From: Haloarcula laminariae
GTDB lineage: Archaea > Halobacteriota > Halobacteria > Halobacteriales > Haloarculaceae
Direction of reading: 5' to 3'
Assembly (NCBI RefSeq): GCF_025457605.1
Contig: NZ_JAMZFY010000001.1
Location: 1,674,001 to 1,738,000 of the forward strand
Length of the DNA stretch: 64,000 nt
Shown: positions 1 through 64,000 of the stretch, one piece after another
Numbering within the stretch: the stretch's first letter is position 1
Layout: each line of letters starts with the position of its first letter
The notes under the pieces: model-generated
The model's input: the letters and a program-made list of their open reading frames with translations, nothing else
Told to the model about the DNA's origin: nothing
The model's database searches: none
Translations under genes and position numbers: made by a program

Positions 1-120
1 GTCGCGCTGTTCGGGATGGCTTCGGCCGTGTTCACGCTCGGCGCCGGCCCGCTCTCTTTCGACCGCTGGTTCGGCCGCCCCGCGGTCGGGGAAGACGAGT
101 CCGTCGTCCCGGCCGACTGA
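1..120 (+). CDS. C-terminal end of a small membrane protein, DoxX-like (partial)
   Basis: Only the last 39 codons are in the window, in frame 1 and ending at TGA. They encode a hydrophobic stretch (VALFGMASAVFTLGAGPLSF) followed by DRWFG and a short acidic tail. The GAGPLSxDRW ending resembles the C-terminus of DoxX-family four-helix membrane proteins, which is the only basis for the name. The rest of the gene lies upstream of the window, so function and start cannot be judged. Confidence 0.45.
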   Translation, partial: VALFGMASAVFTLGAGPLSFDRWFGRPAVGEDESVVPAD

Positions 121-126
121 GACGGC

Positions 127-561
127 TCAGGCGCCCGGCCACCGGTCGAGTTCCGTCCGGTTACCGCTCTCGTTGTAATACACGGTGACCGTGTCGGTGG
201 ACCGCACGCGCCTGCCGTAGGCGTTGTCCTCGCCGATCTGGACGATATCCCCCTGTTCGACCGGTTCAGTCCGGTTCACGCCCGCTAGCTCTGACCAGTT
301 CGCCTTCGCTTCTCCCCGGGGCCCCTCGAACTCGAGACGACCGGCCGGTATCGGGTCGCCCCGGCTGTGTGTCACCAGCAAGAGCCCGTTGTCCTCGGCG
401 TAGTCGTAGGTGAAGTTCGCCTGCGGGGGCCCGCCCCCGCTGTCCTCGCCGACGACCAGGACGTTGATGCCGACCACCGCAGTCACGATGACCGTCATGC
501 CCACGAGCAGCCCGATGCCGATAGATTCCGACATCGCGCGGTCTCCAGTACGCGGTCCCAT
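127..561 (-). CDS. Archaeal type IV pilin-like protein
   Basis: A 144-residue secreted protein. Residues 1-9 are a short charged leader, and RAMSESIG followed by a hydrophobic helix (about residues 13-37) is the class III signal peptide cleaved by the PibD prepilin peptidase. The rest is a beta-rich domain with the pattern ANFTYDY..LLLVTHSRGDPIPAGRLEF typical of the archaeal pilin N-terminal-domain family (PF07790). Such proteins are minor pilins or surface adhesion subunits. The gene stands alone and converges with the DoxX-like gene. The protein at 58532-59368 carries the same kind of beta domain on a different N-terminus. Confidence 0.8.
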   Translation of the reverse strand: MGPRTGDRAMSESIGIGLLVGMTVIVTAVVGINVLVVGEDSGGGPPQANFTYDYAEDNGLLLVTHSRGDPIPAGRLEFEGPRGEAKANWSELAGVNRTEPVEQGDIVQIGEDNAYGRRVRSTDTVTVYYNESGNRTELDRWPGA

Positions 562-663
562 CGGTACCCACTCGTATGTACACGACCATAAGGCTGTTCG
601 GCCAGCTGTCGTTCAGCGCGAGCCGGTCAGACGGGCGCGTCGACGGCGTCGCCCGCCACCTCG

Positions 664-1422
664 TCACTCGCTTCTCGTGACGACTACGTCGGTGTCGGCG
701 AACGCGTCGGCGAGTTCACCGGGGAGTGGCTCGTCGGTGACGAACAGGTCGATAGCCGCCGGCTCGGCGACGGTGACGAAGCTGCGCTCGCCGAACTTCG
801 AGCTGTCGGCCACCAGCACGACGCGCCTGGCGTTGGCCACCATCGCCCGCTTGACTGCCGCCTCGTCCTCGTCCGGGGTCGACAGCCCCGTGTCGGCCGT
901 GACGCCGTTGGTCCCGAGAAAGAGGATGTCGAAGTGGCGCTGGTCGAGGAAGGATTCGGCGGCCGGCCCGACGCAGGCGTGACTGCGCGACCGGACGGTC
1001 CCGCCGGTCAGCTTCACGTCGACGTCGGTGTCGGCAAGCTCCAGGGCGATTTCGGGCATGTTCGACACTCCGACGTAGCCGTCGTCCGGTGCGGCCCGCG
1101 CGACCTCCATCGTGGTCGTCCCGGCGTCGAAACACACGACGTGGCCGTCGCGTATCTCCTCGCTCGCCCGGGCCGCGATAGCCTCTTTGACTTCGAGTCG
1201 GTCGACCTCCCGCTTGTCGTAGGACCGCTCGCGGCCCACCGACGAGACGGGGACGGCGCCGCCGTGGGACCGCTCGATGCGGCCCTCCGCCTCCAGGTCC
1301 TGGAGGTCGCGGCGGATGGTCGCTTTCGAGAACTCGAGTTCCTCGGCCAGCGTCGCGACCGAACAGCCGTCCTGTTCGGTCACCAGTTGAACGATAGTGC
1401 GCTTGCGCTCGGCGGGGAGCAT
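664..1422 (-). CDS. glpR: DeoR/GlpR family transcriptional regulator
   Basis: 252 residues. The N-terminal DeoR winged helix is clear (MLPAERKRTIVQLV, then ATLAEELEFSKATIRRDLQD and the wing GRIERSHGGAV). The C-terminal DeoR effector domain has the sugar-phosphate-isomerase-like fold with the motif FDAGTTTMEVA, and FLGTNGV and ADSSKFG downstream. In Haloferax the GlpR homologue represses fructose and glucose metabolism genes. No sugar genes lie beside this copy, so its targets cannot be read from context and the symbol is given by family resemblance. Confidence 0.8.
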   Translation of the reverse strand: MLPAERKRTIVQLVTEQDGCSVATLAEELEFSKATIRRDLQDLEAEGRIERSHGGAVPVSSVGRERSYDKREVDRLEVKEAIAARASEEIRDGHVVCFDAGTTTMEVARAAPDDGYVGVSNMPEIALELADTDVDVKLTGGTVRSRSHACVGPAAESFLDQRHFDILFLGTNGVTADTGLSTPDEDEAAVKRAMVANARRVVLVADSSKFGERSFVTVAEPAAIDLFVTDEPLPGELADAFADTDVVVTRSE

Positions 1423-1510
1423 CTACGCCGGCTTGGACCGCGCCGGACTTAGCAGTTCCGTCCGGTTCTGCGTGTTTCTGCGCGATGTGCCGCGGCAAAG
1501 AGGTGGCCGG

Positions 1511-2494
1511 CTACAGTTCGTCCACGATAGCCTCAGTGACCGCCTCGGTTCCGGCGTCCCCGCCCAGGTCGGGCGTCTTCGGCCCGGATTCGAGCACGGA
1601 TTCGACGGCGGCCCGGACCTGGTCGCCCTCGTCGTCGTAGCCGAGGTGGTCGAGCAGCATGGCGGCCGAGAGCACCATCGCCGATGGGTTCGCGACGCCC
1701 TCGCCGGCGATGTCCGGAGCCGACCCGTGGACCGGCTCGAACAGGGCGTTGTCCTCGCCGACGTTGGCCGACGGCAGGAGTCCGAGCCCGCCGACGAGCC
1801 CGGCAGCGAGGTCCGAGAGCACGTCCCCGGCGAGGTTCGGGCAGATGATGACATCGTAGTTCTCCGGGGTCATCACGAGGTGCATCGCCAGCGCGTCCAT
1901 CAGCGCGGTGTCGTAGTCGGCGTCGCGGTCCTCGCCCACGGCGCTGGCCGTATCGAGGAAGAGCCCGTCCGTCTCGCGCATGACGTTTGCCTTGTGGGCG
2001 ATGGTCACGTCGTCGTAGCCGTTCCGTTTCGCGTAGTCGAAGCCGAACTCGGCTATCTTCTCCGAGGCGTCCTCGGTGACGACGCGGGTCAGCGTCCGCA
2101 CGCCGTCGGTTATCTCGCTCTCGATGCCCGAGTAGACGCCCTCGGTGTTTTCGCGGATGAAGACGATGTCCGTGTCGGGCTGGACGGCGTCTAGGCCGGG
2201 GTACGAGCGGGCCGGGCGGACGTTAGCGAAGGAGCCGACGACCTCCCGCAGCGGGAGGATGACGTCGGCGGCCGTCTCGCCGGCCGCGCCGAACAGCGTC
2301 GCGTCGGCGTCGGCGGCGATGTCACGCGTCTCCTGTGGGAGCGCCTCGCCGGTCTCGGCTTTGACGGCGTCGCCCGCGTCGCCGTAGACGAACTCGAAAT
2401 CGACTGTCTCTACCGCCTCTAGCACGTCGACGGCAGCGGGCGTGACCTCCTGGCCGATACCGTCGCCGGGGACGACCGCAATCTCGTGTGTCAT
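1511..2494 (-). CDS. leuB: 3-isopropylmalate dehydrogenase
   Basis: 327 residues, normal length for archaeal LeuB. It oxidises and decarboxylates 3-isopropylmalate to 2-oxoisocaproate in leucine synthesis, using NAD. Family signatures are visible: [20 protein letters not shown] at the N-terminus, the substrate-binding [26 protein letters not shown], and the metal-binding [19 protein letters not shown] and [18 protein letters not shown]. The last gene of the minus-strand leucine cluster, separated from leuD by a membrane-protein gene, so it may be transcribed with that gene. Confidence 0.95.
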
Positions 2495-2543
2495 GTGCGC
2501 CGAGAGGCGGGCGTCCGGTGAAAGTGGTTCGGTTCGTCGCGGG

Positions 2544-3188
2544 CTACCCCGCTCTCGCCAGCGCGACGCCGATGTCGTGCTCGATGAGCAAAACCACCGA
2601 AAGCGCCGCTAGCCCGACGGCCGCGGGGTCGACCCCGGCGAGCCCGAGCGCCGAGAGGAGCCCGCTGAACTGGCCGCTCTCGAAGGCCAGCAGCAGCCAC
2701 ACCGTCGCACCGACCGCCTCGACGACGCTCGCCCCGACTGTCCCGATATCGACGACCGACGCGAAGGGGCCGACCCCGCGCACGACGTTGTCCTCGATGG
2801 TGTGCTGGGGGACCAGCAACACCGCGAACAGCCCCCCGGCGACGAGGATGCCGTCGACCCCGCCCAGTCGCTCCGCGACGCCGAGCCACAGCGCCCACAG
2901 CAGCGCCTCGGCGACACTTACCCCGAGAATCTGTCGTCCGGGCAGTGCCGAGACCGAGAGCCCGTTGACCGCCGCGTCGGCGAGGGCGTGTTTGAGTACC
3001 AGCCCCAGGCTGAGGACGCCGAACCCGACGGCGGAGGCCGCCGAGATGAGCGGCTCACCCTGGACGAGCGTCAGCCAGAGCCCCAGAGCGAGCGTCTCGA
3101 CGAGCGTGAACCCGACCATCAGAAGCGTCTGTCCCGTCACGCGAACGCCCGCGAGCGACGAGCGCTCGCCGGAGTCGATGGTGGTCAT
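2544..3188 (-). CDS. Six-helix membrane protein of unknown function
   Basis: 214 residues with about six hydrophobic segments (near residues 17-42, 50-72, 87-108, 112-130, 145-168 and 183-208) and an N-terminal soluble tail. No family is recognised. It lies between leuD (262 bases upstream) and leuB (49 bases downstream) on the same strand, so it could share a transcript with leuB. A role in branched-chain amino acid movement is conceivable only from position. No transporter signature or charged catalytic motif is seen. Confidence 0.75.
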
Positions 3189-3450
3189 ACCGTCTCTGGC
3201 GAGTCGAGTGGGAAAGTTAGCACCTGCTTACCGGCGGATAAGTCGACGCTGATAACCGTCGCTTCCCGGGCGCTACCGCCGCTGACGCGTACTACGGTCA
3301 CGTAAGCTCGCGATGTAAAAGGTGACAGGTACGACCTCGCTCTATCCCCCCGCCACTGTGAAGCAACTGCCTACGCCGCAGCGGTGAACCGGCTCAGCGG
3401 TACCCGGCCGGGAACCGGGACGTTACGGACACGAGAAACGGTCCGTGTCG

Positions 3451-4095
3451 TTAATCGTCCGCTTCGATGTCCGACCGCGTCCGGTCCAGGTACGGAAGCT
3501 TCGAGGCGGTCTCCTCGATAGCGTTCCGGTTGGCCTTCATCAGCGCCGTCGTGTCCCAGATGCCCTCGACGAGGGCCTGCCGCTGGGCGTTGTCGACGGA
3601 GACGCTGATCTCGTTGCCGCCGTAGCGGACCGTCTCGGCGTCCACGTCGACCTCGATGTCACCGCTCGGGTTGTCGTCGACCCACTGCTGGAGCGCGTTG
3701 ATGGTCTCGTGGTCGGCCGTCAGCGTCGGGATGCCGAGCGCGAGGCAGTTGCCCGCGAAAATCTCGGCGAACCCTTCGCCGATGATGGCGTCGATGCCCC
3801 ACCGCATCAGCGCCTGGGGAGCGTGCTCCCGGGAGGAGCCACAGCCGAAGTTGTTGTTGACCACCATGATGTTCGCGTCCTGGAACCGGTCCTCGTTCAG
3901 CGGGTGGTCCTTGGGGTTGTCCTCGTCGTCGAAGCGCAGGTCGAAGAAGGCGAACTCGCCCAGTCCGTCGAAGGTAACGACCTTCATGAACCGCGCCGGG
4001 ATTATCTGGTCGGTGTCGATGTCGTTCCCGCGGATGGGAACGCCGGTACCCTCGACGTAGTCGACCTCCGGAATGTCCTCGGTCGCGTCGCTCAT
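3451..4095 (-). CDS. leuD: 3-isopropylmalate dehydratase small subunit
   Basis: 214 residues. Forms isopropylmalate isomerase with LeuC, interconverting 2- and 3-isopropylmalate. The swivelling-domain motif [20 protein letters not shown] and the N-terminal [16 protein letters not shown] are typical of LeuD. The start overlaps the leuC stop by four bases (ATGA), indicating translational coupling inside the ilvBNC-leuCD transcript. The roughly 50-residue C-terminal tail after EGIWDTTA is longer than in many bacterial forms. Confidence 0.95.
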
Positions 4096-5513
4096 GCTAA
4101 GGCCACCTCCTCCAAGTCGCGCACGTCAGACACTTCACCGGTGATGGCTGCGGCGGCCACCATCCGCGGGTTCATCAGGACGGTGCGGCCGTCCTTGCTC
4201 CCTTGGCGACCGACGAAGTTCCGGTTCGAGGAACTGGCACAGGCCTCGTCGCCCTGTAGCTGGTCCTCGTTCATACCCAGACACATCGAACAGCCGGCGT
4301 TTCGCCACTCGAAGCCGGCCTCCTCGAAGATGTCCTTCAGCCCCTCTTTGCGAGCGGCTTCCTGGACGCGCTGGCTGCCGGGGACGACCATCGCGCGGAC
4401 GTCGTCGGCGACCTGTCGCCCCTTCACGATGCGTGCGGCGCGGCGCAGGTCCGGCAGTCGGGCGTTGGTACAGGAGCCCAGGAAGGCGACGTCGATGTCG
4501 TACCCCTCCATGGACTCGCCGGGCTCGACGCGCATGTGCTTCTGGGCGCGCCGGGCGGTGTCCTGCTTGTCCTCGGCCAGTTCCTCGGGGGCCGGAATCG
4601 GGTCGTGGATGCCGATACCCTGGCCGGGCGTGGTCCCCCACGTGACGACCGGGTCCAGCTCCGAGGCGTCGATTTCGACGACGTCGTCGTACTCGGCGTC
4701 CTCGTCGCTGCGGATGGACTCCCAGTACGGTTTGAGTTCGTCGAACTTCTCGGGGTGCTCCTGGAAGTAGTCGGTCTGTTCGAGCCACTCGTAGGTGGTC
4801 TCGTCGGGGTTGACGTAGCCCGCGCGAGCGCCGCCCTCGATAGACATGTTACAGATGGACATGCGGCCTTCCATATCGAGGTTCTCGATGGCCTCGCCGG
4901 CGTACTCGTAGACGTAGCCGACGCCGCCTTCGGTCCCCAGCCGGCGGATGATTTCGAGGATGATATCTTTCGCTTCGACCCCCTCGCCGAGCTCGCCGTT
5001 GACCTCGATTTTGCGGACCTTCTGTTTCTCCATCGCGATGGTCTGGGTGGCCAGCACGTCGCGGATCTGGCTGGTCCCGATACCGAACGCCAGCGCGCCG
5101 AACGCGCCGTGCGTGGAGGTGTGGCTGTCGCCACAGACGATGGTCTTGCCGGGCTGGGTGATACCCTTCTCCGGACCGATGACGTGGACGATACCCTGGT
5201 CGCCCGTCGTCGGGTCGGAGAACTGGATGCCCGCGTCGTGTACGTTCTCCTCGAGTTCGGCCATCATCCGCTCTGCGGCGTCGTCGGAGTAGGGCCGGTC
5301 CTGGTTCGCCGTTGGGACGATGTGGTCAACGGTGGCGTGAGTCAGGTCAGGACGGGCGACGTCGAGGCCCCGCTCCTGGAGCATCCCGAACGCCTGCGGG
5401 CTGGTGACCTCGTGGATGAGGTGGAGCCCGACGAACAGCTGGTCCTGCCCGTTCGGCAGCGTCGTCACTTTGTGCTGGTCCCATACCTTGTCGTACAGCG
5501 TATTCTCACTCAT
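4092..5513 (-). CDS. leuC: 3-isopropylmalate dehydratase large subunit
   Basis: 473 residues, the full length of the bacterial-type LeuC. It carries the 4Fe-4S cluster of isopropylmalate isomerase. Aconitase-family landmarks are present: [32 protein letters not shown], the cluster cysteines in FLGSCTNAR and [11 protein letters not shown], and the ending [28 protein letters not shown]. The start codon overlaps the stop of the preceding 32-codon ORF (ATGA), and its own stop overlaps leuD, so it is part of a tightly coupled operon. Confidence 0.96.
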
Positions 5514-5608
5514 ACTGTCTCATTCCGTCCTTCGATGCCACGCTCGGAGGCGCGGTCGCCGCCATCGTCCGTCGACTCGTGGTCGAGGTCGTTCATCTGT
5601 TCAGTCAT
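5510..5608 (-). CDS. Small 32-residue ORF coupled between ilvC and leuC
   Basis: Begins four bases after the ilvC stop and ends in an ATGA overlap with the leuC start. It encodes a hydrophilic acidic peptide starting [19 protein letters not shown]. The codons and composition look haloarchaeal and the junctions are the same type as elsewhere in the operon, which argues for translation. It has no cysteine, membrane segment or known motif. It may be a real small protein, or it may serve only to carry ribosomes from ilvC to leuC. Confidence 0.55.
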
Positions 5609-5612
5609 ACTC

Positions 5613-6638
5613 TCAGTCGTCGGCCGGCACTTCCGTCTCTTCTTGCTCGTCGTCCCACGAGAACAGCGAACGCAGTTCGGCGCCGACCTGTTCTATCTCG
5701 TGGTCCTGTTCGGCCTGCCGGTACTGCTTGTAGCTGGGCCGGTTGGCCTGGTTCTCGGTGATCCACTCGCGGGCGAACTCGCCGTTCTGGACCTCTTCGA
5801 GTATCTTCTCCATCCCCTCGCGGTTGATGACTTCCTCGCCGCGGGTGAGGCCGCCGTACTCGGCGGTGTCGGAGACTGAGTTCCACATCTCCATGTGGCC
5901 ACCCTCGTACATCAGGTCCACGATGAGCTTCAGCTCGTTGAGACACTCGAAGTAGGCCATCTCCGGGGAGTAGCCCGCGTCGACGAGCGTCTCGAAGCCG
6001 ACCTTCACCATCTCCGTGACGCCGCCACAGAGGACGGCCTGCTCGCCGAAGAGGTCCGTCTCGACCTCTTCCTGGAACGTCGTCTCGATGACGCCCGCGC
6101 GGGTGCAGCCGATGGCCTTGGCGTAGGAGAGCGCGCCCTCCTTCGCCTCGCCGCTGGCGTCCTGGTACACCGCGATGAGTCCCGGGGTCCCCTCGCCGCG
6201 GTCGTAGGTGCGGCGCACGAGGTGGCCGGGGGACTTGGGGGCGACCATCGTCACGTCGACGCCCTCCTGGGGCTCTATCTGGCCGTAGTGGATGTTGAAC
6301 CCGTGGGCGAACTGCAGCGTGTCGCCGGGTTCCAGCCCGTCCGAGATGGCCTCGTACACCGCCGGCTGGACGGTGTCGGGGACCAGCATGACGACGCGGT
6401 CGGCCTCCGCGGCCGCCGCGTCGGGCGTCTTGACCGTCAGCCCCGAGGCCTTGGCGTCCTCGCGCGAGGACGACCCCTTGCGGAGGCCGACGATGACGTC
6501 GACACCGGAGTCGTGGAGGTTCAGCGCGTGGGCGTGGCCCTGGGAACCGTAGCCCAGGACGGCTACCGTCTCGTCGGTTACGTGCGATACGTCGGCGTCG
6601 TCGTCGTAGTAGACTGTTGTGTCGAGTTCGTCAGTCAT
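5613..6638 (-). CDS. ilvC: Ketol-acid reductoisomerase
   Basis: 341 residues, a class I (short) enzyme. It isomerises and reduces acetolactate and acetohydroxybutyrate in valine and isoleucine synthesis. The Rossmann motif [17 protein letters not shown] is at about residues 26-42, the cofactor loop [10 protein letters not shown] suggests NADPH, and the knotted C-terminal domain carries [17 protein letters not shown] and [20 protein letters not shown] with the metal-binding acidic residues. The first codons overlap the end of ilvN by eight bases. The acidic tail [12 protein letters not shown] is a halophilic feature. Confidence 0.96.
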
Positions 6639-7230
6639 GTTTGTTCAGTGTCCTGGGGCCTCGTTCCAGCGCGGCGGCCCCCGTCCGCACGACTTCCTGC
6701 ACGTCGAACTGTTTGAACGCCTCGACGGCAGCGTCGATTTTCTGCTTGCTACCCGTGATTTCGACTGTCACCGACTCCGTGGAGGCGTCGACGGCCTGGC
6801 CGTCGTACATCTCCGCCACGGCGTTGACGTCGTCGGGTTTCTCCCCACCGACCTTGATGAGCGCGAGCTCCCGGCGGAGCGCTGTCGGGTCCAGCTCCGT
6901 CACCTCGATGACCGGAACCAGCTTCCGCAGCTGCTTTTTCGCCTGGTCGATGCCGGGTTCGGGCTCCTCGATGAGGATTGTCATCCGGGCCGTGTCCGCA
7001 TCGACCGTCGGCCCCACGGTGAGGCTTTCGATGTTGAACTGCCGCCGGGAGAACAGCGCCGAGACCTCCGACAGCACGCCGGGCTTGTGTTTGACCAGCG
7101 CCGACAGCACGGCCTGGCGCGGTTCGTGAGTCGCTTCCGCCTCGGGGTCGATTCGGATACCCTGTGAGTTCCGTCGCCCCTCCGGCTGCATCCGGTCGTG
7201 TGGCGATGGGCCGGGCATTCCACCAGTCAT
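6631..7230 (-). CDS. ilvN: Acetolactate synthase regulatory subunit
   Basis: 199 residues. It binds IlvB and usually confers valine feedback inhibition. An N-terminal ACT domain begins near residue 38 ([31 protein letters not shown]) and is followed by the small-subunit C-terminal domain. The first 37 residues are a variable polar extension. The ilvB stop and the ilvN start overlap by one base (TAATG), and the 3' end overlaps ilvC, so the two subunits are translationally coupled. Confidence 0.95.
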
Positions 7231-8993
7231 TAGAGTTCCTCCAGATGGTCTTCCTTCAGTGCGAACTTCCCGTTGTCACCGCCGCTCGGGACCATCGGGA
7301 AGACGTTCTCCCCGGGGTCGATGTGGGCGTCGATGACGCTCGGGCCGTCGTACTCGCGGGCTGCCTGAATCGTCTCCTCGACGTTCTCCTGTGCTTCCAG
7401 CCGGAACCCGCGGGCCCCGAAGGCCTCCGCGAGCTTGTCGAACTGCGGAATCCACGGGTACTCGGAGGCCATCCGCCGGCCCTCGTAGAAGCCGTCCTGC
7501 CACTGGCGGACCATCCCGACCGCCTCGTTGTTCAGGACGACGTAGGTGATGTCCAGTTGCTCGCGGACCGCGACCGAGAGGCCCTGGACCGTCATCAGGA
7601 ACGAGCCGTCGCCGTCGAAGCAGACGACCTCCTGGTCCGGGGCGGCCAGTTTCGCGCCGATGGCGGCGGGGACGCCGTAGCCCATCGTCCCGAGGCCGTG
7701 CGAGGAGACCCAGGTGCGGGGCTCGGTGTACTCCCAGAACTGGGAGGCCCACATCTGGTGCTGGCCGACGCCGGTACAGACGATGGTGTCGTCCGGCGTC
7801 ACATCGGAGAACGTCTCGACGACGTACTGGGGCTTGAGCGGCTCGTCGTCGGGCGTGTCGTAGGTCATCGGGTACTCCGACTTCCAGGTCTGGCACTGCT
7901 CGCGCCACTCGTCGGCGTCGGGTGCCCGGGGCATGGCGTCGAACAGCTGTCGCAGGACCTCCCGCGCGTCGCCGATGAGCGGGTAGTCCGCGTAGATGTT
8001 CTTCGAGATTTCGGCGGGGTCGATGTCGACGTGGATGACCTCCGCGTCCGGGGCGAAGGAGTCGACGCCGCCGGTCAGCCGGTCGTCGAAGCGGGTCCCG
8101 ATAGCCAGCAGGCAGTCGGTGTTCGAGATGGCCATGTTGGCGTAGCCGGTGCCGTGCATGCCGGCCCACTCAAGCGAGAGTTCGTGGTCCTCGGGGAAGC
8201 TCCCGATACCGGGCATCGTCGTGATGACCGGAATCTCGTACTCCGTGGCGAACTCCCGGAGCGCCGACGAGGCGTCGGCCTTGATGACGCCGCCGCCGGA
8301 GAGGATGACGGGCCGGTCGGCGGCCGCGAGTGCTTCGGCGGCCTCCTGGACGTCTTCGTCGTCGGCCTCCTCCTGAACCTCGTAGGTATCCGGCGTCGTC
8401 GCCTCACCGGGTTCGACGTCGGTCTCGCCCTGCGTGATGTCCTTCGGGAGGTCAACGAGGGTCGGCCCCTGTCGGCCGGCGTCGGCCAGCGCGAAGGCCT
8501 CGCCGACGTCGTCGCCGACGGTGTCCGAATCGGACGCGAAGTAGCTCTCCTTGGTGACCGGCTGGGTGATACCCACCGTGTCGGTCTCCTGGAAGGCGTC
8601 GTTGCCGACGAACTCCGTCGGGACCTGCCCGGTCAGGGCTATCATCGGGTCCGAGTCCATGTTGGCGTCGGCGATGCCCGTGACGAGGTTCGTCGCGCCC
8701 GGGCCCGAGGTCGCAAAGCAGACGCCGGGCTTGCCCGAGACGATGCCGAAGGCGTCGGCGGCGTGGGAGGCCCCCTGCTCGTGGGCCATCGTCACGTGGT
8801 TGAGGTCGGAGTCGTACAGCGCGTCGTAGACGGGCATGATGGCCCCGCCCTGGACGCCGAAGATGTACTCCGCGCCGGCGTTTTCCAGCGCCCGGACGAC
8901 GGACTGGGCCCCGGTGGTGACCGGGGCCTGTTCGGCGTCGGCGGACTGTTCGTCCGCGGTGTCGTCTTCCGCTGGCGGTGCGTGCTCGCTCAT
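7230..8993 (-). CDS. ilvB: Acetolactate synthase catalytic subunit
   Basis: 587 residues. A thiamine-diphosphate enzyme joining pyruvate with pyruvate or 2-oxobutyrate, the first common step of branched-chain amino acid synthesis. An acidic 30-residue head precedes the PYR domain (AEYIFGVQGGAIMPVYDAL, AHEQGASHAADAF). The ThDP motif GDGSFLMTVQ..NNEAVGM is in the C-terminal domain. The start is chosen because GGAGGG lies about 6 bases upstream. About 200 bases of leader with a candidate Leu/Val/Ile leader peptide precede it, suggesting control by amino acid supply. Confidence 0.96.
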   Translation of the reverse strand: MSEHAPPAEDDTADEQSADAEQAPVTTGAQSVVRALENAGAEYIFGVQGGAIMPVYDALYDSDLNHVTMAHEQGASHAADAFGIVSGKPGVCFATSGPGATNLVTGIADANMDSDPMIALTGQVPTEFVGNDAFQETDTVGITQPVTKESYFASDSDTVGDDVGEAFALADAGRQGPTLVDLPKDITQGETDVEPGEATTPDTYEVQEEADDEDVQEAAEALAAADRPVILSGGGVIKADASSALREFATEYEIPVITTMPGIGSFPEDHELSLEWAGMHGTGYANMAISNTDCLLAIGTRFDDRLTGGVDSFAPDAEVIHVDIDPAEISKNIYADYPLIGDAREVLRQLFDAMPRAPDADEWREQCQTWKSEYPMTYDTPDDEPLKPQYVVETFSDVTPDDTIVCTGVGQHQMWASQFWEYTEPRTWVSSHGLGTMGYGVPAAIGAKLAAPDQEVVCFDGDGSFLMTVQGLSVAVREQLDITYVVLNNEAVGMVRQWQDGFYEGRRMASEYPWIPQFDKLAEAFGARGFRLEAQENVEETIQAAREYDGPSVIDAHIDPGENVFPMVPSGGDNGKFALKEDHLEEL

Positions 8994-9206
8994 AAGTTCC
9001 CTCCGGTTGTGTGCTGTCGGTACGAACGTCGTGTGTGTGCTGTGTGCATAGCTGGGGTGTCTGGTCGGTGGTCGATAGTCGGTACGGGCCGTGACGGAAG
9101 TGGGTGATGTGGGGCTATACCGCCCCTACAATACCGACATGGCGGAGAAGAAGCGCACCGCTGGCGGTCGGCCGGTCCGGAGTGCCAGTGTGCGCCGTCA
9201 TCGTAC
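8994..9206 (-). promoter_or_regulatory. ilvB operon mRNA leader with candidate attenuator pairings
   Basis: On the minus strand this is the predicted 5' leader of ilvB. After the leader ORF (9201-9115) come 121 bases before the ilvB ATG. Within the leader ORF, GTCGGTA (9138-9132, the Val-Gly-Ile codons) is exactly complementary to TACCGAC at 9084-9078 and again at 9022-9016. CCGCC (9145-9141) can pair with GGCGG (9124-9120), while the overlapping GGGGC (9126-9122) can instead pair with GCCCC (9115-9111). These exclusive pairings are what an attenuator needs. No U-run typical of haloarchaeal termination is seen, so control of ilvB translation is equally possible. The structures were found by eye. 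Confidence 0.5.
9115..9201 (-). CDS. Candidate branched-chain amino acid leader peptide of ilvB
   Basis: A 28-codon ORF in the ilvB leader. Its ATG lies about 30 bases below the TATA centre, so the message would start almost at this codon and be leaderless. The N-terminal half is unremarkable. The C-terminal half reads ALLLRHVGIVGAV: three Leu, one Ile and three Val in thirteen residues, just before TAG. The codons are CTT CTT CTC, then GTC, ATT, GTA and GTA, whereas the structural genes nearby mostly use CTC/CTG, ATC and GTC. Clusters of the operon's end-product codons define bacterial ilv leader peptides (known biology). Its use here is inferred. Confidence 0.6.
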   Translation of the reverse strand: MTAHTGTPDRPTASGALLLRHVGIVGAV

Positions 9207-9227
9207 CCTGAGACTGTCCGCGACAGG

Positions 9228-9235
9228 TAATAAAC
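9228..9235 (-). promoter_or_regulatory. TATA box of the ilvBNC-leuCD operon
   Basis: GTTTATTA on the minus strand. The centre near 9231 predicts a transcription start near 9205, using the usual archaeal spacing of about 26 bases. That is four bases above the leader-peptide ATG and about 210 bases above ilvB. No other good TATA element was seen closer to ilvB. Confidence 0.6.
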
Positions 9236-9326
9236 GTTCTGTGATAGCTCGTGGCGAACGCCGGATACGGCGCGGAGTGGGCGTGGCTGTCGGCTCGTCG
9301 CGGCGACCGAACCAGAGGTCATGGGC

Positions 9327-10548
9327 CTACGCCCGGACCTCCTCGCTCTCCTCGTCGACGCCGACCTCCGTGGCGAACCGTTCGAGTTCGCTCATGGTGA
9401 CCTGCTGTTTCTCCGCGCCGAACTCCTTGACGCGTCGGGTCACCTCCCGCACTTCGGCGTCGGTCGGGTCGTAGCCCGCATCGACCAGGCGCTCGCGGAC
9501 CGAGTGGGCGCCGGTGTGTTTGCCAAGCACCAGCTCGCGCTCGGCCCCGACCATCTCGGGTGTCATGACGCCGGGCTCGAACGTGTCGGAGTTCTCGATG
9601 ACGCCCGCCGCGTGGATGCCGCTCTCGTGGGAGAAGGCGTTGCGCCCGACGATGGGCTTGTTGGCCGGCACCGGGATGTCCGACTTCTCCTCGACCAGCC
9701 GCGACAGCTCCGTGATACGGGTCGTGTCGATGCCCGTGTTCACGTCGTAGAGCGATTCCAGCGCCATCACGACCTCCTCGTAGGCCGCGTTGCCCGCCCG
9801 CTCGCCGATGCCGTTGACCGACACCTGCGACTGGCTCGCGCCCGCCTCGAAGCCGGAGATGGCGTTCGCGGAGGCGAAGCCGAAGTCGTCGTGGGTGTGA
9901 ACGTCGATGCGCGCGTCCGTATGCGCGTCGACGATTTCGATGAGGTCGTAGAACCTACGGGGCGTGGCGACCCCGCAGGTGTCGGGGATGTTGATCCAGT
10001 CGGCCCCCGCGTCCGATGTCGCCTCGATGACCTCGATGAGGAACTCCTCCGAGGTCCGGGTGGCGTCCATCGGCGAGAACATGCACTCGGCGCCCGCCTC
10101 CGTGATGCGCTCGACGGACTCGACGGCCGAGTCCAGCGCCTCCTGACGGGTGGCGTGCATGGAGTCTTGTAACTGTACGTCGGACGTCGAGACGAAGGTG
10201 TGGACCATGTCCACACCCGAGTCCAGGGCCGCCTCGATATCCTTCTCGACCACGCGCGCCAGCCCGCACGTCGTCACGTGAGTGGACTCAGCGATGTCGC
10301 GGACCGCCTCGAACTCCGCGTCGGAGTTGACGGGGAACCCGGCCTCGATGACGTGGGTCCCCATCTCGTCGAGTACAGCCGCTATCTCGCGTTTGTCCTC
10401 GTAGTTGAACGACGTGCGTGGTGACTGCTCACCGTCGCGCAGCGTGGTGTCGAAAATGCGTGCGTCTGTAATCTCAGACGTGGAATCCAGTGTGCCCTGG
10501 AAGAACTCGATCCGCCGGAGATCCCGACGTGCCCTCGTTGTTGGACAT
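9327..10548 (-). CDS. leuA: 2-isopropylmalate synthase (LeuA/CimA family), apparent N-terminal frameshift
   Basis: Condenses acetyl-CoA with 2-oxoisovalerate, the first step of leucine synthesis; archaeal homologues can be citramalate synthases. The HMGL-like barrel (FDTTLRDGEQSPR, GTHVIEAGFPVNSDAEF, the HTHDDFGFA metal site, NGIGERAGNAAYEEVVM) is present. The frame is open to 9327, but upstream of Met at 10364 it contains the catalytic DTTLRDGEQ and has no ATG, GTG or TTG. The expected start MSNNEGTS (ATG at 10548) is one frame off. Removing one G from the GGG at 10525-10523 joins them as MSNNEGTSDLRRIEFFQGTL, giving about 406 residues. Starting at 10364 would lose the catalytic loop. Confidence 0.85.
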
Positions 10549-10576
10549 AAGCAGGTGATACTGGACCCTTCCGATA

Positions 10577-10582
10577 CTTATA
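10577..10582 (-). promoter_or_regulatory. TATA box of leuA
   Basis: TATAAG on the minus strand. It is centred about 31 bases above the ATG at 10548, so the transcript would be leaderless or nearly so. The intact promoter and ATG support 10548 as the original leuA start despite the frameshift nine codons in. Confidence 0.5.
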
Positions 10583-10757
10583 GTTGTTCATCGGAGCGGC
10601 CGGTCGACAGCTATCGCGGTTCGGGTGGTCGCAGGGCCGGCAGCTCCGTCTCGGTCGCTGGCCGCTCGCTCTCTTGGAGACACCTCACCCGTCTCGCAAG
10701 CCAGTCGTCAGACGCCGGGGAGAGGATTTTTGCTGGTCGGACGCGTGCACACGGAGT

Positions 10758-11063
10758 ATGAGCGATTTCGAGGGACTGGACCTGCAAGCGGTGGAGGACC
10801 AGATGGCGGCCGACGAGGAGACCGGCGGGAGCCACCGGGTCGTCCTCGGGGTGCTGGACGGCACGACCGACGACGCGGAGTGGGTCGAGACCATCGAGGA
10901 CGGGCGGGTGCTCGTGTTGAACGTCGAGGGGGACCTGAACGAGCTCGCCTCGGGCTTCGCCCGGCCGGTTAAGGACGCCGGCGGCGACCTGATGCACTTC
11001 CGGGGCTTTCTCATCGTGACGCCGGCGGGCGTCACCATCGACAAGAGCCGGCTGGACACCTGA
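10758..11063 (+). CDS. Small conserved haloarchaeal protein (DUF5779-like)
   Basis: 101 residues, acidic, with no membrane segment. The pattern HRVVLGVLDGTTDDAEWVETI..VLVLNVEGDLNELASGFARPVKDAGGDLMHFRGFLIVTP resembles a haloarchaeal family I recall as DUF5779, of unknown function. The ATG at 10758 follows a short intergenic region and is preferred over upstream in-frame codons because the conserved part begins there. It is divergent from leuA and convergent with the VOC gene. No catalytic motif is visible. Confidence 0.7.
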   Translation: MSDFEGLDLQAVEDQMAADEETGGSHRVVLGVLDGTTDDAEWVETIEDGRVLVLNVEGDLNELASGFARPVKDAGGDLMHFRGFLIVTPAGVTIDKSRLDT

Positions 11064-11069
11064 CCGGGC

Positions 11070-11759
11070 TCACCCGACCAGCGTCACGTAGTGGCCGTCG
11101 GGGTCGCGAATCCGCACGCCGTCGTCGATGGACGTGACCGCCAGCGCGTCGTCGGCCACCTCGCGGGCGACGGCGCCGGGGTCGTCGGCGCCCACGCCGA
11201 AGTCCACGTGGACGCCGCCCCGGGCGTCGGCGATACCCAGCCGCGACGACCACAGTTCGAGGTCGAACTCGCCGGTCGTGAGCCGGACCCGACCGGCTTC
11301 GCGGTCGTCGTCGATTACCTCGAAGCCGAGGCGCTCGTAGAACTCGACGGCGGCCGCCAGGGTTTCGACCTCAAGTACCAGCTCGAAGAGGTCGCCGACC
11401 CCGCCGCTGTCGCCGTCCCGGGACCGTTCGCCCAGTTCGACGCAGTTGCCCTCGGGGTCGTAGAAGTACAGCGAGCGCGCGTCGCCGAAGGTGTGTTCGA
11501 CCAGTTCGAACCGCTCGTCGAGCCGGTCGTACCAGTCGTCGTACTCCCGCTCGGGCACTGTCAGCGCGTAGTGGGTGTGGAGCCCGCCGCGGGGGACCGG
11601 CCCGGGCGCACGTAGACGGATGTCCGTCCCGCCGGCCTTGAGGACAGTCTCGGCCTCGCTCGACTCGACGGTGTCGAGTTCGAGGAAGGCGTCGTAGAAC
11701 GCGGTCAGGCGGTCGGGGTACTTCGCCTCCAGCGTGAGCCACTCCGGGGTGGAGAGCAT
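11070..11759 (-). CDS. VOC (glyoxalase/dioxygenase) superfamily protein, two tandem domains
   Basis: 229 residues from the ATG at 11759 (MLSTPEWLTLEAKYPDRLTA); an upstream in-frame ATG at 11852 would add an unconserved tail. Two beta-alpha-beta-beta-beta halves are seen. The first has FYDAFLELDTVESSE, a metal-type histidine in GGLHTHYALTVPE and YFYDPEGNCVELGE. The second begins LVLEVETLAAAVEFYERLGFEV and ends VRIRDPDGHYVTLVG. This layout fits ring-cleavage dioxygenase or glyoxalase relatives such as CatE. The substrate is unknown and there is no catabolic neighbour. Confidence 0.8.
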   Translation of the reverse strand: MLSTPEWLTLEAKYPDRLTAFYDAFLELDTVESSEAETVLKAGGTDIRLRAPGPVPRGGLHTHYALTVPEREYDDWYDRLDERFELVEHTFGDARSLYFYDPEGNCVELGERSRDGDSGGVGDLFELVLEVETLAAAVEFYERLGFEVIDDDREAGRVRLTTGEFDLELWSSRLGIADARGGVHVDFGVGADDPGAVAREVADDALAVTSIDDGVRIRDPDGHYVTLVG

Positions 11760-11864
11760 GGCTCCGCGTTGGTCGCCGACGGGCAAAACTGTCGGGTCCG
11801 CGGTGTGGGGCGCGGGCGACCAGCGGGCCGGAATATTGAACAGCGCCGACACCCAGCCTCAGCT

Positions 11865-12617
11865 ATGGAACGTTCGCGCCGGAGCGTACTCGTCGGTGGT
11901 GTCGCGCTCGTCGCCGGATGAGGGGGTCGAGAGACCGGGGGCAGTAACGGTTCCCCGACAGAGACCGGGCGGCGGACGGCGACCACGGCCGCCACTGACT
12001 GTGCGCCCAGCGGTATCGAGACGCGGGAGGGGCGGACGGAGTACGCCCTCAGCGCCTACGAGGACGCTTACGACGACATGAACGGGGCGCTGGACGAAAT
12101 CGGGGCCGTAATCACCGGCGACGGCCTGTACGCGGCCCGGGAAGAGGGACCGGACGCGAACACGCCGGACGGGCTGATACTCGAGACGCGGGACGGCGGC
12201 GACGTCTTGGTCACGCTCACCGACCTGTCCGGCAGCGCTATCGCCGACATGCGAAACGACTGGTTCTACGACGCTATCGAAGCGTTCCGGGGCGCACAGG
12301 GTGCCCTCGACTCCAACGTCGACTCCTGGAACGAGGTGCGCGAGTTCGTCACCGCTTGCGAGGTCGACGATGCCGACCTGTTCCCTGGCCCGATAGCGGA
12401 CGGTATCGCCACCGCACGGCACCTCCGAACCGCCGCCGAGAAGTTCGAGCAGGAGTGTACCGTCTACCTCGACAACGACGCGACGTTCGACACCGAGCTC
12501 GCGGAGGCGGACCGGTTACAGGCGGACGCCATCTCGGCGCTACGTAGCGCGGCCGCGGACTACCCGCGGTCCCCGACGAGCCTCGAGAACGAGGTGACGG
12601 TGTACCGGAGCGAGTGA
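11865..12617 (+). pseudogene. Lipoprotein gene with in-frame TGA at the lipobox cysteine
   Basis: From ATG 11865 the frame reads MERSRRSVLVGGVALVAG, a Tat-like signal ending in a lipobox, and then TGA (11919-11921) exactly where the lipid-modified Cys is expected. The same frame stays open for 231 more codons to 12617, beginning GGRETGGSNGS (a normal lipoprotein linker) and continuing into an acidic helical domain with three further cysteines. TGA is one base from TGC or TGT. The next in-frame start is ATG 12078, which would give a 179-residue cytosolic protein without the signal. A TATA-like GAATATTG lies about 30 bases above ATG 11865. No family is recognised. Confidence 0.65.
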
Positions 12618-12707
12618 GCCGGCCGTCGCGGCGCCGGACCGCTCCGGTAGCCTGGCTCGCTTCGGTTAGTTAGACCCTTTATCCACGCCGGGGTCCTACC
12701 GTGGCCT

Positions 12708-13388
12708 ATGCCAATGAAAGGCGACGGCGTGGCGTCGGACTGGGCGGAAACGAATCGCTGGGACCGGGGGGCGAGCTGGCTCGCCTATCCCGAGGAGGGG
12801 ATGCAGCGGGCGAGTCACGTCCTCGGGACCGAAGCCGGTGCCATCGTCGTCGACCCGGTCGACGCCGAGGGCATCGACGACCTCTTCGCGGAGTTCGGTG
12901 ACGTGGCCGGAGTCATCCTTCTGCTGGATCGCCACAAGCGCGACTCGGCGGCTATCGCGAAACGCCACGACGTACCCGTCTACATCCCCGACGCGCTCGC
13001 CGGCACGGAAGACGACATCGACGCCCCCACCGAGCGGGTCCACCGGCAGATTCCGGGCACCGACTACGGCATCCACGAGCTCACGAGCAACGCCTTCTGG
13101 CAGGAGGCGGCGCTGTACGGCGACGAAGACGACACGCTCGTGGTGCCGGAGGCCGTCGGGACGGTCGACTACTTCCTCGCCGGCGGCGAGCGCCTGGGCG
13201 TCCACCCGATGCTGCGGCTGACGCCGCCGACGAAGCTGAACCGGCTCGACCCGGAGCGGCTGCTCGTTGGCCACGGCCACGGCATCGCGGACGACGCCGG
13301 CGGGGCCCTTTCGGACGCGCTCCGCGGGTCCCGCAGACGGACGCCGGGGCTGTACGTGAAGAACCTGAAGTCGTTCGTGCTGGGATAG
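12708..13388 (+). CDS. Metallo-beta-lactamase-fold-like protein, motif degenerate
   Basis: 226 residues. Overall pattern like MBL-fold hydrolases: ASHVLGTEAGAIVVDPVD, then VILLLDRHKRDSAAIAKRHDVPVYIPDA where active enzymes have THxHxDH followed by a strand, then LLVGHGHGI near the C-terminus. The double-His motif is reduced to DRHKRD, so metal-dependent activity is doubtful. A TATA-like CCTTTATCC lies about 30 bases above the ATG, consistent with leaderless expression. Single gene. Function unknown. Confidence 0.6.
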   Translation: MPMKGDGVASDWAETNRWDRGASWLAYPEEGMQRASHVLGTEAGAIVVDPVDAEGIDDLFAEFGDVAGVILLLDRHKRDSAAIAKRHDVPVYIPDALAGTEDDIDAPTERVHRQIPGTDYGIHELTSNAFWQEAALYGDEDDTLVVPEAVGTVDYFLAGGERLGVHPMLRLTPPTKLNRLDPERLLVGHGHGIADDAGGALSDALRGSRRRTPGLYVKNLKSFVLG

Positions 13389-13458
13389 GCGCCGCGAACG
13401 GGCCGGTGGCCCGGGGAACCGGCGACGGGATTATACGACTACCGCCCGAAATCTCGGT

Positions 13459-13869
13459 GTGGTGTACGTGACACGCGGCCTCGTCGAGACGTTGCTGAGA
13501 ATGGCCCGGGAAGCCGAGCCGAACGACGTGACCATCTCGCTGGCGGTCACGGAGGCCGCGGAGCTCCCGGAGACGGACCTTGACCCGGAGATACCCGTGT
13601 TCACGGACTTCTACCTGCCGTCGGCCGGGAGTTCCGTCAACGCCGTCTTCGGGATGGACCTGGGAACGCCCGCCGGGCAGACCCAGGGCCGCTTTGTCTC
13701 CCACCCCGACGGCTACATGGGCGTCAGCAAGCTCGACGACCTCCACGAGGTCATCTTCGTCGCCGTTCCGCCCTGGGAGACCGACAGCTTCGGCGCGTTC
13801 GACCGGTCGGGCCGGCCGGTCGATGTCGAGATTCTCGACGTCGAACCGCCCGAGGAGTCGCTGGCGTAA
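13459..13869 (+). CDS. JAMM/MPN-fold-like protein lacking key catalytic residues
   Basis: 136 residues from GTG 13459; in-frame GTGs at 13462 and 13468 are alternatives. It has RGLVETLLRMAREAEPNDVTISLAV, followed later by GRFVSHPDGYMGVSKLDDLHEVIFVAVPPW. The spacing H-P-x6-S-x2-D equals the JAMM zinc motif, but the first His of HxHP is Val and the N-terminal Glu seems replaced. In haloarchaea JAMM enzymes remove SAMP ubiquitin-like proteins; this copy may be non-catalytic or a structural relative. Its stop directly abuts that of the RHH gene on the other strand. Confidence 0.5.
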   Translation: MVYVTRGLVETLLRMAREAEPNDVTISLAVTEAAELPETDLDPEIPVFTDFYLPSAGSSVNAVFGMDLGTPAGQTQGRFVSHPDGYMGVSKLDDLHEVIFVAVPPWETDSFGAFDRSGRPVDVEILDVEPPEESLA

Positions 13870-14079
13870 CTAGTCGAGATACCCCAGGTCACGGAGCTGG
13901 TCGGTGATGTCCTGGAACTGGGCCTCCGTCAGCTCCCCCTCGCGCTGGTGTTCGACGACGATGCTGCGAAGCAGGAAGCGGACGAGGTCCGACGTGCTGG
14001 AGAAGCTGGTCCCCTCGATGGTCTCCTCGACGCGTTCGGCGAGGTCTTTCGGAATCGAGACCGTGGTGTAATCGGCCAT
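13870..14079 (-). CDS. Ribbon-helix-helix (CopG/Arc-type) DNA-binding protein
   Basis: 69 residues. The strand YTTVSIPKDLAERVEETIEG followed by the two helices SSTSDLVRFLLRSIVVEHQRE is the classic RHH fold, which binds DNA as a dimer. The short tail ELTEAQFQDITDQLRDLGYLD is acidic. No toxin gene is beside it, so it is more likely a small regulator than an antitoxin. Its target is unknown. Confidence 0.8.
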   Translation of the reverse strand: MADYTTVSIPKDLAERVEETIEGTSFSSTSDLVRFLLRSIVVEHQREGELTEAQFQDITDQLRDLGYLD

Positions 14080-14456
14080 ATCTCAGCCATGCCACGGGGC
14101 CGGAAAACGGTTGTGTCACGCCGGCAGCGACGGCTGGAGCTCAGCGGGGCTCGTCCGCCTCGGTGTCGAAGTGGCCGGCGGTCGCCGAGCTGGTCGGTGA
14201 GAACATCAGCTGAGCGCCGTCCGTCGAACGGCTGCCGAACTCGGGGGTCGGGTACGATTCGTCGTCGGTGGGTGTCGTGATCGTGGTTGTCATCCGGGTG
14301 GGTGTGTGGGGTTTCTGCGGTGGTCGGCGGTCGAGGCGTCGGCACGGCGCGAACGAAGCTTGCGTACAAGCATGAGCTACCACCAGCTTTCGACCCATCT
14401 ATAATAAAAGTTCATGATTTATCCGCGAACGGTCCGCCAACACCACTGAGAGGCCT
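14080..14456. other. Intergenic region with a possible small ORF
   Basis: About 380 bases between the RHH gene and the M24 peptidase. It holds the doubtful 50-residue ORF listed separately, an inverted repeat GCTTG/CAAGC (14357-14370) and an AT-rich minus-strand element (TTTTATTATAG, near 14400-14410) that could be a promoter firing leftwards. Nothing else was recognised. Confidence 0.4.
14141..14293 (-). CDS. Possible small acidic protein
   Basis: A 50-residue ORF starting MTTTITTPTDDESYPTPEFG and ending FDTEADEPR; acidic, Thr/Ser-rich, without motif. An in-frame ATG at 14398 would add 35 basic, unlikely residues. A TATA-like sequence near 14405 predicts a transcript start near 14380, leaving about 85 bases of leader. 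Composition is compatible with a haloarchaeal protein, but there is no homology evidence and it may not be a gene. Confidence 0.35.
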   Translation of the reverse strand: MTTTITTPTDDESYPTPEFGSRSTDGAQLMFSPTSSATAGHFDTEADEPR

Positions 14457-15629
14457 TCACACGGTGAGGTTCTGGTCGTAGTCGGTGAAGTTCTCGTAGC
14501 CGTCCTCGGTGACGACGGCGATGTCCTCGATGCGGACGCCGCCGATTTCGGGGTCGTACAGCCCCGGCTCGATGGTGACGACGTGTCCCGGCTCCAGCTC
14601 ACCGCCCGACGGCGACAGCCGGGGGAGCTCGTGGACGTCGAGGCCGACCCCGTGGCCCGTCGAGTGGATAAAGCCAGTCTCCGCGCGGTCGTCGCTGCGC
14701 AGCGTCGGCAGCCCGGCGTCCTCGTAGACGTCACAGACCGCGGCGTGGACGGCCTCGCCGGTGGCACCGGGCTCCAGCGCGTCGAAGGCGGCGGCCTTCG
14801 CCCGTTCGGTCAGGTCGTACCACTCCCGGACGGTCTCGCCGGGCTCGCCCACGCAGAACGTCCGGGTCATGTCGGCGTGGTACTTCGTCGTCTTGTCCTG
14901 TGGGAAGATATCGATGATAATCGGCTCGCCTGCGGAGAGCGGCCCGCTCCCGCGGTCGTGGGGGTCGGCGGCGTCGGCGCCGCAGGCGACGATAGTCTCG
15001 TCGAGCGAGCAGCCGTGACGGAGCAGCGTCACCTCTATCTCCTCCCTGACGCGCTCGCTGGTGAGAGCCTCGCCGTCGTCTCTGAGCGTGCCGTCGTCGG
15101 CGACTTCGGCCTCCCGGAGTAACGCCTCGGCCGCGGCCATCGCCGCTTCGTTGGCGCGCTGGGCGACCCGGATGTGGTCTATCTCCTCGTCGGTCTTGGT
15201 CGCGCGGATCTCCGTGACGGTGCCGTCCGTATCGGCGGTCACGTCCACGCCGCGGGCCCGGAGCCCGTCGGCGGTCCGGAGCGGGAACCGCGGCGGCACC
15301 GCCACGCTGTCGACGTCGTAGGCGTCGAGGAAGCGGCCGAGGACGTGCGAGACCGCCTCCTCAGGGCCGTGTTCCTCGACCAGTTCGGCGTGGTCGAAGT
15401 CGACGTATCGCTCGACGGTCTCGGCGCGCGACTCGCGTTTGGCCCGGCCGAACTCCAGGCTGCGGGGAAAGAGCAGGTGGGTCTCGCCGTCGTACAGCGT
15501 GATAAAGGGGTCGGGCGCGTCGAAGCCCGCGAGGTAGTACTGGTCGGAGTCCGTCGAGTCCGCGTCGATGAGATAGCCGTCGGTGTCGGTCTCGTCGAGG
15601 AACGCGTCGAGTCTGCCGAAATCGGGCAT
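14457..15629 (-). CDS. M24 family metallopeptidase (Xaa-Pro aminopeptidase-like)
   Basis: 390 residues from ATG 15629 (MPDFGRLDAFLDE). It has the N-terminal creatinase-type domain and a C-terminal pita-bread catalytic domain with metal ligands in IIIDIFPQDKTTKYHADMTRTF, HSTGHGVGLDVHELPRLS and TIEPGLYDPEIGGVRIEDIAVVTE. It probably removes N-terminal residues before proline from peptides in the cytosol. The gene is alone on its strand and divergent from the ABC exporter genes. Which peptide it prefers cannot be read from sequence. Confidence 0.9.
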   Translation of the reverse strand: MPDFGRLDAFLDETDTDGYLIDADSTDSDQYYLAGFDAPDPFITLYDGETHLLFPRSLEFGRAKRESRAETVERYVDFDHAELVEEHGPEEAVSHVLGRFLDAYDVDSVAVPPRFPLRTADGLRARGVDVTADTDGTVTEIRATKTDEEIDHIRVAQRANEAAMAAAEALLREAEVADDGTLRDDGEALTSERVREEIEVTLLRHGCSLDETIVACGADAADPHDRGSGPLSAGEPIIIDIFPQDKTTKYHADMTRTFCVGEPGETVREWYDLTERAKAAAFDALEPGATGEAVHAAVCDVYEDAGLPTLRSDDRAETGFIHSTGHGVGLDVHELPRLSPSGGELEPGHVVTIEPGLYDPEIGGVRIEDIAVVTEDGYENFTDYDQNLTV

Positions 15630-15718
15630 GCCTGCCAGTCCGACCGGGAGGGGCAAATGGCTATCGGCGCGGCCGGCTGGGACGGTAGTATATCAGTCTG
15701 GCGACCCTTCCACCGCCC

Positions 15719-16726
15719 GTGACCGACGACGCAATCGCGGCCGAGGGCGTAGAGCTCACCTACGCCGACGGGACCCAGGCGGTCCGCGGCATCGACCTGA
15801 CGGTCCCGCGGGGGGAGTTCTTCGGCTTCCTCGGCCCGAACGGGGCGGGCAAGACCACGACTATCAAGACGCTCGTGACGCTCCTGCGACCGACAAGCGG
15901 TGCTATCACCGTCAACGGGTTCGACGCGCTGGCGGAGGGCCGTTCGGTCCGCGAGACGGTGGGGTACATGGCCCAGGAGACCAGTATCGACCCCGAGCTG
16001 ACGGCCCGCGAGAACCTCCGCTTTGCCTGTGACGCCTACGGTGTGCCCCGAAGCGAACGGGCCGACCGCATCGACGAACTGTTGGACCTCGTCGACCTGG
16101 CCGACGTGGCCGACAAGCGGGCCGACGACTTCTCGGGCGGGATGAAGAAGCGGCTCGACGCCGCGACGGCGCTCGTCCACCGGCCGCCGCTCGTCTTCCT
16201 GGACGAACCCACGACCGGGCTGGACCCGAAGGCGCGAAACCGCCTCTGGGAGTACTTCCGCGACATCAACGAGCGGGGGACGACCATCTTCCTCACCACC
16301 CAGTACCTGGAGGAGGCCGACGCGCTCTGTGAGCGGCTGGCGGTCATCCTCGACGGCGAAATCGTCTCCGAGGGGTCGCCGGCCGAACTCAAACGCGAGG
16401 TCGGCGGCGAGATTCTGGAGGTGAACGTCGACGGCGACGAGTCCACCAGGGCGGCGGCCGCCGACATCGCCCGCTCCGTCGACCTCTTCGAGCCCGGGGC
16501 GGCCGTCGAGGTGACGGCCGACGGCATCTCGGTCACCTCCGAGCGCGCCCGCTCGAACGGGACCGATCTGCTGGTCGCGCTCCGCGACGCCGACGTCTCT
16601 GTGACGGGGTTCAACGTCCGCGCGCCGACGCTGGACGACGTCTTCCTCGCCATCACCGGCGAACACGTCTCGGCCGACGGGGACGAGTCCGTCGAGGAAC
16701 TGGCGGCAGACGGAGGTGGCGCGTGA
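15719..16726 (+). CDS. ABC-2 type exporter ATP-binding protein (DrrA-like)
   Basis: 335 residues from GTG 15719. Walker A GPNGAGKTTT near residue 40, the Q-loop region YMAQETS, signature FSGGMKKRLDAA, Walker B LVFLDEPTTGLD and the switch histidine region LTTQYLEEAD. The C-terminal extension after about residue 225 (ILEVNVDGDEST onward) is the DrrA-type domain. It energises the permease encoded next, whose start overlaps its stop by four bases. The substrate is unknown; relatives export drugs, lipids or polysaccharide precursors. Confidence 0.93.
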   Translation: MTDDAIAAEGVELTYADGTQAVRGIDLTVPRGEFFGFLGPNGAGKTTTIKTLVTLLRPTSGAITVNGFDALAEGRSVRETVGYMAQETSIDPELTARENLRFACDAYGVPRSERADRIDELLDLVDLADVADKRADDFSGGMKKRLDAATALVHRPPLVFLDEPTTGLDPKARNRLWEYFRDINERGTTIFLTTQYLEEADALCERLAVILDGEIVSEGSPAELKREVGGEILEVNVDGDESTRAAAADIARSVDLFEPGAAVEVTADGISVTSERARSNGTDLLVALRDADVSVTGFNVRAPTLDDVFLAITGEHVSADGDESVEELAADGGGA

Positions 16727-17589
16727 GTCCCGAGCCGGCCGGCGAGGCGGTCTCCCGCTCGGGCAACTCCTTCGTCGGGGACCTCTGGGTCAACTTCGTC
16801 CGCTGGAACATCAAGGCGGTCCGCAACCCGTTCGTCCTCGTCGTCTCGCTCGTCCAGCCCATCATCTTCCTCGTCCTGTTCACGCAGGTGTTCGGCCAGG
16901 TTGCCACCGGCGCGGTCAACCAGAGCGCCGCCGACATCAGCTACGAGACGTATCTGGTGCCGGCCATCGCCATGCAGGTGGCGCTGGCGGCCGCGGCGAC
17001 CTCCGGCGTGGGGCTGGTCAACGACATCGAGAACGGGATGTTCGAGAAGGTGCTGGTCAGCCCGATGAACCGGACGGCGGTCTTCCTCGGCAAGACCGCC
17101 GCCGAGGTCGTCCGAATCGCGGCTCAGATACTCATCATCATCGGGCTCGGGGTCCTGCTGGGCGCCGAGGTCGCGACGGGCGTCGTCGGGGCCCTGGGTA
17201 TCGTCGCCGTCGGCGTCCTCTTCTCGTTCTGGTTCACCGCCCTCTCGAACACCATCGCCGTCATCACGAAGGACCAGGAGTCGACCATCATCGGCGCGAA
17301 CTTGCTGCAGTTCCCGCTGCTGTTCGTCTCGACGGCCTTCCTCCCGCTCGCGGTGCTTCCGGGGTGGATTCAGACGGTCGCGCGGTTCAACCCCGTCACC
17401 TACGGCGTCGACGCCGCGAGGGCCATCATGCTGGGCCGTGACGTGATGACGGTCATCGAGGTGACGGCGTTCGGCGGCGTCTACGACACGCTCGTCCCGG
17501 CGGTCGCCGTCTTGCTCGCCCTGGCGGTCGGCTTCGGCAGCGTCGCCGTCTACATGCTCCAGCGCGCTTCCAGCGCGAACGTGCAGTAG
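16723..17589 (+). CDS. ABC-2 type transporter permease
   Basis: 288 residues with about six membrane helices, the first near residues 37-57 (FVLVVSLVQPIIFLVLFTQVF) and the last at 258-279. The ABC-2 signature is visible (PLAVLPGWIQTVARFNPVTYGVDAAR). The start GTG overlaps the ATPase gene, so the pair makes a simple exporter of two ATPases and two permeases in the membrane. No regulator or substrate gene is adjacent. Confidence 0.92.
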   Translation: MSPEPAGEAVSRSGNSFVGDLWVNFVRWNIKAVRNPFVLVVSLVQPIIFLVLFTQVFGQVATGAVNQSAADISYETYLVPAIAMQVALAAAATSGVGLVNDIENGMFEKVLVSPMNRTAVFLGKTAAEVVRIAAQILIIIGLGVLLGAEVATGVVGALGIVAVGVLFSFWFTALSNTIAVITKDQESTIIGANLLQFPLLFVSTAFLPLAVLPGWIQTVARFNPVTYGVDAARAIMLGRDVMTVIEVTAFGGVYDTLVPAVAVLLALAVGFGSVAVYMLQRASSANVQ

Positions 17590-17637
17590 CGCCGGCGCCA
17601 CAGCGGTGTTTATCGTGTCGCCCGGCCTATCGGTGGT

Positions 17638-18078
17638 ATGACCACGGACCGGGCGGCCATCGCAGCGACCGTCGACAGACTGATTGACGAGGTGAGCGGG
17701 TGGCCCCACGTGACAACGGGCGAACACCGCTTTGGCGGCACGGAGTTCCGCGTCGGCCCGCGGGAAATCGGACACGTCCACGGCTGGGGGATGCTCGACA
17801 TCGCGTATCTCAAACGGCTCCGCGACGTGCTCGTCGACGCGCGGGAGACCGGGTCCCACCACCTGCTGACCGAGTCGGGCTGGACGACGGAGTACATCGA
17901 GTCGCCCGAGGAGTACGACCACGCCCGGTGGCTGCTCCGCCTGTCGTATCTCTACCACGTGAACGTGCTGCAGAAGACGCCCGCCGGCGCCGAGGAGTTC
18001 GCCGACGTGGACGTCGAGAGCGAGTTGGCCGCCATGGCACTCACCGACGACATCCGGGCCGCGTTCGACCGCCGGTGA
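17638..18078 (+). CDS. Luciferase-domain (DUF5519-type) protein
   Basis: 146 residues. The pattern GWPHVTTGEHRFGGTEFRVGPREIGHVHGWG..DIAYLKRLRDVLV..HHLLTESGWTTEYI matches the small family named luciferase (PF17648/DUF5519) in domain databases, as I recall it. Histidines in EHRFGG, GHVHGWG and HHLL are conserved in that family. Despite the name, no light reaction or enzyme activity is established for such proteins. Single gene after the ABC pair. Confidence 0.7.
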   Translation: MTTDRAAIAATVDRLIDEVSGWPHVTTGEHRFGGTEFRVGPREIGHVHGWGMLDIAYLKRLRDVLVDARETGSHHLLTESGWTTEYIESPEEYDHARWLLRLSYLYHVNVLQKTPAGAEEFADVDVESELAAMALTDDIRAAFDRR

Positions 18079-18144
18079 CGCCGACACTCACCGGGCTGTG
18101 GCACAGACATAGAACTTTTTGTGCACGCCCACAATCTAGTTAGT

Positions 18145-18573
18145 ATGGCGACAATATCGTCGCGCTACCCAGTGGCCTCTTCCGGAGGTGAGCTCGCGCT
18201 CCGAACCGCCGGCGGCGTCTTCCTCGGCGTCGTGGCGGCTCTCGCGGTCGCCGCTATCGCCGGAGCACTCGGACTCGACCTCGGCGTAAGCGGGGCCCAG
18301 AGCCCCTTCGGCGCCGTCCCCATCGTGACCTCGACCGTCGTGTCCGGGGTCGGGGCCGCGGTCGCCTACGCCGCGATAGTTCGGTTCACCGACCGACCGG
18401 TACGGAACTTCACGGCGCTGTCGGCGGCCGTCTTCGTCGTGATGCTCGTCCCCGTCTTCGCCTTCGCGCCCTCGCTGGGGCTCACCGCGGTGGGACAGGC
18501 CGCGCTCGTCGCGATACACGCCGCGGTGGCCGTCCCGCTAGTGGCCTTCATCATCGGTGCGGTCCAGCTGTAA
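18145..18573 (+). CDS. Four-helix membrane protein (DUF6069-like)
   Basis: 142 residues from ATG 18145. Four hydrophobic helices (about residues 20-42, 55-76, 85-107 and 115-137) with almost no loops; the motif FTDRPVRNFTALSA lies between helices 2 and 3. It resembles small membrane proteins annotated DUF6069. An AT-rich ACTTTTTG about 30 bases above the start may be the promoter. Function unknown. Confidence 0.75.
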   Translation: MATISSRYPVASSGGELALRTAGGVFLGVVAALAVAAIAGALGLDLGVSGAQSPFGAVPIVTSTVVSGVGAAVAYAAIVRFTDRPVRNFTALSAAVFVVMLVPVFAFAPSLGLTAVGQAALVAIHAAVAVPLVAFIIGAVQL

Positions 18574-18639
18574 CGGTCTTTTCTCGACTACAGTGCCGGG
18601 AGCGGTAGCCTCTTGTCGCCCGGCCGCAATCGCCCGACC

Positions 18640-19926
18640 ATGGATATCACCATCGGCACGTCGACGGTCAAGGGCACCGCACAGGCCCCGCCGTCGAAGA
18701 GCTACACCCACCGGGCCCTTCTCGCCGCGGGCTACGCCGACGGCGCCACAGTCAGAGCGCCGCTGGTCAGCGCCGACACGAAGGCGACGATGCGCGCGGT
18801 GACTGCCTACGGCGGCAGCGTCGACCGCAGCGACGAGCAGGCCATCGAAGTCACTGGCTTCGCCGGGCGGCCCGAGACGCCCGACACCGTCATCGACTGC
18901 GCCAACAGCGGGACGACCATGCGGCTCGTGACCGCCACGGCCGCACTGCAGGACCGCCTGACGGTGCTGACGGGCGACGACTCGCTGCGGTCCCGGCCCC
19001 AGGGACCGTTGCTCGAAGCTATCGGCCAACTCGACGGCCGCGCGGAGAGCACGCGCGAGAACGGCCAGGCGCCGCTGGTCGTCGGCGGCGGCATCGACGG
19101 TGGAAGCGTCTCCATTCCGGGTGACGTCTCCTCACAGTACATCACCGCCCTGCTGATGGCCGGCGCTGTTACCGACGAGGGTATCGACATCGAACTGACG
19201 ACCGACCTCAAGTCCTCGCCGTACGTTGACATCACGCTCGAAGTGCTTTCGGACTACGGCGTCACGGCCGAGCGGACCGCCGACGGGTTCACCGTCGCAG
19301 GCGGCCAGTCCTACGACCCCGCCGACGGGGAGTACCACGTCCCCGGGGACTTCTCCTCTATCAGCTACCTGCTGGCGATGGGAGCGCTGGCCTCGCCGGA
19401 GGGGATGACGGTCACCTCGGCGGTCCCGAGCGCGCAGGGCGACACCGCCATCGTCGATATCCTCGACCGGATGGGCGCGACGCTCTCCTGGGACCGCGAG
19501 GCCGGCGAAATCGCGGTCGAGCAGAGCGAACTCTCGGGCATCGAGGTCGGCGTCGAGGACACGCCGGACCTGCTTCCAACTATCGCCACGCTGGGGGCGG
19601 CCGCCGACGGCGTCACCCGAATCACCGACGCCGAACACGTCCGCTACAAGGAGACGGACCGAGTCAGCGCGATGGCCGAGGAGCTGACCGAGATGGGCGC
19701 CCGCGTCGAGGAGAAGCAGGACGAACTCGTCGTCTACGGCGAGGACAGCAGTCTCGAAGGCGCCACCGTGGACGGCCGCGCGGACCACCGTATCATCATG
19801 TCCCTGGCCGTCGCCGGGCTCGTGGCCGACGGCGAGACCACCGTCACCGGTGCCGAACACGTCGACGTCTCGTTCCCGAACTTCTTCGACCTGCTGGAAT
19901 CGCTGGGCGGCGCCGTCGAGCGATAG
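18640..19926 (+). CDS. aroA: 3-phosphoshikimate 1-carboxyvinyltransferase (EPSP synthase)
   Basis: 428 residues from ATG 18640; an upstream in-frame TTG at 18613 would add nine unconserved residues. It transfers enolpyruvyl from PEP to shikimate 3-phosphate in aromatic amino acid synthesis. Substrate and PEP motifs are seen: [51 protein letters not shown] and the C-terminal RYKETDR. Another shikimate gene, aroC, lies 600 bases downstream with one unrelated minus-strand gene between them. Confidence 0.96.
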
Positions 19927-19933
19927 AGCGCCC

Positions 19934-20413
19934 CTACAGCTCCGTCCGGCGGTCGTATTCGCTCGTCGCTTCGAGTTCGTCGGGTGAGTACGCCATGTCG
20001 AGCGAGACGTCGATGTCCTTCTGCCGGCAGTAGTTGTGGAATCTGGCGAGCCCGCCGTAGTCCTCGAACTGCAGGACGAACTTCCAGGTGTCAGCGCCCC
20101 GCGCCGACAGAATCGTCGCTCCCGTCTCCCGGATTCCGTGCAGGAGGCTCTCGCCGTCGTCGGCCCACTCGATGCGGTACATCCCCTGATTGTTGACGAC
20201 GTCGACGGCGACCAGCCGCCTGACGTGCGGGCTCGTCCGGACCCGGCGCTCGAACTCCGGTAGCTGGACTCCCGCCACCCACAGATAGGGCATCACCTGG
20301 TTTGCGGCCGGGACCGCCCGCTCCAGTTCGACTTCGGCTCCGGGGTCCCGCGAGAGGACCCTCCCCAGGAGGAACTCGTCGGCGTCGACCGTCATGTGTG
20401 TGATGGCTGACAT
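19934..20413 (-). CDS. Bacterio-opsin-activator-type regulator, N-terminal domain only
   Basis: 159 residues. The domain (MTVDADEFLLGRVLSRDPGAEVELERAVP..MPYLWVAG, with WKFVLQFEDYGGLARFHNYCRQKDIDVSL) is the Bat-associated sensor-like domain of haloarchaeal HTH_10 regulators. Those proteins normally continue about 50 residues into a helix-turn-helix; here the frame stops at DRRTEL, eight bases from the end of aroA, and no HTH follows in any frame. A TATA-like AAATATACATAT fits leaderless expression from ATG 20413. It may be a truncated regulator or act through a partner. Confidence 0.75.
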   Translation of the reverse strand: MSAITHMTVDADEFLLGRVLSRDPGAEVELERAVPAANQVMPYLWVAGVQLPEFERRVRTSPHVRRLVAVDVVNNQGMYRIEWADDGESLLHGIRETGATILSARGADTWKFVLQFEDYGGLARFHNYCRQKDIDVSLDMAYSPDELEATSEYDRRTEL

Positions 20414-20522
20414 TCTGTGTCAGTAGCACGCCGGCCCATATGTATATTTCCCAACACTCTTCCCGTGGCCTGGGCCCCTATATCTACAAGGTTCAAATGT
20501 CCCCGCCCCCCACACGTTCCTA

Positions 20523-21722
20523 ATGAACGGCAACGAGTTCGGCCGGCTCTTCCGGCTGACCACCTACGGCGAGTCCCACGGGGAAGCGATGGGCTGTACG
20601 GTCTCGGGGGTCCCCGCGGGCGTGGAGCTCTCGGAGGAGGAGATACAGAAGGACCTCGACCGGCGCAAACCCGGCCAGTCGATGATTACGACTTCGCGGG
20701 GCGAACCGGACAAGGTGAAGCTCAACTCCGGCATCCAGGACGGCTACACCACGGGGACGCCAATCGGGATGGTCATCCAGAACAAGGACGCTCGCTCGGG
20801 CAAGTACGAGCCGTTCATCACGGCGCCCCGCCCGTCACACGGCGACTTCACCTACTCGGCGAAGTTCGGCACGCGCAACTGGGGCGGCGGCGGCCGCTCC
20901 TCGGCCCGCGAAACCGTCAACTGGGTCGCCGCCGGCGGCGTCGCCAAGCAGGTCCTCGAACAGTCCGACCACGACGTCACCATCAAGGCCCACGTCTGCC
21001 AAATCGGCGACGTAGTTGCCGACGACGTGACCTTCGAGGAGATGCTCGAACACAGCGAGGAGAACGAGGTCCGCTGTGCGGACCCCGACGCCGCCGAAGA
21101 GATGCGCGACCTCGCGGACAAGTACCAGAAGGAGGGCGACTCCATCGGCGGCGCCATCTACTTCGAGTGCCGCGGCGTCCCCCGCGGGCTGGGCGCGCCC
21201 CGCTTCGACTCGGTTCCGTCGCGGCTCGGCCAGGCGATGTACTCCATCCCCGCCGTCACGGACTTCGAACTGGGCATCGGCCGCGAGGCCCGCACCGCCA
21301 CCGGGTCGGAGTACACCGAGGACTGGGAGTTCGGCGAGGACGGCACGCCGACCCCGGTCGGGAACGACCACGGCGGCCTCCAGGGCGGAATCACGACCGG
21401 CGACCCCATCTCCGGCGAGGTGACCTGGCACGCGCCTGTCTCCTTCCCCAAGACCCAGAAGACCGTCGACTGGGAGACCGGCGAACAGAAGGAGATAACG
21501 GTGACGGGCCGCCACGACCCCGTCCTGCCGCCCCGCGCCGTCCCGGTCGTCGAGGCGATGCTCTACTGCACCGTCCTCGACTTCATGCTGCTTGGCGGTC
21601 GCATCAACCCCGACAGACTCGACGGCCGGGCGGGCGAGTACGACACCGACTACCACCCGTCCAGCCCGCAGAACGACCCCGAGGACGCCGACACGCACGC
21701 GAAAACCGTCGACGAGGACTGA
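20523..21722 (+). CDS. aroC: Chorismate synthase
   Basis: 399 residues. Converts EPSP to chorismate with reduced FMN. Signatures: RLTTYGESHGEAMGCTVSGVPAG at the N-terminus, RRKPGQS (in DRRKPGQSMITTSR), GGGRSSARETVNWVAAG and GNDHGGLQGGITTGDPI. The length suits the archaeal and bacterial form. A TATA element (CTATATCT, 20478-20485) predicts a start near 20508. The following UDG-family gene begins three bases after the stop, so the two are probably cotranscribed. Confidence 0.96.
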   Translation: MNGNEFGRLFRLTTYGESHGEAMGCTVSGVPAGVELSEEEIQKDLDRRKPGQSMITTSRGEPDKVKLNSGIQDGYTTGTPIGMVIQNKDARSGKYEPFITAPRPSHGDFTYSAKFGTRNWGGGGRSSARETVNWVAAGGVAKQVLEQSDHDVTIKAHVCQIGDVVADDVTFEEMLEHSEENEVRCADPDAAEEMRDLADKYQKEGDSIGGAIYFECRGVPRGLGAPRFDSVPSRLGQAMYSIPAVTDFELGIGREARTATGSEYTEDWEFGEDGTPTPVGNDHGGLQGGITTGDPISGEVTWHAPVSFPKTQKTVDWETGEQKEITVTGRHDPVLPPRAVPVVEAMLYCTVLDFMLLGGRINPDRLDGRAGEYDTDYHPSSPQNDPEDADTHAKTVDED

Positions 21723-21725
21723 CCG

Positions 21726-22352
21726 ATGGACGCCAACCAGGAGTCGATGTCGAACCCCTTCGGCATGGACGAGCAGTGCCAGAACTGCCCTGAGCTCTGT
21801 GAGACCCGGGAGAACGTCGTCCACGGCTACGGCGACGTGGGCGCGGAGTTCATCGTCCTCGGTGACTCCCCCGCCGAAGGCGCTGACGAGTCGGGAATCC
21901 CCTTCACCGACGAGCGCGAGCGGGAACTGCTCGACATCCTCGATGCCGTCGACATGGTCGAGGACCCCGACGCCGACGAGCCGGAACTGAAGAACACCTT
22001 CCTGACCTACGTCACCCGCTGTCGCCACCCCGAGCGCCCGGCGACCGACGACGAGGTGGTCAACTGCGAGCCGTATCTCAACAGCGAGATACGGATGATA
22101 AATCCAGAGCTGCTGCTCCCGGTGGGCCAGCGCCCACTCGAAGAGCTTGCCTTCGAGTACACCACACTCAGCGAGGACGAACTCGACATCGAGGAGCGCC
22201 ACGCGACGACAATCCGGGGCCGGGGCTTCGAGATTCTGCCGATGCTGCCGCCGACCGACCAGACGGACGAGGAACGGACCGCCTTCCTCGACCACTTCAG
22301 CGACGTACTCGGACAGGACTACCGCCAGACGAAGGGTCGGCGGGGTCGCTGA
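21726..22352 (+). CDS. Uracil-DNA glycosylase superfamily protein
   Basis: 208 residues. Four cysteines in the places of family 4 UDG cluster ligands (CQNC near residues 18-21, VTRC and VNC in the middle) suggest a 4Fe-4S cluster. Motif 1 appears as VLGDSPAEGADESGIPF, in place of GEAPGxxEDxxGxPF, and PELLLPVGQRPLEEL is the usual third strand and helix. Motif 2 (HPS) is replaced by LPPTDQT, so glycosylase activity is uncertain. It follows aroC directly. The stop codon lies inside a 37-bp tandem repeat. Confidence 0.75.
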   Translation: MDANQESMSNPFGMDEQCQNCPELCETRENVVHGYGDVGAEFIVLGDSPAEGADESGIPFTDERERELLDILDAVDMVEDPDADEPELKNTFLTYVTRCRHPERPATDDEVVNCEPYLNSEIRMINPELLLPVGQRPLEELAFEYTTLSEDELDIEERHATTIRGRGFEILPMLPPTDQTDEERTAFLDHFSDVLGQDYRQTKGRRGR

Positions 22353-22427
22353 CGACCGACGGCAGCGGTCAGTCCGTCGGGGTCGCTGACGACCGGCGGC
22401 AGCGGTCAGTCCGCCGGGGTCGCTGAC
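22341..22427. repeat. 37-bp tandem repeat, 2.3 copies
   Basis: Units begin at 22341, 22378 and 22415 with CGGGGTCGCTGAC; the first two full units differ at two positions (A/G in CGACGG/CGGCGG and T/C in CCGT/CCGC). The first unit contains the UDG-gene stop codon and the array runs up to the stop of the next, convergent gene. Confidence 0.85.
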
Positions 22428-22432
22428 TCCTC

Positions 22433-22945
22433 TCAGTCCGTGAGTTCGTCGGGAGCGGTGAGCACGTCGTACTCGCTGGCGGCCCGCAGCCGTTGTTGAG
22501 CGTCCTTGCGGTACCGGGTCGCCCGGTCTGCATCGCCCTTTTCGCTGGCGTAGGTGGCCCCGGAAAGCCACTCGACGGCCTGCCAGAGGCATGTCGCCTT
22601 CTTCCGTGCGCGCTCGCAGTCCTCGCGGACCGCCTCGCTGTCGGCCCGCGTCACCGCCGCGGTAAAGCGGTCGACGCTGTCCTCTAGCTCGCCGGCCGCG
22701 TCGTCGAACCCGCCGCGGGCCAGCGTCGTGTGGCCCGACTCGAACCGCTCCAACGCTTCGGTCGTCCGTCGGCGGCCCTCGACGTATGTCGCGTGGCCGA
22801 CGCGGTACTCCCGCTTGGCGGCCGCGTCGCCGTGGGGCGACGCCACCTGTTCGCACTCCGAACAGACCACCGTCGGTCGGTCCCCGCCCGCGACTCGGAA
22901 GACGGTCCCACAGCCCTCACACCGGTATGTCTCGGTCTGTTGCAT
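22433..22945 (-). CDS. Zinc-ribbon plus helical-domain protein
   Basis: 170 residues. An N-terminal zinc ribbon (YRCEGCGTVFRV..VVCSECEQV, two CxxC pairs) is joined to an alpha-helical region (about residues 45-165) rich in charged residues and Arg/Glu heptads, like a helical repeat. Unknown function; may bind nucleic acid or protein. TATA-like GTATAGTA sits about 25 bases above the ATG at 22945, so expression is probably leaderless. Confidence 0.7.
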   Translation of the reverse strand: MQQTETYRCEGCGTVFRVAGGDRPTVVCSECEQVASPHGDAAAKREYRVGHATYVEGRRRTTEALERFESGHTTLARGGFDDAAGELEDSVDRFTAAVTRADSEAVREDCERARKKATCLWQAVEWLSGATYASEKGDADRATRYRKDAQQRLRAASEYDVLTAPDELTD

Positions 22946-23045
22946 TCGTCCCCATCCCCTGCGTTACTATACACTGGGTTGACAGTATGTAAATAAGTGT
23001 TGCTAGCGCGTCCCAGAGTGAGCCGTGGTCGCGCCAGCCCGGCCG

Positions 23046-23471
23046 TCACCGCGGACTCCACTCCTCTCGGACCGCCTCGATAGCCGTCGCTTTCTCCCGG
23101 ATTGCCGGGAACTCCCAGACGATGTCGGTCAGGGTCACGATACCCACCATATCGACCCCGTCCAGTACGGGGACCTTCTTGACGCCTTCGTCGGCCATCA
23201 GCCGGGCAACGGTCCCGACCGCGGTCGACGGCGTCGTGGTGACGGCCAGCCGGTTGGCCGCGTCCCGAACGTCGATGGCGGCGAGGGGACGACCCGTGTC
23301 CCGCGCGGCCCGCAGCGCGTCCGATTCGGTGAGGATGCCGAGCGGGTCCCCCTCCTCGACGACGATGACCGAGCCGACGCCCGCACCGAGCAATCTGTCG
23401 ACGGCCTCGTCAAGCGTCGACTCGACGTCGACGGTGACCACCGCCGTCGACATGAGTTTGCGGACTTGCAT
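23046..23471 (-). CDS. CBS-domain pair protein
   Basis: 141 residues made of two CBS domains: VRKLMSTAVVTVDVESTLDEAVDRLLGAGVGSVIVVEEGDPLGILTESD and a second with VGTVARLMADEGVKKVPVLDGVDMVGIVTLTDIV. CBS pairs bind adenosyl nucleotides and act as energy or ionic sensors. There is no attached effector domain and no obvious partner nearby, so the sensed ligand and target are unknown. Confidence 0.9.
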   Translation of the reverse strand: MQVRKLMSTAVVTVDVESTLDEAVDRLLGAGVGSVIVVEEGDPLGILTESDALRAARDTGRPLAAIDVRDAANRLAVTTTPSTAVGTVARLMADEGVKKVPVLDGVDMVGIVTLTDIVWEFPAIREKATAIEAVREEWSPR

Positions 23472-23551
23472 ACCGAAACATTGGTACGCAATCCCAAAGG
23501 TCGTCCGGCGAGTCCGGAACCGACTAACCGTCGTCGTCCCGAAGGGGACCT

Positions 23552-24283
23552 ATGACCACCGTTGCTGTACTGGCGGACCCGCCCGTCGAAGGGCACGTTC
23601 TGCCGGAGCTAGCCGACGGACCGCTCGATGAATCGGAAGCGGCGGCGCTGTACATGGCGATGCTCGCCGACGTCTGTCGCGCCGTGGAGTCCAGCGGCGC
23701 CGAGTTGCTGGTGAACTACCGGCCCGAAGAACAGGCCCCCGACGGCGTCGACCCCGAGCAGGCGGTCCGTGAGCCACTCGACGAGGCGCTCCAGGCGCCC
23801 GACAACGCTCGCTACGAGGTTCAGGTCGGGTCGTCTCACGCGGCCCGCGTCGGCAACACCGTCACGCACCTGCTGGAGCGCGAGGACGTCAACACCGTGG
23901 CCTCGGTCGAACCCACGGCCGGCCTGTTGACCCGACAGCTCGTCGACAGCGCCGCGATGAAACTCCGCTCCGCCGGCGTCGTGCTCGGCCCGTCGACCGA
24001 GGGACGGGTCTACTACGCGGGGTTCGCCGAGCCCGTTGACTTCGAGGGCGCGTACGCGACCCCGGCCGTCCAGACGCTCACCGAGCGGGCCACAGACGCC
24101 GACCTCGGTGCGGACTTCCTCCCGTCGGCACCGGTCGTCGAGACGCCCGCGGACCTCCGGACCGTCGTCCCGCTGCTTCGCGCCCGCCACCGGGCCGAAC
24201 GAGTCGTGCCGCCCCGGACGACCGCGCTGATACACGAGCTCGGGCTGCGCGTGACGGCCGACGACGAACTGGTCCGCGACTAA
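23552..24283 (+). CDS. DUF2064 (nucleotidyl/glycosyltransferase-like) protein
   Basis: 243 residues. The layout follows DUF2064 proteins: VAVLADPPVEGHVLPELADGPLDESEAAALYMAMLADV at the N-terminus and GVVLGPSTEGRVYYAGFAEPVDF where the family has GPSxDGGYYLLGL. The N-terminal KTRL-type substrate motif is missing (EGHVLPEL instead), so it may be an inactive or divergent member of the GT-A-like fold. The gene is 42 bases upstream of tRNA-Ser on the same strand. Confidence 0.65.
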   Translation: MTTVAVLADPPVEGHVLPELADGPLDESEAAALYMAMLADVCRAVESSGAELLVNYRPEEQAPDGVDPEQAVREPLDEALQAPDNARYEVQVGSSHAARVGNTVTHLLEREDVNTVASVEPTAGLLTRQLVDSAAMKLRSAGVVLGPSTEGRVYYAGFAEPVDFEGAYATPAVQTLTERATDADLGADFLPSAPVVETPADLRTVVPLLRARHRAERVVPPRTTALIHELGLRVTADDELVRD

Positions 24284-24323
24284 CCGACAGGCCTTAGGGC
24301 AGACCCCTGTAACCACCGCCTGC

Positions 24324-24407
24324 GGTGGGGTGGCAGAGCGGCCTATTGCGCCTGCCTTGAAAGCAGGTATCCTCACGGATTCCTGGGTTCAAATCCCAGC
24401 CCCACCG
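24324..24407 (+). tRNA. tRNA-Ser (anticodon UGA)
   Basis: A class II tRNA of 84 bases. Acceptor GGTGGGG pairs with CCCCACC followed by G. The anticodon stem CCTGC/GCAGG encloses CTTGAAA, giving anticodon TGA. A long variable arm (TATCCTCACGGATT) and the T arm CTGGG-TTCAAAT-CCCAG follow. CCA is not encoded. The exact 5' end could shift by one base. Confidence 0.93.
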
Positions 24408-24553
24408 TCTTGCTCCGAACACATTGGCGAGGAGCAGTGCGCGTACGCTGGCGGTTTGAAGCCGCCGAACCACATCTCCGTGAGTGTCAACAGCGGTGAC
24501 TTATTCCACCCACCGGGAGGATTTATATAACTGGTCCGGCTGACAACATACAG

Positions 24554-25936
24554 ATGCAGCCCACAGATTGGTCTCCAACAGAGCGCGGGCATCGTGTACT
24601 CGCCTTCGGTCTGGTCGTCCTCCTCCTCGGCTCCATGGCGTCCGTTGCGGCGGCTAACTCGGCCTTCGGCGTCCGGAAAGCGGAGGTGTCGGCGACGACT
24701 GCGACCGTCGGCGAGAACATCACAGTGACCGGCGAGGTAGTGAACGTCGGCGACCAGGGCGGCGGGTTCACGTTCGAGTTCAAGCGTAACGGAACCAGAT
24801 ACGGGACGAGATGGACTACCTTCGAGTCCCAACGAGTCCAGGGTATCGGGCCCGACGAACGCCGGACGGCCAACGCGACAATCCAGTTCGACGAGCCGGG
24901 GACCTACGCACTCAGGGTCAACGACAGGAAGGCTGGCGTCGTCACGGTGGTCGCCTCGCGGGCCCGCGTCGCGTCGGAAACCGACACGCAGCGCCGCCTC
25001 GACGTGAAGGCGAGTGGTGTCTCGGCGAGCGAATCGGTCGACCTGGATATCCCGCCGTCCAACCGTTCGGTCGCGCTGCAGCGCTGGTCGACGACGACCG
25101 GACAGTCGTCGTTCCAGCAGTATCTTACCGAGTACACGAACGCCTCCGAAACGCCGGAAAACGTATCGTGGCCGGCGCAGGCCACCCTGTTCGGTGTGGT
25201 CGACTTCGAGAGCGAGGACGGCTTCGAATCGTCGACCATGCGGATCGGCGTCAGCGACGCCGTGATTGCGAACTCGGCCCTTGCGCGCGACGAGGTGACG
25301 GTGTATGAGCGCGACGGCGCGGCCTGGGAGCCGCTGTCGACGAGTGTCGCGGCCGACGGCGCCAACCGGACGGTGTACGAGGCGACAGCGACGCGCGGCA
25401 CGAGCTACGCAGTGGGCCGTATCGACCCGAGCATCTCCGTCGAGAACACGTCGTACGGGTCGTCGGTGCGGGGCAACAGCGCACAGCTGTCTGTCAACGT
25501 CCGGTTGCGAAACCACGGGGCCGTCGCGGGCACGTACCGCGGTGAGATGCGGGTCAACGGCGAGACGGTGAACACCACGACGGTGACGGTTCCGGCGAAC
25601 GGGACCGCGGACGCCACTATCTCCCACAGCGTGACCGAGCCCGGTCAGTACCGGCTCGCGGTCAACGAGACCAGCGTCGGCTCCGTGTTCATCCCCTCCG
25701 AACAGTTCGACGACGCACAACAGACCGGCACGGCAGCGACGGGGGGCGGGCCGATAGTGGGCGGCGGTGACGACCCACTTCCGGACGCCGTCCCTGCGAC
25801 CGTCCTGGGTGTCAACACGGTGTATCTCGTCGGCGGTCTCGTCATCGCGCTGGGCGCGTTCGTCGTCATCCTGCTCCTGTTGCGCGGGGGCGGCGACGGC
25901 GGGGGCGGTCGCCCGGACGACTTCGACCCCTGGTAG
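24554..25936 (+). CDS. Secreted, membrane-anchored surface protein with CARDB-like domains
   Basis: 460 residues. A signal peptide (hydrophobic core LAFGLVVLLLGSMASVAAA, about residues 17-35) is followed by a CARDB-like beta domain (VRKAEVSATTATVGENITVTGEVVNVGDQG), a middle region with VTVYERDGAAWEPLSTSV as in PGF-pre-PGF domains, a second CARDB-like domain (SISVENTSYGSSV..VNVRLRNHG) and a C-terminal helix (TVYLVGGLVIALGAFVVILLLL) with a Gly-rich tail. Probably displayed outside the cell and N-glycosylated (several NxT/S). TATA at 24522-24530 predicts a leaderless message at ATG 24554. Confidence 0.8.
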   Translation: MQPTDWSPTERGHRVLAFGLVVLLLGSMASVAAANSAFGVRKAEVSATTATVGENITVTGEVVNVGDQGGGFTFEFKRNGTRYGTRWTTFESQRVQGIGPDERRTANATIQFDEPGTYALRVNDRKAGVVTVVASRARVASETDTQRRLDVKASGVSASESVDLDIPPSNRSVALQRWSTTTGQSSFQQYLTEYTNASETPENVSWPAQATLFGVVDFESEDGFESSTMRIGVSDAVIANSALARDEVTVYERDGAAWEPLSTSVAADGANRTVYEATATRGTSYAVGRIDPSISVENTSYGSSVRGNSAQLSVNVRLRNHGAVAGTYRGEMRVNGETVNTTTVTVPANGTADATISHSVTEPGQYRLAVNETSVGSVFIPSEQFDDAQQTGTAATGGGPIVGGGDDPLPDAVPATVLGVNTVYLVGGLVIALGAFVVILLLLRGGGDGGGGRPDDFDPW

Positions 25937-25981
25937 CCCCGGAGAGCAACCCTTTTTGTGCCAGTGTCCCGAGGACCGGAT

Positions 25982-26281
25982 ATGGAGTGGCCACACGACC
26001 CCGACGGTGAAGAGGGAAGCGAGGGCCGGCGCAAGTACGGACACGCCATCCTCGCGAAGAAGATAGACGAAGACGAGGACTTCCCGCTCTCTGCCGAGGA
26101 GTACGTCTCGGCGTACGGCGACCACCCCGTCCGAATCGACTACGAGACGGTCGTCAGCGTCGCGGACATCTTCGACCACGTCGACGAATCGGAGTTCGCG
26201 GACTTCCCCGAGTTCCACCGGGCGCTCGGCGAAGCGCTCCGCGAGGCGGACCTGTGGCCGTACCGGCTGCAACACGCCTGA
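25982..26281 (+). CDS. Small conserved haloarchaeal protein (DUF5785-like)
   Basis: 99 residues, strongly acidic. The start WPHDPDGEEGSEGRRKYG followed by ILAKKIDEDEDFPLSAEEYV and VSVADIFDHVDESEFAD matches a haloarchaeal family I recall as DUF5785; no function is known. Cytosolic, no cysteine. The ATG follows GGAT 44 bases after the previous stop. Confidence 0.7.
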   Translation: MEWPHDPDGEEGSEGRRKYGHAILAKKIDEDEDFPLSAEEYVSAYGDHPVRIDYETVVSVADIFDHVDESEFADFPEFHRALGEALREADLWPYRLQHA

Positions 26282-26406
26282 TACGGGACGCCGTCGCTCG
26301 CCTCCACGGGCGAAATCATCCGGCCAGTGACATCAGAGCCGAACGCTAGCGCTCCGTGCGACCCTGTTTCGATACATCAATACCGGTCGGGTCCTAAACG
26401 TCGGTA

Positions 26407-27168
26407 GTGACGAACACGCAGGTAACGCACATCCAGATCGACAACTACGGCCCGTGGACAGTGACGCCCGAGCCGCGCCGCGAAGTCGACCTCCAGACGC
26501 TGCAATCGCGGCTGTACGCCGACCTCGCGCAGCTGTTCGGCAACCGGGACGGCTACATCTTCTTCTCGCGGTTCGACAACATGATCGCCGTGAGCAACGG
26601 GCTCGACGAGGCCGACCACGCGCTCATCCAGGAGTCCATCGGGAACCGCTACCCCGTGACGATGAGCCTCTCGGTCGCGACGGGGACGACGCCGGTGTCG
26701 GCGCTCGGAACGGCCACCGAACAGCTCCAGGCGGCCGGTAGTGCACAGGACGAGGGTCGCCGTGAGGTCTTGCGCGGCCAGACCATCGAGGAGGAGTTCC
26801 GGACCGAGTCGGACGTCCAGCTGGCCCACTTCGACGTCGACGACGCGACGGAGAAGTACACCGACCAGCTCAACGAGTTCGACACGTTCATCCAGATAGA
26901 ACAGGGCTACGCCGCGCTCATGAAGTACATGCGGGAGGCCCACGATTCGCTCTCCTTCTTCGTTGGCGGGGACAACGTCATCGCGGTGTGTCCCGACCTC
27001 GACGAGGCGGCCTACCGGGACGCCTGTACCCACGTCAGGGAGGCAGTCGACGTCGAGCTCAAGGTCGGCGTCGGTCGTGCGCGGGCGCCCGCCGATGCCG
27101 GCATGGACGCGAAACACGCGCTCGAAGAGTGCCGGGCCGAGGGAACGACAGTGGTGTTCAAAGAGTAG
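26407..27168 (+). CDS. gch3: GTP cyclohydrolase III (IIa)
   Basis: 253 residues from GTG 26407. Opens GTP to a formylamino-pyrimidine, the archaeal first step towards riboflavin/FAD and the deazaflavin F420. The two tandem palm-like (GGDN-type) halves are visible: IQIDNYGPWTVTPEPRRE and GYIFFSRFDNMIAVSNG, then GYAALMKYMREAHDSLSFFVGGDNVIAVCPDL, the last carrying the metal-binding FFVGGDN. Length is that of the archaeal family. Adjacent genes are unrelated. Confidence 0.92.
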   Translation: MTNTQVTHIQIDNYGPWTVTPEPRREVDLQTLQSRLYADLAQLFGNRDGYIFFSRFDNMIAVSNGLDEADHALIQESIGNRYPVTMSLSVATGTTPVSALGTATEQLQAAGSAQDEGRREVLRGQTIEEEFRTESDVQLAHFDVDDATEKYTDQLNEFDTFIQIEQGYAALMKYMREAHDSLSFFVGGDNVIAVCPDLDEAAYRDACTHVREAVDVELKVGVGRARAPADAGMDAKHALEECRAEGTTVVFKE

Positions 27169-27330
27169 CATAGCCGAAGGAAGGGAAATTGCGACAGGCG
27201 GGCGTGGTGACCAGCGGGCCGCCGGCGACAGCGGGTCCCGTCAGCGGACACACGCCGTTGGTATTCGGTAGCACGCATCATAACCCTGTCGGAGGTAGCT
27301 TTTAGACGGCTTCGTGCCATACGTTCACGC

Positions 27331-27897
27331 ATGCACGACCCGATATCCGTCCGGGAGGTGATGAACCGTGAGTACGTCGGTGCGAGCGCGTCGGACGGGC
27401 TCGTCGAGACGGCGGAGCTGTTGGTTCGCGAAGGCGAGGCGGTGGCGCTCGTCCTGCAAGGGACCGACACGGTCGCTGTCGTCACCCGGGCAGATATCCT
27501 CGGCTATCTCGTTTCGGAAGGGGACCCGGAGACCGCGACAGTCGAGGACGTGATGACGGAATCGTACCCGTCCGTCGGCCCGGAGGCGCGGTTGCCGGAG
27601 GCGCGTGACCGGATGGCGACCAACTCGACACAGTGGGTCGTCGTCGAGGACGGGGAACCGCTGGGGACGCTGACCGGACAGGACATCCTCTCGTCGGTCC
27701 GCCTGGAGAGCGAGGCTACCGAGCAACCGGAAGCGGTCGCCCAGGTGGCGACGCCCGAACAGGCGACCGCCGACGGTACCACGGCCACGGAGGACTCCTT
27801 CGAGGAGCAGGGCATCTGTTCGGCCTGTGGCACGCTCACCCGGTCGCTCGCGTCGCTGAACGGCCAGTTGCTCTGTGCGGACTGCCGGGACGTGTAG
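27331..27897 (+). CDS. CBS-domain pair with C-terminal zinc ribbon
   Basis: 188 residues. Two CBS domains (VREVMNREYVGASASDGLVETAELLVREGEAVALVLQG and VEDVMTESYPSVGPEARLPEARDRMATNSTQWVVVEDGEPLGTLTGQDIL) are linked by an acidic stretch to a zinc ribbon (CSACGTLTRSLASLNGQLLCADC). It probably binds adenine nucleotides and contacts nucleic acid or a partner through the ribbon. TTTTAGA about 29 bases above ATG 27331 suggests a leaderless message. Confidence 0.88.
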   Translation: MHDPISVREVMNREYVGASASDGLVETAELLVREGEAVALVLQGTDTVAVVTRADILGYLVSEGDPETATVEDVMTESYPSVGPEARLPEARDRMATNSTQWVVVEDGEPLGTLTGQDILSSVRLESEATEQPEAVAQVATPEQATADGTTATEDSFEEQGICSACGTLTRSLASLNGQLLCADCRDV

Positions 27898-27919
27898 CCG
27901 ACACAAGCGTTTTGCGACC

Positions 27920-28405
27920 GTGGTACGCATTCCCGCCGTGGACATCACGACCCCGTCGACGGAGCTGACCGACCGCCTCACCGAGATGTGGGTCGAACTC
28001 GCCAGGGACCAGCGGGACTACGGCTCGCATCTCCTGGGGCCCGAGAACCGGGCCGTCATCCGTGAGACCGTGGTCCAGCGCATCGTCTCGGACAACCTCC
28101 TCGTGGCCCGCCAAGACGATGCTGTCGTCGGTTTCGTCATGTTCAGCGTCGACCGCGGCCGGTACGACCAGGACGTGACGGCCGGGCTCGTCGAGAACAT
28201 CTACGTCGTGCCGGCGGCGCGGCGGGACGGTGTCGGGAGCGCGCTCCTGCGGGCCGCCGAGGAACGGTTGGTCGACGGCGGCGCGACGGTGATACAGCTG
28301 GAGGCGATGGCCGAAAACGACGCGGCCCGACAGTTCTACGCCGCCCACGGGTACGCCCCCCACCGGCTGGAGCTCGAGAAGTCGACCGAAAACGACACGG
28401 CTTAA
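27920..28405 (+). CDS. GNAT family N-acetyltransferase
   Basis: 161 residues from GTG 27920; GTG 27938 (VDITTPSTELTDRL) is an alternative, and longer starts would overlap the CBS gene. Motif A of GNAT enzymes is clear: VENIYVVPAARRDGVGSALLRAAEERLVDGGA, followed by LEAMAENDAARQFYAAHGYAPH. It transfers acetyl from acetyl-CoA to an unknown amine or protein N-terminus. It lies 26 bases upstream of tRNA-Thr. Confidence 0.88.
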   Translation: MVRIPAVDITTPSTELTDRLTEMWVELARDQRDYGSHLLGPENRAVIRETVVQRIVSDNLLVARQDDAVVGFVMFSVDRGRYDQDVTAGLVENIYVVPAARRDGVGSALLRAAEERLVDGGATVIQLEAMAENDAARQFYAAHGYAPHRLELEKSTENDTA

Positions 28406-28431
28406 AACGTCCCCCCACAACGGTCGGACGC

Positions 28432-28505
28432 GCCAGGGGAGCTTGGGTGGTCCAAGCACTCGACTTGTAATCGAGAGTTCGTGGGTTCAAATCCCACCCC
28501 TGGCT
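28432..28505 (+). tRNA. tRNA-Thr (anticodon UGU)
   Basis: 74 bases. Acceptor GCCAGGG/CCCTGGC with discriminator T, D arm GCTTGGGTGGTCCAAGC, anticodon stem CTCGA/TCGAG enclosing CTTGTAA (anticodon TGT), T arm GTGGG-TTCAAAT-CCCAC. CCA is not encoded and no intron is present. Confidence 0.96.
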
Positions 28506-28849
28506 CTGGTCCTTTTGCGCGGGCCTCTCGAATCGATTCCGAACGTTCGGTCGAACGGAACGGGTTCCAGTTTCATAGACAACCAAGCTATGCTGAGCGG
28601 TGGAGACGAGCTTACAGCGTGATATCGTTCCGGGACAGCAGCGGGACGACCAAAGGGGTCCGCCGTGCCAGTGGCCGCTTTCCGGCGTGAGCGAGTTGGG
28701 TGGAAACCGGGTCGGCGACTACGGGAGGGCGGCGCGTCTGGTGGGCTGTAAGGAGAACAGGTGGTGTGGATGTTCGGCGCTTTCACGGACAGACCAACCG
28801 CCGGAACCAATTCCTGAATCTTAACATTGTTACCCGGATAGACGTGTGT
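28506..28849. other. Intergenic region with promoter of the winged-helix gene
   Basis: 344 bases without a convincing gene. The last 30 bases hold AT-rich TCTTAACATTG, a likely promoter placing transcription near ATG 28850. The 11-mer ACATTGTTACC (28824-28834) inside it recurs with one change (ACATTGTAACC) upstream of the acyl-CoA operon. The rest shows no RNA or repeat that I recognise. Confidence 0.5.
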
Positions 28850-29377
28850 ATGGCAAATGATACGCCGGCATACGAGTTCAAAGAACGGGACGTCTATATC
28901 CTCAGAGAGCTTGCCAAAAACTCTAGCATCTCCTCCCGGGAACTCGCCGAAATCCTCGAAGACGAGTACGGTATCGATGTCTCGTACGTCACCGTCAACG
29001 AGTCCATCCGGAACATGCGTGAGGCGGGCGTGTTCCGGGAGGCAATCGTTCCCAACGAGGAGTATTTCATATTCGAACTGTTCGAATTCAAGTTCAACCC
29101 CGAGTATTTCGCGGACGAGTGGCGCGAGACGATGGAGCACATCCGCGGCGACGAACACACACTCATGTACTTCCTGTCGGACGGCGAGTACCAGTGGAAG
29201 TCCATCATGCTATTTCCCACGCGCGAACACGGCGAGCGCTGGCTCCACGAGTTCTACAAGAACCACGGCAAGACAGTGCTGAACGTCCGAACAAGCGTGA
29301 TGACGAACGTCCTGGAGTTCGGCGCCAGCCCCGAGCTCTTCGATTACCTCGACGGCGACGACGACTACCAGTTCTAG
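28850..29377 (+). CDS. Winged-helix transcriptional regulator
   Basis: 175 residues from ATG 28850; the frame is open further upstream but the conserved start and the promoter spacing fit this codon. The N-terminal winged helix (ERDVYILRELAKNSSISSRELAEILEDEYGIDVSYVTVNESIRNMREAGVF) is like Lrp/AsnC-type HTHs. The C-terminal domain (about residues 70-170) has aromatic-rich strands and helices without a known ligand motif. It faces the fatty-acid/acyl-CoA operon (convergent with the ligase) and a shared promoter motif suggests it regulates both itself and that operon (inference). Confidence 0.8.
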   Translation: MANDTPAYEFKERDVYILRELAKNSSISSRELAEILEDEYGIDVSYVTVNESIRNMREAGVFREAIVPNEEYFIFELFEFKFNPEYFADEWRETMEHIRGDEHTLMYFLSDGEYQWKSIMLFPTREHGERWLHEFYKNHGKTVLNVRTSVMTNVLEFGASPELFDYLDGDDDYQF

Positions 29378-29387
29378 CCGCGCGGCG

Positions 29388-31028
29388 CTACTCCTCGACG
29401 GGCAGCGACCCGTACTCCGACTCGAAGCGCTCGACGAGCCGTCGCTTGTTGTATTTCCCGGTTGTCGTCTTCGGCACCTCGTCGATGAACTCGAAGCGGT
29501 CCGGGAGCCACCACTTCGGGAACTCCGCGAGCAAGTGGTCGCGGAGGCCCTCAGCGGTCACGTCGTCCGCTGCGACGACGTACGCCACCGGGCGTTCCTG
29601 CCACTTCTCGTGTGGGACGCCGATGACGGTGGCTTCCTCGATTCCATCGTGGCCGACGATCGCGTTCTCCAGTTCGATGCTGGAAATCCACTCGCCGCCG
29701 CTCTTGATGACGTCATCGAGCCTGTCGACCACGTCGATGTTGCCGTACTCGTCGATAGTGGCGACGTCGCCGCTCCGGAACCACCCGTCGCCCGTGAACG
29801 AGGCCTTTGTCGCGTCGGGCCGCTGGTAGTACTCGCCGGCGAGCCACGGGGCTCGCGCCTGCACTTCGCCGGGCGTCTCGCCGTCGTGGGGCACCGATTC
29901 GCCGGTCTCGTCGCGGAGCCGAACCTGGACGCCCGGCGCCGGGATGCCCGCTTTCATCCGGAGGCGGTCCCGTTCCTCTTCGGGCAGTTCCCGCATCTCC
30001 GTCGTCATCAGTGTGTTCGCGAGGTGGGGCGATGCCTCCGTCATCCCGTATCCCTGACCGATGGGCGCGTCGTAGACCTCCTCGAACTTCCGGATGAGCG
30101 ACGCCGGCGGGGAGCTCCCGCCGATGAGCACGTCCTGTAGCGAGTCCAGCACGTCCGGGCCGAGGTCGGCGGATCCCTCGATGACGCGGTCGACCTCCAG
30201 CCAGACGGTCGGCACCGCGGCCGCGACGGTGACTGCCTCCTCCCGTATCAGCGGGATGAGTTCGTCCGGGTCGGTCCGCTGGCCCGGGAGCACGATTTTC
30301 GCGCCGGTGAACGTCGTCGTGTACGGGAGCCCCCAGCCGTTGACGTGGAACATCGGCACCACCGGCATTACGGTGTCGTTCTCGCTGACGCCGAACACGT
30401 CGACGTGGCTGTGCATCAGCGTGTGGAGAAACTGGCCACGATGCGTGTACTGGACGCCCTTCGGCAGGCCGGTAGTGCCGGACGTGTAACAGAGCGCGCT
30501 TTCGGTTTCCTCGTCGATAGCGGGCCAGTCGTAGTCGGTGTCGTAGCCGTCGATGAACGACTCGTAGTCGGTGACCGGCTCCAGCGACGTGTCCGGCACG
30601 TCGCTTCGGTCGCCGAGAATCACGTACTGCTCGACGGTGTCGAGCTCGTCAGCCACGGATTCGAGCACGCCCACGAACTGCGGGTCGACGAACATCAGTC
30701 GGTCCTGGGCCTCCTCGATGATCTCGACGAGGTGGTGTTCCGGCAGCCGGTGGTTCACCATGTGGATGCTGCGCGCGCTGCAGGACGGTCCGAAGTAGAG
30801 CTCGAAGTGCCGGTAGTGGTTGACCGCCATCACGCCCGACCGGTCGCCGTCCGCCATCCCGTAGTCGTCCAGCGCGTGTGCGAGCTGACTGATGCGCTCG
30901 TAGGCGTCGCCGTACGTGTAGCGGTGGGTGCTACCGTCGGGGAGCGCGGTGACGATCTCTTTGTGGTCGAAGAGGTCTCGGGCGCGTTCAAGGAACTTCG
31001 TTATCGTGAGGTCGTAGTCCATTGTCAT
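29388..31028 (-). CDS. Acyl-CoA synthetase (fatty acid--CoA ligase)
   Basis: 546 residues. Adenylate-forming enzyme: AMP-binding motif LCYTSGTTGLPKGVQYTHRG near residue 180, GYGMTEASP (A5), TGDGWFRSGDVATIDEYGNIDVVDRLDDVIKSGGEWIS and the C-terminal catalytic lysine region TTTGKYNKRRL. Activates a fatty acid to its CoA ester for the thiolase and HAD-ECH enzymes encoded upstream. The start overlaps the DUF35 stop (ATGA); MDYDL at 31022 is an alternative start. Chain length is not predictable. Confidence 0.93.
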   Translation of the reverse strand: MTMDYDLTITKFLERARDLFDHKEIVTALPDGSTHRYTYGDAYERISQLAHALDDYGMADGDRSGVMAVNHYRHFELYFGPSCSARSIHMVNHRLPEHHLVEIIEEAQDRLMFVDPQFVGVLESVADELDTVEQYVILGDRSDVPDTSLEPVTDYESFIDGYDTDYDWPAIDEETESALCYTSGTTGLPKGVQYTHRGQFLHTLMHSHVDVFGVSENDTVMPVVPMFHVNGWGLPYTTTFTGAKIVLPGQRTDPDELIPLIREEAVTVAAAVPTVWLEVDRVIEGSADLGPDVLDSLQDVLIGGSSPPASLIRKFEEVYDAPIGQGYGMTEASPHLANTLMTTEMRELPEEERDRLRMKAGIPAPGVQVRLRDETGESVPHDGETPGEVQARAPWLAGEYYQRPDATKASFTGDGWFRSGDVATIDEYGNIDVVDRLDDVIKSGGEWISSIELENAIVGHDGIEEATVIGVPHEKWQERPVAYVVAADDVTAEGLRDHLLAEFPKWWLPDRFEFIDEVPKTTTGKYNKRRLVERFESEYGSLPVEE

Positions 31029-31534
31029 GCTGTATCATCCCGCGGAGTGAATCGATAAAACACCCTGTTCTGGTCGGTCGGGCCGTCGATGTCCACGACC
31101 TGCAGCGTGACGGGGTCGCCGATAGCGAGGTCGTCGTAGTCGACGCCGTCGATGCGGGCGGACAACTGGATGTCGATGCCGTCCAGGTCGACGACGCCCG
31201 TGACGAACGGCGTGTCCATCCCGAGCGGGCCGCCGCCCCTGACGGCGGCGAACGCAAACAGTGTCCCTTCGTGGGGCAGCGAGACGTATTCGAGGTCGTC
31301 GCTCGTACACTCGGGACAGACGACCCGCGGCGGGAAGTGACGCTCGCCGCAGTCCCGACACGCCGTCGTCGACAGCGACCCGTCGCGGAGGCGGTCGTAG
31401 AACTCGTGAATCCGAGTGTTGTCGGCGTCCTGCAGGTCGTAGAAGTCGAGCAGACGCGGCATCTCGATGGTCTCGGGCACCGAGACCGTCGTCCGCGGCG
31501 GTTCGTCGTCGGTGTGGTCGGTGTCGTCGGTCAT
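31025..31534 (-). CDS. DUF35 zinc-ribbon/OB-fold acyl-CoA-associated protein
   Basis: 169 residues. A rubredoxin-like zinc ribbon (CRDCGERHFPPRVVCPECTSDDLEYV, two CxxC pairs) follows an N-terminal helix (LLDFYDLQDADNTRIHEFYDRLRDG) and leads into an OB fold with GTLFAFAAV and PFVTGVVDLDGIDIQLSARI. Such proteins bind thiolases as partners that hold CoA or channel intermediates. The gene overlaps the thiolase gene by four bases and the ligase gene by four, supporting a thiolase-DUF35 complex here. Confidence 0.9.
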   Translation of the reverse strand: MTDDTDHTDDEPPRTTVSVPETIEMPRLLDFYDLQDADNTRIHEFYDRLRDGSLSTTACRDCGERHFPPRVVCPECTSDDLEYVSLPHEGTLFAFAAVRGGGPLGMDTPFVTGVVDLDGIDIQLSARIDGVDYDDLAIGDPVTLQVVDIDGPTDQNRVFYRFTPRDDTA

Positions 31535-32727
31535 TGTGGGTCCCTCGCGAGCGTCATCACGCTGTGGACGCTGCCGCTGCCGCTGAGATTGTGGATGAGG
31601 CCGGTCTCCGGGCTGTCCGGCACCTGTCGGGCGGCGTCGACCTCGCCGGTGAACTGCTTGTACACTTCGAGCGCTTGCGAGACGCCGGTCGCACCCAGCG
31701 GGTGTCCACAGCCCAGGAGTCCGCCGCGGGGGTTGACGGCGATATCACCGTCGAGTTCGCTGCGCCCGTCTTCGATGAACTGACCGCCCTCGCCTTTCTC
31801 CACCCAGCCGAGGTCCTCGTACTCGATGATTTCGCTGATGGAGAAGCAGTCGTGAATCTCCGCGACGTCGAGCTCCTCGACCGGGTCGTCGATGCCCGCC
31901 TGCTCGTAGGCCTGCTCGGCGGCCTCCGTCGCCTGGGGCCACGCCGACAGCGACGGGAGGTTGTTGATGGAGTTGCTCGCCATGCAGGACTGCCCGCTGC
32001 CCGTGACGTACGCCGCGGTGTCAGTGAGCTCGCGGGCCTTCTCCTCGCTGACGAGCAGGAGGCCGGCGGCGCCGTCCGTGATGCCGCTGCAGTCCAGCAG
32101 GCACAGCGGCGGCGCGACCGGGTACGAGTCCAGCACGTCGTCGACGTCGACCTCCTGCTGGAACTGCGCGTACGGGTTGTTCGCGGCGTGGCGCTTGTTC
32201 TTCGCGCTCACCTTCGCGAGTTGTTCGCGGGTGGTGCCGTACTCGTGCATGTGGCGCTGGGCGAACATCGAGAAGAACGACGGCGCGTTCAGGCCGTTGA
32301 CACCGTCGAACTCGCGGTCGAGCACGTTCGTCATGCCCGATTGGGTCTCCTCCATGTGGTCGTCGCCGAGGTTCATCTTCTCGACGCCGAGCACGAGCGC
32401 GACGTCTATCTGGCCGGCGGCGATGGCGAGCCACGCGTACCGCAGCGCAGCCTGACCGCTCGCACACGCCAGCTCCGTTCGGGATATCATCTTCGAGGCG
32501 TGGACGCCCAGGAGCTCGGCCGCGAGCGGCGCGACGTGGCTCTGGAAGGCGAACCGCTCGGGCTGGACCGCGCCGAGGAACAGCCCCTCGACGTCGTCCG
32601 GCCCGAGCCCGTCCACGTCGTCGAAGGTGGCCTTCCCGGCCTCCTGTGCGAGGTCCTTCCACGTCGCCTCGCGCTTGCCCCAGTCCGCGTGTCCGCCGCC
32701 GACGACCGCAGCGTTCCGGGTCATCAC
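31531..32727 (-). CDS. Thiolase family protein (acetyl-CoA C-acyltransferase, SCP2-type)
   Basis: 398 residues. The nucleophile is in ELACASGQAALRYAWLAI, the histidine motif in AEIHDCFSISEIIEYEDLG, and the C-terminal GGLLGCGHPLGATGVSQ holds the second catalytic pair. This layout is of the archaeal/SCP2 thiolases that work with a DUF35 protein, which is encoded next to it. It probably cleaves 3-ketoacyl-CoA; condensation is the alternative. Its start overlaps the stop of the HAD-ECH gene. Confidence 0.92.
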   Translation of the reverse strand: MMTRNAAVVGGGHADWGKREATWKDLAQEAGKATFDDVDGLGPDDVEGLFLGAVQPERFAFQSHVAPLAAELLGVHASKMISRTELACASGQAALRYAWLAIAAGQIDVALVLGVEKMNLGDDHMEETQSGMTNVLDREFDGVNGLNAPSFFSMFAQRHMHEYGTTREQLAKVSAKNKRHAANNPYAQFQQEVDVDDVLDSYPVAPPLCLLDCSGITDGAAGLLLVSEEKARELTDTAAYVTGSGQSCMASNSINNLPSLSAWPQATEAAEQAYEQAGIDDPVEELDVAEIHDCFSISEIIEYEDLGWVEKGEGGQFIEDGRSELDGDIAVNPRGGLLGCGHPLGATGVSQALEVYKQFTGEVDAARQVPDSPETGLIHNLSGSGSVHSVMTLARDPQ

Positions 32728-34661
32728 TCGAACTCCGGTTCGCGGTCGTCTCTGAACGCCGTCACGCCCTCGATCATGTCATCCGTGGTCGTGAGGAGGC
32801 CAAAGGCCTGGCTCTCGGAGTCGAGGCCGGCCTGCAGGCTGGCGTCCTGTCCGTCGTCGATGACGCGCTTTGCGACCTTCAGCGCCGTCTTCGGGCCGTT
32901 CGCGAGGTCGTCGACGAACTCCTCGACGACCTCGTCGAACTCCGCTTCGGGGACGGCGCGGTTGAGCAGCCCCCAGTCGGCGGCGCGCTCGGCGGAGAGC
33001 TGCTCGCCGCGGAAGACGAGCTCCTTCGCGCGGCCCTCGCCGACGATACGCGTGAGCCGCTGGGTGCCGCCGCCGCCCGGGATGAGCCCGAGATTGATTT
33101 CGGGCGCGCCCAGCGAGGAGTCGGCCGTCGCGAGCCGGAGGTCGCAGGCGAGCGCGATTTCGAAGCCCGCCCCCAGGCAGAAGCCGTCGATGCGCGCGAG
33201 CGTCGGACGCTCGAACTTGTCGATGGCCTGAATCGTCTCGTCGACGTCCATCAGCTCGGTCGGCTCAGAGGCCATGAACCCCGTGATGTCCGCACCGGAG
33301 CTGAACGCCTGCCCGGCGCCCGAGAACACCACGCAGGACACCTCGTCGGTGTCGGCGTTGTCGAGAGCCTCCTTCACCTCGCCGAACATCGTCTCGGAGA
33401 ACGCGTTCAGCCGCTCCGGGCGGTCGAACTCGATTTCGAGGACGCCGCGTTCGGTGAGTTCCTTGTTGATGTACTGGTAGGGGCCGTCGCCGGTGTAGTC
33501 GTGGAAACCGCGGCCGGCGTCGACGCCCGTGTGGCCGTCCTCGACGAGCTCCACGAGGTACTCCGCGGGTGCGAACCGCTCCGAGCCCGTCTCCTCGTGG
33601 AGCGTGCGGAGCTTCTCGAGTACGGTGTCGAGACCGAGCTGGTCGCCGAGTCGGCAGGCGCCCTCGGGGAAACGCGCGCCGAGGCGGCTCCCGAGGTCGA
33701 TGTCGTCCGGGGTCGCGACACCGCCGCCGACGAGCTTCGCGGCCTCGTTGACCATCCGCGCCTCGATGCGGAGCCAGTCGAACCCGTCGCCGTCGCCGGG
33801 CTCGTAGTTCGGGCCCTCGCCCTCCCAGTCGTAGAACCCCCGTCCGGTCTTCTTCCCGAGGTGGTCCGCGTCGACCTTCTCCGCGATGGCGGGCGGCGAG
33901 TCCAGGTCCGTGTCCTCCCGGAAGTGGTAGGCGATGTCGATGCCCGTGTAGTCCGCGAGCTCGAACGGCCCCATCGGGTAGCCCCGCTGGTAGACCATCG
34001 CCGCGTCGGCCCGCTGAATCGTGGTCTCGTCGCCCGAGAGCATCCACGCCGCCTCCTCGATGAACGGCAGCATGACGTTGTTCACGATGAAGCCGTGCAC
34101 GTCGCGCTTGACGTCGATGGCGCGCTTGTCGAGGTCGTCGACGAACGCGTGGATGGCTTCGAGGGTCGCCTCGCTGGTCCGCTCGCCGTGGACGACCTCC
34201 ACGAGGTCCATCTTCACGGGCGGGTTGAAGAAGTGCGCGCCGACGACCTGTTCGGGGCGGTCGGTCGCGGCCCCGATATCGGTGATGCTCAGGCCGGAGG
34301 TGTTCGACGCCAGAAGGGCGTGGTCGGGCGCGTGGTCGTCGACCTCCGCGAACGTCTCGCGCTTCAGACTGAGGTTCTCGGGAATCGCCTCGATGACGAG
34401 GTCCGCGTCGGCGACAGCGGCTTCGAGGTCCGTCTCGCCGGAGAGGCGGGCGCGTACGCCGTCGGCCGGCTCGTCGAGCTTGCCCTTCTCTTCGAGCTTC
34501 CCGAGGCTCCACTCTATCTGTTCGAGGCCGTCATCGACGAGCTCCTCGTTGATGTCCCGCAGTACCACGTCGTAGCTCGCAATGGCGGCGAGTTCAGCGA
34601 TACCGTGACCCATGCTGCCGGCGCCGAGTACGGTCACATCTTCTATGTCGTTCGCTCCCAT
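32724..34661 (-). CDS. 3-hydroxyacyl-CoA dehydrogenase/enoyl-CoA hydratase fusion
   Basis: 645 residues from ATG 34661; the upstream in-frame ATG (34673) would lie above the start predicted by TATA at 34682-34688. The N-terminal half is the NAD-dependent dehydrogenase (VTVLGAGSMGHGIAELAA, ASNTSGLSITDI, GAHFFNPPVKMDLVEVVHG) and the C-terminal half is the hydratase (SSGADITGFM, GAGFEIALACDLRLATADSSLGAPEINLGLIPGGGGTQRL). This order is the reverse of bacterial FadB and is found in archaea. It performs the middle two steps of beta-oxidation. First gene of the operon. Confidence 0.94.
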   Translation of the reverse strand: MGANDIEDVTVLGAGSMGHGIAELAAIASYDVVLRDINEELVDDGLEQIEWSLGKLEEKGKLDEPADGVRARLSGETDLEAAVADADLVIEAIPENLSLKRETFAEVDDHAPDHALLASNTSGLSITDIGAATDRPEQVVGAHFFNPPVKMDLVEVVHGERTSEATLEAIHAFVDDLDKRAIDVKRDVHGFIVNNVMLPFIEEAAWMLSGDETTIQRADAAMVYQRGYPMGPFELADYTGIDIAYHFREDTDLDSPPAIAEKVDADHLGKKTGRGFYDWEGEGPNYEPGDGDGFDWLRIEARMVNEAAKLVGGGVATPDDIDLGSRLGARFPEGACRLGDQLGLDTVLEKLRTLHEETGSERFAPAEYLVELVEDGHTGVDAGRGFHDYTGDGPYQYINKELTERGVLEIEFDRPERLNAFSETMFGEVKEALDNADTDEVSCVVFSGAGQAFSSGADITGFMASEPTELMDVDETIQAIDKFERPTLARIDGFCLGAGFEIALACDLRLATADSSLGAPEINLGLIPGGGGTQRLTRIVGEGRAKELVFRGEQLSAERAADWGLLNRAVPEAEFDEVVEEFVDDLANGPKTALKVAKRVIDDGQDASLQAGLDSESQAFGLLTTTDDMIEGVTAFRDDREPEFE

Positions 34662-34681
34662 CGTGAAACACAAGGTAAGCC

Positions 34682-34708
34682 TATAACTTAAGCTATTGGT
34701 TACAATGT
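34682..34708 (-). promoter_or_regulatory. Promoter and candidate operator of the acyl-CoA operon
   Basis: On the minus strand AGTTATA (34688-34682) is a TATA box about 24 bases above ATG 34661. Immediately above it ACATTGTAACC (34708-34698) matches ACATTGTTACC before the winged-helix gene (28824-28834) at 10 of 11 positions, suggesting a common operator. Confidence 0.45.
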
Positions 34709-34796
34709 ATGTCTAATGGTCGTTTTATCTTAACTGTAGAAGAATAGTCGGTGCCCACGACCGTCCCCATCCCTCCGGCGCGGTAACGGCCGATTG

Positions 34797-36023
34797 TCAC
34801 TCGATGGGGAACTGTAGCTCGGCGGCCTGCTCGGTTTGGGGGTAGACGAGGCGCTGTTGGCCGTCCCACCACTGCGCGCTCGCGGCCGAGAGTTGGCCCT
34901 CCGCGGGCATCCCGTGCTCGTCGAAACTGAACTCCCCGATGACCGTACTGAACTCCGTCTCGTCGAGCGATGTCCGCACGCTCTCGGGGTCGGCGCTGCC
35001 GGCGGCGGCCAGGGCCTGCTCGGTGGTCTGTGCGAGGTTGTAGCCGACGCCGACCATCACGCGAGGCGTCTCGCCGTCGTTCCGGTCGGCGTACGTGCTC
35101 AGGAGCGCCTCGTTGCCGTTGCTGGTCATCCCGGGTGCCCAGCCCGGACACATGGTGACGTAGCTCCCCTGTTCGCCGAGCGCCGACCACCACGCCTGCG
35201 GGTCCGCGGCGCGCACGAACTCGATGAAATCGGGCATGTAGTCGGAGTTGTTCAGTTGGTTCATCGCGGTGATGCCGTCCGGCGGCTGTGGACACCCGAC
35301 GAGCGCTTCGACCCCCGCGCTCTGGGTCTGTGAGATGAGCGTCGAGAAGTCCTCGTTGCCGGGGTTGTACGTCTCCCGCATCGCGATATCGTAGCCCGCG
35401 TCCGAGAGCTTCGTGTCCCAGGCCTCGGCCATCTCGGCGCCCCAGCCGGAGTTCTCCTCCCAGATACCGACCGCCTGCGGGCGGTCGTTTTCCGGAACCA
35501 GTTCCAGCATCCCGGTCGTCGCACGCGTGACGTCGCGCGTCTTCGGGAACGGCGTATACGTCCACTCTTTGTCCCCGGAGACGAGCGGCTCCTGATAGCA
35601 GGTGGCGACAGCGAGGAACGGCAGTCCGTTGTTCTCCGCGTACGCCGACCCCGACATGACGAGCGGACTGGAGAAACTCCCCCAGATCATGTCGACATCG
35701 TTGTTGCTAGTGAGCTGTTGGAGCTGCTGGCGGAGCGTTGTCGGGTCGCTTTCGTCGTCCTTGACGAGGAGTTCGACCTCTTGGTCGACGGTGTCGCCCT
35801 CGTTGAGCGCCTCCACGCCGAGCTCGTAGCCGGTGAGCATCTCCTTGCCGACCGGGGCCAGCCGTCCGGTCTCCGGGACCGCGGCCGCGATAGTGACCGT
35901 GTCGGAGCTGTCACTACCGTTGAAAGCGATGCAGCCCGCCAGACTACTCAGGCCAGTCGCGCCCGCTGTGCCGGCAATTTTCAGGAACGACCGGCGACCG
36001 CGTTCACTGTCAGGTGTACCCAT
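34797..36023 (-). CDS. Periplasmic-type substrate-binding lipoprotein (LivJ-like)
   Basis: 408 residues. The Tat motif RRSFLK and a lipobox (SLAGC, Cys about residue 31) show export and membrane anchoring. The body is a family 6 leucine-binding-protein type domain (VTIAAAVPETGRLAPVGKEMLTGYELGVEALNEG, DMIWGSFSSPLVMSGSAYAE, GVEALVGCPQPPDGITAMNQL). The ligand may be a branched-chain amino acid or an aliphatic or aromatic acid. No permease or ATPase gene is adjacent. It lies upstream of the acyl-CoA operon on the same strand and has its own TATA (ATTTAACAATA near 36050). Confidence 0.9.
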   Translation of the reverse strand: MGTPDSERGRRSFLKIAGTAGATGLSSLAGCIAFNGSDSSDTVTIAAAVPETGRLAPVGKEMLTGYELGVEALNEGDTVDQEVELLVKDDESDPTTLRQQLQQLTSNNDVDMIWGSFSSPLVMSGSAYAENNGLPFLAVATCYQEPLVSGDKEWTYTPFPKTRDVTRATTGMLELVPENDRPQAVGIWEENSGWGAEMAEAWDTKLSDAGYDIAMRETYNPGNEDFSTLISQTQSAGVEALVGCPQPPDGITAMNQLNNSDYMPDFIEFVRAADPQAWWSALGEQGSYVTMCPGWAPGMTSNGNEALLSTYADRNDGETPRVMVGVGYNLAQTTEQALAAAGSADPESVRTSLDETEFSTVIGEFSFDEHGMPAEGQLSAASAQWWDGQQRLVYPQTEQAAELQFPIE

Positions 36024-36357
36024 GCATCACACCTCGACGCACATATTGTTAAATATTTCCCTCAATATAGGTTTGTGCGTGAGACGTAATTAGACAATTC
36101 GTATTTATTGTTCATCAGTCGTCGGGCGTGGTGTCCCCGCCAGGCCCACCCGCTAACTCCCATGTCGTGGAGTCGGCGGGGTTACGGCGCCAGCGCACGG
36201 GTCGCCGCGGAGGGACCGAATCCGTTCGAGTTGACAAACCACGGCGACCGGATTTGCATAGGTCCAGCACCGAAAGAAAAACGCCAAGCGGTGTGGTTCG
36301 GATTCCGTCTCGTCGATTCCGGGCGGCTCGCCGGTCAGGCCTCCCTGCGCCCCGGCC
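36024..36357. other. Intergenic region between binding protein and metal ATPase
   Basis: 334 bases. The first 100 bases are AT-rich and hold the promoter of the binding-protein gene and an inverted repeat ACAAT/ATTGT near 36095-36113. The rest is GC-rich without a convincing gene, tRNA or repeat. The downstream end is the stop side of the ATPase gene. Confidence 0.4.
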
Positions 36358-38889
36358 CTAGGCCTCTGTGTCGAGCGCTTCCGCCTCGACGTTCGAGAGC
36401 CGCATCGCGTTGCCGGTGACGGCCGTCGTCATCCCGGCGTCCCCGGCGAGGACGGCCAGCCAGATGGGGACGTAGCCGAAGGGGACCGCGAGGGCCAGGG
36501 CCGCCTTCACGCCGAGGCTGGCCCAGACGTTCTGCCGGATGACGCCGTTGGCCCGGCCGGAGAGGTCGTACAGGTAGGGGAGCTTCGAGAGGTCGTCCGA
36601 GAGCAGGGCGACGTCGGCCGTCTCCAGAGCCGTATCGGTGCCGGCCGCGCCCATGGCCACCCCGACGGTCGCTGTGGCCAGCGCCGGCGCGTCGTTGATG
36701 CCGTCCCCGACCATGGCGACCCCGCCGTCGGACTCGCCGTCGAGTCGCTCGACGTGGGCCACCTTCTCGTCGGGCAACAGCTCGGCCGCGTAGTCGTCGA
36801 CGCCCACCTGTTCGGCGATGGCGCTGGCGGTCCGTTCGTTGTCGCCGGTGAGCATCACTGTCCTCTCGATGCCCAACGCTTTGAGCCGGGAGACCGCCGC
36901 CCGTGCCTCCGGTCGAACCTCGTCGGCTACGGCGATGACGCCCTCCAGTTCGTCCTCGGTCCCGACCAACACGACCGTCTTCCCCTCGGACTGGAGCTCG
37001 GGGACCGTCCCGTCGAGCAGGTCCAGGCAGTTGTTGCGCTCACAGAGCTGCTGGGCGGTCTCGGTGACGAGGCCGCCGTCGGTCGTCGCGTGGACGTGCG
37101 AGAGGTCGAAGTCCAGCTCCTCGAACAGGCCGGGCTTGCCGGCGAAATGCGGGACGCCGCCGATGGTCGCCCGGACGCCCTTGCCCGTGATGCTCTCGAA
37201 GGCCTCGACCTCGCGGTCGCTGCCGTCGCCGGCCTCGGCGACGATGGCCTCGCCGATGGGGTGTTCGCTGCGGGCCTCTAGCCCGCGGGCACAGCGGAGG
37301 ACCTCGCTCTCGCTGTTGCCGTTCAGGGGGATGACGTCGGTGACGGTGAGTTCCCCCTTCGTGAGCGTCCCGGTCTTGTCGAAGGCGACGGTGTCGACGG
37401 CGCCCATCGCTTCGAGGTGGTTCCCGCCCTTGATGAGGACGCCGTTCTTCGCGGCGCTCGTGATACCCGAGACCACCGAGACGGGCGTCGAGATGACGAA
37501 GGCACAGGGACAGGCGAGCACCAGCAGCGTCAGCCCGTAGACGACCGCTGTCGAGACGGTCGTCCCGAGAACGACCGGGCTGGCGACCGTCACGAGGACG
37601 GCGAACGCGACGACGACGGGCGTGTAGTACGCCGAGAAGCGCTCGACGAACTGCTCGCGCTCGGTCTTGTTCGACTGGGCGTCCTCGACCAGCTCGACGA
37701 TGCGCGAGAGCGTGTTGTCGCCCGCCGTCGAGGTGACCTGCACCTCCAGGTAGCCGCCCTCGTTGATGGTCCCGGCGTACACCGCCTCGCCGACGGTCTT
37801 GTCCACGGGGACGCTCTCGCCGGTGATGGGCGCCTGGTTGACGGCGCTCTCCCCGTCGATGACGTCGCCGTCCAGCGGAATCTTCTCGCCGGGGCGGACG
37901 ACGACGCGCTCGCCGACGTCCACGTCCTCGACCGGAACCGTCACCTCTCGGCCGTCACGTCGGACCGTCGCCTCCGCCGGCGAGAGGTCCATCAGCTCCT
38001 CCAGGGAGTTCCGGGCCCGGTCCATCGAGTACCGCTCCAGCAGTTCGGCGATGCTGAAGAGGACCGCAAGCGTCGCCGCCTCGAAGTACAGCGCTTCCCC
38101 GAAGGCGAGACTCGCCGTCAGGGCCCCGAGGATGGCGATGGACATCAGCAGGTCGATGTCCAGGTTCAGGTTCCGCGCCGAGTAGTAGCCGTTCCGGAGG
38201 ATGGCCTGGCCGCCGACGGCGACGGCGACGAGAAAGAGCAGGTCCGCGACGTGGAGCCCGCTGCCCAGGACCGTCCCGACTTGCGCGTTCGCGCCGGGAA
38301 ACAGGAACTCAAGCCCCAGCCCGACCACCAGCACGACACCGCTGGCCCAGGTTTTCAGCGCCCGGGGGCTGGTCCAGAGGTCGTCGTCGGTCCCCGCGTC
38401 GGTGGCGGCCGTCGCCGCCACCTCGTACCCCGCGCGCTCGATAGCGGCGACGATGGACTCGTCCGTCGGCTCGGGCCCGGACCTCGTGAGGACGACCGTC
38501 CCCGTCGTGGGCTGTGTCTCGTAGCTGTCCAGCCCATCGACCTTCGACAGGGCGGACTCGACCTTGCCGGCACAGGAGGCACAGTCCATATCGGGCACCG
38601 AGAGCCGGAGCGTCCTCGATTGCCCCTCGACTGCGTACCCCGCCGAGCGAATCCGGTCGGCGATTTCCGCCTCCGTGGTCGCGTCCCTGTCGTGGGTGAC
38701 GGAGACCGTTCCGGTCGTCACCTGGGGGTCGATGGCCTCGACGCCCGCCAACGTCCCGACGCTGCTCTCGACCTTGCTCGCACAGGAGGCACAGTCCATC
38801 TCGGGGACGGAAAACTGACTGGTGGCGCGTCCGTCCGACGGCGAATCGCCCCCGTCGTCGTCGTCTGAATCCGGTCCCTCTCTGGTCAT
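36358..38889 (-). CDS. P1B-type heavy-metal translocating ATPase (ZntA-like)
   Basis: 843 residues from ATG 38889 (MTREGPDSDDDDG); an upstream ATG at 38952 would add an unlikely tail. Two N-terminal HMA domains carry MDCASC; then come eight membrane helices, CPC in LACPCAFVISTPVSVV, LIKGGNHLEAMGAVDTVAFDKTGTLTKGE, and TGDNERTASA and GDGINDAPALA in the ATP domains. MDCxxC and the DAG of the last helix (LAGDAGMTTAVTGNAMRL) point to the Zn/Cd/Pb subgroup; copper is less likely. It exports the metal from the cytosol. An AT-rich region with an inverted repeat lies upstream. Confidence 0.92.
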   Translation of the reverse strand: MTREGPDSDDDDGGDSPSDGRATSQFSVPEMDCASCASKVESSVGTLAGVEAIDPQVTTGTVSVTHDRDATTEAEIADRIRSAGYAVEGQSRTLRLSVPDMDCASCAGKVESALSKVDGLDSYETQPTTGTVVLTRSGPEPTDESIVAAIERAGYEVAATAATDAGTDDDLWTSPRALKTWASGVVLVVGLGLEFLFPGANAQVGTVLGSGLHVADLLFLVAVAVGGQAILRNGYYSARNLNLDIDLLMSIAILGALTASLAFGEALYFEAATLAVLFSIAELLERYSMDRARNSLEELMDLSPAEATVRRDGREVTVPVEDVDVGERVVVRPGEKIPLDGDVIDGESAVNQAPITGESVPVDKTVGEAVYAGTINEGGYLEVQVTSTAGDNTLSRIVELVEDAQSNKTEREQFVERFSAYYTPVVVAFAVLVTVASPVVLGTTVSTAVVYGLTLLVLACPCAFVISTPVSVVSGITSAAKNGVLIKGGNHLEAMGAVDTVAFDKTGTLTKGELTVTDVIPLNGNSESEVLRCARGLEARSEHPIGEAIVAEAGDGSDREVEAFESITGKGVRATIGGVPHFAGKPGLFEELDFDLSHVHATTDGGLVTETAQQLCERNNCLDLLDGTVPELQSEGKTVVLVGTEDELEGVIAVADEVRPEARAAVSRLKALGIERTVMLTGDNERTASAIAEQVGVDDYAAELLPDEKVAHVERLDGESDGGVAMVGDGINDAPALATATVGVAMGAAGTDTALETADVALLSDDLSKLPYLYDLSGRANGVIRQNVWASLGVKAALALAVPFGYVPIWLAVLAGDAGMTTAVTGNAMRLSNVEAEALDTEA

Positions 38890-39250
38890 TGTCGGCGCTA
38901 GGCGACGCGATATTATTAAACTAGCTGTTAGAAGTCGGGCTTTTAGCAGCACAAATTATTAAAATGTGTGGACTATTTTAACAACTTTTTCACGAGGGCC
39001 CGGCTGGTGCACCGCCAAAGACCAGTTTCCGAATTCCATATATTGGTAGCGACAGTTAGTAACGCGATTCATCATCTGAAAACGTTCATACGGGGCTGTC
39101 GACGAGCGCGACCGAAGCCCCGAGACGCCCTGGGACTCCGAGAACTCCGGCCGGACGTACATGTGGCCGGTGAACGAACACGACGACTTCTGAGCCGGTC
39201 CGCCCGGCACGCATCAAAGCGGGGAAGTACGCACGACACTGACGGGTGGT
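38890..39250. other. Intergenic region, possible operator and gene remnant
   Basis: 361 bases between divergent genes. Near the ATPase gene it is AT-rich (TTATTAAACTAG; then CACA-N11-TGTG at about 38951-38969) and could hold a metal-responsive promoter and operator. At 39080-39193 on the plus strand is a frame without start codon that reads PWDSENSGRTYMWPVNEHDDF-stop at its end. It looks like the tail of a protein, preceded by an in-frame TGA at 39077. This may be a gene remnant or chance. Confidence 0.35.
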
Positions 39251-39817
39251 ATGCGCCGCCGCACGTGGGTCACAGCGCTCGGGGCCGCAGGCCTCGGCGC
39301 TCTCGCGGGCTGTGCGGAGTCAGCCGACGAGACGCCCGAGGCGTTCGAGGTATCGAGCCCCGAGTTGGCGGCCGACGGGTCGCTCCCGAATCGGTTCACC
39401 TGCTACGGTGCCGGCGACTCCCCGCCGTTCGTCATCGACCGTGTCCCGACTCCGACCGAGGGGCTCGCCGTGGTCGCGGAACTCGATAGCGGGGGTATCA
39501 CCGACCCGGTCTTCTGGACGCTCTGGAACGTCCCGGCGGACACCGAGCGGATTCCCGCGGACCTCCCGCGGACGCCGACGCTCCCGTCGCTCGGTGACGC
39601 GAGACAGGGCCGCCCCGAAGGCGGCGATGCCGGCTACGAACCGCCGTGTCCGGAGCTCGGCCAATCCTACACCGTCAGGTTCCAGGTGTACGCGCTGGGG
39701 GCACGACTCGACGCCGAGGCCGGGACCGACCACGACACTGCTACCGAGGCCATCGGCGACGCCGTGCTGGCGAGCCGACGGTTCACCGCCGACTTCGAGC
39801 GAACGCCGACGCCCTGA
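39251..39817 (+). CDS. PEBP family (YbhB/YbcL-like) lipoprotein
   Basis: 188 residues. A Tat-like signal (MRRRTWVTALGAAGLGALAGC) with the lipobox Cys at 21 places it outside the membrane. The PEBP fold is indicated by FEVSSPELAADGSLPNRFTCYGAGDSPPF, ITDPVFWTLWNVPADTERIPADLP and YEPPCPELGQSYTVRFQVYAL (its GxHxYxF-like strand). The family binds phospholipid-like or small anionic ligands; the role in haloarchaea is unknown. Followed by msrB 55 bases on, possibly in the same transcript. Confidence 0.85.
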   Translation: MRRRTWVTALGAAGLGALAGCAESADETPEAFEVSSPELAADGSLPNRFTCYGAGDSPPFVIDRVPTPTEGLAVVAELDSGGITDPVFWTLWNVPADTERIPADLPRTPTLPSLGDARQGRPEGGDAGYEPPCPELGQSYTVRFQVYALGARLDAEAGTDHDTATEAIGDAVLASRRFTADFERTPTP

Positions 39818-39872
39818 CCGGGCCGGCTCGATGTCGACGTGGCCTTATACACCTGCAGCACGTACCTGGGGT

Positions 39873-40280
39873 ATGAGCGAACAGGCCGACAGCGTACCTG
39901 AAAACGACGACGAATGGCGCGAGCTGCTCACGGACGAGGAGTACCGCATCCTCCGCGAGGCCGGGACCGAACCCCGCTTCAGTAGCGACCTCATGGACGT
40001 CAAAGACGACGGCGTCTTCACCTGTGCCGGGTGCGGGACCGCGCTGTTCGACAGCGAGGAGAAGTTCGACTCCGGCACCGGCTGGCCCAGCTTCTGGGAC
40101 GTCTACGACGAGGGCACCGTCGAGACCCGGGTCGACGAGAGCCACGGGATGCGCCGGACGGAGGTCGTCTGTGCCAACTGCGAGGGACACCTCGGACACG
40201 TCTTCGACGACGGCCCCGAGCCGACCGGCAAGCGCTACTGCATCAACGGCGCGGCGCTGGAGTTCGAGAGCGAGGATTAG
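39873..40280 (+). CDS. msrB: Peptide-methionine (R)-S-oxide reductase
   Basis: 135 residues. Reduces R-methionine sulfoxide in proteins. The two zinc CxxC pairs (FTCAGCGTALFD, VVCANCEGHLGHVF), SGTGWPSFW and the catalytic cysteine in GKRYCINGAALEF are all present, and the length is standard. Its stop overlaps by four bases the stop of the convergent glutaredoxin-like gene, whose product could recycle the enzyme (inference from position). Confidence 0.95.
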   Translation: MSEQADSVPENDDEWRELLTDEEYRILREAGTEPRFSSDLMDVKDDGVFTCAGCGTALFDSEEKFDSGTGWPSFWDVYDEGTVETRVDESHGMRRTEVVCANCEGHLGHVFDDGPEPTGKRYCINGAALEFESED

Positions 40281-40516
40281 GCGTAGCTCCGCTCGACGAA
40301 CTCCAGGATGCGGTCGGACTCGGCCATCGTGACGCCGCGGTCCTCGTCGACCAGCACCGGGACCGCCCGCTGGCCGGAGACGCGCTTGACCTCGTCGCGC
40401 TCCGAGTGGAGCGGCTCCACCCATATGCTGTCGTAGTCGACGCCCAGTTCGTCCAGCCTGTCTGCTACCTTCTCGCAGTACGGACAGCCGTCGAGCTGGT
40501 AGAGTGTGCGACCCAT
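40277..40516 (-). CDS. Glutaredoxin-like protein (CPYC motif)
   Basis: 79 residues from ATG 40516 (MGRTLYQLDGCPYCEKVADRLDELGV). The CPYC active site, the cis-proline loop RAVPVLVDEDRGVTMAES and the final helix DRILEFVERSYA make a compact glutaredoxin/GST-N-terminal fold. It is likely a small thiol reductase using gamma-glutamylcysteine or another thiol of haloarchaea. Convergent and overlapping with msrB. Confidence 0.88.
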   Translation of the reverse strand: MGRTLYQLDGCPYCEKVADRLDELGVDYDSIWVEPLHSERDEVKRVSGQRAVPVLVDEDRGVTMAESDRILEFVERSYA

Positions 40517-40565
40517 AGGGGGCCGTAGGGGCGCCGGTCCCAAAGGCGGTTCGCTCCAGACCGTT

Positions 40566-41030
40566 CTACTCGTACAGCCAGGAGCCGTCTATCTTGTCCC
40601 ACTCAACGAGTTCGTCCTCGTCGAAGAAGAGGTCGATTTCGCGCTCGTTTGCGCCCTCGTCCTCGTGGTCGGAGCCGTGGATGACGTTCCGCCCGAGGTC
40701 CATCCCGTAGTCGCCCCGAATCGTGCCGGGTTCGGCCTCCTTCGGGTCGGTCGCGCCCATCATCCGCCGGACCTGCCGGGTCGCGTCCTGGCCTTCGAGC
40801 ACCATCGCGAAGACCGGGCCGGAGGTGATGAAGTCCACAAGCCCCTCGAAGAAGGGCTTGTCCTCGTGTTCGCCGTAGTGCTGTTCGGCTAGCTCTCGGT
40901 CCATCTGCATCAGCTTCGCGCCGACGACTTTCAGGCCGCGGCCCTCGAACCGGTCGAGGATGTCGCTGATAAGGCCGCGCTGGACGCCGTCGGGTTTCAC
41001 CATCACGAAGGTACGTTCTGTCTCTGTCAT
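40566..41030 (-). CDS. ndk: Nucleoside diphosphate kinase
   Basis: 154 residues. Transfers phosphate between nucleoside tri- and diphosphates. [37 protein letters not shown] at the start and the catalytic histidine in [13 protein letters not shown] are diagnostic. An internal [29 protein letters not shown] is typical. It is last in the rpl7ae-rps28e-rpl24e-ndk cluster, an order conserved in archaea, and is probably cotranscribed. Confidence 0.96.
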
Positions 41031-41063
41031 CGGAATACGAAAATCGTTGAGCCGCTGTCGGTC

Positions 41064-41423
41064 TTACGCCTGTGCTTCTTCGGCTTCGTCGTCAGCGTCG
41101 TCGTCGGCCTCGGACGCTTCCTCGCTGTCGTCAGCAGCTTCGGCTTCGGCGTCTTCCGCGTCGGCCTCGGCGGCTTCCGCTTCGGCGTCCGCCTGGGCCT
41201 GCGCTTCGGCGTCTGCCTGCTCCGCCGCCGCGTCCTGCGCGGCGGTCGTCGCGCGACCGGCGTCGGTCCAGCCGAGGTTCCGGGCCTCGCGGCCCAGGTC
41301 GGCGTTGTTCTCGCACTTCGAGGAACAGAAGTGCGTGGTCGAGCCGTCGTTGTGGACGAGCATCGTGCCCGTGCCGGGCTCGATGTCCGCGCCACAGTAG
41401 TCACAGTCTCGGGTTCGGGGCAT
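41064..41423 (-). CDS. rpl24e: 50S ribosomal protein L24e with long acidic Ala-rich tail
   Basis: 119 residues from ATG 41423 (MPRTRDCDYCGADIEPGTGT). Residues 1-60 are a complete L24e: the zinc cysteines CDYC and CSSKC, and the ending REARNLGWTDAGRA. The remaining about 58 residues are almost only Ala, Glu, Asp and Gln, and probably unstructured or helical on the ribosome surface. Archaeal L24e usually ends near residue 60-70, so the tail is unusual. The gene lies two bases after rps28e. Confidence 0.92.
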   Translation of the reverse strand: MPRTRDCDYCGADIEPGTGTMLVHNDGSTTHFCSSKCENNADLGREARNLGWTDAGRATTAAQDAAAEQADAEAQAQADAEAEAAEADAEDAEAEAADDSEEASEADDDADDEAEEAQA

Positions 41424-41425
41424 CG

Positions 41426-41653
41426 TTATTGTCCTCCGATGGAGTCGGCTTCGCGGGCCGTCTCGCGGAGCTGGAGGATGTCGCCCTCGCGGACGGGACC
41501 GAGGACGTTCCGGGTGATGATTCGACCCTGGTTTTCGCCCTCGCGGAGTCGGCACTTGACCTGCATGGCCTCGCCGTGCATCCCCGTCTTGCCGACGATC
41601 TCGATGACCTCGGCCGACGTGGCGCCGCTACTTTCGGTCTCTTCAGCACTCAT
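41426..41653 (-). CDS. rps28e: 30S ribosomal protein S28e
   Basis: 75 residues. A small OB-fold protein of the small subunit. The core [54 protein letters not shown] is canonical, ending IGGQ. The start follows the rpl7ae stop by 11 bases. Made in proportion with L7Ae and L24e from the same message. Confidence 0.96.
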
Positions 41654-41664
41654 CTTTGGTCACC

Positions 41665-42027
41665 TCAGCGGAGCTCCTCGACCTTGGCGGCGATGTCCTC
41701 GACGTCGGCCTCGGCCTCACCGGCGTCGGTGATGGCGGCGGCGGCCGAGCCGACTTCGAGCCCGGCGGCGTGGCCGAGGTCGTCCTGCTGCTCGACGAAG
41801 ATGAAGGGGACGCCCTTCTCGTCGGCCAGCTCGGGGATGTGCATGACGATCTCCTCGGGCTGGACGTCCTCGGCGACGAAGACGAGCTCGGCGGAGCCGC
41901 GCTCGACGGCCTTGGTCGTCTCGTTGGTTCCTTTCTTCACTGTGCCCGTGTCTCGTGCGACTTCCAGCGCTTCGAGGGCGTCGTCCTCGAGGTCGGCCGG
42001 AACGTCGAAATCTACGTATACTGGCAT
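41665..42027 (-). CDS. rpl7ae: 50S ribosomal protein L7Ae
   Basis: 120 residues from ATG 42027 ([26 protein letters not shown]). It binds kink-turns in 23S rRNA, box C/D and H/ACA guide RNAs and RNase P. The RNA-binding face [59 protein letters not shown] is intact. The start is chosen because a strong Shine-Dalgarno (GGAGGTGA) ends 8 bases above it. The leader upstream forms a kink-turn-like structure that could let the protein limit its own synthesis. Confidence 0.97.
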
Positions 42028-42151
42028 TTGTGTAGTCACCTCCTGCACGCGGGCTCAGGCTCCCCCGCCGTTCGCGGGAAATCCCGCGGCACGCCCCGCC
42101 GGCGCGCTGGTCCTGAGAAGGCTGGGAGCATCATCAACCCGGTGCAGGCTG
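42028..42151 (-). promoter_or_regulatory. rpl7ae leader RNA with box C/D kink-turn-like element
   Basis: On the minus strand, CCTGCAC (42148-42142) plus CGGG (42141-42138) pair with CCCG (42053-42050) plus GTGCAGG (42048-42042), leaving a bulged C49. Directly inside are box C-like TTGATGA (42137-42131) and box D CTGA (42058-42055), then a second stem GCTCCC (42129-42124)/GGGAGC (42064-42059). This is the layout of a box C/D kink-turn. The outer stem shares two Gs with the Shine-Dalgarno GGAGGTGA (42043-42036). Deviations are a U for the purine of box C and an extra G54. Regulation by L7Ae through leader kink-turns is known in other archaea. Confidence 0.6.
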
Positions 42152-42172
42152 TAATCGTCTGTGTGCCACGGG

Positions 42173-42180
42173 CCCTAAAA
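42173..42180 (-). promoter_or_regulatory. TATA-like box of the rpl7ae cluster
   Basis: TTTTAGGG on the minus strand. Its centre predicts a start near 42151, exactly at the foot of the leader's outer stem, so the message would begin with the kink-turn structure. Confidence 0.45.
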
Positions 42181-42281
42181 GCGCTTTCGAAGCCGAAACC
42201 GCGTGCCAGCCCGCCACACGGGTGGACACCGGTCGACGCGTGGCCCGCACCCTTTACCCACCTGGCCCGCCACAGGCCGCT

Positions 42282-42521
42282 ATGGAGGAACGCGTCGGTC
42301 CGGACGACCGGACTCTCTACATCGACCGCGAGGACGGAGATATCGGCACGAAGGGCCCCTTCTTTGTCGTCTATCTCGACGACGAGCGCGAGCGCCGCTG
42401 GGGGTTCTTCTGTGGCAACTGCGAGACGTTCAACAACGCGATGGACTCGATGGGCCGCATCCGCTGTAACGACTGCAGCAACCTTCGCAAGGCCGAGGAG
42501 TGGGACGCGGCCCACGAGTAA
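42282..42521 (+). CDS. Small zinc-binding haloarchaeal protein (DUF5816-like)
   Basis: 79 residues. Two CxxC pairs (FFCGNCETFNNAMDSMGRIRCNDC) form a zinc ribbon after a strand-rich start (TLYIDREDGDIGTKGPFFVVYLDDERERRWGF). It resembles a haloarchaeal family I recall as DUF5816; function unknown. CCTTTACC about 27 bases above the ATG suggests a leaderless promoter divergent from the rpl7ae one. Confidence 0.72.
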   Translation: MEERVGPDDRTLYIDREDGDIGTKGPFFVVYLDDERERRWGFFCGNCETFNNAMDSMGRIRCNDCSNLRKAEEWDAAHE

Positions 42522-42594
42522 TCGCTGACCCCTTCCTGTCACCGATACATACAGTGGTAACGCTTATCACCCATCCAGTAGTAGGCTCCCGTAG

Positions 42595-42891
42595 ATGGCG
42601 GCCGTTAGCACACCACTAGACGAGCAGGCTCGGTCGATATTCGACGACATCGGGTACACCGTGTCGCGCACCGACGAGGGACTACGAGCGGCACACAAGT
42701 GGCGGGAGGTCGGCGTCACAGTGCTCGAAGACGGGACAGCGCTCCCGGAGTCGGGGGAGATGCACTGCATCGTCACGCGCGCGCCGGAAGCGCCCGACGT
42801 CGGCGACCGGCTCGCGCGGATGGACGTCGGCTACGACTGGGCGGTCATCGGCGTCCGCGAGGACGGCGGCTACGACGTCGTCAGACCGTAG
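42595..42891 (+). CDS. Conserved hypothetical protein
   Basis: 98 residues, soluble, alpha/beta (LDEQARSIFDDIGYTVSRTDEGLRAAHKWREVGVTVL..MHCIVTRAPEAPDVGDRLARMDVGYDWAVIGVREDGGYDVVRP). It looks like a small haloarchaeal family without assigned function. No catalytic motif. It precedes the mechanosensitive-channel gene by 36 bases on the same strand and may share its transcript. Confidence 0.65.
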   Translation: MAAVSTPLDEQARSIFDDIGYTVSRTDEGLRAAHKWREVGVTVLEDGTALPESGEMHCIVTRAPEAPDVGDRLARMDVGYDWAVIGVREDGGYDVVRP

Positions 42892-42927
42892 CCCAACACT
42901 TACCACCGATTCGGACGACCTCCGGCT

Positions 42928-43461
42928 GTGCAACCGACCGTTTTCACCGACGCTTTCGAACAGCTGTACGACGGTATCATCTCCGTACTGCCGGACCTCC
43001 TCACCGGCTTCGTCTTCCTGGCGCTCGCGGCCGTCGTAATCAAGCTCATCATGTTCGCCGTGCGCGCCGTCCTCGCCCGCGCCCTGCCCGGCGAAGCGCC
43101 GGTGTACCGCCAGTTCATCGCCGCGATAGTCCTCGTCTTCCTCTGGTTCGCCGTCGGGCTGTCCTTCCTCTCTATCGTCGGGCTGACGCTCATCGCGGCG
43201 TCGCTCGGGACCGCGGCCGGCTTCCTCGCGCTCGGCGTCTCCTACGCGCTCTCGGGGATGATAGCCGACGCGGTCGCCGGGGTCTACCTCCTCCGTGACC
43301 CGGACTTCAACCCCGGCGACACGGTCAAAGCCGGCGACACCACCGGTGAGGTCGCGGCCATCGAACTCCGTAAGACGCGGTTCCTGGTCGGCGGCGACAC
43401 GGTGGTCCGAGCGAACGCCGAAATCGAGAAGGGATGGACGAAAATCGAGTCCGCCAGCTAG
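42928..43461 (+). CDS. Small mechanosensitive ion channel (MscS family)
   Basis: 177 residues from GTG 42928. Three membrane helices (about residues 20-48, 65-88 and 92-117), the last being the Gly/Ala-rich pore helix (TLIAASLGTAAGFLALGVSYALSGMIADAVAGVYLL), followed by the MscS beta domain (FNPGDTVKAGDTTGEVAAIELRKTRFLVGGDTVVRANAEI). It lacks the C-terminal alpha/beta cage of MscS, so it is a minimal channel. It would release solutes on osmotic down-shock. Confidence 0.88.
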   Translation: MQPTVFTDAFEQLYDGIISVLPDLLTGFVFLALAAVVIKLIMFAVRAVLARALPGEAPVYRQFIAAIVLVFLWFAVGLSFLSIVGLTLIAASLGTAAGFLALGVSYALSGMIADAVAGVYLLRDPDFNPGDTVKAGDTTGEVAAIELRKTRFLVGGDTVVRANAEIEKGWTKIESAS

Positions 43462-43524
43462 CTGCTCGGGTATCACAGCCGTTGACACGCGATATTTATA
43501 GCTGTTGGCGACTAACTCGTGAGC

Positions 43525-44439
43525 ATGTTCATCGGCCACGCGCTGTTGGCGTTTGCCCTCGCCACCGTCGCGGCCGAGCGTGTCGGCGTGTCCCGAGAGC
43601 GGGCGCTCCGGTACGGGCTCTTCGCGGGCCTGTTCGCCGCCGTCCCGGACGTCGACGTCGTGTACGCGCCCGTCGGTCTCCTGCTGGAGTCGGTCGCGAC
43701 GGTCGGCCCCGACGTGTTCTGGGAGACGGCGAACGTCATCCACCGGGGGCCGACGCACTCGCTGTTGCTGGGGACGGTCCTCGCGCTGGCCGTCTACTGC
43801 TGGGCCGTCGGAACGCGGCCGTCGAGGGTACTCTCACTCTCGCTGGCGGCCGTGCTGGTCGCCGCCGCCTGGCTGTTCAGCGGCCCCATCGGCGGCGTCG
43901 TCGTGAGCGTGTTCGCCCTCGCGGGGTTCGGCGTCGGTGCGTTGGCCACTCGCAACGCCGTCGGGCCGCGGCCGCTCCTCGCCGTTGCGCTCCTCGGGCT
44001 GCTCTCGCACCCGTTCGGTGACCTCCTCACCGGGTCGCCGCCCCCGTTTCTCTACCCCTTCGAGGCGATGCTCGTCGCCGAGCGTATCGCTCTCCACCCG
44101 GACCCGACGGGGCAGTTACTCGCGGCCTTCGCGGTCGAACTCGGCACCGTCTGGCTCGCTATCTGGGCCTACACCCGCCACAGCGACCGTCGGTTGCTCG
44201 ACCTCGTCAGTCCCCGCGCCTCGCTGGGGGCCGGCTACGCCGCGGCCGCGCTGCTGTTGCCGGCGCCGACGATGGAGCAGTCGGCGCACTTCGTCTTCAG
44301 CGTCCTCGCCATCTCGGTCGTCGGTGCGCCGGTCAGACCGCTCAGTCGCGACGTCGACCGGCTCCGGATGGCGGTGACGGGGCTGACGGCCGTCAGCGTC
44401 GCCGCCGTCGCCTACGCGTTGGCCTACGGGCTGCTGTAA
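43525..44439 (+). CDS. Membrane-bound metal-dependent hydrolase (DUF457/YdjM-like)
   Basis: 304 residues from ATG 43525, chosen because ATATTTATAG (43490-43499) predicts transcription start near 43522. MFIGHALLAFALA, LFAAVPDVDVVYAP and VIHRGPTHSLLLG give the conserved His/Asp set of the DUF457 family. About eight to nine membrane helices. The family is called hydrolase by fold, and its substrate is unknown. Two more membrane-protein genes follow on the same strand. Confidence 0.85.
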   Translation: MFIGHALLAFALATVAAERVGVSRERALRYGLFAGLFAAVPDVDVVYAPVGLLLESVATVGPDVFWETANVIHRGPTHSLLLGTVLALAVYCWAVGTRPSRVLSLSLAAVLVAAAWLFSGPIGGVVVSVFALAGFGVGALATRNAVGPRPLLAVALLGLLSHPFGDLLTGSPPPFLYPFEAMLVAERIALHPDPTGQLLAAFAVELGTVWLAIWAYTRHSDRRLLDLVSPRASLGAGYAAAALLLPAPTMEQSAHFVFSVLAISVVGAPVRPLSRDVDRLRMAVTGLTAVSVAAVAYALAYGLL

Positions 44440-44479
44440 GGGCGACAGTGTTTTCCACCCACCGCGTTTGGTGGCGTCC

Positions 44480-45094
44480 ATGAGCGCCGACGTGACGGAC
44501 CTGTTGGGGGACCAGCGAATCAATGCGCTCCTCTCGTGGGCCGTCGTCGGGCTGATACTGGCGGCGGTCGCGGGCAGCGTCGCGAGTGGCGAGCTGTTGT
44601 GGGCGGCGTTTACCGGCGCCCTCGCCGCCATCGTGCTCCTGCCGCCGCTCTCGTACCGCAGCGTCGACGCGATGCTCCCCTGGGAGATGGTGTTGCTGTC
44701 GGCGTTACCGGTCGTCGGGCGGCTGTTCGCGTCGGTGCCGGTCACCGGCAACCTCGCGACGTATCTCTCGGTCGCCGCGGTGGCGCTTATCGTCGCCGTC
44801 GAGTTACAGCTGTTCACGCCGGTGAAGATGACGCCCCGGTTCGCCGTCGCCTTCGTCGGGGTCGCCACGATGGCGGCCGCCGGCGTCTGGGCCGTCGTTC
44901 GGTGGGGCGCCGACCGGACCCTGGGGACCGCGTTCATCCTCGACCCGGCGCTGTCGGAACACGCCGTCGAAGAGGCGCTGATGTGGGAGTTCGTCGCCTC
45001 GACGCTCGCCGGCGTCGGCGCGGGGGTGGTCTTCGCGCTGTACATCGGCTACAAGGTCGGGGCAGCACGGGTCCCCGAGGAGGTGCCACAATGA
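44480..45094 (+). CDS. Membrane protein of unknown function
   Basis: 204 residues from ATG 44480, about six membrane helices. The loops hold few charged residues, apart from PLSYRSVDAMLPWEM and a segment before the last helix (DRTLGTAFILDPALSEHAVEEALMWEFVAS). Its stop overlaps the next gene by four bases (ATGA), so the two membrane proteins are produced together and may form a complex. No family recognised. Confidence 0.72.
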   Translation: MSADVTDLLGDQRINALLSWAVVGLILAAVAGSVASGELLWAAFTGALAAIVLLPPLSYRSVDAMLPWEMVLLSALPVVGRLFASVPVTGNLATYLSVAAVALIVAVELQLFTPVKMTPRFAVAFVGVATMAAAGVWAVVRWGADRTLGTAFILDPALSEHAVEEALMWEFVASTLAGVGAGVVFALYIGYKVGAARVPEEVPQ

Positions 45095-45750
45095 GGCTCC
45101 GGGAGTACGTCGGAATCAGCCAGCCCCGACAGCGCCAGGCCACGTACGCGATGGAGGTCGCGCTGGTCTGTATCCTCGCCGTCGGCATCGCCACCGGGAG
45201 CACCGGCGTCATCGTCAACACCGGCGTCGGGCTGCTCGTGACACAGCTCCCGGCGCTGTTCGAACGGGACTACGGCATCGCGCTCGACCCGGCGCTGACG
45301 CTGTGGATTACGACGGCGGTGTTCCTGCACGCCGTCGGCGTCATCGGGCTCCCGTGGGCCGACGCGAACTTCTACAAGAGCATCTGGTGGTGGGACCACC
45401 TCACCCACGCCCTCTCCTCGTCTATCGTCGCCGCCATCGGCTACACGACCGTGCGGGCGCTGGACCGCCACTCCGAGGAGATATACGTCCCGCCGCGGTT
45501 CATGTTCGTGTTCATCCTGCTGTTCGTGCTGGCCTTCGGCGTCGCGTGGGAAGTCCTCGAGTTCTCCATCACGCTCGCGGCCGAGGCGACCGGCAACGCG
45601 ACGATACTCACGCAGTTCGGGCTCGGGGACACGATGCTCGACCTCGTCTTCGACACCATCGGCGCCATCGTGGTCGCGACGTGGGGGACCGCCCACCTGA
45701 CCGACATCGTGGGCCTCCTGGAGGAGTTCCTCGACGGCCGTGAGAGCTGA
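45091..45750 (+). CDS. Membrane protein (DUF2238/YjdF-like)
   Basis: 219 residues, about six membrane helices, starting MRLREYVGISQPRQRQ. Conserved-looking polar motifs inside the membrane, WWWDHLTHALSSSIVAAIGY, FGVAWEVLEFSITL and GLGDTMLDLVFDTIGAIVVA, resemble the YjdF/DUF2238 family (WWD.LTH, WE..E, DT..D). The acidic and His residues could bind a metal. Translationally coupled to the preceding membrane protein. Confidence 0.72.
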   Translation: MRLREYVGISQPRQRQATYAMEVALVCILAVGIATGSTGVIVNTGVGLLVTQLPALFERDYGIALDPALTLWITTAVFLHAVGVIGLPWADANFYKSIWWWDHLTHALSSSIVAAIGYTTVRALDRHSEEIYVPPRFMFVFILLFVLAFGVAWEVLEFSITLAAEATGNATILTQFGLGDTMLDLVFDTIGAIVVATWGTAHLTDIVGLLEEFLDGRES

Positions 45751-45795
45751 GCGAGCGAGGTTTTATACCGGTATCGTGTGAACGCGTAGCACGCC

Positions 45796-45996
45796 ATGGT
45801 GTTCAAGAAAATCACGCTGATAGGTACGAGTTCCGAGAGCTTCGACGCCGCCGCCGACGACGCTATCGAGCGGGCCGAAGCGACGCTCGACAACCTGATG
45901 TGGGTCGAAGTGGACGAGCTCGGCGTCGAGATAGCGAGCGTCGACGGACGGGAGTACCAGGCGGAAGTGACAGTGGCGTTCGAGCTAGAGGAGTAG
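45796..45996 (+). CDS. Dodecin
   Basis: 66 residues: [65 protein letters not shown]. Twelve copies form a hollow sphere that binds riboflavin or lumichrome pairs stacked between tryptophans; the Trp in LMWVEV is at the usual place. In Halobacterium it stores riboflavin and protects against light damage. GTTTTATACC about 35 bases above the ATG is the probable promoter. Confidence 0.95.
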
Positions 45997-46040
45997 GTAC
46001 GCAGCGAAGCGGTTCAAGACAAAGAGCGGCGACGCCGTAC

Positions 46041-46412
46041 TCAGGTGCGGAACGACTCGCCGCAGCCGCACTCGCTGACCACGTTGGGGTTCTCGACGTG
46101 GAACCCCGCGCCCTGCAGGCCGCCCTCGTAGGCCAGGACGGAGCCTTCTATGTAGTCGATGCTCGCGCCGTCGACGAACACGCGAAGCCCGTTGCGTTCG
46201 TAGACGGTGTCGCCGTCTTCCGGCTCGTGCTCGAAACGCATCCCATACGAGAGGCCCGCACAGCCGCCTTGCTGGACGAACAGGCGGAGTCCGGCCACGT
46301 CGGTGTCCATGTCTTCGCCCTCCAGTAGGTCGAGTGCCTCCTCGGCGGCTTCCTCGGTGACCCCGACGTTCTCGCCCCCGAGCTGTGGTTCGCCGTCTAC
46401 GGTGCTGCTCAT
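46041..46412 (-). CDS. Iron-sulfur cluster assembly protein (IscA/ErpA/HesB family)
   Basis: 123 residues. A-type carrier with the three conserved cysteines in QQGGCAGLSYGM and SECGCGESF. VTEEAAEEALDLLEGED..LRLFV starts the fold after a 17-residue head. It delivers 2Fe-2S or 4Fe-4S clusters to apoproteins. Single gene, convergent with dodecin. Confidence 0.93.
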   Translation of the reverse strand: MSSTVDGEPQLGGENVGVTEEAAEEALDLLEGEDMDTDVAGLRLFVQQGGCAGLSYGMRFEHEPEDGDTVYERNGLRVFVDGASIDYIEGSVLAYEGGLQGAGFHVENPNVVSECGCGESFRT

Positions 46413-46464
46413 ACGGAGTGGTGGGTCCCAGCCCTGTTAACCCTGACGCCGGCGTCCCGGTCCG

Positions 46465-47736
46465 TCACTCTTCGAACCGTTTTCGGACGCTCTCGGCGTG
46501 GGCTTCGAGCCCCTCGGCCTCGGCGAGCGTGGTAATCGTCTCGCTGATGTCGGCAAGCGAGTCCTCGGAGAGACGCTGTACCGTCGTCGACCGGACGAAG
46601 GTGTCCACCGAGAGGCCGCCGGTGACGCGGGCGGCCCCGCCGGTCGGGAGGACGTGGTTCGGCCCGGCGGCGTAGTCGCCGGCCGCGACGGGGCTGTACG
46701 GGCCGAGGAAGACGGAGCCGGCGGAGGGGATGCGGTCCAGCAACGCCTCGTCGTCGTCCGCCTGGATGGAGAGGTGCTCGGCCGCGTACTCCTCGGCGAA
46801 CAGCACCGCCTCGCTCATCGAGCGGGCGTGGAAGACGCCGGAGGCGTCGCTTTCGAGCGCGGCCCGGACGACGGCCTCGCGCTCGCGCTCGCCGGCCTGC
46901 TCGTCGACGGCCTCGGCGACGGCCTCGGCCAGGTCCGCGTCGTCCGTGACGGCCACGACGGAGGCGTTCTCGTCGTGTTCGGCCTGTGCGACGAGGTCGG
47001 CCGCGACGAGGTCGGGGTCGGCGTCGCCGTCCGCGACGACCATGATTTCCGACGGCCCCGCGAGGAAATCGATGGCCACGTCGCCCCGTACTTCGGCCTT
47101 GGCGGCGGTGACCCAGCGGTTGCCGGGGCCGACGACGATGTCAGTCGCGGTCACCGACTCGGTGCCGTAGGCCAGCGCCGCGATGGCCTGGGCGCCGCCG
47201 ACCTGGTAGACGGCGTCGGCCCCGGCGGCGTGGACGGCCGCGAGCGTGACCGGGTTGACCGTCTCTGCGGGCGGCGTGGCGACGGCGACGTGCTCGACGC
47301 CGGCCACCTTCGCGGGGATGACGCCCATCAGCGCGCTGGAGGGGTAGGCGGCGGTGCCGCCGGGGGCGTAGACGCCGGCGCTGTCCAGGGGGCTGAAGCG
47401 CCGTCCGAGCTCTCGCCCCTCGAAGTCCTCGCGCCAGTCCTCGGGGCGCTGGCGCTCGTGGAACTCGCGGATGTTCCCGGCCGCGTCTTCGATGGCCGTC
47501 CGAATGTCGTCGTCTATCTCCTCGTAGGCGCGCTCGGCGGCGTCGGTGATGTCGACGTTCCCGACTTCGACGTCATCGAAGTCGCTGGCGAAGCGCCGCA
47601 GAGCCACGTCGCCCTCCTCGCGGACCGCGTCGACGATGTCGGCCACGTCGTCACGGACCGCGTCGACGCCCGCATCCCGGTCGAACAGCGCGGACCGCTC
47701 CTCGGGGCCGAGGTCGGCGACAGTACGTACGTTCAT
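46465..47736 (-). CDS. hisD: Histidinol dehydrogenase
   Basis: 423 residues from ATG 47736 (MNVRTVADLGPEERSALFDRD). Oxidises histidinol to histidine in two NAD-dependent steps, with zinc. Landmarks: YAPGGTAAYPSSALMGVIPAKVAGV, VYQVGGAQAIAALAYGT, VGPGNRWVTAAK, the zinc ligands in AQAEHDENA and the C-terminal AHAESVRKR, and NHVLPTGGAARVTGGLSVDTF. Other his genes are not in the window, as is usual for the dispersed his genes of haloarchaea. Confidence 0.96.
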   Translation of the reverse strand: MNVRTVADLGPEERSALFDRDAGVDAVRDDVADIVDAVREEGDVALRRFASDFDDVEVGNVDITDAAERAYEEIDDDIRTAIEDAAGNIREFHERQRPEDWREDFEGRELGRRFSPLDSAGVYAPGGTAAYPSSALMGVIPAKVAGVEHVAVATPPAETVNPVTLAAVHAAGADAVYQVGGAQAIAALAYGTESVTATDIVVGPGNRWVTAAKAEVRGDVAIDFLAGPSEIMVVADGDADPDLVAADLVAQAEHDENASVVAVTDDADLAEAVAEAVDEQAGEREREAVVRAALESDASGVFHARSMSEAVLFAEEYAAEHLSIQADDDEALLDRIPSAGSVFLGPYSPVAAGDYAAGPNHVLPTGGAARVTGGLSVDTFVRSTTVQRLSEDSLADISETITTLAEAEGLEAHAESVRKRFEE

Positions 47737-47780
47737 GGGTCGGCTTCGAGACGGGCGGAAAAACGGGTTTCCCTTCGCCG

Positions 47781-48434
47781 CTACCGGTAGACGGTCGAGG
47801 TGAGATGCAACACGGAGACGCCGCCGGTCGTCCCGACCAGCGCGGTGGCGACGACGACGCTCGTCAGCGACGGCAGCCCCCCGCCGCCCGTGCCGACGAG
47901 CAGGACCGCGGCCACGGCGACGGCGACACAGAGCAGGACCAGGTGAGCGAGCAGCCACGGGAGAACGTCCCGCAGCGCACCGAGCGTCCGTCCGAACCCG
48001 CTGCGGGTCTCGACGCCGACGCGCTGGCCCGGGCGGTAGTACTCCGCGGCCGTCGCGTAGCCGTCGCTCGCGCTGACTTGCTGTGGGGACCGCGGGTCGG
48101 CGCTCTCGCTTTCGGTCCCCTTTGCCATCCGCTCCGCGGCCTCTGCAACGGTCTCCCCGCCAGGACTGTCGCCGCTATCGCTCGCTTCGGAACCGTTCCA
48201 GCCGTCGAGGTGCTTTTGGACGTACGCCTCGTGACCCAGCCGGTCGTAGCGTGCCCGCTCCGTTTCGTCGGTGAGTACGTCCCTGGCCGTGGTCAGTCGC
48301 TTGAACCGGGCCTGGGCATCAGGGTCGTCGGTGACGTCCGGGTGGGCGGTCTTCACCTGCTCGCGGTACGCGCGGACGATGGACCGTTCGTCCGCGTCGG
48401 GGTCGACGCCGAGGGCGGCGTAGAGCGTGGGCAT
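47781..48434 (-). CDS. J-domain protein with C-terminal membrane helices
   Basis: 217 residues. A complete J domain at residues 1-65 (TLYAALGVDPDADERSIVRAYREQVKTAHPDVTDDPDAQARFKRLTTARDVLTDETERARYD) with the HPD motif that stimulates DnaK. A Ser/Gly-rich linker follows, then two membrane helices (about residues 158-178 and 186-208). The membrane anchor suggests it recruits DnaK to the membrane. Not linked to dnaK here. Confidence 0.88.
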   Translation of the reverse strand: MPTLYAALGVDPDADERSIVRAYREQVKTAHPDVTDDPDAQARFKRLTTARDVLTDETERARYDRLGHEAYVQKHLDGWNGSEASDSGDSPGGETVAEAAERMAKGTESESADPRSPQQVSASDGYATAAEYYRPGQRVGVETRSGFGRTLGALRDVLPWLLAHLVLLCVAVAVAAVLLVGTGGGGLPSLTSVVVATALVGTTGGVSVLHLTSTVYR

Positions 48435-48604
48435 GATTTTGGAGGGGTTGTTAAATCTATTGGCCGAATACCTACATGAAACTATCGACGGTTACGAACG
48501 CCGATACGCGCCGTGGTTCGAACGGCAGAACGGCTGGCTGGCCCGCACATCGGCCCCACAGCCGGTTCGACCACCTGTCGGACAGGGGCTGAGCGTGCGG
48601 GGAC

Positions 48605-50638
48605 CTACGCCAGCCACTCCTCGGGCTTCGTGTTGTAGTCGATGTCCGTCGCAGCGAGGTGCTCCACGTCGCTCCACTGGACGTCGTCGACCGACACCTC
48701 CTCGCCGTCGTAGCGGAGCCGCTTCCCGACCTCTTCGGGCTCCGGCTCGCGGTCCCGCCGCTTTGCGACCTCGATGTCGTGGTCGTCGAACTCCTTGACG
48801 ATAGTCAGCAGGTTCACGGGGCGGCCCCACAGCTCGAACACCCGTTTGAGGACCTCGATGGCCTGCTCGCGGTCCAGCGTGATGCCGTTGTACCGGTGGG
48901 CCAGCAGGAGCTCGTTGCGATTCCGGTAGTTGCCGTCCTGGACCACGATGGTCGGCTTGCCGAAGTTCGTGAACTGCAACATCAGCTTCTTTTTCACGTC
49001 CTCGTGGTCCGTCGAGGTGACCCGGTAGTCGCCGGAGGCGTGGGTGTACTCGTAGGTGAAGTAGTCGTTGTCGTCGACGAACTCCTGGGTGAGAAACTCG
49101 TCGAGGAAGGTCACGTCGTTGTGGCTCTCCCGTATCTCGCGCATCCGGTCCCAGCCGCGGGTGTACTCCACGTCCGCGAGGGCGTCGGCGACGCTGTCGT
49201 AGCGCGTGTCGTCGAACATGTACCGCGAGACCCGCTCCAGTTCGGCCTGGCCGACCCGCGAGACGAAACCGCGGTACTGTGGCTTGACCAGCGAGTAGTG
49301 GCGCTGGGCCAGCCCCTCGTAGGTCAGCACCTTCCAGGGGTATTTCGCCACGTCGAACGCCCCCTCGCGGGCTCTGGCCAGCGCGTCGGCGTCGACTCGC
49401 GGGTCCTCGGGGTCGAGCTCGTCCACGTGGCCGGGCACGTCCTGTAGCCACGCGGGCGGTTCCAGGTGGTCCTGTACCGCGGCGAAATCGACCACGTCGT
49501 GGAACGTCCGCCAGGTGATGCCGTCGACCCGGAGGAGACGCTCGACTATCTCGCGGCGGTTCTCGGTGTTCTCGACGTACTCCCACAGCTCCAGCCCGAG
49601 GCTGTAGGGGTTGAGCCCGGGCGACCCCAGGACCTGGGCCATGTGGTCCGAGTAGAGGACGAACTCGTCGTCGCCGGCGAAGCGCTCGCCGGTCATCATC
49701 AGCGACTCCCAGTAGGCGGCCCACCCCTCGTTCATCACCTTCGTCATCTTCTGGGGGGCGAAATAATACGCCTCCCGCCGCAGAATCTCCAGGACCTCCT
49801 TCTGCCAGTCGGCCATCTCCACGGCTTTCCCGGCGTTCTCGTCGTAGGCCATCCCGTGCTTTCGCAGGAAGCCGACGACGTCTTTCTGCGGTTCGCTGGG
49901 GAAGGTGACGCCGGAGTCCTCGTCGGACTGGGCGTCCAGCCACTCCTCGTCGAACACCTGCCGCTTGACCTCCTCTGAGAGGTCCAGCTCGTCCAGTTGC
50001 TCGCTGACGTCGACGCCCTCTATCTCTTCGAGCCGGTCGCGGGCCGTCTCGACCGGGCTGTAAGGCCGGTGCTGGTCGATGTTGTCCTCCAGACAGAGGA
50101 CGTGGTCGATAAACCGCTCGACGTCGCTGCGGTCGATGTCCGGGTCCTGCATGTGCTCCCGGATGGTGTCGGCGTGGCGGGCGAGCATCCCCGCGGCGTC
50201 GGGGCCGCGGCCGTCGCCGTCGTCCCCCGCCGCCCGCGGCGGGGCGCCGCCGCTGAACAGGCCGAACCACTCGTTGTTCGCGAAGAAGTCGGCGTGGGCC
50301 TCGACGTGGGTGATGACCGCCTTCTGGTCGGCCAGGGTGTTGGACTCCTGGAGGAACGCGTGGGAGGGGTCGTCGTTGTTGACGATTTCGAAGGCCTTCC
50401 CGCCGAGGAACTGCCCCTGTTTCTGCTGGCGGTCGTACTGCATCCCCCACCGCCAGTGGGGGTAGCGCTGCTGGAAGCCGCCGTAGGCGATGAGCTCGTT
50501 CATCTCGTCGTAGTCGACGACCCAGTAGTTCACCGGGTAGGGCGTCAGCCCCAGTTTCTCGGCGAGGTTGCTCGCCTCGCGGACCGGCTCTCCGAGTTCG
50601 TCGGCGATGCGCTGTTTCCGGAATCTGTCGTCGTTCAT
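48605..50638 (-). CDS. SpoVR family protein
   Basis: 677 residues from ATG 50638 ([21 protein letters not shown]). Family features: [82 protein letters not shown] and [18 protein letters not shown]. The function of SpoVR/YcgB proteins is unknown. The start overlaps the DUF444 stop (ATGA). Archaeal and bacterial operons of PrkA-DUF444-SpoVR are linked to stress and stationary-phase survival in E. coli (YeaG-YeaH-YcgB). Confidence 0.93.
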
Positions 50639-51957
50639 TCTGACTCCTCCGTGCTGAGGATTTCGTAGATGGCGTCGACCACGTCCTCGGGCGAGGTGAC
50701 GTAGGCCACGGCGACGTTGTCCGAGCCCTGGAAGCTGCGTTCGACCTCCTCGGCGTGGGTCGCGTTGATGGCGTTGCCCGACGGCTGGGTCTCGACGTAG
50801 GCGTGGAGGTTCGCGGGAATCTCCTCCATCAGCGGGATGACCCGCTCCTCGGTGTCGTTCGAGGAGTTCTCGCTGTCGCCCGCCGCGAAGACGTAGCGGT
50901 TCCACTCGCTCCAGGGGTACTCCTCCTCCAGCACCGCGGCGGCCAGTTCGTACGCGCTGGAGATGCGGGTCCCCCCGCCCGAGCGGATGCCGAAGAACTC
51001 GTCGCGGTCGACCTCCCAGGCGTCGGCGTCGTGGGCGATGTAGACGAACTCGGCGTTGTCGTACTTGCCTTGGAGATACCAGTCCAGCGGCGTGAACGTG
51101 CGTTCGACCAGCTCGCGCTTCTGCTGGCGCATGCTCCCGGAGACGTCGCGGATGTTGACCACGACGACGTTCTTCTCGCGCTCCTCGACGATTTCGGGGT
51201 AGCGGTAGCGCTCGTCCTCGCGCCGGAACGGAATCTGGTCGACGCCCTCCCGGCGGATGCGGGTGGAGGTGTTCTCCCGCTCGACGCTCGCCTCCATCTC
51301 CTCGATGGAGTCGTACGTGGACTTCTCGTCGGCCGTGAGGTCGCCGTAGGCGTCGTCCAACCACGCCTTCGAGACGGGGATGTTGCCCTCGCGGGCCCAC
51401 TCGAAGACCGCCGCGGGGCCCCACCCCTCGACTTTCAGCGCCTCGTGGACGTAGGACTCGTCGAAGTCCATCGCGAGCTTGCGCTTGAGCCCCTGCTTGA
51501 ACAGCCGCTCGAAGTCGAGCGTCGAGGAGGGACCGCTCCGGGTGATGTCGGTGAAGTCGCCCTCCGTCTCCTCGACCACCGTCTTGCCCTTCGGGTCGAG
51601 GTCGAGCCCGAGCTGTTCGTCCAGCTCCTGGGCGAACTCCTCGGGGTCCATCTCGTAGTACTCGTGTTCGCCGCCCTCCTCGCCGGGCTCGCCGTCTTCC
51701 CCCTCCTCGTCCCCGTCGCCGGGCTGGGGCTGTGGCTGACCGACGGGGTCGCCCTCCTCGGCGCCCTCGCCCTGGCCGACACCGCCCTTGTCGCGCTGGT
51801 CGTAGGCGAACTCCGGCAGGTCGACTATCTTGATGGGTATCTTGACCTCGTCGTTCCGTGACTGGCCCAGGTCGCCGTACTGGATGAAATCCGCCAGGTC
51901 CTGGCGGCGCTCCTCGCCCACTTCGCGGTACCGTTCGAGGTCGTCTTTCAGTCCCAT
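50635..51957 (-). CDS. DUF444 (YeaH-type) von Willebrand A-like protein
   Basis: 440 residues. An N-terminal region includes an acidic Gly/Glu/Asp-rich stretch (about residues 60-105). The C-terminal half has a VWA-like domain with the MIDAS motif in [26 protein letters not shown] and [28 protein letters not shown]. It is the regular partner of PrkA-type kinases and may be a scaffold or substrate. Its 5' end overlaps the second PrkA gene by ten bases and its 3' end overlaps the SpoVR gene. Confidence 0.92.
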
Positions 51958-54230
51958 CTGTAGCTCACCTGGCTCATGACGTGGCGGCTGGTCAGTTCGG
52001 CCGCGGCCTCGCTGTAGCCGTGCATCTCCATCATGTTCCGTATCGTCGTCTCCTTGAGTGCGGCCGTCTCGGTGCCGGAGGGCGGGTTATCCCACTGTGC
52101 CGGCTCGAAGTCCTCGTAGGCCCGCTTGACGTCGTCCCAGTCGTGGCTGCCCAGCACGGTCTTGATGACCGGAATCTCCTTCGGCGAGACGTCGCCGACG
52201 CGGAACTCCTCGTCGCGGCGCTGCCACGCGTGGCGGTTCAGCGCCGTGATTATCTTGTCGGTGCGGAACTTCGTGACCGCGTGGTCGGGCTCGTTGCCCT
52301 CGTAGTTCCTCTCGTCGAACCGCCCGAGGTGCTCTATCTCGAACACCTTCATCTTCAGCGGGTCCGGGTCGACGTACTCCCCGCGTTCGTTCTCTATCTG
52401 GTCGTCGGAGGCCCAGGCGTACACCTGCTCGATGTACTCCTCGACGGTGGCCTCGTCGACGCGCTTGTCCCGCATCATGGCGGCCAGCACGTCCCGCTCC
52501 TGTTCGCCGAAGACGTAGTTTTTCACCGGGACGACGCGCTCCTCGTACTCGGTCGCCTCGCCGGACGAGAACACCGGCGCGCCGTCCAGCCCCTCGGCGA
52601 TGGCGTTGAGCACGTCCCGCGGCATGATGACGTGTTCGACCGGCAGGTCGGGGTGGTGGCGGTCCTGTGTCTCGTGGAGCAGGTCGGCGACGACGTCCCG
52701 GACGTAGGTCACGGGGATGCCGTGGTCGCCGTCGGCGGCCGTCGTCTCGATGTCGTAGTCGTCGATGTCCACCCGCTCGTCGCCCTCCATCAGGTAGCCC
52801 CGGTCGAAGAGCAGCGCCTTCTCGACCAGGTCGAGCCCGGCCGGGACGTTCGAGTTGTCCAGCCGGGAGACGACGGCGTACAGCGCCGCCGCCTCGATAG
52901 TGTGGGGGGCGATGTCCTTCTCCGTCGGCGTCTCCAGGTCGTCCCTGACCGACACCGAGACGGGCTCTTGAATCCACGTCTCCAGCTCCTCCCAGGACTC
53001 GGGGTCCCAGACGCTGGTCTCGTTCGTCAGTTCCCGGCGGAGCAGCTGCGTCTCGAGCGAGAGGTTCGTCAGGTAGGTGAACTCGTGTTTGTCCAGCCGG
53101 CGCTTGAGCGCCTTCAGCGGGTCCTGGCCCTCCCGGTCGGCGTGTTGGTTCAGCTGGGCCTCCAGGTCGGGGTTCGAGATGATGACGAGCTGGGTGTCCA
53201 CGTCCATCCCGATGCCCTTGTCCAGCTTGACGCGGCTCTCGTCGGGGACGTTCAGCAGCTTCTGGAGCAGGTCGGCGTGCTGGGCGGCGTCCTCGACGAC
53301 CGTCAGCAGGCCGTTGCCCTGTGAGAGCACGCCGTCGTAGGAGAACGCCTGCGGGTTCTTCCGCCCCCGGGAGTCGAGTTCGCGGAGCATCCCGTGCATC
53401 CACGACCCGACGAGTCGTTCCTTGGGCGTCCCCTCGTCCTCGGAGTGGAGGACGCCGATGCCCCGCCCCACGTCCACGACGAAGTTCTTCACCCGGAGAT
53501 GCGAGGGGTCGGTGACCGCCGAAAAGAGGTTCTCCTCGCCCGCTCGGCGGTACTGCTCCTCCAGGAAGTCGTACGCCTCCCTGGAGAACGGGTCCAGTTC
53601 GCCGTCGACGCGAATCTCGATGTGGTCGTCGAGCCGGTCGTTTATCTCGGCCAGCAGCTCCTCGCGGACGTCTTTCGGGAACACCGTCAGCGGGTGGGCC
53701 TGTACCGGACTCTCGTACCAGTCGTCCTCGTCCTCGACGGGCGTGTCGCCGTAGGTCAGCGCGCTGTCGCTGCCGCCGGCGCCGGCGACGTTCCACTCCA
53801 CGGTGTAGCGCCGACCCTCGGGCGTCCGGGAGTACTCCCGCAGGCCGTTGATGAGACAGCGCTTGAGCTCCGATTTGCCCGTCGCCGTCGGTCCTTCGAG
53901 CCAGACTATCTTCTCGTCTTTCCCCCTGCCCGCCGCGATGGAGCGCAGGTCGTCGACGAAGGCGTTCAGGACCTCCGTGTTGCCCAGGATGGCGTGCTCG
54001 CCGTCGTTGTGGGGGTCGTCGAAGAAGCGGTAGCGCTCCTTCTCCTCGCCCTCCTCGATGACGGTCCGGGTGCCGGCGGCCTCGATGGCCGCCAGCAGGT
54101 ACTTCGAGGCGTGGGCGGCGATTCCGGGCGTCTCCAGGACGGTGTCGACGTACTCCCCGAGGCTCATCGGCTCCTCGTAGGTGGCATCGAGCGAGTCGTC
54201 GGCGCGGTCGATGTACTCCTCGCCGCTCAT
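51948..54230 (-). CDS. PrkA family serine protein kinase (second, divergent copy)
   Basis: 760 residues. The AAA+-type PrkA domain has Walker A GPTATGKS at residues 113-120 in [21 protein letters not shown], with [26 protein letters not shown] and [15 protein letters not shown] downstream. The C-terminal kinase-like region ends near [22 protein letters not shown]. It starts immediately after the stop of the first PrkA gene with no spacer. It shares layout but little sequence with that copy, so they may form a hetero-oligomer (inference). Targets unknown. Confidence 0.92.
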
Positions 54231-56303
54231 CTACTCCTCCATCTCGCTTTTGGCGACCTCCGCGCCGGCGAATTCGAGCACTTCCTTCGCGCCCTCCTCG
54301 GAGTACCCCTGTTCGATGAGGGCGTCTATCCACTGGTTGCGCTCGTCGTCCTCCATCTCCCCCGAGGAGACCAGCGCGGAGAAGTTGATGTTGTGTTTCT
54401 TGTCCTCCCAGAGCTTCCGTTCCAGCGCGCGGCGCAGGCGGTCGTTGTCCTGCGGGTTGAACGTATCGCCCTCTCGCGCTCTCCGCGAGACCCAGTTGCT
54501 GACTTCCTGGCGGAAGTCGTCCTTGCGGTCCTCGGGGAGATTGAGCTTCTCCTCGACCGAGCGGAGGAACTGCTCGTCCGGCTCCTGCTCGCGGCCGGTC
54601 AGCTCGTCCTCGACGGTGTCGTCGTCGATGTAGGCCATCACGTGGTCCATGTACTTCTCGCCCTGGCGCTGTATCTCGTCCATGTCGTAGGCCAGCGCGT
54701 GGCGTACGTCCTCGATGGCCCGCTCCTTGTACTCCTCGCGGACCAGTTCCAGGAACCGGTAGTACTCGTCGAAGGACTCCGAATCGATGGAGCCGTGATT
54801 TTCGAGGTTCCCCTCCAGGTGGTTGAACGTCGTCAGCGGCGAGAGGAAGTCCCGGCTGCGGTGCATCGAGTCCATGATGGCCTCGGCTATCTCGTCGCCG
54901 ATGAACCGGGGCGAGACGCCGTCCATCCCCTCGCGGATGTCGGCGGCCTGCTCGGCCTCCTCCCGGAGTTTCTTGACGTCGATGTCGTCGGCCTCGTCTA
55001 TCTCGCCGTTGTACGCCTTGGCCTTCTGAACGAGTTCGACGGACTCCGTATCGGGCTCCTCGATGCGGGTAAGGACGCCGAACAGGCCCGCCATCTCCAG
55101 GGTGTGGGGCTCGACCTGGATGTCCGGCAGGTCGGCGTTCCGGAGCATCTTCCGGTATATCTTGGCTTCCTCCTCGTACTGGAGCACGTAGGGGAAGTCG
55201 ATGCGCTTGGTCCGGTCGTTGAACGCCTCCATCTTCTCGTCGCCCTTCTTGTCCCGGTACTCGGGCATGTTCGTCCGGCCGACGATTACCTGGTCGATGT
55301 CGATACGGGGGTTGTTCTTGGGCTTGATTGTCTGTTCTTGACTGGCATGGAGGAAGTCATAGAGGAACTCCCGCTGGAGCTTCAGCAGCTCCTCGCCGGA
55401 GAAGATACCGCGGTTGGCGTTACAGAACGCCCCCGAGTAGTCGAACGCCCGCGGGTCGCTCTCGCCGTAGATGGCGATTTTGGAGTAGTTGACGTCGCCG
55501 GTGAGCTCGGTCTCGTCCTGGTTTTTCTTGTCCTTGGGCTCGAACGTCTCGATACCCTGGCGGCGGTTCTCGTCGGCGACGAAGCGGACGATTTCGATGT
55601 GGTTCTCCAGGACCTGCTGGAGGTCGTCGTCGTAGTACGCCAGCAGCCGGTCCATGTAGAACTCCGAGGCCGGGTCGAGGCTCTGCTCGTTTCGGATGGT
55701 GTAGGGCGCGTCCAGGGCCTCGTTGATGTCCTCGATGACTTTCTCGCGCTGGTCCTGTGGCAGCAACACGAGCGGGTCCTGGTTCATCGGCGAGCGGACC
55801 ACGTCGTCGCCCGGGTCCTGGTCCGAAATCACGTCACAGAGGTTCGTCCAGCGGAAGGTGTACATCCGTCCGTCGTCGCCGCGGGTGTAGTCCTCGTAGT
55901 AGTGTCGCACCTGCCGGTCGAAGTCGGACTTCCCCGAGCCGACCGGGCCCAGGAGGAGCTTGATACGCTTTTCGGGGCCGAGCCCGCGTGCGCCGGACTT
56001 GACCTTGTTGACGAACTCGTGGATGGCCTCGTGGACCTCCCGCCCGTAGAAGGTGTTCTCCCCCTCGTGGATGGGGTCCTCGCTGGCTATCTTGTACTCG
56101 ACGACACCGGCGTCTTCGTCGTACTCCGTCCCGTAGTAGTCGAACATGTCCGCCACGCGCTGGTGGGCGTTGCGGGCGACCTTCGGGTCCTCGTACAGCT
56201 GGTCGAGATACCAGTCGAACGTCCGGGTGGTCCGGAGGTCCGCCGGTATCGTGTCCTGGTACTCCTGGCTCAGTGCTTCGAGTGTCTCTTTGTTCTGGCT
56301 CAT
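54231..56303 (-). CDS. PrkA family serine protein kinase (first copy)
   Basis: 690 residues, near the usual PrkA/YeaG size. Walker A GPVGSGKS at residues 119-126 (KLLLGPVGSGKSDFDRQVRHYYEDY), the PrkA-typical FEPKDKKNQDETELTGDVNYSKIAIYGESDPRAFDYSGAFCNANRG, IGRTNMPEYRDKKGDEKMEAFNDRTKRIDFPYVLQYEEEAKIY and the C-terminal helical kinase region. First gene of a four-gene operon with a second PrkA, DUF444 and SpoVR. In bacteria PrkA phosphorylates targets under nutrient stress. Confidence 0.95.
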   Translation of the reverse strand: MSQNKETLEALSQEYQDTIPADLRTTRTFDWYLDQLYEDPKVARNAHQRVADMFDYYGTEYDEDAGVVEYKIASEDPIHEGENTFYGREVHEAIHEFVNKVKSGARGLGPEKRIKLLLGPVGSGKSDFDRQVRHYYEDYTRGDDGRMYTFRWTNLCDVISDQDPGDDVVRSPMNQDPLVLLPQDQREKVIEDINEALDAPYTIRNEQSLDPASEFYMDRLLAYYDDDLQQVLENHIEIVRFVADENRRQGIETFEPKDKKNQDETELTGDVNYSKIAIYGESDPRAFDYSGAFCNANRGIFSGEELLKLQREFLYDFLHASQEQTIKPKNNPRIDIDQVIVGRTNMPEYRDKKGDEKMEAFNDRTKRIDFPYVLQYEEEAKIYRKMLRNADLPDIQVEPHTLEMAGLFGVLTRIEEPDTESVELVQKAKAYNGEIDEADDIDVKKLREEAEQAADIREGMDGVSPRFIGDEIAEAIMDSMHRSRDFLSPLTTFNHLEGNLENHGSIDSESFDEYYRFLELVREEYKERAIEDVRHALAYDMDEIQRQGEKYMDHVMAYIDDDTVEDELTGREQEPDEQFLRSVEEKLNLPEDRKDDFRQEVSNWVSRRAREGDTFNPQDNDRLRRALERKLWEDKKHNINFSALVSSGEMEDDERNQWIDALIEQGYSEEGAKEVLEFAGAEVAKSEMEE

Positions 56304-56739
56304 GCTAGTTCGAATGGGTCCGCACGCGACGCTGCCGACGCGACGCTACCGCTTCGGGAACAGTCCGACTGTGACAGCCGCCGCTCCGACAGTGAATCAC
56401 CTGGAGCCGCGGCATGACCCGCCCGACCGGGTCGATTGGTAACTGATGCCATGATAGTTGTGGCGGGGCGAGGACGGGGACCGCTCCACCCTCTCGGTAA
56501 CGGGTGACAGCCTTCGACTGTGTTTCCGATACTATTTATTGTATGAGTGCTTCAACATTAAGAGCCTTTTGCCAGAGTACATAAAACACCGGAAGCTGCA
56601 CCCGGATATCTACGGGTGAACCGGGGGACTGCGTCGCGTCGGTATGGTATGACACGGCAGTATTTCGGAACGTAGTTTATAAGCAATCGTAACCGCGGTC
56701 AGCCGACAGCGTATTGCCCCCCGAGCCACAGCGACCGGT
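56304..56739. other. Intergenic region between divergent PrkA operon and conserved gene
   Basis: 436 bases. It carries AT-rich stretches: CAATAAATAGTATC on the minus strand near 56530-56545 (a promoter for the PrkA operon far upstream of its ATG, about 220 bases) and AGTTTATAAGC on the plus strand near 56673-56683 for the gene at 56740. If the first is used, the PrkA message has a long leader. No RNA gene or ORF of substance was recognised. Confidence 0.4.
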
Positions 56740-57117
56740 ATGGACCTTGCGGCCCTGGCCGAGGACTGGACGGTGTGGAACCGGACCGAGACGGAGCTCA
56801 TCCTCGCGTACCGGCCCGACGTCTTCGACACCGAGAGCTTCCCCGCGCCCTGTCTCCCGACGATTTACCTGACGCGGGGTAAACGGACCCGCCGTCCCGG
56901 CGTCGACCGGGCCGGCGAGGAGTGGTACGTGACGCTGTATCTGGAGCCGGAGGTGGACCACCAGGAAGCGGTCGTGCCGGACCGGGACGCCGCCGTCGCG
57001 GCCGCTGTCGACCTCGCCGAGGAGTTCGCCGCCGGCGAGTTCGACTTCCGGTCGCTGTATCAGGTCCCCCGCGAGTCGTATCTCGCGGAACTGGACACGT
57101 TGACCGGGAGAGCCTGA
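56740..57117 (+). CDS. Conserved haloarchaeal protein (DUF5820-like)
   Basis: 125 residues, soluble. MDLAALAEDWTVWNRTETELILAYRPDVFDTESFPAPCLPTIYLTRGKRTRRPG followed by EEWYVTLYLEPEVDHQEAVV looks like a haloarchaeal family I recall as DUF5820. Mixed strands then a helix (AAVDLAEEFAAGEFDF). No active-site motif. Transcribed ahead of the UPF0179 gene with a 31-base gap, possibly as a pair. Confidence 0.7.
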   Translation: MDLAALAEDWTVWNRTETELILAYRPDVFDTESFPAPCLPTIYLTRGKRTRRPGVDRAGEEWYVTLYLEPEVDHQEAVVPDRDAAVAAAVDLAEEFAAGEFDFRSLYQVPRESYLAELDTLTGRA

Positions 57118-57148
57118 CACTTACCTTCCGTGCCCGTCTAGACCGGGT

Positions 57149-57601
57149 ATGACAACTGTCACGCTCGTCGGCACGCGCCTCGCCGAGGCCGGCGAGGAGT
57201 TCGTCTACCACGGCGAAGCCGCCGGCTGTTCGGGCTGTCCGTATCGCGACCAGTGTCTCAACCTCACGCCGGGGCGGCGATACCGCATCACGACGGTCCG
57301 CGAGAGCGGCCAGACGCTCGACTGCGCGGTCCACGACGGGGGCGTCCGCGCCGTCGAGGTAGAGCCCGCGCCCGTCCGCGTGAACGTCCCGACCAAGGGC
57401 GCGTTCGCCGGAAGCAAGGCCGAACTCGCCGGCCCGTGCCCCCACACCGAGTGTCCGAGCCACCCCTACTGCGAACCCCAGGGGGTGGACTTCGACGCCG
57501 AGTACCGCATCACGGAGGTCGTCGGCGACCCGCCCCACGACTACTGCATGCTGGACCGGGACCTCACGATGGTCGAGTTCGAGGCGCCCGAGGACGCCTG
57601 A
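57149..57601 (+). CDS. UPF0179 family cysteine-rich protein
   Basis: 150 residues with about ten cysteines grouped as CSGCPYRDQC and CPHTECPSHPYC. TVTLVGTRLAEAGEEFVYHG at the start and RYRITTVRESGQTLDCAVHDGGVRAVEVEPAP in the middle define the archaeal UPF0179 family. The cysteines probably bind zinc or an iron-sulfur cluster. Function unknown. Conserved across archaea, so likely housekeeping. Confidence 0.9.
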   Translation: MTTVTLVGTRLAEAGEEFVYHGEAAGCSGCPYRDQCLNLTPGRRYRITTVRESGQTLDCAVHDGGVRAVEVEPAPVRVNVPTKGAFAGSKAELAGPCPHTECPSHPYCEPQGVDFDAEYRITEVVGDPPHDYCMLDRDLTMVEFEAPEDA

Positions 57602-57613
57602 GCCAGCGGGCGG

Positions 57614-58402
57614 CTACTCCAGCGTTCCGACGTGGCTCCCCATGTAGCCGAAGACGTCCTCGTACCCCTCGGCCGACAGCAACACGGGGTGGAAGGCCTC
57701 GTCGGCGTACAGCGTCTCCCCGTCGGCCGCGGCGACGGGGTCGCCCGCGGCCACCGGCTCGAAGTTCCGCACGAACACCTCGTACTTCTCGGCGGCGTCT
57801 TTCGGAATCGGACCGCCCAGCTGGAACACCGGCAGCGATGCGTTCCGGACCGGCGCCGGCTCGTCCGTGACGCCCAGCGCGGCCAGGAACTCCCGGATGA
57901 CCTGCTCGGCGTTCTCGGCGGCCTCGGGCGAGCCCTGGTAGCCACACTCGACCTCGATGGTCGACGGGACGACCGAGAACAGCCGCCCCTCGTTGTTGCC
58001 CTTGGTCCGAACCACGGCATCGACCGAGAGCTTCGGACAGACCTCCCGCGCCAGGTCCGAGAGCTCGTCGACCAGCGCGAACATCCCCTCGTAGGACTGC
58101 GTGGAGTGCAGGGAGAGGACGGTACAGCCACGGAGTTCCGCCGCCAGTTCCGCCGCCAGGCGCATCTCGTAGACGTCGCTGTCCGGGTCCCCGGGGAACA
58201 CCCGATTGAGGTCGAGTTCGAGGTAGCGCTCGCCGGCGGCCAGCGCCCGCTCGTTGACAACGATGAACTTCACGGGCTCGGACACCTCGGGCGGGTCCGC
58301 GAGCACCGCCTCGATACCGTCGCGGCCACAGGGCTCGTCGCCGTGGATGCTGCCGACGACAGCTATCGACGGCTCACCCTCACCCAGTTGCTCCACTCGC
58401 AT
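57614..58402 (-). CDS. Succinylglutamate desuccinylase/aspartoacylase-like zinc peptidase
   Basis: 262 residues. M14-like AstE/AspA family: zinc ligands HGDE in IAVVGSIHGDEPCGRDGIEAVL and His in TVLSLHSTQSYEGMF, the substrate Arg/Asn region LDLNRVFPGDPDSDVYEMRLAAEL and the catalytic Glu in TIEVECGYQGSPEAAEN. C-terminal beta domain follows. It would hydrolyse an N-acyl amino acid or related amide in the cytosol; no arginine-catabolism genes are nearby, so the substrate is open. Confidence 0.88.
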   Translation of the reverse strand: MRVEQLGEGEPSIAVVGSIHGDEPCGRDGIEAVLADPPEVSEPVKFIVVNERALAAGERYLELDLNRVFPGDPDSDVYEMRLAAELAAELRGCTVLSLHSTQSYEGMFALVDELSDLAREVCPKLSVDAVVRTKGNNEGRLFSVVPSTIEVECGYQGSPEAAENAEQVIREFLAALGVTDEPAPVRNASLPVFQLGGPIPKDAAEKYEVFVRNFEPVAAGDPVAAADGETLYADEAFHPVLLSAEGYEDVFGYMGSHVGTLE

Positions 58403-58531
58403 CTGTTCGTAGCTCAGTTACCGGATCCTAGTATATGTGTGGGTTTGGTGTCGAGCTGGGAGACACTCACGAGTCCGACGAGAGCGCCTTGGTTGTCAGG
58501 CTTTTATTATACATCCCACCGTCCGGAGCGT

Positions 58532-59368
58532 ATGCGACGTCGTAGAATGCTCGGGCTGACCGGAATCGCACTCACAACGGGGGCCGCCGGCTGTCTGACG
58601 AACCCCGAAGGGGGCTCTGGGGCCGCCGACGAGCATAGTGCGACCCCCAGTGACACCGCAGATTCCGGCGCCGGGACGCCGACCGAGACAGATGCTGGGT
58701 CGGCGACCGACGCCCCCAGTTCGGCGTCCGCGGTGACGGAACCGATATACGAACTCTGGGGCGCGTACAACGACGAGGACGCGGGCCGACTCGTCGACAC
58801 GTACCACCCCGAGGCGCCCGACGCGCCCACGGAGTCCTCCATCCCTTTCCAGGGAACGGTGACCATCGAGAGCACGACAGTCCTCGCCCGGTCCGAGGAT
58901 TCGGCGACCGTCGAGGTCGAAGCCACCATCTCCGGGGAACTCAACGAGTCCCAGACGCAACTATTCGAGTTGCGACGCCACGACGGCGAGTGGAAGGTAT
59001 GGTCGTACGAAGAGGCGGGGGACGGCTCGTCGGAGCCGGCGACACCGCAGGCCGTGTTCGAGTTCGAATTCGACGAGTCCGCGGCCGGCGCGAGCGACGA
59101 GGGCGTCCTGCGGATTACCCACAGCGGCGGCGACAACATCGACGCCGCCAGGCTCTACATCCGCGGCACGGGCATCGTCGAAACTTCGGGGGCGACTCCG
59201 GACGTCACGAAACAGGACACCGACTGGGGCAGTGCGACTGGCACCACCGAAGTCACTGCGGGGACGGAGATAACGGTGGGCGTGACGTCCGACTGTGACA
59301 TCCGCGTCGTCTGGGCCACCGAAAGCACGAGTCAGACGCTCGCGTCCTACCAGGGCCCCGGCAACTGA
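58532..59368 (+). CDS. Lipoprotein with NTF2-like middle and pilin-type C-terminal domain
   Basis: 278 residues. RRRRMLGLTGIALTTGAAGC is a Tat-type signal with lipobox Cys at residue 21, then a Ser/Thr/Asp-rich linker to about residue 70. Residues 72-160 (EPIYELWGAYNDEDAGRLVDTYHPEAP..EGTVTIES-like strands..LFELRRHDGEWKVWSYEE) look like an NTF2/SnoaL-type fold. Residues 170-278 (FEFEFDES..GVLRITHSGGDNIDAARLYIRGTG..VTAGTEITVGVTSDCDIRVVWATE) match the beta domain of archaeal pilins. TTTATTAT near 58506 gives a leaderless start. Confidence 0.78.
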   Translation: MRRRRMLGLTGIALTTGAAGCLTNPEGGSGAADEHSATPSDTADSGAGTPTETDAGSATDAPSSASAVTEPIYELWGAYNDEDAGRLVDTYHPEAPDAPTESSIPFQGTVTIESTTVLARSEDSATVEVEATISGELNESQTQLFELRRHDGEWKVWSYEEAGDGSSEPATPQAVFEFEFDESAAGASDEGVLRITHSGGDNIDAARLYIRGTGIVETSGATPDVTKQDTDWGSATGTTEVTAGTEITVGVTSDCDIRVVWATESTSQTLASYQGPGN

Positions 59369-59374
59369 CTCCGG

Positions 59375-59854
59375 TCAGTCGAACTCCGCGGCGAAGTCGT
59401 AGTCGGCCTCGTCAGCGACGGGGTGGCCGTCGTCGAGGCGTATCCGCCAGCCATCGAGCGTCGACGGGTCCGACAGCGCGTTCGTGAGGGTGGTCCGCAC
59501 GTCGAGGAGGTCCACGCCGTAGTAATCGTTCGGGACGCCCCGGAAGTACTGGAGCGACGTGCGAAACAGCGACCGCATCCCGTCACTGTCCTCGAAGTCG
59601 AACTGCTTGTACGCGCCGGCGGCGACCTGGACCATCCCGTGGAGGAACTTGCTCTCGGTGCTCCCGCGGCCGTAGTTGTACCACTCGGCCTCGAAACAGT
59701 CGTGTGACTCGTGGAACCCGCCGTCGTTGTACAGCCGGACCCCGTGGACGACGGCCCGACGCAGCGTGGCGTGTTCCCACTGCCCGTCGGCGCGCCACCC
59801 GGTCGGGTTCCCCGCCGGCGGTCCGACGCTGTCGTCGCGCGTGTGGTCGTCCAT
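59375..59854 (-). CDS. DUF309 family protein
   Basis: 159 residues. [53 protein letters not shown] carries the DUF309 helical core (LYN.G.F.E.HE..E..W, then LQG.IQ.A.A.Y), in which His and Glu residues are conserved. Head and tail are acidic. The family is small and uncharacterised, possibly hydrolytic or metal binding. Convergent with the lipoprotein gene. Confidence 0.87.
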
Positions 59855-59956
59855 ACCACAGTGTCGGCCGCCCGAGGGGTCAATCTAGCGGTCCCGGCGA
59901 CGGTTCCGTACGACATTTATACCGCTGTGCATTTGTGGGAACTGCATACGGCGCGT

Positions 59957-60040
59957 GCGAGGGTAGCCAAGCCCGGAAACGGCGGCGGACTCAAGATCCG
60001 CTCCTGTAGAGGTCCAAGGGTTCAAATCCCTTCCCTCGCA
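59957..60040 (+). tRNA. tRNA-Leu (anticodon CAA)
   Basis: 84 bases, class II. Acceptor GCGAGGG/CCCTCGC with discriminator A, anticodon stem GCGGA/TCCGC enclosing CTCAAGA (anticodon CAA), long variable arm, T arm AAGGG-TTCAAAT-CCCTT. No intron and no encoded CCA. Its 3' half and downstream flank are repeated at 60252-60349. Confidence 0.95.
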
Positions 60041-60108
60041 TCGCCGCGTGGCCAACACGGTCGCGCACGGTGCGGAAGACGCTCTCGGAGCGCTCTTCCC
60101 TCGCAAAA
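60011..60108 (+). repeat. 98-bp direct repeat, copy 1 (tRNA-Leu 3' part plus flank)
   Basis: Identical to 60252-60349 (offset 241). It contains the last 30 bases of tRNA-Leu(CAA) and 68 bases beyond it, including a hairpin (60074-60099, arms GGAAGACGCTC and GAGCGCTCTTCC around TCG) and a second copy of CTTCCCTCGCA, the tRNA 3' end, at 60095-60105. After one mismatch (60109 A, 60350 C) four more bases match. Confidence 0.95.
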
Positions 60109-60114
60109 ATTCTG

Positions 60115-60281
60115 GTGTGATAGACCGAACAGAGACGGCGGCGGACTCAACTTCCGCTCCTGTAGAGTCGTCGCGAGCGGTGCAACCGCGAGCGACTGCT
60201 CGGAAGACGAAGCGGCGAACGGCGTAGCCGTGAGCGCGCGAGTCTTCCGGTGGTCCAAGGGTTCAAATCCCTTCCCTCGCA
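60115..60281 (+). pseudogene. Decayed, interrupted copy of tRNA-Leu(CAA)
   Basis: 60135-60150 equals tRNA positions 59979-59994, and 60153-60167 equals 59997-60011, covering the anticodon arm (loop CTCAACT, still CAA) and part of the variable arm. The match then breaks for 84 bases (60168-60251) and resumes exactly for the T arm and acceptor 3' strand up to 60281. The 5' acceptor and D arm are too degraded to pair (no GCGAGGG). It cannot fold as a normal tRNA, so it is a tandem duplicate in decay. Confidence 0.8.
60168..60251 (+). repeat. 84-bp palindrome-rich insert in the tRNA-Leu copy
   Basis: Two hairpins: arms GTCGC/GCGAC and GCGGT/ACCGC with GA on both sides between them and loop GCA (60170-60196); and CGGAAGAC (60201-60208)/GTCTTCCG (60242-60249) enclosing ACGGC-GTA-GCCGT (60219-60231). 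No ORF. The composition is like small palindromic elements scattered in haloarchaeal genomes. Confidence 0.7.
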
Positions 60282-60349
60282 TCGCCGCGTGGCCAACACG
60301 GTCGCGCACGGTGCGGAAGACGCTCTCGGAGCGCTCTTCCCTCGCAAAA
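60252..60349 (+). repeat. 98-bp direct repeat, copy 2
   Basis: Second copy of 60011-60108, ending about 100 bases before the IMPase gene. It carries the T arm, acceptor 3' strand, flank hairpin (60315-60340) and the extra CTTCCCTCGCA at 60336-60346. Confidence 0.95.
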
Positions 60350-60449
60350 CTTCTAACGGGACCCCATCACGTAGCAGTTGCCGGTCCCGCGCCACGGCCG
60401 GGTTGCCCCAGACCGAGATGCTAAATCCGTCGCGCCGCCAGAGCCACCC

Positions 60450-61286
60450 ATGCCGGATTCAGCACATCGTGTCGCAATCGCCGAGCGGGCCGCGAGGGCC
60501 GGCGGTGCCGTCGCACGCGAGACCTTCCGCGGGGACCTCGCCGTCGAGACGAAAGCGAACAAGAACGACGTCGTCACGGCGACCGACCGGGACGCCCAGG
60601 CGCAGGTTGTCGCCACCGTCAGGGAGGAGTTCCCCGACGACCCGTTCCTCTGTGAGGAGGAACTGGTCGCGCGCTCGGGCCCCGAGACGGCCGAAAGCGA
60701 GCCCACGGCCGTGTCGTCGGTCCCGGAGGCGGGCCCGGCGTGGGTCGTCGACCCCATCGACGGGACGGCGAACTTCGTCCGCGGGCTGCGAATCTGGACG
60801 ACCAGCGTCGCCGCGACGGTCGACGGCGAGACCGTCGGCGCGGCGACGTACATGCCGTCGATGGGGGACCTCTACGCGAGTGGCCCGGAGACCGCGACGC
60901 GGGACGGGACGACGCTGTCGGTGAGCGAGCGGACCGACCCCGAGACGTTCGTGGTGACTCCCGTCGGCTGGTGGGACCTCGATGACCGCGCGGAGTTCGG
61001 CCGGCTCTGTACCGCCGTCGGCGAGCGGTTCGGCGACATGCGCCGCATCGGGAGCTTTCAGGCGACGCTCGCGTTCGTCGCCGACGGGGCCATCGAAGGG
61101 GTCGTCTGTCCGACGCCGACCCACCCGTGGGACACGCTAGCCGGCGTCCACCTGGTCCGGCAGGCCGGCGGGACGGTCACCGACCTGGAGGGAGCGCGCT
61201 GGACCGCGGACAGCCCGGGCCTCGTCGCCTCAAACGGCGAAGCCCACGATGAACTACTCGCCGCCGCGAACGCCGCGCTGGAGTAG
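60450..61286 (+). CDS. Inositol monophosphatase family phosphatase
   Basis: 278 residues from ATG 60450 (MPDSAHRVAIAERAARAGG); an earlier in-frame ATG at 60378 adds an unlikely basic tail. Metal motifs: EEEL near residue 70, WVVDPIDGTANFVRGL, and HPWDTLAGVHLVRQAGG. LAVETKANKNDVVTATDRDAQ is the usual N-terminal motif. Archaeal members act as inositol-1-phosphatase and often fructose-1,6-bisphosphatase; which one applies is not clear. The repeat region lies upstream. Confidence 0.92.
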   Translation: MPDSAHRVAIAERAARAGGAVARETFRGDLAVETKANKNDVVTATDRDAQAQVVATVREEFPDDPFLCEEELVARSGPETAESEPTAVSSVPEAGPAWVVDPIDGTANFVRGLRIWTTSVAATVDGETVGAATYMPSMGDLYASGPETATRDGTTLSVSERTDPETFVVTPVGWWDLDDRAEFGRLCTAVGERFGDMRRIGSFQATLAFVADGAIEGVVCPTPTHPWDTLAGVHLVRQAGGTVTDLEGARWTADSPGLVASNGEAHDELLAAANAALE

Positions 61287-61359
61287 CTGCGGGGGACCTG
61301 TCACGGTCCGACGAGCCACACGCGCGACCGGAAGCCTGAAATCGACGCCCGCCGGTCAC

Positions 61360-62514
61360 ATGGCCATGAACACCTTCGAGCGGCTCAGCGAGAAGTACGG
61401 GGTCGCCCGGCTCTGGGTCGCCTCATTCGTCGCCGTCGTGGTCGCCGTCGCCGGGGCGGCGGTCGCGATGCCGACACGCGTCTGGGACCGCTTTCTCTGG
61501 CACTACTTCTGGGGCCCGGTGTACGCCGACGCGAAGGCCGCGAGCTGCGCGGTGATGACCGACGGGGGACCGGAGCCGCTGTACTCGGGCTGTGCGGACG
61601 CCGTACAGAGCGGGGCCGTCGTCGCCGAACCCGGCTACACCCTCGTCTCCGAAATCGGTTACATGCTCATCCTTGTGTACATGCTCGTCGGCGTCTACCT
61701 CCTGTTGGAGCGGTTGGACATCGCCGAGGACCCGAACCTCTACTTCGCGTTCGTCCCGTTCATGCTGCTCGGCGGCGCGTTGCGCGTCGTCGAGGACGGG
61801 ACTGACCGCGCCGTCGATGCCGGCGTGACGCCGCTCGTCGAGTACCCGCTGAGCTCGCTCATCATCAGCCCCGTCATCTACGGTGTCGTCTTCGCCATGA
61901 CGCTGGTCGCCCTGCTTGCCTGTCTCGAACTCGACCGGCGCGGCGTCGTCGGGAGCTACTACCGTGCGACGGCCGGCGTCGGCGTCACGCTGGTCGTGGC
62001 GACGATGGCCTACCTCACCATGGGGGCGCTGACGACCGACTACTCCACGCTGTACCCCGTCGTACTCATCGCGACGGTCGGTATCGCGTCGGTGCTCTCG
62101 TACGGACTCTACTGGCTGTTCGACCACTACGCCCCGGAGGTCAACAGCGGCACCGGCTACATCGGCCTGCTGGTCATCTGGGGCCACGCCATCGACGGCG
62201 TCGCCAACGTCCTGCTGGCCGACTGGCTCGACGCCCTCTCGGTCCCGCTCACCTACTACCCGAAACACCCCGCCAACGCCTTCATCATCTCGACTACGGA
62301 GGCGCTCCAGCCCGCCGGGCTCACCGCCGCTATCGGCACCTCCTGGCCGTTCCTCTTCGTGAAACTCGCCGTCGCTTCCCTCGTCGTCTGGCTGTTCAAC
62401 GACGAGTTCCTGGCGGAGAGCCCGCGCTACGCCCTGCTCCTGCTCATCGCTGTCACCGCCGTCGGGCTCGGTCCCGGCACGCGGGACATGCTGCGGGCCA
62501 CGTTCGGTATCTGA
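61360..62514 (+). CDS. DUF63 family membrane protein
   Basis: 384 residues from ATG 61360, ATG 61366 being an alternative. About nine to ten membrane helices. FLWHYFWGPVYADAKAASC, YMLILVYMLVGVYLLLERLDI, VPFMLLGGALRVVEDG, EYPLSSLIISPVIY and IWGHAIDGVANVLLADWLDALSVPLTYYPKHP match the archaeal DUF63 membrane family, whose role is unknown. The conserved charged residues lie between helices. The stop is 26 bases from the convergent YcaO gene. Confidence 0.9.
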   Translation: MAMNTFERLSEKYGVARLWVASFVAVVVAVAGAAVAMPTRVWDRFLWHYFWGPVYADAKAASCAVMTDGGPEPLYSGCADAVQSGAVVAEPGYTLVSEIGYMLILVYMLVGVYLLLERLDIAEDPNLYFAFVPFMLLGGALRVVEDGTDRAVDAGVTPLVEYPLSSLIISPVIYGVVFAMTLVALLACLELDRRGVVGSYYRATAGVGVTLVVATMAYLTMGALTTDYSTLYPVVLIATVGIASVLSYGLYWLFDHYAPEVNSGTGYIGLLVIWGHAIDGVANVLLADWLDALSVPLTYYPKHPANAFIISTTEALQPAGLTAAIGTSWPFLFVKLAVASLVVWLFNDEFLAESPRYALLLLIAVTAVGLGPGTRDMLRATFGI

Positions 62515-62540
62515 CTGGCTCGGGTGCCACGCTCGAAGCG

Positions 62541-64000
62541 CTACGGGAACGGGTGGTGCGCCCGGTCGAGCCGGGGTTCGAATCCCAGCTCGTCGGGGAC
62601 CCGCTCGGCCCGCTCGCCGAAGTACGCGTCGTCGAAGAAGAGCGGCTGCGCGCTCGGACAGAGGACACGTACCGCCTCGAAACCCAGTCCTTCGAGGTCC
62701 CGCGTCGTGAGTCGCGTCGCGTAGGGGTCGAGCCCGGCCTCGGTGACGCGGTCGACGAGCATCGAGAGCTCCGCCGCCTCGTCGTCCGGGACGCGCTCCG
62801 GGCCGATGCTCGTCAGCGGCACCGCCGTCTCGGTGTCGGTCAGCGAGGCGGCCTCGGACGGTCGGCCGGCGTAGTGGCCGATTGCGCCGGTGGCGTCGGC
62901 CGCGCCCTCTCGCCCCATCCCGCGGAGTTCCAGCCAGTTCTGGAGGGCCTCTTCGAGCGCCCCGGTGGCCGTGGCCTCGGGGTCCAGCCCGGCCGCCGAC
63001 CCCAGCGCGAACTCCGGCCACTCCTCGCCACGGAGGGCAACGGCCACGACGGGCACGTCGACGTCCTGGGTGAGCAACAGCGCCGTCACGGACAGCCCCT
63101 CCGACTGTGCGCGGCGCCGGAGCGTGTCGAACTCGCCGCTCTCGACGGCGATTTCCAGCGGGTCGTACGTCGAGTACCACGCCAACATGGCGGCGTCGCG
63201 CTCGATTACCTCGTACAGCCCGGACAGCAGCGCCCCGGTCTCGGTGCTGCCGAGTCCCAGCCCGGTCGTCACCGGCGGTCGCACCGTCCGCGACGGCGGC
63301 GGGTACAGCACCGTCTCGGCGGGCACGTCGACCTCGGCGTCGGTGTCGAGATGTGTCGCCGGCAGCCACCGGAGCGCCTCCTCGACGGGCCCTTCCTCGG
63401 GGCGGACGAAGGCCGTGGGCTCGATGGCGTCGGCGACCGACGCCGGCGTCCCGCGGGGTAACGTCTCGGTCCGATAGACGCCGGCGGCGTAGCGCTCGTA
63501 GCTCTCGCCGAGCGCCTTCATGAAGGCCGTGTCCCAGTCGGTCGCGACGCCGGCGGCCTGCTGTGGCGCGGTCGCGTCGCTGAACCGCTCGGTGTTCCCC
63601 ACCGTGGCGAGGTAGTAAGGCGCCGGGAACGACTCGGCCTCGCCCACCTCGCTGACGATGCCCATCCGCTCGTCCAGCCCGCCTTCGGCCCGGGCCAGTG
63701 CGTCCCGGTCGTACTCGGGGTCGGTCCCTCGGAGCGTCCACGTCCGGGCGCCGCCGCAGTCACACCCAGGTATCGGGCGGAACTGCCGTTCGGTGTGGGG
63801 CAGTTCGACGACGGTGCCGGCGAGGGGGCCGTTCCCCGAGAGGGCCTGCTCGATGCGGCGACCGGCGACCGCGCCGGCAAAGCGCTGGGTACCGCTGCCC
63901 GGCGCCCCGGCGGGCGCCTGTTCCTCGTCTAAGTTCGCCCGGACGCGCTCGGTGAGACAGTCGTAACACCCCGTCTCCGGGCCGAAGCCGGCGACGGACG
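62541..64000 (-). CDS. YcaO-domain protein (5' end outside the window)
   Basis: The frame is open from the window edge to 62541, about 486 residues without its N-terminus; Met at 63665 is internal. N-terminal part: GCYDCLTERVRANLDEE and PGCDCGG, two cysteine pairs that could hold zinc. From about residue 120 the YcaO ATP-grasp-like kinase domain: DTAFMKALGESYERYAAG, TGALLSGLYEVIERDAAMLAWY and GALEEALQNWLELRGMG, with acidic ATP-binding residues. It ends HHPFP, like the proline-rich tail of azoline-forming YcaO enzymes. YcaO proteins activate amide oxygen by ATP to make azolines or thioamides. Target unknown. Confidence 0.88.
   Translation of the reverse strand, partial: SVAGFGPETGCYDCLTERVRANLDEEQAPAGAPGSGTQRFAGAVAGRRIEQALSGNGPLAGTVVELPHTERQFRPIPGCDCGGARTWTLRGTDPEYDRDALARAEGGLDERMGIVSEVGEAESFPAPYYLATVGNTERFSDATAPQQAAGVATDWDTAFMKALGESYERYAAGVYRTETLPRGTPASVADAIEPTAFVRPEEGPVEEALRWLPATHLDTDAEVDVPAETVLYPPPSRTVRPPVTTGLGLGSTETGALLSGLYEVIERDAAMLAWYSTYDPLEIAVESGEFDTLRRRAQSEGLSVTALLLTQDVDVPVVAVALRGEEWPEFALGSAAGLDPEATATGALEEALQNWLELRGMGREGAADATGAIGHYAGRPSEAASLTDTETAVPLTSIGPERVPDDEAAELSMLVDRVTEAGLDPYATRLTTRDLEGLGFEAVRVLCPSAQPLFFDDAYFGERAERVPDELGFEPRLDRAHHPFP

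Follow-up and report, generated by a model that had tools for sequence, protein, structure and literature searches.

Introduction

Leader-peptide attenuation is a textbook bacterial mechanism of gene control that depends on tight coupling between transcription and translation. In the E. coli attenuators of ilvGMEDA, ilvBN, leu and pheST, the last with a Phe-rich leader, the control codons match the end product of the pathway or the amino acid of the regulated synthetase, and the peptide itself is unimportant. To our knowledge, haloarchaea are held to make only rare use of structured 5' leaders.

The Corynebacterium ilvBNC attenuator (ilvB-II motif; leader MTIIRLVVVTARRLP) likewise places a short ORF with Val, Ile and Leu codons before ilvBN, and its control codons have been named as CUU and GUA (PMC11857589, PMC10272879). 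In the haloarchaeon H. volcanii, mapped transcript starts revealed upstream ORFs (uORFs) of 15-31 aa, one of them, of 26 aa, before pheS (Babski et al. 2016, PMC4983044). These were listed as possible small proteins, with ilvB and valS absent and no amino-acid-sensing role proposed; the dRNA-seq table lists no ilvB uORF and covers only 5'-UTRs of 150-250 nt (PMC4983044). We found no description of an archaeal leader-peptide attenuator in the open-access literature searched.

Here we analyze a leader upstream of ilvB in Haloarcula laminariae whose control codons, as in the E. coli-type attenuators, specify the end product of the pathway; in leaders of this kind before a synthetase gene they specify its amino acid. 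The ilvB leader differs from those attenuators in having no conserved antiterminator/terminator pair and, in the sequence studied here, no U-run, and in belonging to a system with an archaeal RNA polymerase and termination at T-stretches and by FttA/aCPSF1. The Corynebacterium attenuator is bacterial and has separate terminator and antiterminator hairpins, whereas the haloarchaeal leader has one small hairpin that overlaps the leader's own stop codon, an ORF predicted to begin with the first nucleotides of the RNA, and a second uORF that overlaps the ilvB start and is putatively coupled to it. The principle is known from Bacteria, but the haloarchaeal version differs in domain, in its stop-codon hairpin, in its predicted leaderless start and in its second uORF, and for these reasons we consider it a new form.

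Results

Genomic Setting

The window analyzed is a 64,000-nt stretch of the H. laminariae genome (family Haloarculaceae, order Halobacteriales), and all coordinates given for this locus are positions within it; every feature of the locus described here lies on the minus strand. leuA (9327-10364) is followed by a gap and then by ilvB-ilvN-ilvC-leuC-leuD. These genes encode the large subunit of acetolactate synthase (ilvB, 7230-8993; TIGR00118, above its cut-off), its small subunit (ilvN, 6631-7230; NF008864, TIGR00119), ketol-acid reductoisomerase (ilvC, 5613-6638; NF004017), and the large (leuC, 4092-5513; TIGR00170) and small (leuD, 3451-4095; TIGR00171) subunits of 3-isopropylmalate dehydratase. 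A more distal leuB-like dehydrogenase (1511-2494; best match TIGR02088, below its cut-off) is a putative member of the operon.

The original prediction had placed a TATA element just upstream of a 28-codon ORF running from an ATG at 9201 to a TAG at 9115, and these coordinates were confirmed. The TATA-like element TTTATTA occupies 9234-9228, with a predicted transcript start at or adjoining the leader ATG, which would make the leader ORF leaderless. This ORF, uORF1 (9115-9201; stop TAG at 9117-9115), encodes the peptide MTAHTGTPDRPTASGALLLRHVGIVGAV.

A Conserved Reading Frame Upstream of ilvB

DNA upstream of ilvB was compared among 123 sequences from the same family, representing 21 genera, and a further 40 drawn from other families within the order. 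We found the core GTA-GGG-GCN-(NNN)-stop in 122 of the 123 family sequences, the exception being a fragment, and in 34 of the 40 others. In nearly every family member an Ile codon stands before the core and CCCC after it. The stop lies three codons from GTA in 110 family members and two codons in 12. It is retained as a stop while its identity changes, being mostly TAG in the family and TGA or TAA in many other members of the order. An exact 19-nt pattern (GTAGGGGC N4 TAGCCCC) turned up in 196 of the 392 order genomes, well above a reversed control, and a search of the phylum returned matches outside the order that mostly had no in-frame stop and resembled chance hits.

The start of uORF1, at the predicted 5' end of the transcript, is conserved among relatives along with its frame, stop and last codons. 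Among the 135 sequences in which both the ATG following the TATA box and the GTA could be located, the first ATG past the TATA box was open and in frame with GTA in 122, against about 45 expected. The 33 nt that separate the start of the TATA element from the ATG in H. laminariae is also the most frequent spacing among relatives (75/135), and for this reason uORF1 is predicted to begin at, or a few nucleotides from, the 5' end of the transcript. The conserved ORF, frame and TATA spacing make uORF1 a candidate translated ORF close to the 5' end of the mRNA.

Outside the last codons the peptide shows pN/pS of about 1 in all frames, and the leader, mostly 18-32 codons long, drifts freely in sequence. 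uORF1 is real, well above chance expectation, and the conservation of ORF, frame and control codons throughout the order bears out the expectation that they would be kept upstream of ilvB in relatives. A frame that is kept while the peptide is unconstrained is what characterizes a leader peptide, as opposed to a functional microprotein.

Codon Content of the Leader

uORF1 carries the Leu codons CTT CTT CTC at 9153-9145 and the Ile-Val codons ATT GTA at 9132-9127. It had been claimed that the adjoining genes mostly avoid the CTT, ATT and GTA codons of the leader, and this held up in counts from 12 coding sequences of the window: CTT accounts for 3.3% of Leu codons, ATT for 6.7% of Ile codons and GTA for 4.2% of Val codons, compared with 37, 77 and 53%, respectively, in the leaders of relatives, the last of these values being partly by construction because GTA served to locate the core. 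GTA is the last Val codon in every leader counted, and a DNA search that made no assumption about GTA also singled out this core as the most highly conserved segment in distant genera. An Ile codon directly precedes GTA in 118 of 122 leaders, and is ATT in 75%.

The control codons for the end product (ATT/ATC-GTA) are thus conserved while the remainder of the peptide drifts. The earlier reading of the Leu, Ile and Val codons as those of a leader peptide stands for the Ile-Val pair but not in full for leucine: Leu codons (CTT/CTC; peptides such as ALLLR.. and AILG..) are frequent in leaders yet absent from several genera. Judged from the alignment, the conserved core is Ile-Val, and the Leu codons appear to be secondary control codons that are not universal. 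GTA can also pair with a TAC downstream of the hairpin described below in 27 of 122 genomes, and retention of GTA and GGG could be due in part to RNA structure.

A Hairpin That Carries the Leader Stop

Directly after the GTA control codon begins a hairpin, HP1 (9126-9111), formed by GGGGC (9126-9122), the loop GGTATA and GCCCC (9115-9111), with the uORF1 stop, TAG at 9117-9115, at the end of the loop. In relatives the loop likewise holds the leader stop, whether TAG, TGA or TAA. Across 68 diverse sequences HP1 was paired in 98.5% of cells of the alignment, with two-sided changes in two of its five pairs, and compensatory variants in the full set included GGGCC/GGCCC, CGGGC/GCCCG and GGGGT/ACCCC. 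A second candidate helix, P0 (helix 1), lies within uORF1 at 9190-9159, where CACTGG (9190-9185) faces CCAGCG (9164-9159); its family form is CGCTGG/CCAGCG. With 73.9% of cells paired and two-sided changes in four of six pairs, P0 appears to be a weaker, family-level hairpin that covaries in part.

Alternative folds had also been proposed for this leader, and they fared unevenly. The GGGGC/GCCCC hairpin is real and conserved, but its supposed competitor, CCGCC/GGCGG, draws GGCGG, present in 11 of 122 genomes, from the variable loop. Similarly, two downstream copies of TACCGAC that could pair with GTCGGTA are present in H. laminariae, but an equivalent exact match was found in 2 of 122 genomes against 1.1 expected. 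We rejected these competing folds as chance, without conservation among the 122 genomes. No conserved competing pairing of the kind expected for two mutually exclusive antiterminator and terminator hairpins emerged, and a covariation scan for further long-range pairs gave nothing convincing except HP1 and P0. The whole leader folded no better than its shuffles (z -0.81), and an Rfam search of positions 3000-13000 gave no match up to E = 1 to a T-box or other described family.

A conserved motif, CG-N-A-[CT]-C-G, is seen about 45 nt past GTA (about 9079-9086 in the window) in the majority of ilvB leaders and in some of those before valS; it forms no clear hairpin.

The Spacer and a Second uORF

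HP1 is followed by a G-poor, C/A-rich spacer (9110-9050) that among relatives has 20.8% G and 37.7% C, with G below C in all 21 genera. T-runs of at least 4 follow HP1 in 40 of 122 genomes, compared with about 7 expected; most T-runs are located 25-35 or about 50 nt beyond GTA. In the window the spacer contains at most two consecutive Ts, in agreement with the original prediction, which noted the lack of a U-run, and for that reason no classical terminator is visible there. Between genes, H. volcanii terminates transcription at T-stretches, with hairpins upstream of some sites (PMC7237163), and the termination factor FttA prefers U-rich RNA and has been proposed to be excluded by a coupled ribosome (PMC11616081). 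The enrichment of T-runs in the family, together with termination at T-stretches in H. volcanii, favors premature termination as the output of the leader, although the window itself lacks such a run.

Beyond the spacer lies a second ORF, uORF2 (9049-8990; MHTAHTRRSYRQHTTGGNL), which the original prediction had not included. Its TGA shares the sequence ATGA (8993-8990) with the ilvB start codon, both in the window and in most relatives. The ATG of uORF2 is found about 80 nt past GTA in many genera (44 cases at exactly +80), with a distance that varies mostly by multiples of three, and in genomes that lack uORF2 it is ilvB itself that begins about 80 nt past GTA. uORF2 and ilvB form a stop-start (ATGA) gene pair and are putatively coupled; in H. 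volcanii such an ATGA overlap couples translation, and translational coupling works over 30-40 nt (reviewed in PMC12548453). Peptides predicted from uORF2 often contain R/Q-Y-R, for example RYRP or NRRYRT, across families.

Similar Leaders at Other Genes

A second copy of the motif precedes valS in many genomes. Scanning GTDB genomes for the exact pattern placed at least 57 matches upstream of ilvB and at least 18 upstream of valS, some haloarchaeal matches remaining unassigned as the DNA record ended beforehand. The valS gene of H. laminariae (NF009687, TIGR00422) is preceded by the leader MARRVRRPSVVVPVVGVPTPH, in which GTA occurs three times and GGGG pairs with CCCC in a hairpin, and in one valS leader the stem is reversed (GGCCCC-CGCTA-GGGGCC) with the stop still in the loop. 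As the device also stands before valS, valine is indicated as a signal. A non-orthologous synthetase, which we read from its sequence as ValS-like, has only GTA-GTA mini-leaders (MALMSSVVR, MDVVASVVRAPAR and MRWSSVVRV, each ending at a stop) without such a hairpin.

Upstream of pheS, a Phe-rich leader ending in ..GFGFFFA(x) before its stop, or in a near variant, was found in about 18 of 28 genomes of the order; in H. laminariae this leader has CTG in place of the ATG of its relatives. The 26-aa uORF mapped before pheS in H. volcanii has the same size and place. No such leader was seen before ileS, leuS or trpC in the upstream regions examined. A candidate trpS leader was discarded, its W-containing short ORFs resembling the C-terminal end of the upstream gene. 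Within the genus, a motif version without GTA (GGGGC..TAGCCCC) recovered, besides ilvB, a repeated site, GGGGCCTAGCCCC, on the opposite strand of the archaeal SRP RNA gene (RF01857), which has no relation to the leader. At trpC, a leaderless promoter is accompanied by a conserved palindrome-like block (TTATGTACA..TGTACGTTAGTGTACAGTAATG) in the last 40 nt upstream of the gene, possibly an operator.

Discussion

The ORF with its frame and control codons, the stop within a hairpin, the covariation, the ATGA overlap and the recurrence at valS are an anatomy that is read directly from the DNA, and from it we infer the transcript start, translation, stalling, the direction of regulation and the output step. 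We consider it quite probable that uORF1 is translated and acts in cis as a leader sensing charged tRNA-Val and tRNA-Ile, with tRNA-Leu added in many species. The predicted start of transcription is the uORF1 ATG, and ribosomes would therefore load directly onto uORF1. When Ile- and Val-tRNA are charged, the ribosome would pass ATT-GTA-GGG-GCN and terminate at the stop in the HP1 loop; its release would allow HP1 to form, and expression of the operon would be held down. Under a shortage of valine or isoleucine, the ribosome would stall at ATT or GTA with its front edge covering the 5' arm of HP1, which would be blocked; transcript and translation would proceed into uORF2 and then, through the ATGA overlap, into ilvB, and expression of the operon would rise. 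This on/off geometry is not the only one conceivable, because stalled and terminating ribosomes would each cover part of HP1.

The most likely output of HP1, in what we regard as an evenly balanced judgement, would be premature transcription termination in the spacer; fewer ribosomes entering at uORF2-ilvB is a possible but less probable outcome. Between termination and translational control, the former seems somewhat likelier. In a purely translational version, which we regard as a tentative alternative, the same sensor would leave transcription unattenuated, and ribosome traffic over HP1 and uORF1 would gate uORF2, with ilvB reached by termination and reinitiation through the ATGA. The position of the uORF2 ATG about 80 nt past GTA, the end of uORF2 on the ilvB start, the shift of ilvB itself to about 80 nt where uORF2 is missing, and the demonstration of ATGA coupling in H. 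volcanii (PMC12548453) all fit this version. However, about 65 nt separate the uORF1 stop from the uORF2 start, more than the 30-40 nt coupling range, HP1 does not visibly sequester the start of uORF2 or ilvB, and the T-tract enrichment behind HP1 would be left without a role.

The other explanations fare much worse. Strong conservation of HP1 and its surrounding nucleotides, GTA and GGG included, might suggest a riboswitch-like structured RNA or a protein-binding site in which the ORF is incidental, but loop changes are mostly in-frame, stop codons are exchanged for one another, an in-frame ATG sits at the predicted transcript start, the GTA-GTA leaders of the non-orthologous ValS-like gene lack this hairpin, and no Rfam family matches, making this reading improbable. 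That uORF1 encodes a functional microprotein, as the conserved position of the short ORF across the order might imply, is highly improbable given a pN/pS near 1 in every frame once the last codons are set aside, a length of mostly 18-32 codons and the free drift of its sequence. A programmed frameshift at GTA-GGG-GCN, by which ribosomes would avoid the stop and read the uORF2 frame up to the ilvB start, has in its favor that the frame closing at ATGA, usually open through HP1, is frame 2 counted from GTA in 94 of 116 genomes; this frame is, however, broken in several lineages by spacers that do not differ by multiples of three, and no conserved slippery site exists in that direction, so we give the idea very little credence. 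Least credible of all is a DNA-level promoter or operator element, which would suit a position directly downstream of the TATA box but not the codon-phase constraints and RNA-type compensatory changes.

Returning to uORF1 as a sensor of charged tRNA, we think it reasonably likely that haloarchaea have a general set of such leader peptides (Ile-Val for ilvB, Val for valS and Phe for pheS), of which two or more use a stop-carrying hairpin, and that ribosome-mediated attenuation in these Archaea is coupled to archaeal termination. If true, this order-wide example would mean that coupling between transcription and translation in Archaea is tight enough for stalls at single codons to be sensed, and it would provide a natural system in which to test whether FttA/aCPSF1 acts in translation-dependent termination, as has been proposed. 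It would also explain how amino-acid synthesis and aminoacyl-tRNA synthetases are controlled in haloarchaea.

Follow-up and report, generated by a model that had tools for sequence, protein, structure and literature searches.

We think it very probable, at roughly four in five and by analogy with relatives, that the rpl7ae leader of haloarchaea is a feedback element of a known kind, through which the ribosomal protein L7Ae would restrain its own synthesis, since a conserved, covarying hairpin with the GA core of a kink-turn (k-turn) adjoins both the L7Ae gene and its Shine-Dalgarno sequence. It is from relatives that we infer L7Ae binding and repression at the haloarchaeal leader itself. L7Ae autoregulation through leader k-turns has already been published (Daume 2017; Huang 2019), and so the kind is known; what differs here is that the covarying stem is long and predicted to be pre-folded, that an apical GGA is conserved and that the 5' strand lies outside earlier 50-bp constructs. 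In the literature searched we found no description of this long haloarchaeal form, the supplement of Daume 2017 (a 121-species alignment, which may well mark the strands) and most subscription papers lying outside that scope.

According to PMC4983044, haloarchaea do not typically use structured leaders for control, and 72 % of the protein-coding transcripts of Hfx. volcanii are leaderless; Daume 2017 (PMC5539422) reports high conservation of the l7ae leader for the Sulfolobales only. Both generalisations meet an exception in the present leader, which covaries, is class-wide and belongs to a core ribosomal gene. In addition, it offers a well-delimited RNA whose GA positions are known exactly and can be tested in genetically tractable haloarchaea, and it raises the question of whether L7Ae, in exerting feedback, folds an RNA that was open or bends one that is already folded.

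The rpl7ae locus and its leader

The window is a stretch of 64,000 nucleotides from Haloarcula laminariae, and all positions given below count from its first letter. The features discussed here are as follows.

42181..42189, minus strand: BRE-like element CGAAAGCGC of the rpl7ae promoter
42176..42180, minus strand: TATA box TTTTA, preceding TACAG by 27 nt
42150..42153, minus strand: predicted transcription start region TACA at the hairpin foot, placed by TATA spacing
42138..42148, minus strand: 5' strand of outer stem P1 (C-helix), CCUGCACCGGG
42130..42137, minus strand: k-turn b strand, UUGAUGAU
42120..42129, minus strand: 5' strand of inner stem P2 (NC-helix), GCUCCCAGCC, parsed as the 10 nt after 3b
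42111..42114, minus strand: conserved apical AGGA, predicted unpaired in the minimum free energy (MFE) fold
42073..42107, minus strand: variable apical domain, two GC-rich hairpins in the MFE fold (42107-42089 and 42088-42073)
42059..42069, minus strand: P2 3' strand, GGCGGGGGAGC, from alignment, covariation and tree test
42054..42058, minus strand: k-turn n strand, C-U-G-A-G
42042..42053, minus strand: P1 3' strand, CCCGCGUGCAGG, in which the window has a bulged C at 42049, from sequence, MFE and covariation
42036..42044, minus strand: Shine-Dalgarno sequence AGGAGGUGA, 9 nt
41665..42027, minus strand: coding sequence of rpl7ae for 120 aa, beginning with the ATG at 42027 (Pfam PF01248, E 3e-26; solved-structure match 1s72_F)
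41426..41653, minus strand: rps28e, the next gene after rpl7ae (Pfam PF01200, E 8.1e-30)

The identity of the gene is clear: the best solved relative of its product is the 50S L7Ae chain 1s72_F (E 2.2e-68), and it is 95-98 % identical to the L7Ae of several named Haloarcula species. By our own count, its residues N35, E36, K39 and R43 correspond to N33, E34, K37 and R41 of A. fulgidus L7Ae, which are named as contact residues in Huang 2019 (PMC6298567). The gap to rps28e is short, and that gene is therefore probably co-transcribed. Upstream of rpl7ae, two divergent genes for DUF5816 and DUF7116 proteins lie on the plus strand at 42222-42521 and 42595-42891.

Read on the minus strand, 42153-42028 is TACAGCCTGCACCGGGTTGATGATGCTCCCAGCC...GGCGGGGGAGCCTGAGCCCGCGTGCAGGAGGTGACTACACAA, followed by the ATG at 42027, and it leads from TACAG into AGGAGGTGA by way of two arms that are complementary to each other. 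The TGATGA, the CTGA, the outer stem and AGGAGGTGA are indeed where the original prediction, made from the letters alone, had placed them. The leader, at about 42151-42028, has an 11-bp outer stem P1 (CCUGCAC-CGGG / CCCG-C-GUGCAGG) and an inner stem P2, separated by an internal loop whose two strands each carry tandem GA; its MFE of -66.7 kcal/mol (z -3.66) was equalled by none of 200 shuffles. The BRE-like element agrees with the haloarchaeal BRE motif CGAAA given in PMC4983044, and in 113 of 127 distinct leaders a TTTTA-type motif precedes TACAG by 27-30 nt, the remaining 14 having variants of CTTTA-, TTAAA- or TTATAA-type in this part of the promoter region. As the promoter box lies about 27 nt upstream, the transcript should start at TACA, the foot of P1, as had been proposed, and on this sequence evidence the predicted start falls upstream of 42138.

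The Shine-Dalgarno sequence is complementary to the 16S 3' end of the same genome, UCACCUCCU, and its first three nucleotides lie inside P1, so that the outer stem does run into the ribosome site, which begins in the last P1 pairs. The arrangement is a general one, with the distance from P1 foot to ATG between 10 and 17 nt in all 127 leaders, GGAGG contiguous with the P1 foot in 88 and a Shine-Dalgarno motif detected in 120, within or adjoining the k-turn hairpin. The same genome also holds a partial 16S rRNA copy at a contig end (G000:C2:116-938), with a full copy on the same contig.

Conservation and covariation across haloarchaea

The comparative set comprised 141 sources: the window, 80 related L7Ae loci (the best 80 of 256) and 60 upstream stretches hand-picked for family spread among the matches listed from a class sample of 292 genomes, in every one of which L7Ae is present (292/292). 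One locus with only 102 nt upstream (L062) was dropped, and the other 140 sources gave 127 distinct leaders once 13 duplicates had been removed. The 43 leaders with an apical part of at most 25 nt form alignment A1, which has 42 distinct rows in the pair counts and from which covariance model R1, a model of the long form only, was built; 43 of the 140 sources found thus contributed to the model and 97 did not.

R1 finds the hairpin upstream of rpl7ae in 140 of the 141 haloarchaeal sources (80/81 and 60/60), the single miss being L062, whose contig ends 102 nt upstream, and in a phylum sample of 246 genomes it matches 42 of the 43 haloarchaeal ones. In its own genome the leader scores 72.5 bits and the next best match 16.5 bits (E 0.43). 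Three sources were recovered as split matches (L075, L129 and L140) and a fourth, L126, at no better than E 2.8e-4; long apical inserts are common to all four. Leader length varies between 87 and 193 nt and the apical part between 12 and 116 nt, while the segments that flank the internal loop are fixed. The invariant columns of A1 are the GG of P1, the UGA of the 5' strand, one G in P2 and the AGCC of the 3' strand.

When P1 and P2 are imposed on A1, 89.5 % of cells pair, and 12 of the 19 pairs (7 of 11 in P1) have changed on both sides among the 42 distinct rows, a count reached by none of 500 shuffles; sliding the partners by 1-3 columns lowers pairing to 38-47 %. For family f4, MAFFT puts the 3' strand of P2 in the wrong place in this alignment, which is why 10-12 of the 42 rows appear unpaired at five P2 positions, and RNAalifold on A1 predicts most of P1 and only three P2 pairs. 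Plain counts of pair changes ignore kinship, and for that reason the changes were also mapped by parsimony onto a coding-sequence tree; the 5' arms and the 3' arms of 80 sequences (the window and 79 of the 80 related loci) were aligned separately and blind to structure. This yielded 30 double compensations in P1, against 0-4 when slid, and 10 in P2, against 0-1. The covariation that had been called for in haloarchaeal rpl7ae leaders is thus there, in 12 of 19 pairs and on the tree. The region is rich in G+C, where stable stems are common, and a fold arising by chance might for this reason be suspected; with 30 tree-mapped compensations against 0-4, and a hairpin in every sampled haloarchaeal family except a single f5 genome, that idea is refuted by covariation and its probability is practically nil.

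P2 combines a near-constant length with changing sequence: its 5' strand is the 10 nt from 3b to the end of a GCC-type block in nearly all leaders, and one base longer in two (L078 and L152). Within 9 nt after this strand a GGA is found in 126 of the 127 leaders, in a role that P2 pairing does not explain. We considered an alternative hairpin in which the apical GGA pairs with the UCC of the P2 5' strand and rejected it, since by inspection L156 keeps GGGA with a P2 strand that has no UCC; the GGA is kept where P2 has changed, and pairing with P2 is therefore not its explanation. This conserved GGA and the P2 sequence CUCCYAGCC go beyond what a k-turn needs and are unexplained by L7Ae binding, and the next gene is rps28e, all of which would suit a hairpin that binds another partner, for example an operon r-protein such as S28e, with the k-turn a merely architectural bend. 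We consider this improbable, given that what is conserved in the internal loop is the motif recognised by the first gene's product and that sister lineages retain the GA core at l7ae without the extra stems.

The kink-turn core

The predicted k-turn core is G A U (L1-L3), with G1b and A2b opposite G2n and A1n. On the b strand of the window, L1-L3 are G A U at 42135-42133, and 1b G, 2b A and 3b U stand at 42132, 42131 and 42130; on the n strand an extra C at 42058 is followed by 3n U at 42057, 2n G at 42056, 1n A at 42055 and -1n G at 42054. The tandem G.A / A.G pairs are thus present across the Kt-b and Kt-n strands, and the loop is flanked by a C-helix (P1) and an NC-helix (P2) that both covary. 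All 127 distinct leaders have the P2-proximal UGA (L3-1b-2b), hence G at 1b and A at 2b, preceded by a purine at L2. Position 1n is A in 127/127, 2n is G in 122/127 and A in 5/127, and -1n is G in 124/127. Only 32 of the 127 have U at 3n, so that a strict box D UGA is absent from most. In family f2 (L130-L135) the box D-like strand reads AAG, not GAG, which accounts for 2n = A in five distinct leaders.

Because the invariant GA is the second of the two, the box C core is AUGAUG, at 42134-42129. The first GA is absent from 18 of the 127 leaders and the first UGA from 23, and the register UUGAUGA, with a U for the purine, was rejected, as those 18 leaders keep the second GA only. The box C/D k-turn that had been proposed at this leader therefore stands as regards its conserved GA core and covarying stems, with its box C register moved three bases further downstream, and neither of the two doubts raised about it persists: AUGAUG has its purine, and the supposedly unpaired G54, which we take to be G 42054, is the G kept in 124 of the 127 leaders, where it fits -1n opposite U. 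Loss of box C and D conservation, which would have counted against the prediction, is not what the leaders display, the UGA and 1n A being kept in 127/127. The GAU before the GA fits a three-nucleotide loop. One further nucleotide stands between GAU and the C-helix in 109/127, and the 18 shorter leaders have exactly three loop nucleotides plus -1b; by inspection, most leaders, those outside family f4, also have an extra nucleotide between 3n and P2.

A full box C/D guide sRNA requires C, D, C' and D' boxes plus a guide stretch. By inspection, a second C'/D' pair is absent from the short-apical leaders, which accordingly do not qualify as guides. A small RNA of box C/D or k-turn type that is cut out of the leader and has its function elsewhere would agree with the box C-like and box D-like sequences and with the short RNAs that PMC5852579 describes from the same intergenic region in Haloferax mediterranei; the apical region nevertheless varies freely, from 12 to 116 nt, and the rpl7ae Shine-Dalgarno sequence is itself part of the hairpin foot, which makes this very improbable indeed. 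Rfam 15 returned no family match to the leader at gathering score, and only three tRNAs in the window, and the leader region searched on its own gave sub-threshold matches only (E 2.9 and 4.8).

How might feedback work?

In the feedback reading, the transcript would start at the foot of the long hairpin, in which P1 (about 11 bp) and P2 flank a box C/D-type k-turn. L7Ae in excess of its rRNA and sRNA sites would bind the k-turn, bend P2 against P1 and lock P1, so that the 30S subunit is kept off and translation of rpl7ae, and probably of rps28e too, falls. Exclusion of the 30S subunit is suggested by the P1 foot, which contains or adjoins the beginning of the Shine-Dalgarno sequence 10-17 nt upstream of the ATG.

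P1 alone is predicted, by folding energies and not by probing, at -14.0 to -24.7 kcal/mol across the 127 leaders (-21.7 in the window), and the last 70 nt of the leaders have a median of -25.9 in haloarchaea against -13.6 in 20 other leaders of the phylum, a gap that is partly base composition. Since P1 is predicted to be stable in every one of the 127, the RNA should be pre-folded, and L7Ae probably meets an already folded RNA and bends it. How such a stem could be switched, given its predicted stability in the absence of protein, is something we can only infer. One possible, if unlikely, answer is a geometric one, in which the duplex stays stable throughout and L7Ae only bends it, bringing the conserved AGGA beside the Shine-Dalgarno sequence. 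The bend would lay P2, near-constant in length and changing in sequence, along P1, which is about one helical turn, and AGGA itself complements the 16S 3' end, so that it might rival the Shine-Dalgarno sequence or act as a standby contact. If true, this would be a second mechanism for L7Ae feedback, different from that of A. fulgidus with its disorder-to-order switch.

A very stable predicted P1 at the extreme 5' end might also do no more than protect the mRNA or be cut by a nuclease, with no protein sensed, and two short RNAs of 27 and 42 nt (HM9_V and HM10_V) are placed by PMC5852579 in the rpl7AE intergenic region of Haloferax mediterranei. A plain stabiliser would have no need of the invariant non-Watson-Crick UGA and A-G loop positions, and we regard such a 5' stabiliser or processing signal as distinctly improbable. 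In the account of PMC5852579, HM9_V and HM10_V lie on opposite strands beside rpl7AE. One of them, we suspect, may be the leader itself. Against feedback by L7Ae itself, which we continue to prefer, weigh the extra loop nucleotide in 109/127 leaders, the extra one that most have between 3n and P2, the A at 2n in five f2 leaders, the predicted stability of P1, given that the published switch calls for a leader that is open until L7Ae binds, the view of PMC4983044 that structured-leader control is atypical of haloarchaea, and one of 43 haloarchaeal genomes (G021) without the long form.

Relation to known leaders and to sister lineages

In Sulfolobus acidocaldarius, L7Ae feedback through a leader k-turn has been demonstrated experimentally (Daume 2017, PMC5539422), and the haloarchaeal leader resembles it in having a k-turn in the 5' UTR, a GA core and an adjoining Shine-Dalgarno sequence. 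The Sulfolobus leader as presented there is, however, a simple short k-turn with the Shine-Dalgarno sequence flanking the bulge, whereas in the haloarchaeal one P1 is a covarying stem of 11 bp, P2 is longer and the apical domain varies. The same paper reports that about 50 bp of archaeal l7ae upstream sequence, that of H. volcanii included, down-regulated reporters in E. coli, lists Kt-b and Kt-n strands for Haloferax volcanii and mentions in a legend a further H. volcanii Kt-b upstream in its alignment. Judging from lengths and spacing, the UGA of haloarchaeal leaders lies more than 60 nt upstream of the ATG and would therefore be missing from any 50-bp construct made from such a leader. The suggestion that haloarchaea have a two-stem form is thus borne out, class-wide; as a kind it is not new, given that Daume 2017 includes the Haloferax volcanii leader.

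The l7ae RNA of A. fulgidus has no structure until L7Ae binds and folds it, which occludes the ribosome site (Huang 2019, PMC6298567). Its UTR k-turn, box C/D-like, shares the GAU loop, G1b A2b, G2n A1n and a Shine-Dalgarno sequence on the C-helix side; it differs in being open until L7Ae folds it, while the haloarchaeal P1 is predicted to be stable without protein. Covariation-supported archaeal r-leaders, including a halobacterial S15 leader, have also been described by Eckert and Weinberg 2020 (PMC7247131), where the legend of Fig. 1 mentions eL7; unlike the present element, no L7Ae leader was noted among the 20 new motifs of its Table 1.

The l7ae leaders of sister lineages in the same phylum (L186-L204) have box C-like UGAUGA and box D-like CUGA-type strands beside the Shine-Dalgarno sequence, as in haloarchaea, but they are compact, mostly CGATGA-x-TGATGA and a short hairpin followed by CUGAAGGAGG or similar. 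R1 matched none of the 20 sources L185-L204, the f5 haloarchaeon L185 included, and a pattern test for the compact form was positive in 14 of the 20. The genome of that haloarchaeon, from the separate family f5 (G021; leader at G021:C4:3273-3552), does not have the long form; its rpl7ae leader is short and carries, by eye, a compact AAUGACGCGC...GCGCGGAACGAGG hairpin, which is possibly the ancestral state. The long form looks like a derived, class-wide elaboration.

Other sites in the genome and the phylum

Archaeal 23S rRNA contains several k-turns. Mimicry of rRNA by the leader was considered and set aside, a crude k-turn pattern scan of the 23S of the same genome having returned no candidates, in a scan that is weak and misses the expected 23S k-turns. 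The longest word common to leader and own 23S is 11 nt, and GGCGGGGGAGC, also 11 nt, occurs exactly in the own 16S, a match that we take as chance. For targets in trans, a search of the same genome gave no second R1 match below E 0.4, and the DNA around the match at E 0.43 (L173), read by itself, offered no lead. Near the nop5/fibrillarin genes (G000 C1 880295-881367) there is no match to R1, which covers the long form only.

Among the 203 non-haloarchaeal genomes of the phylum sample, four have marginal R1 matches (E 4.5e-4 to 2.5e-3). In three of these (G337, G430 and G472) L7Ae lies on another contig, the fourth genome being G410, and we have taken all four as chance and rejected a long form outside haloarchaea; no tRNA was found at these matches. 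Two of them, at G337:C50:56816-56892 and G430:C126:505-581 (L180 and L181), come from genomes of one genus and lie away from L7Ae.
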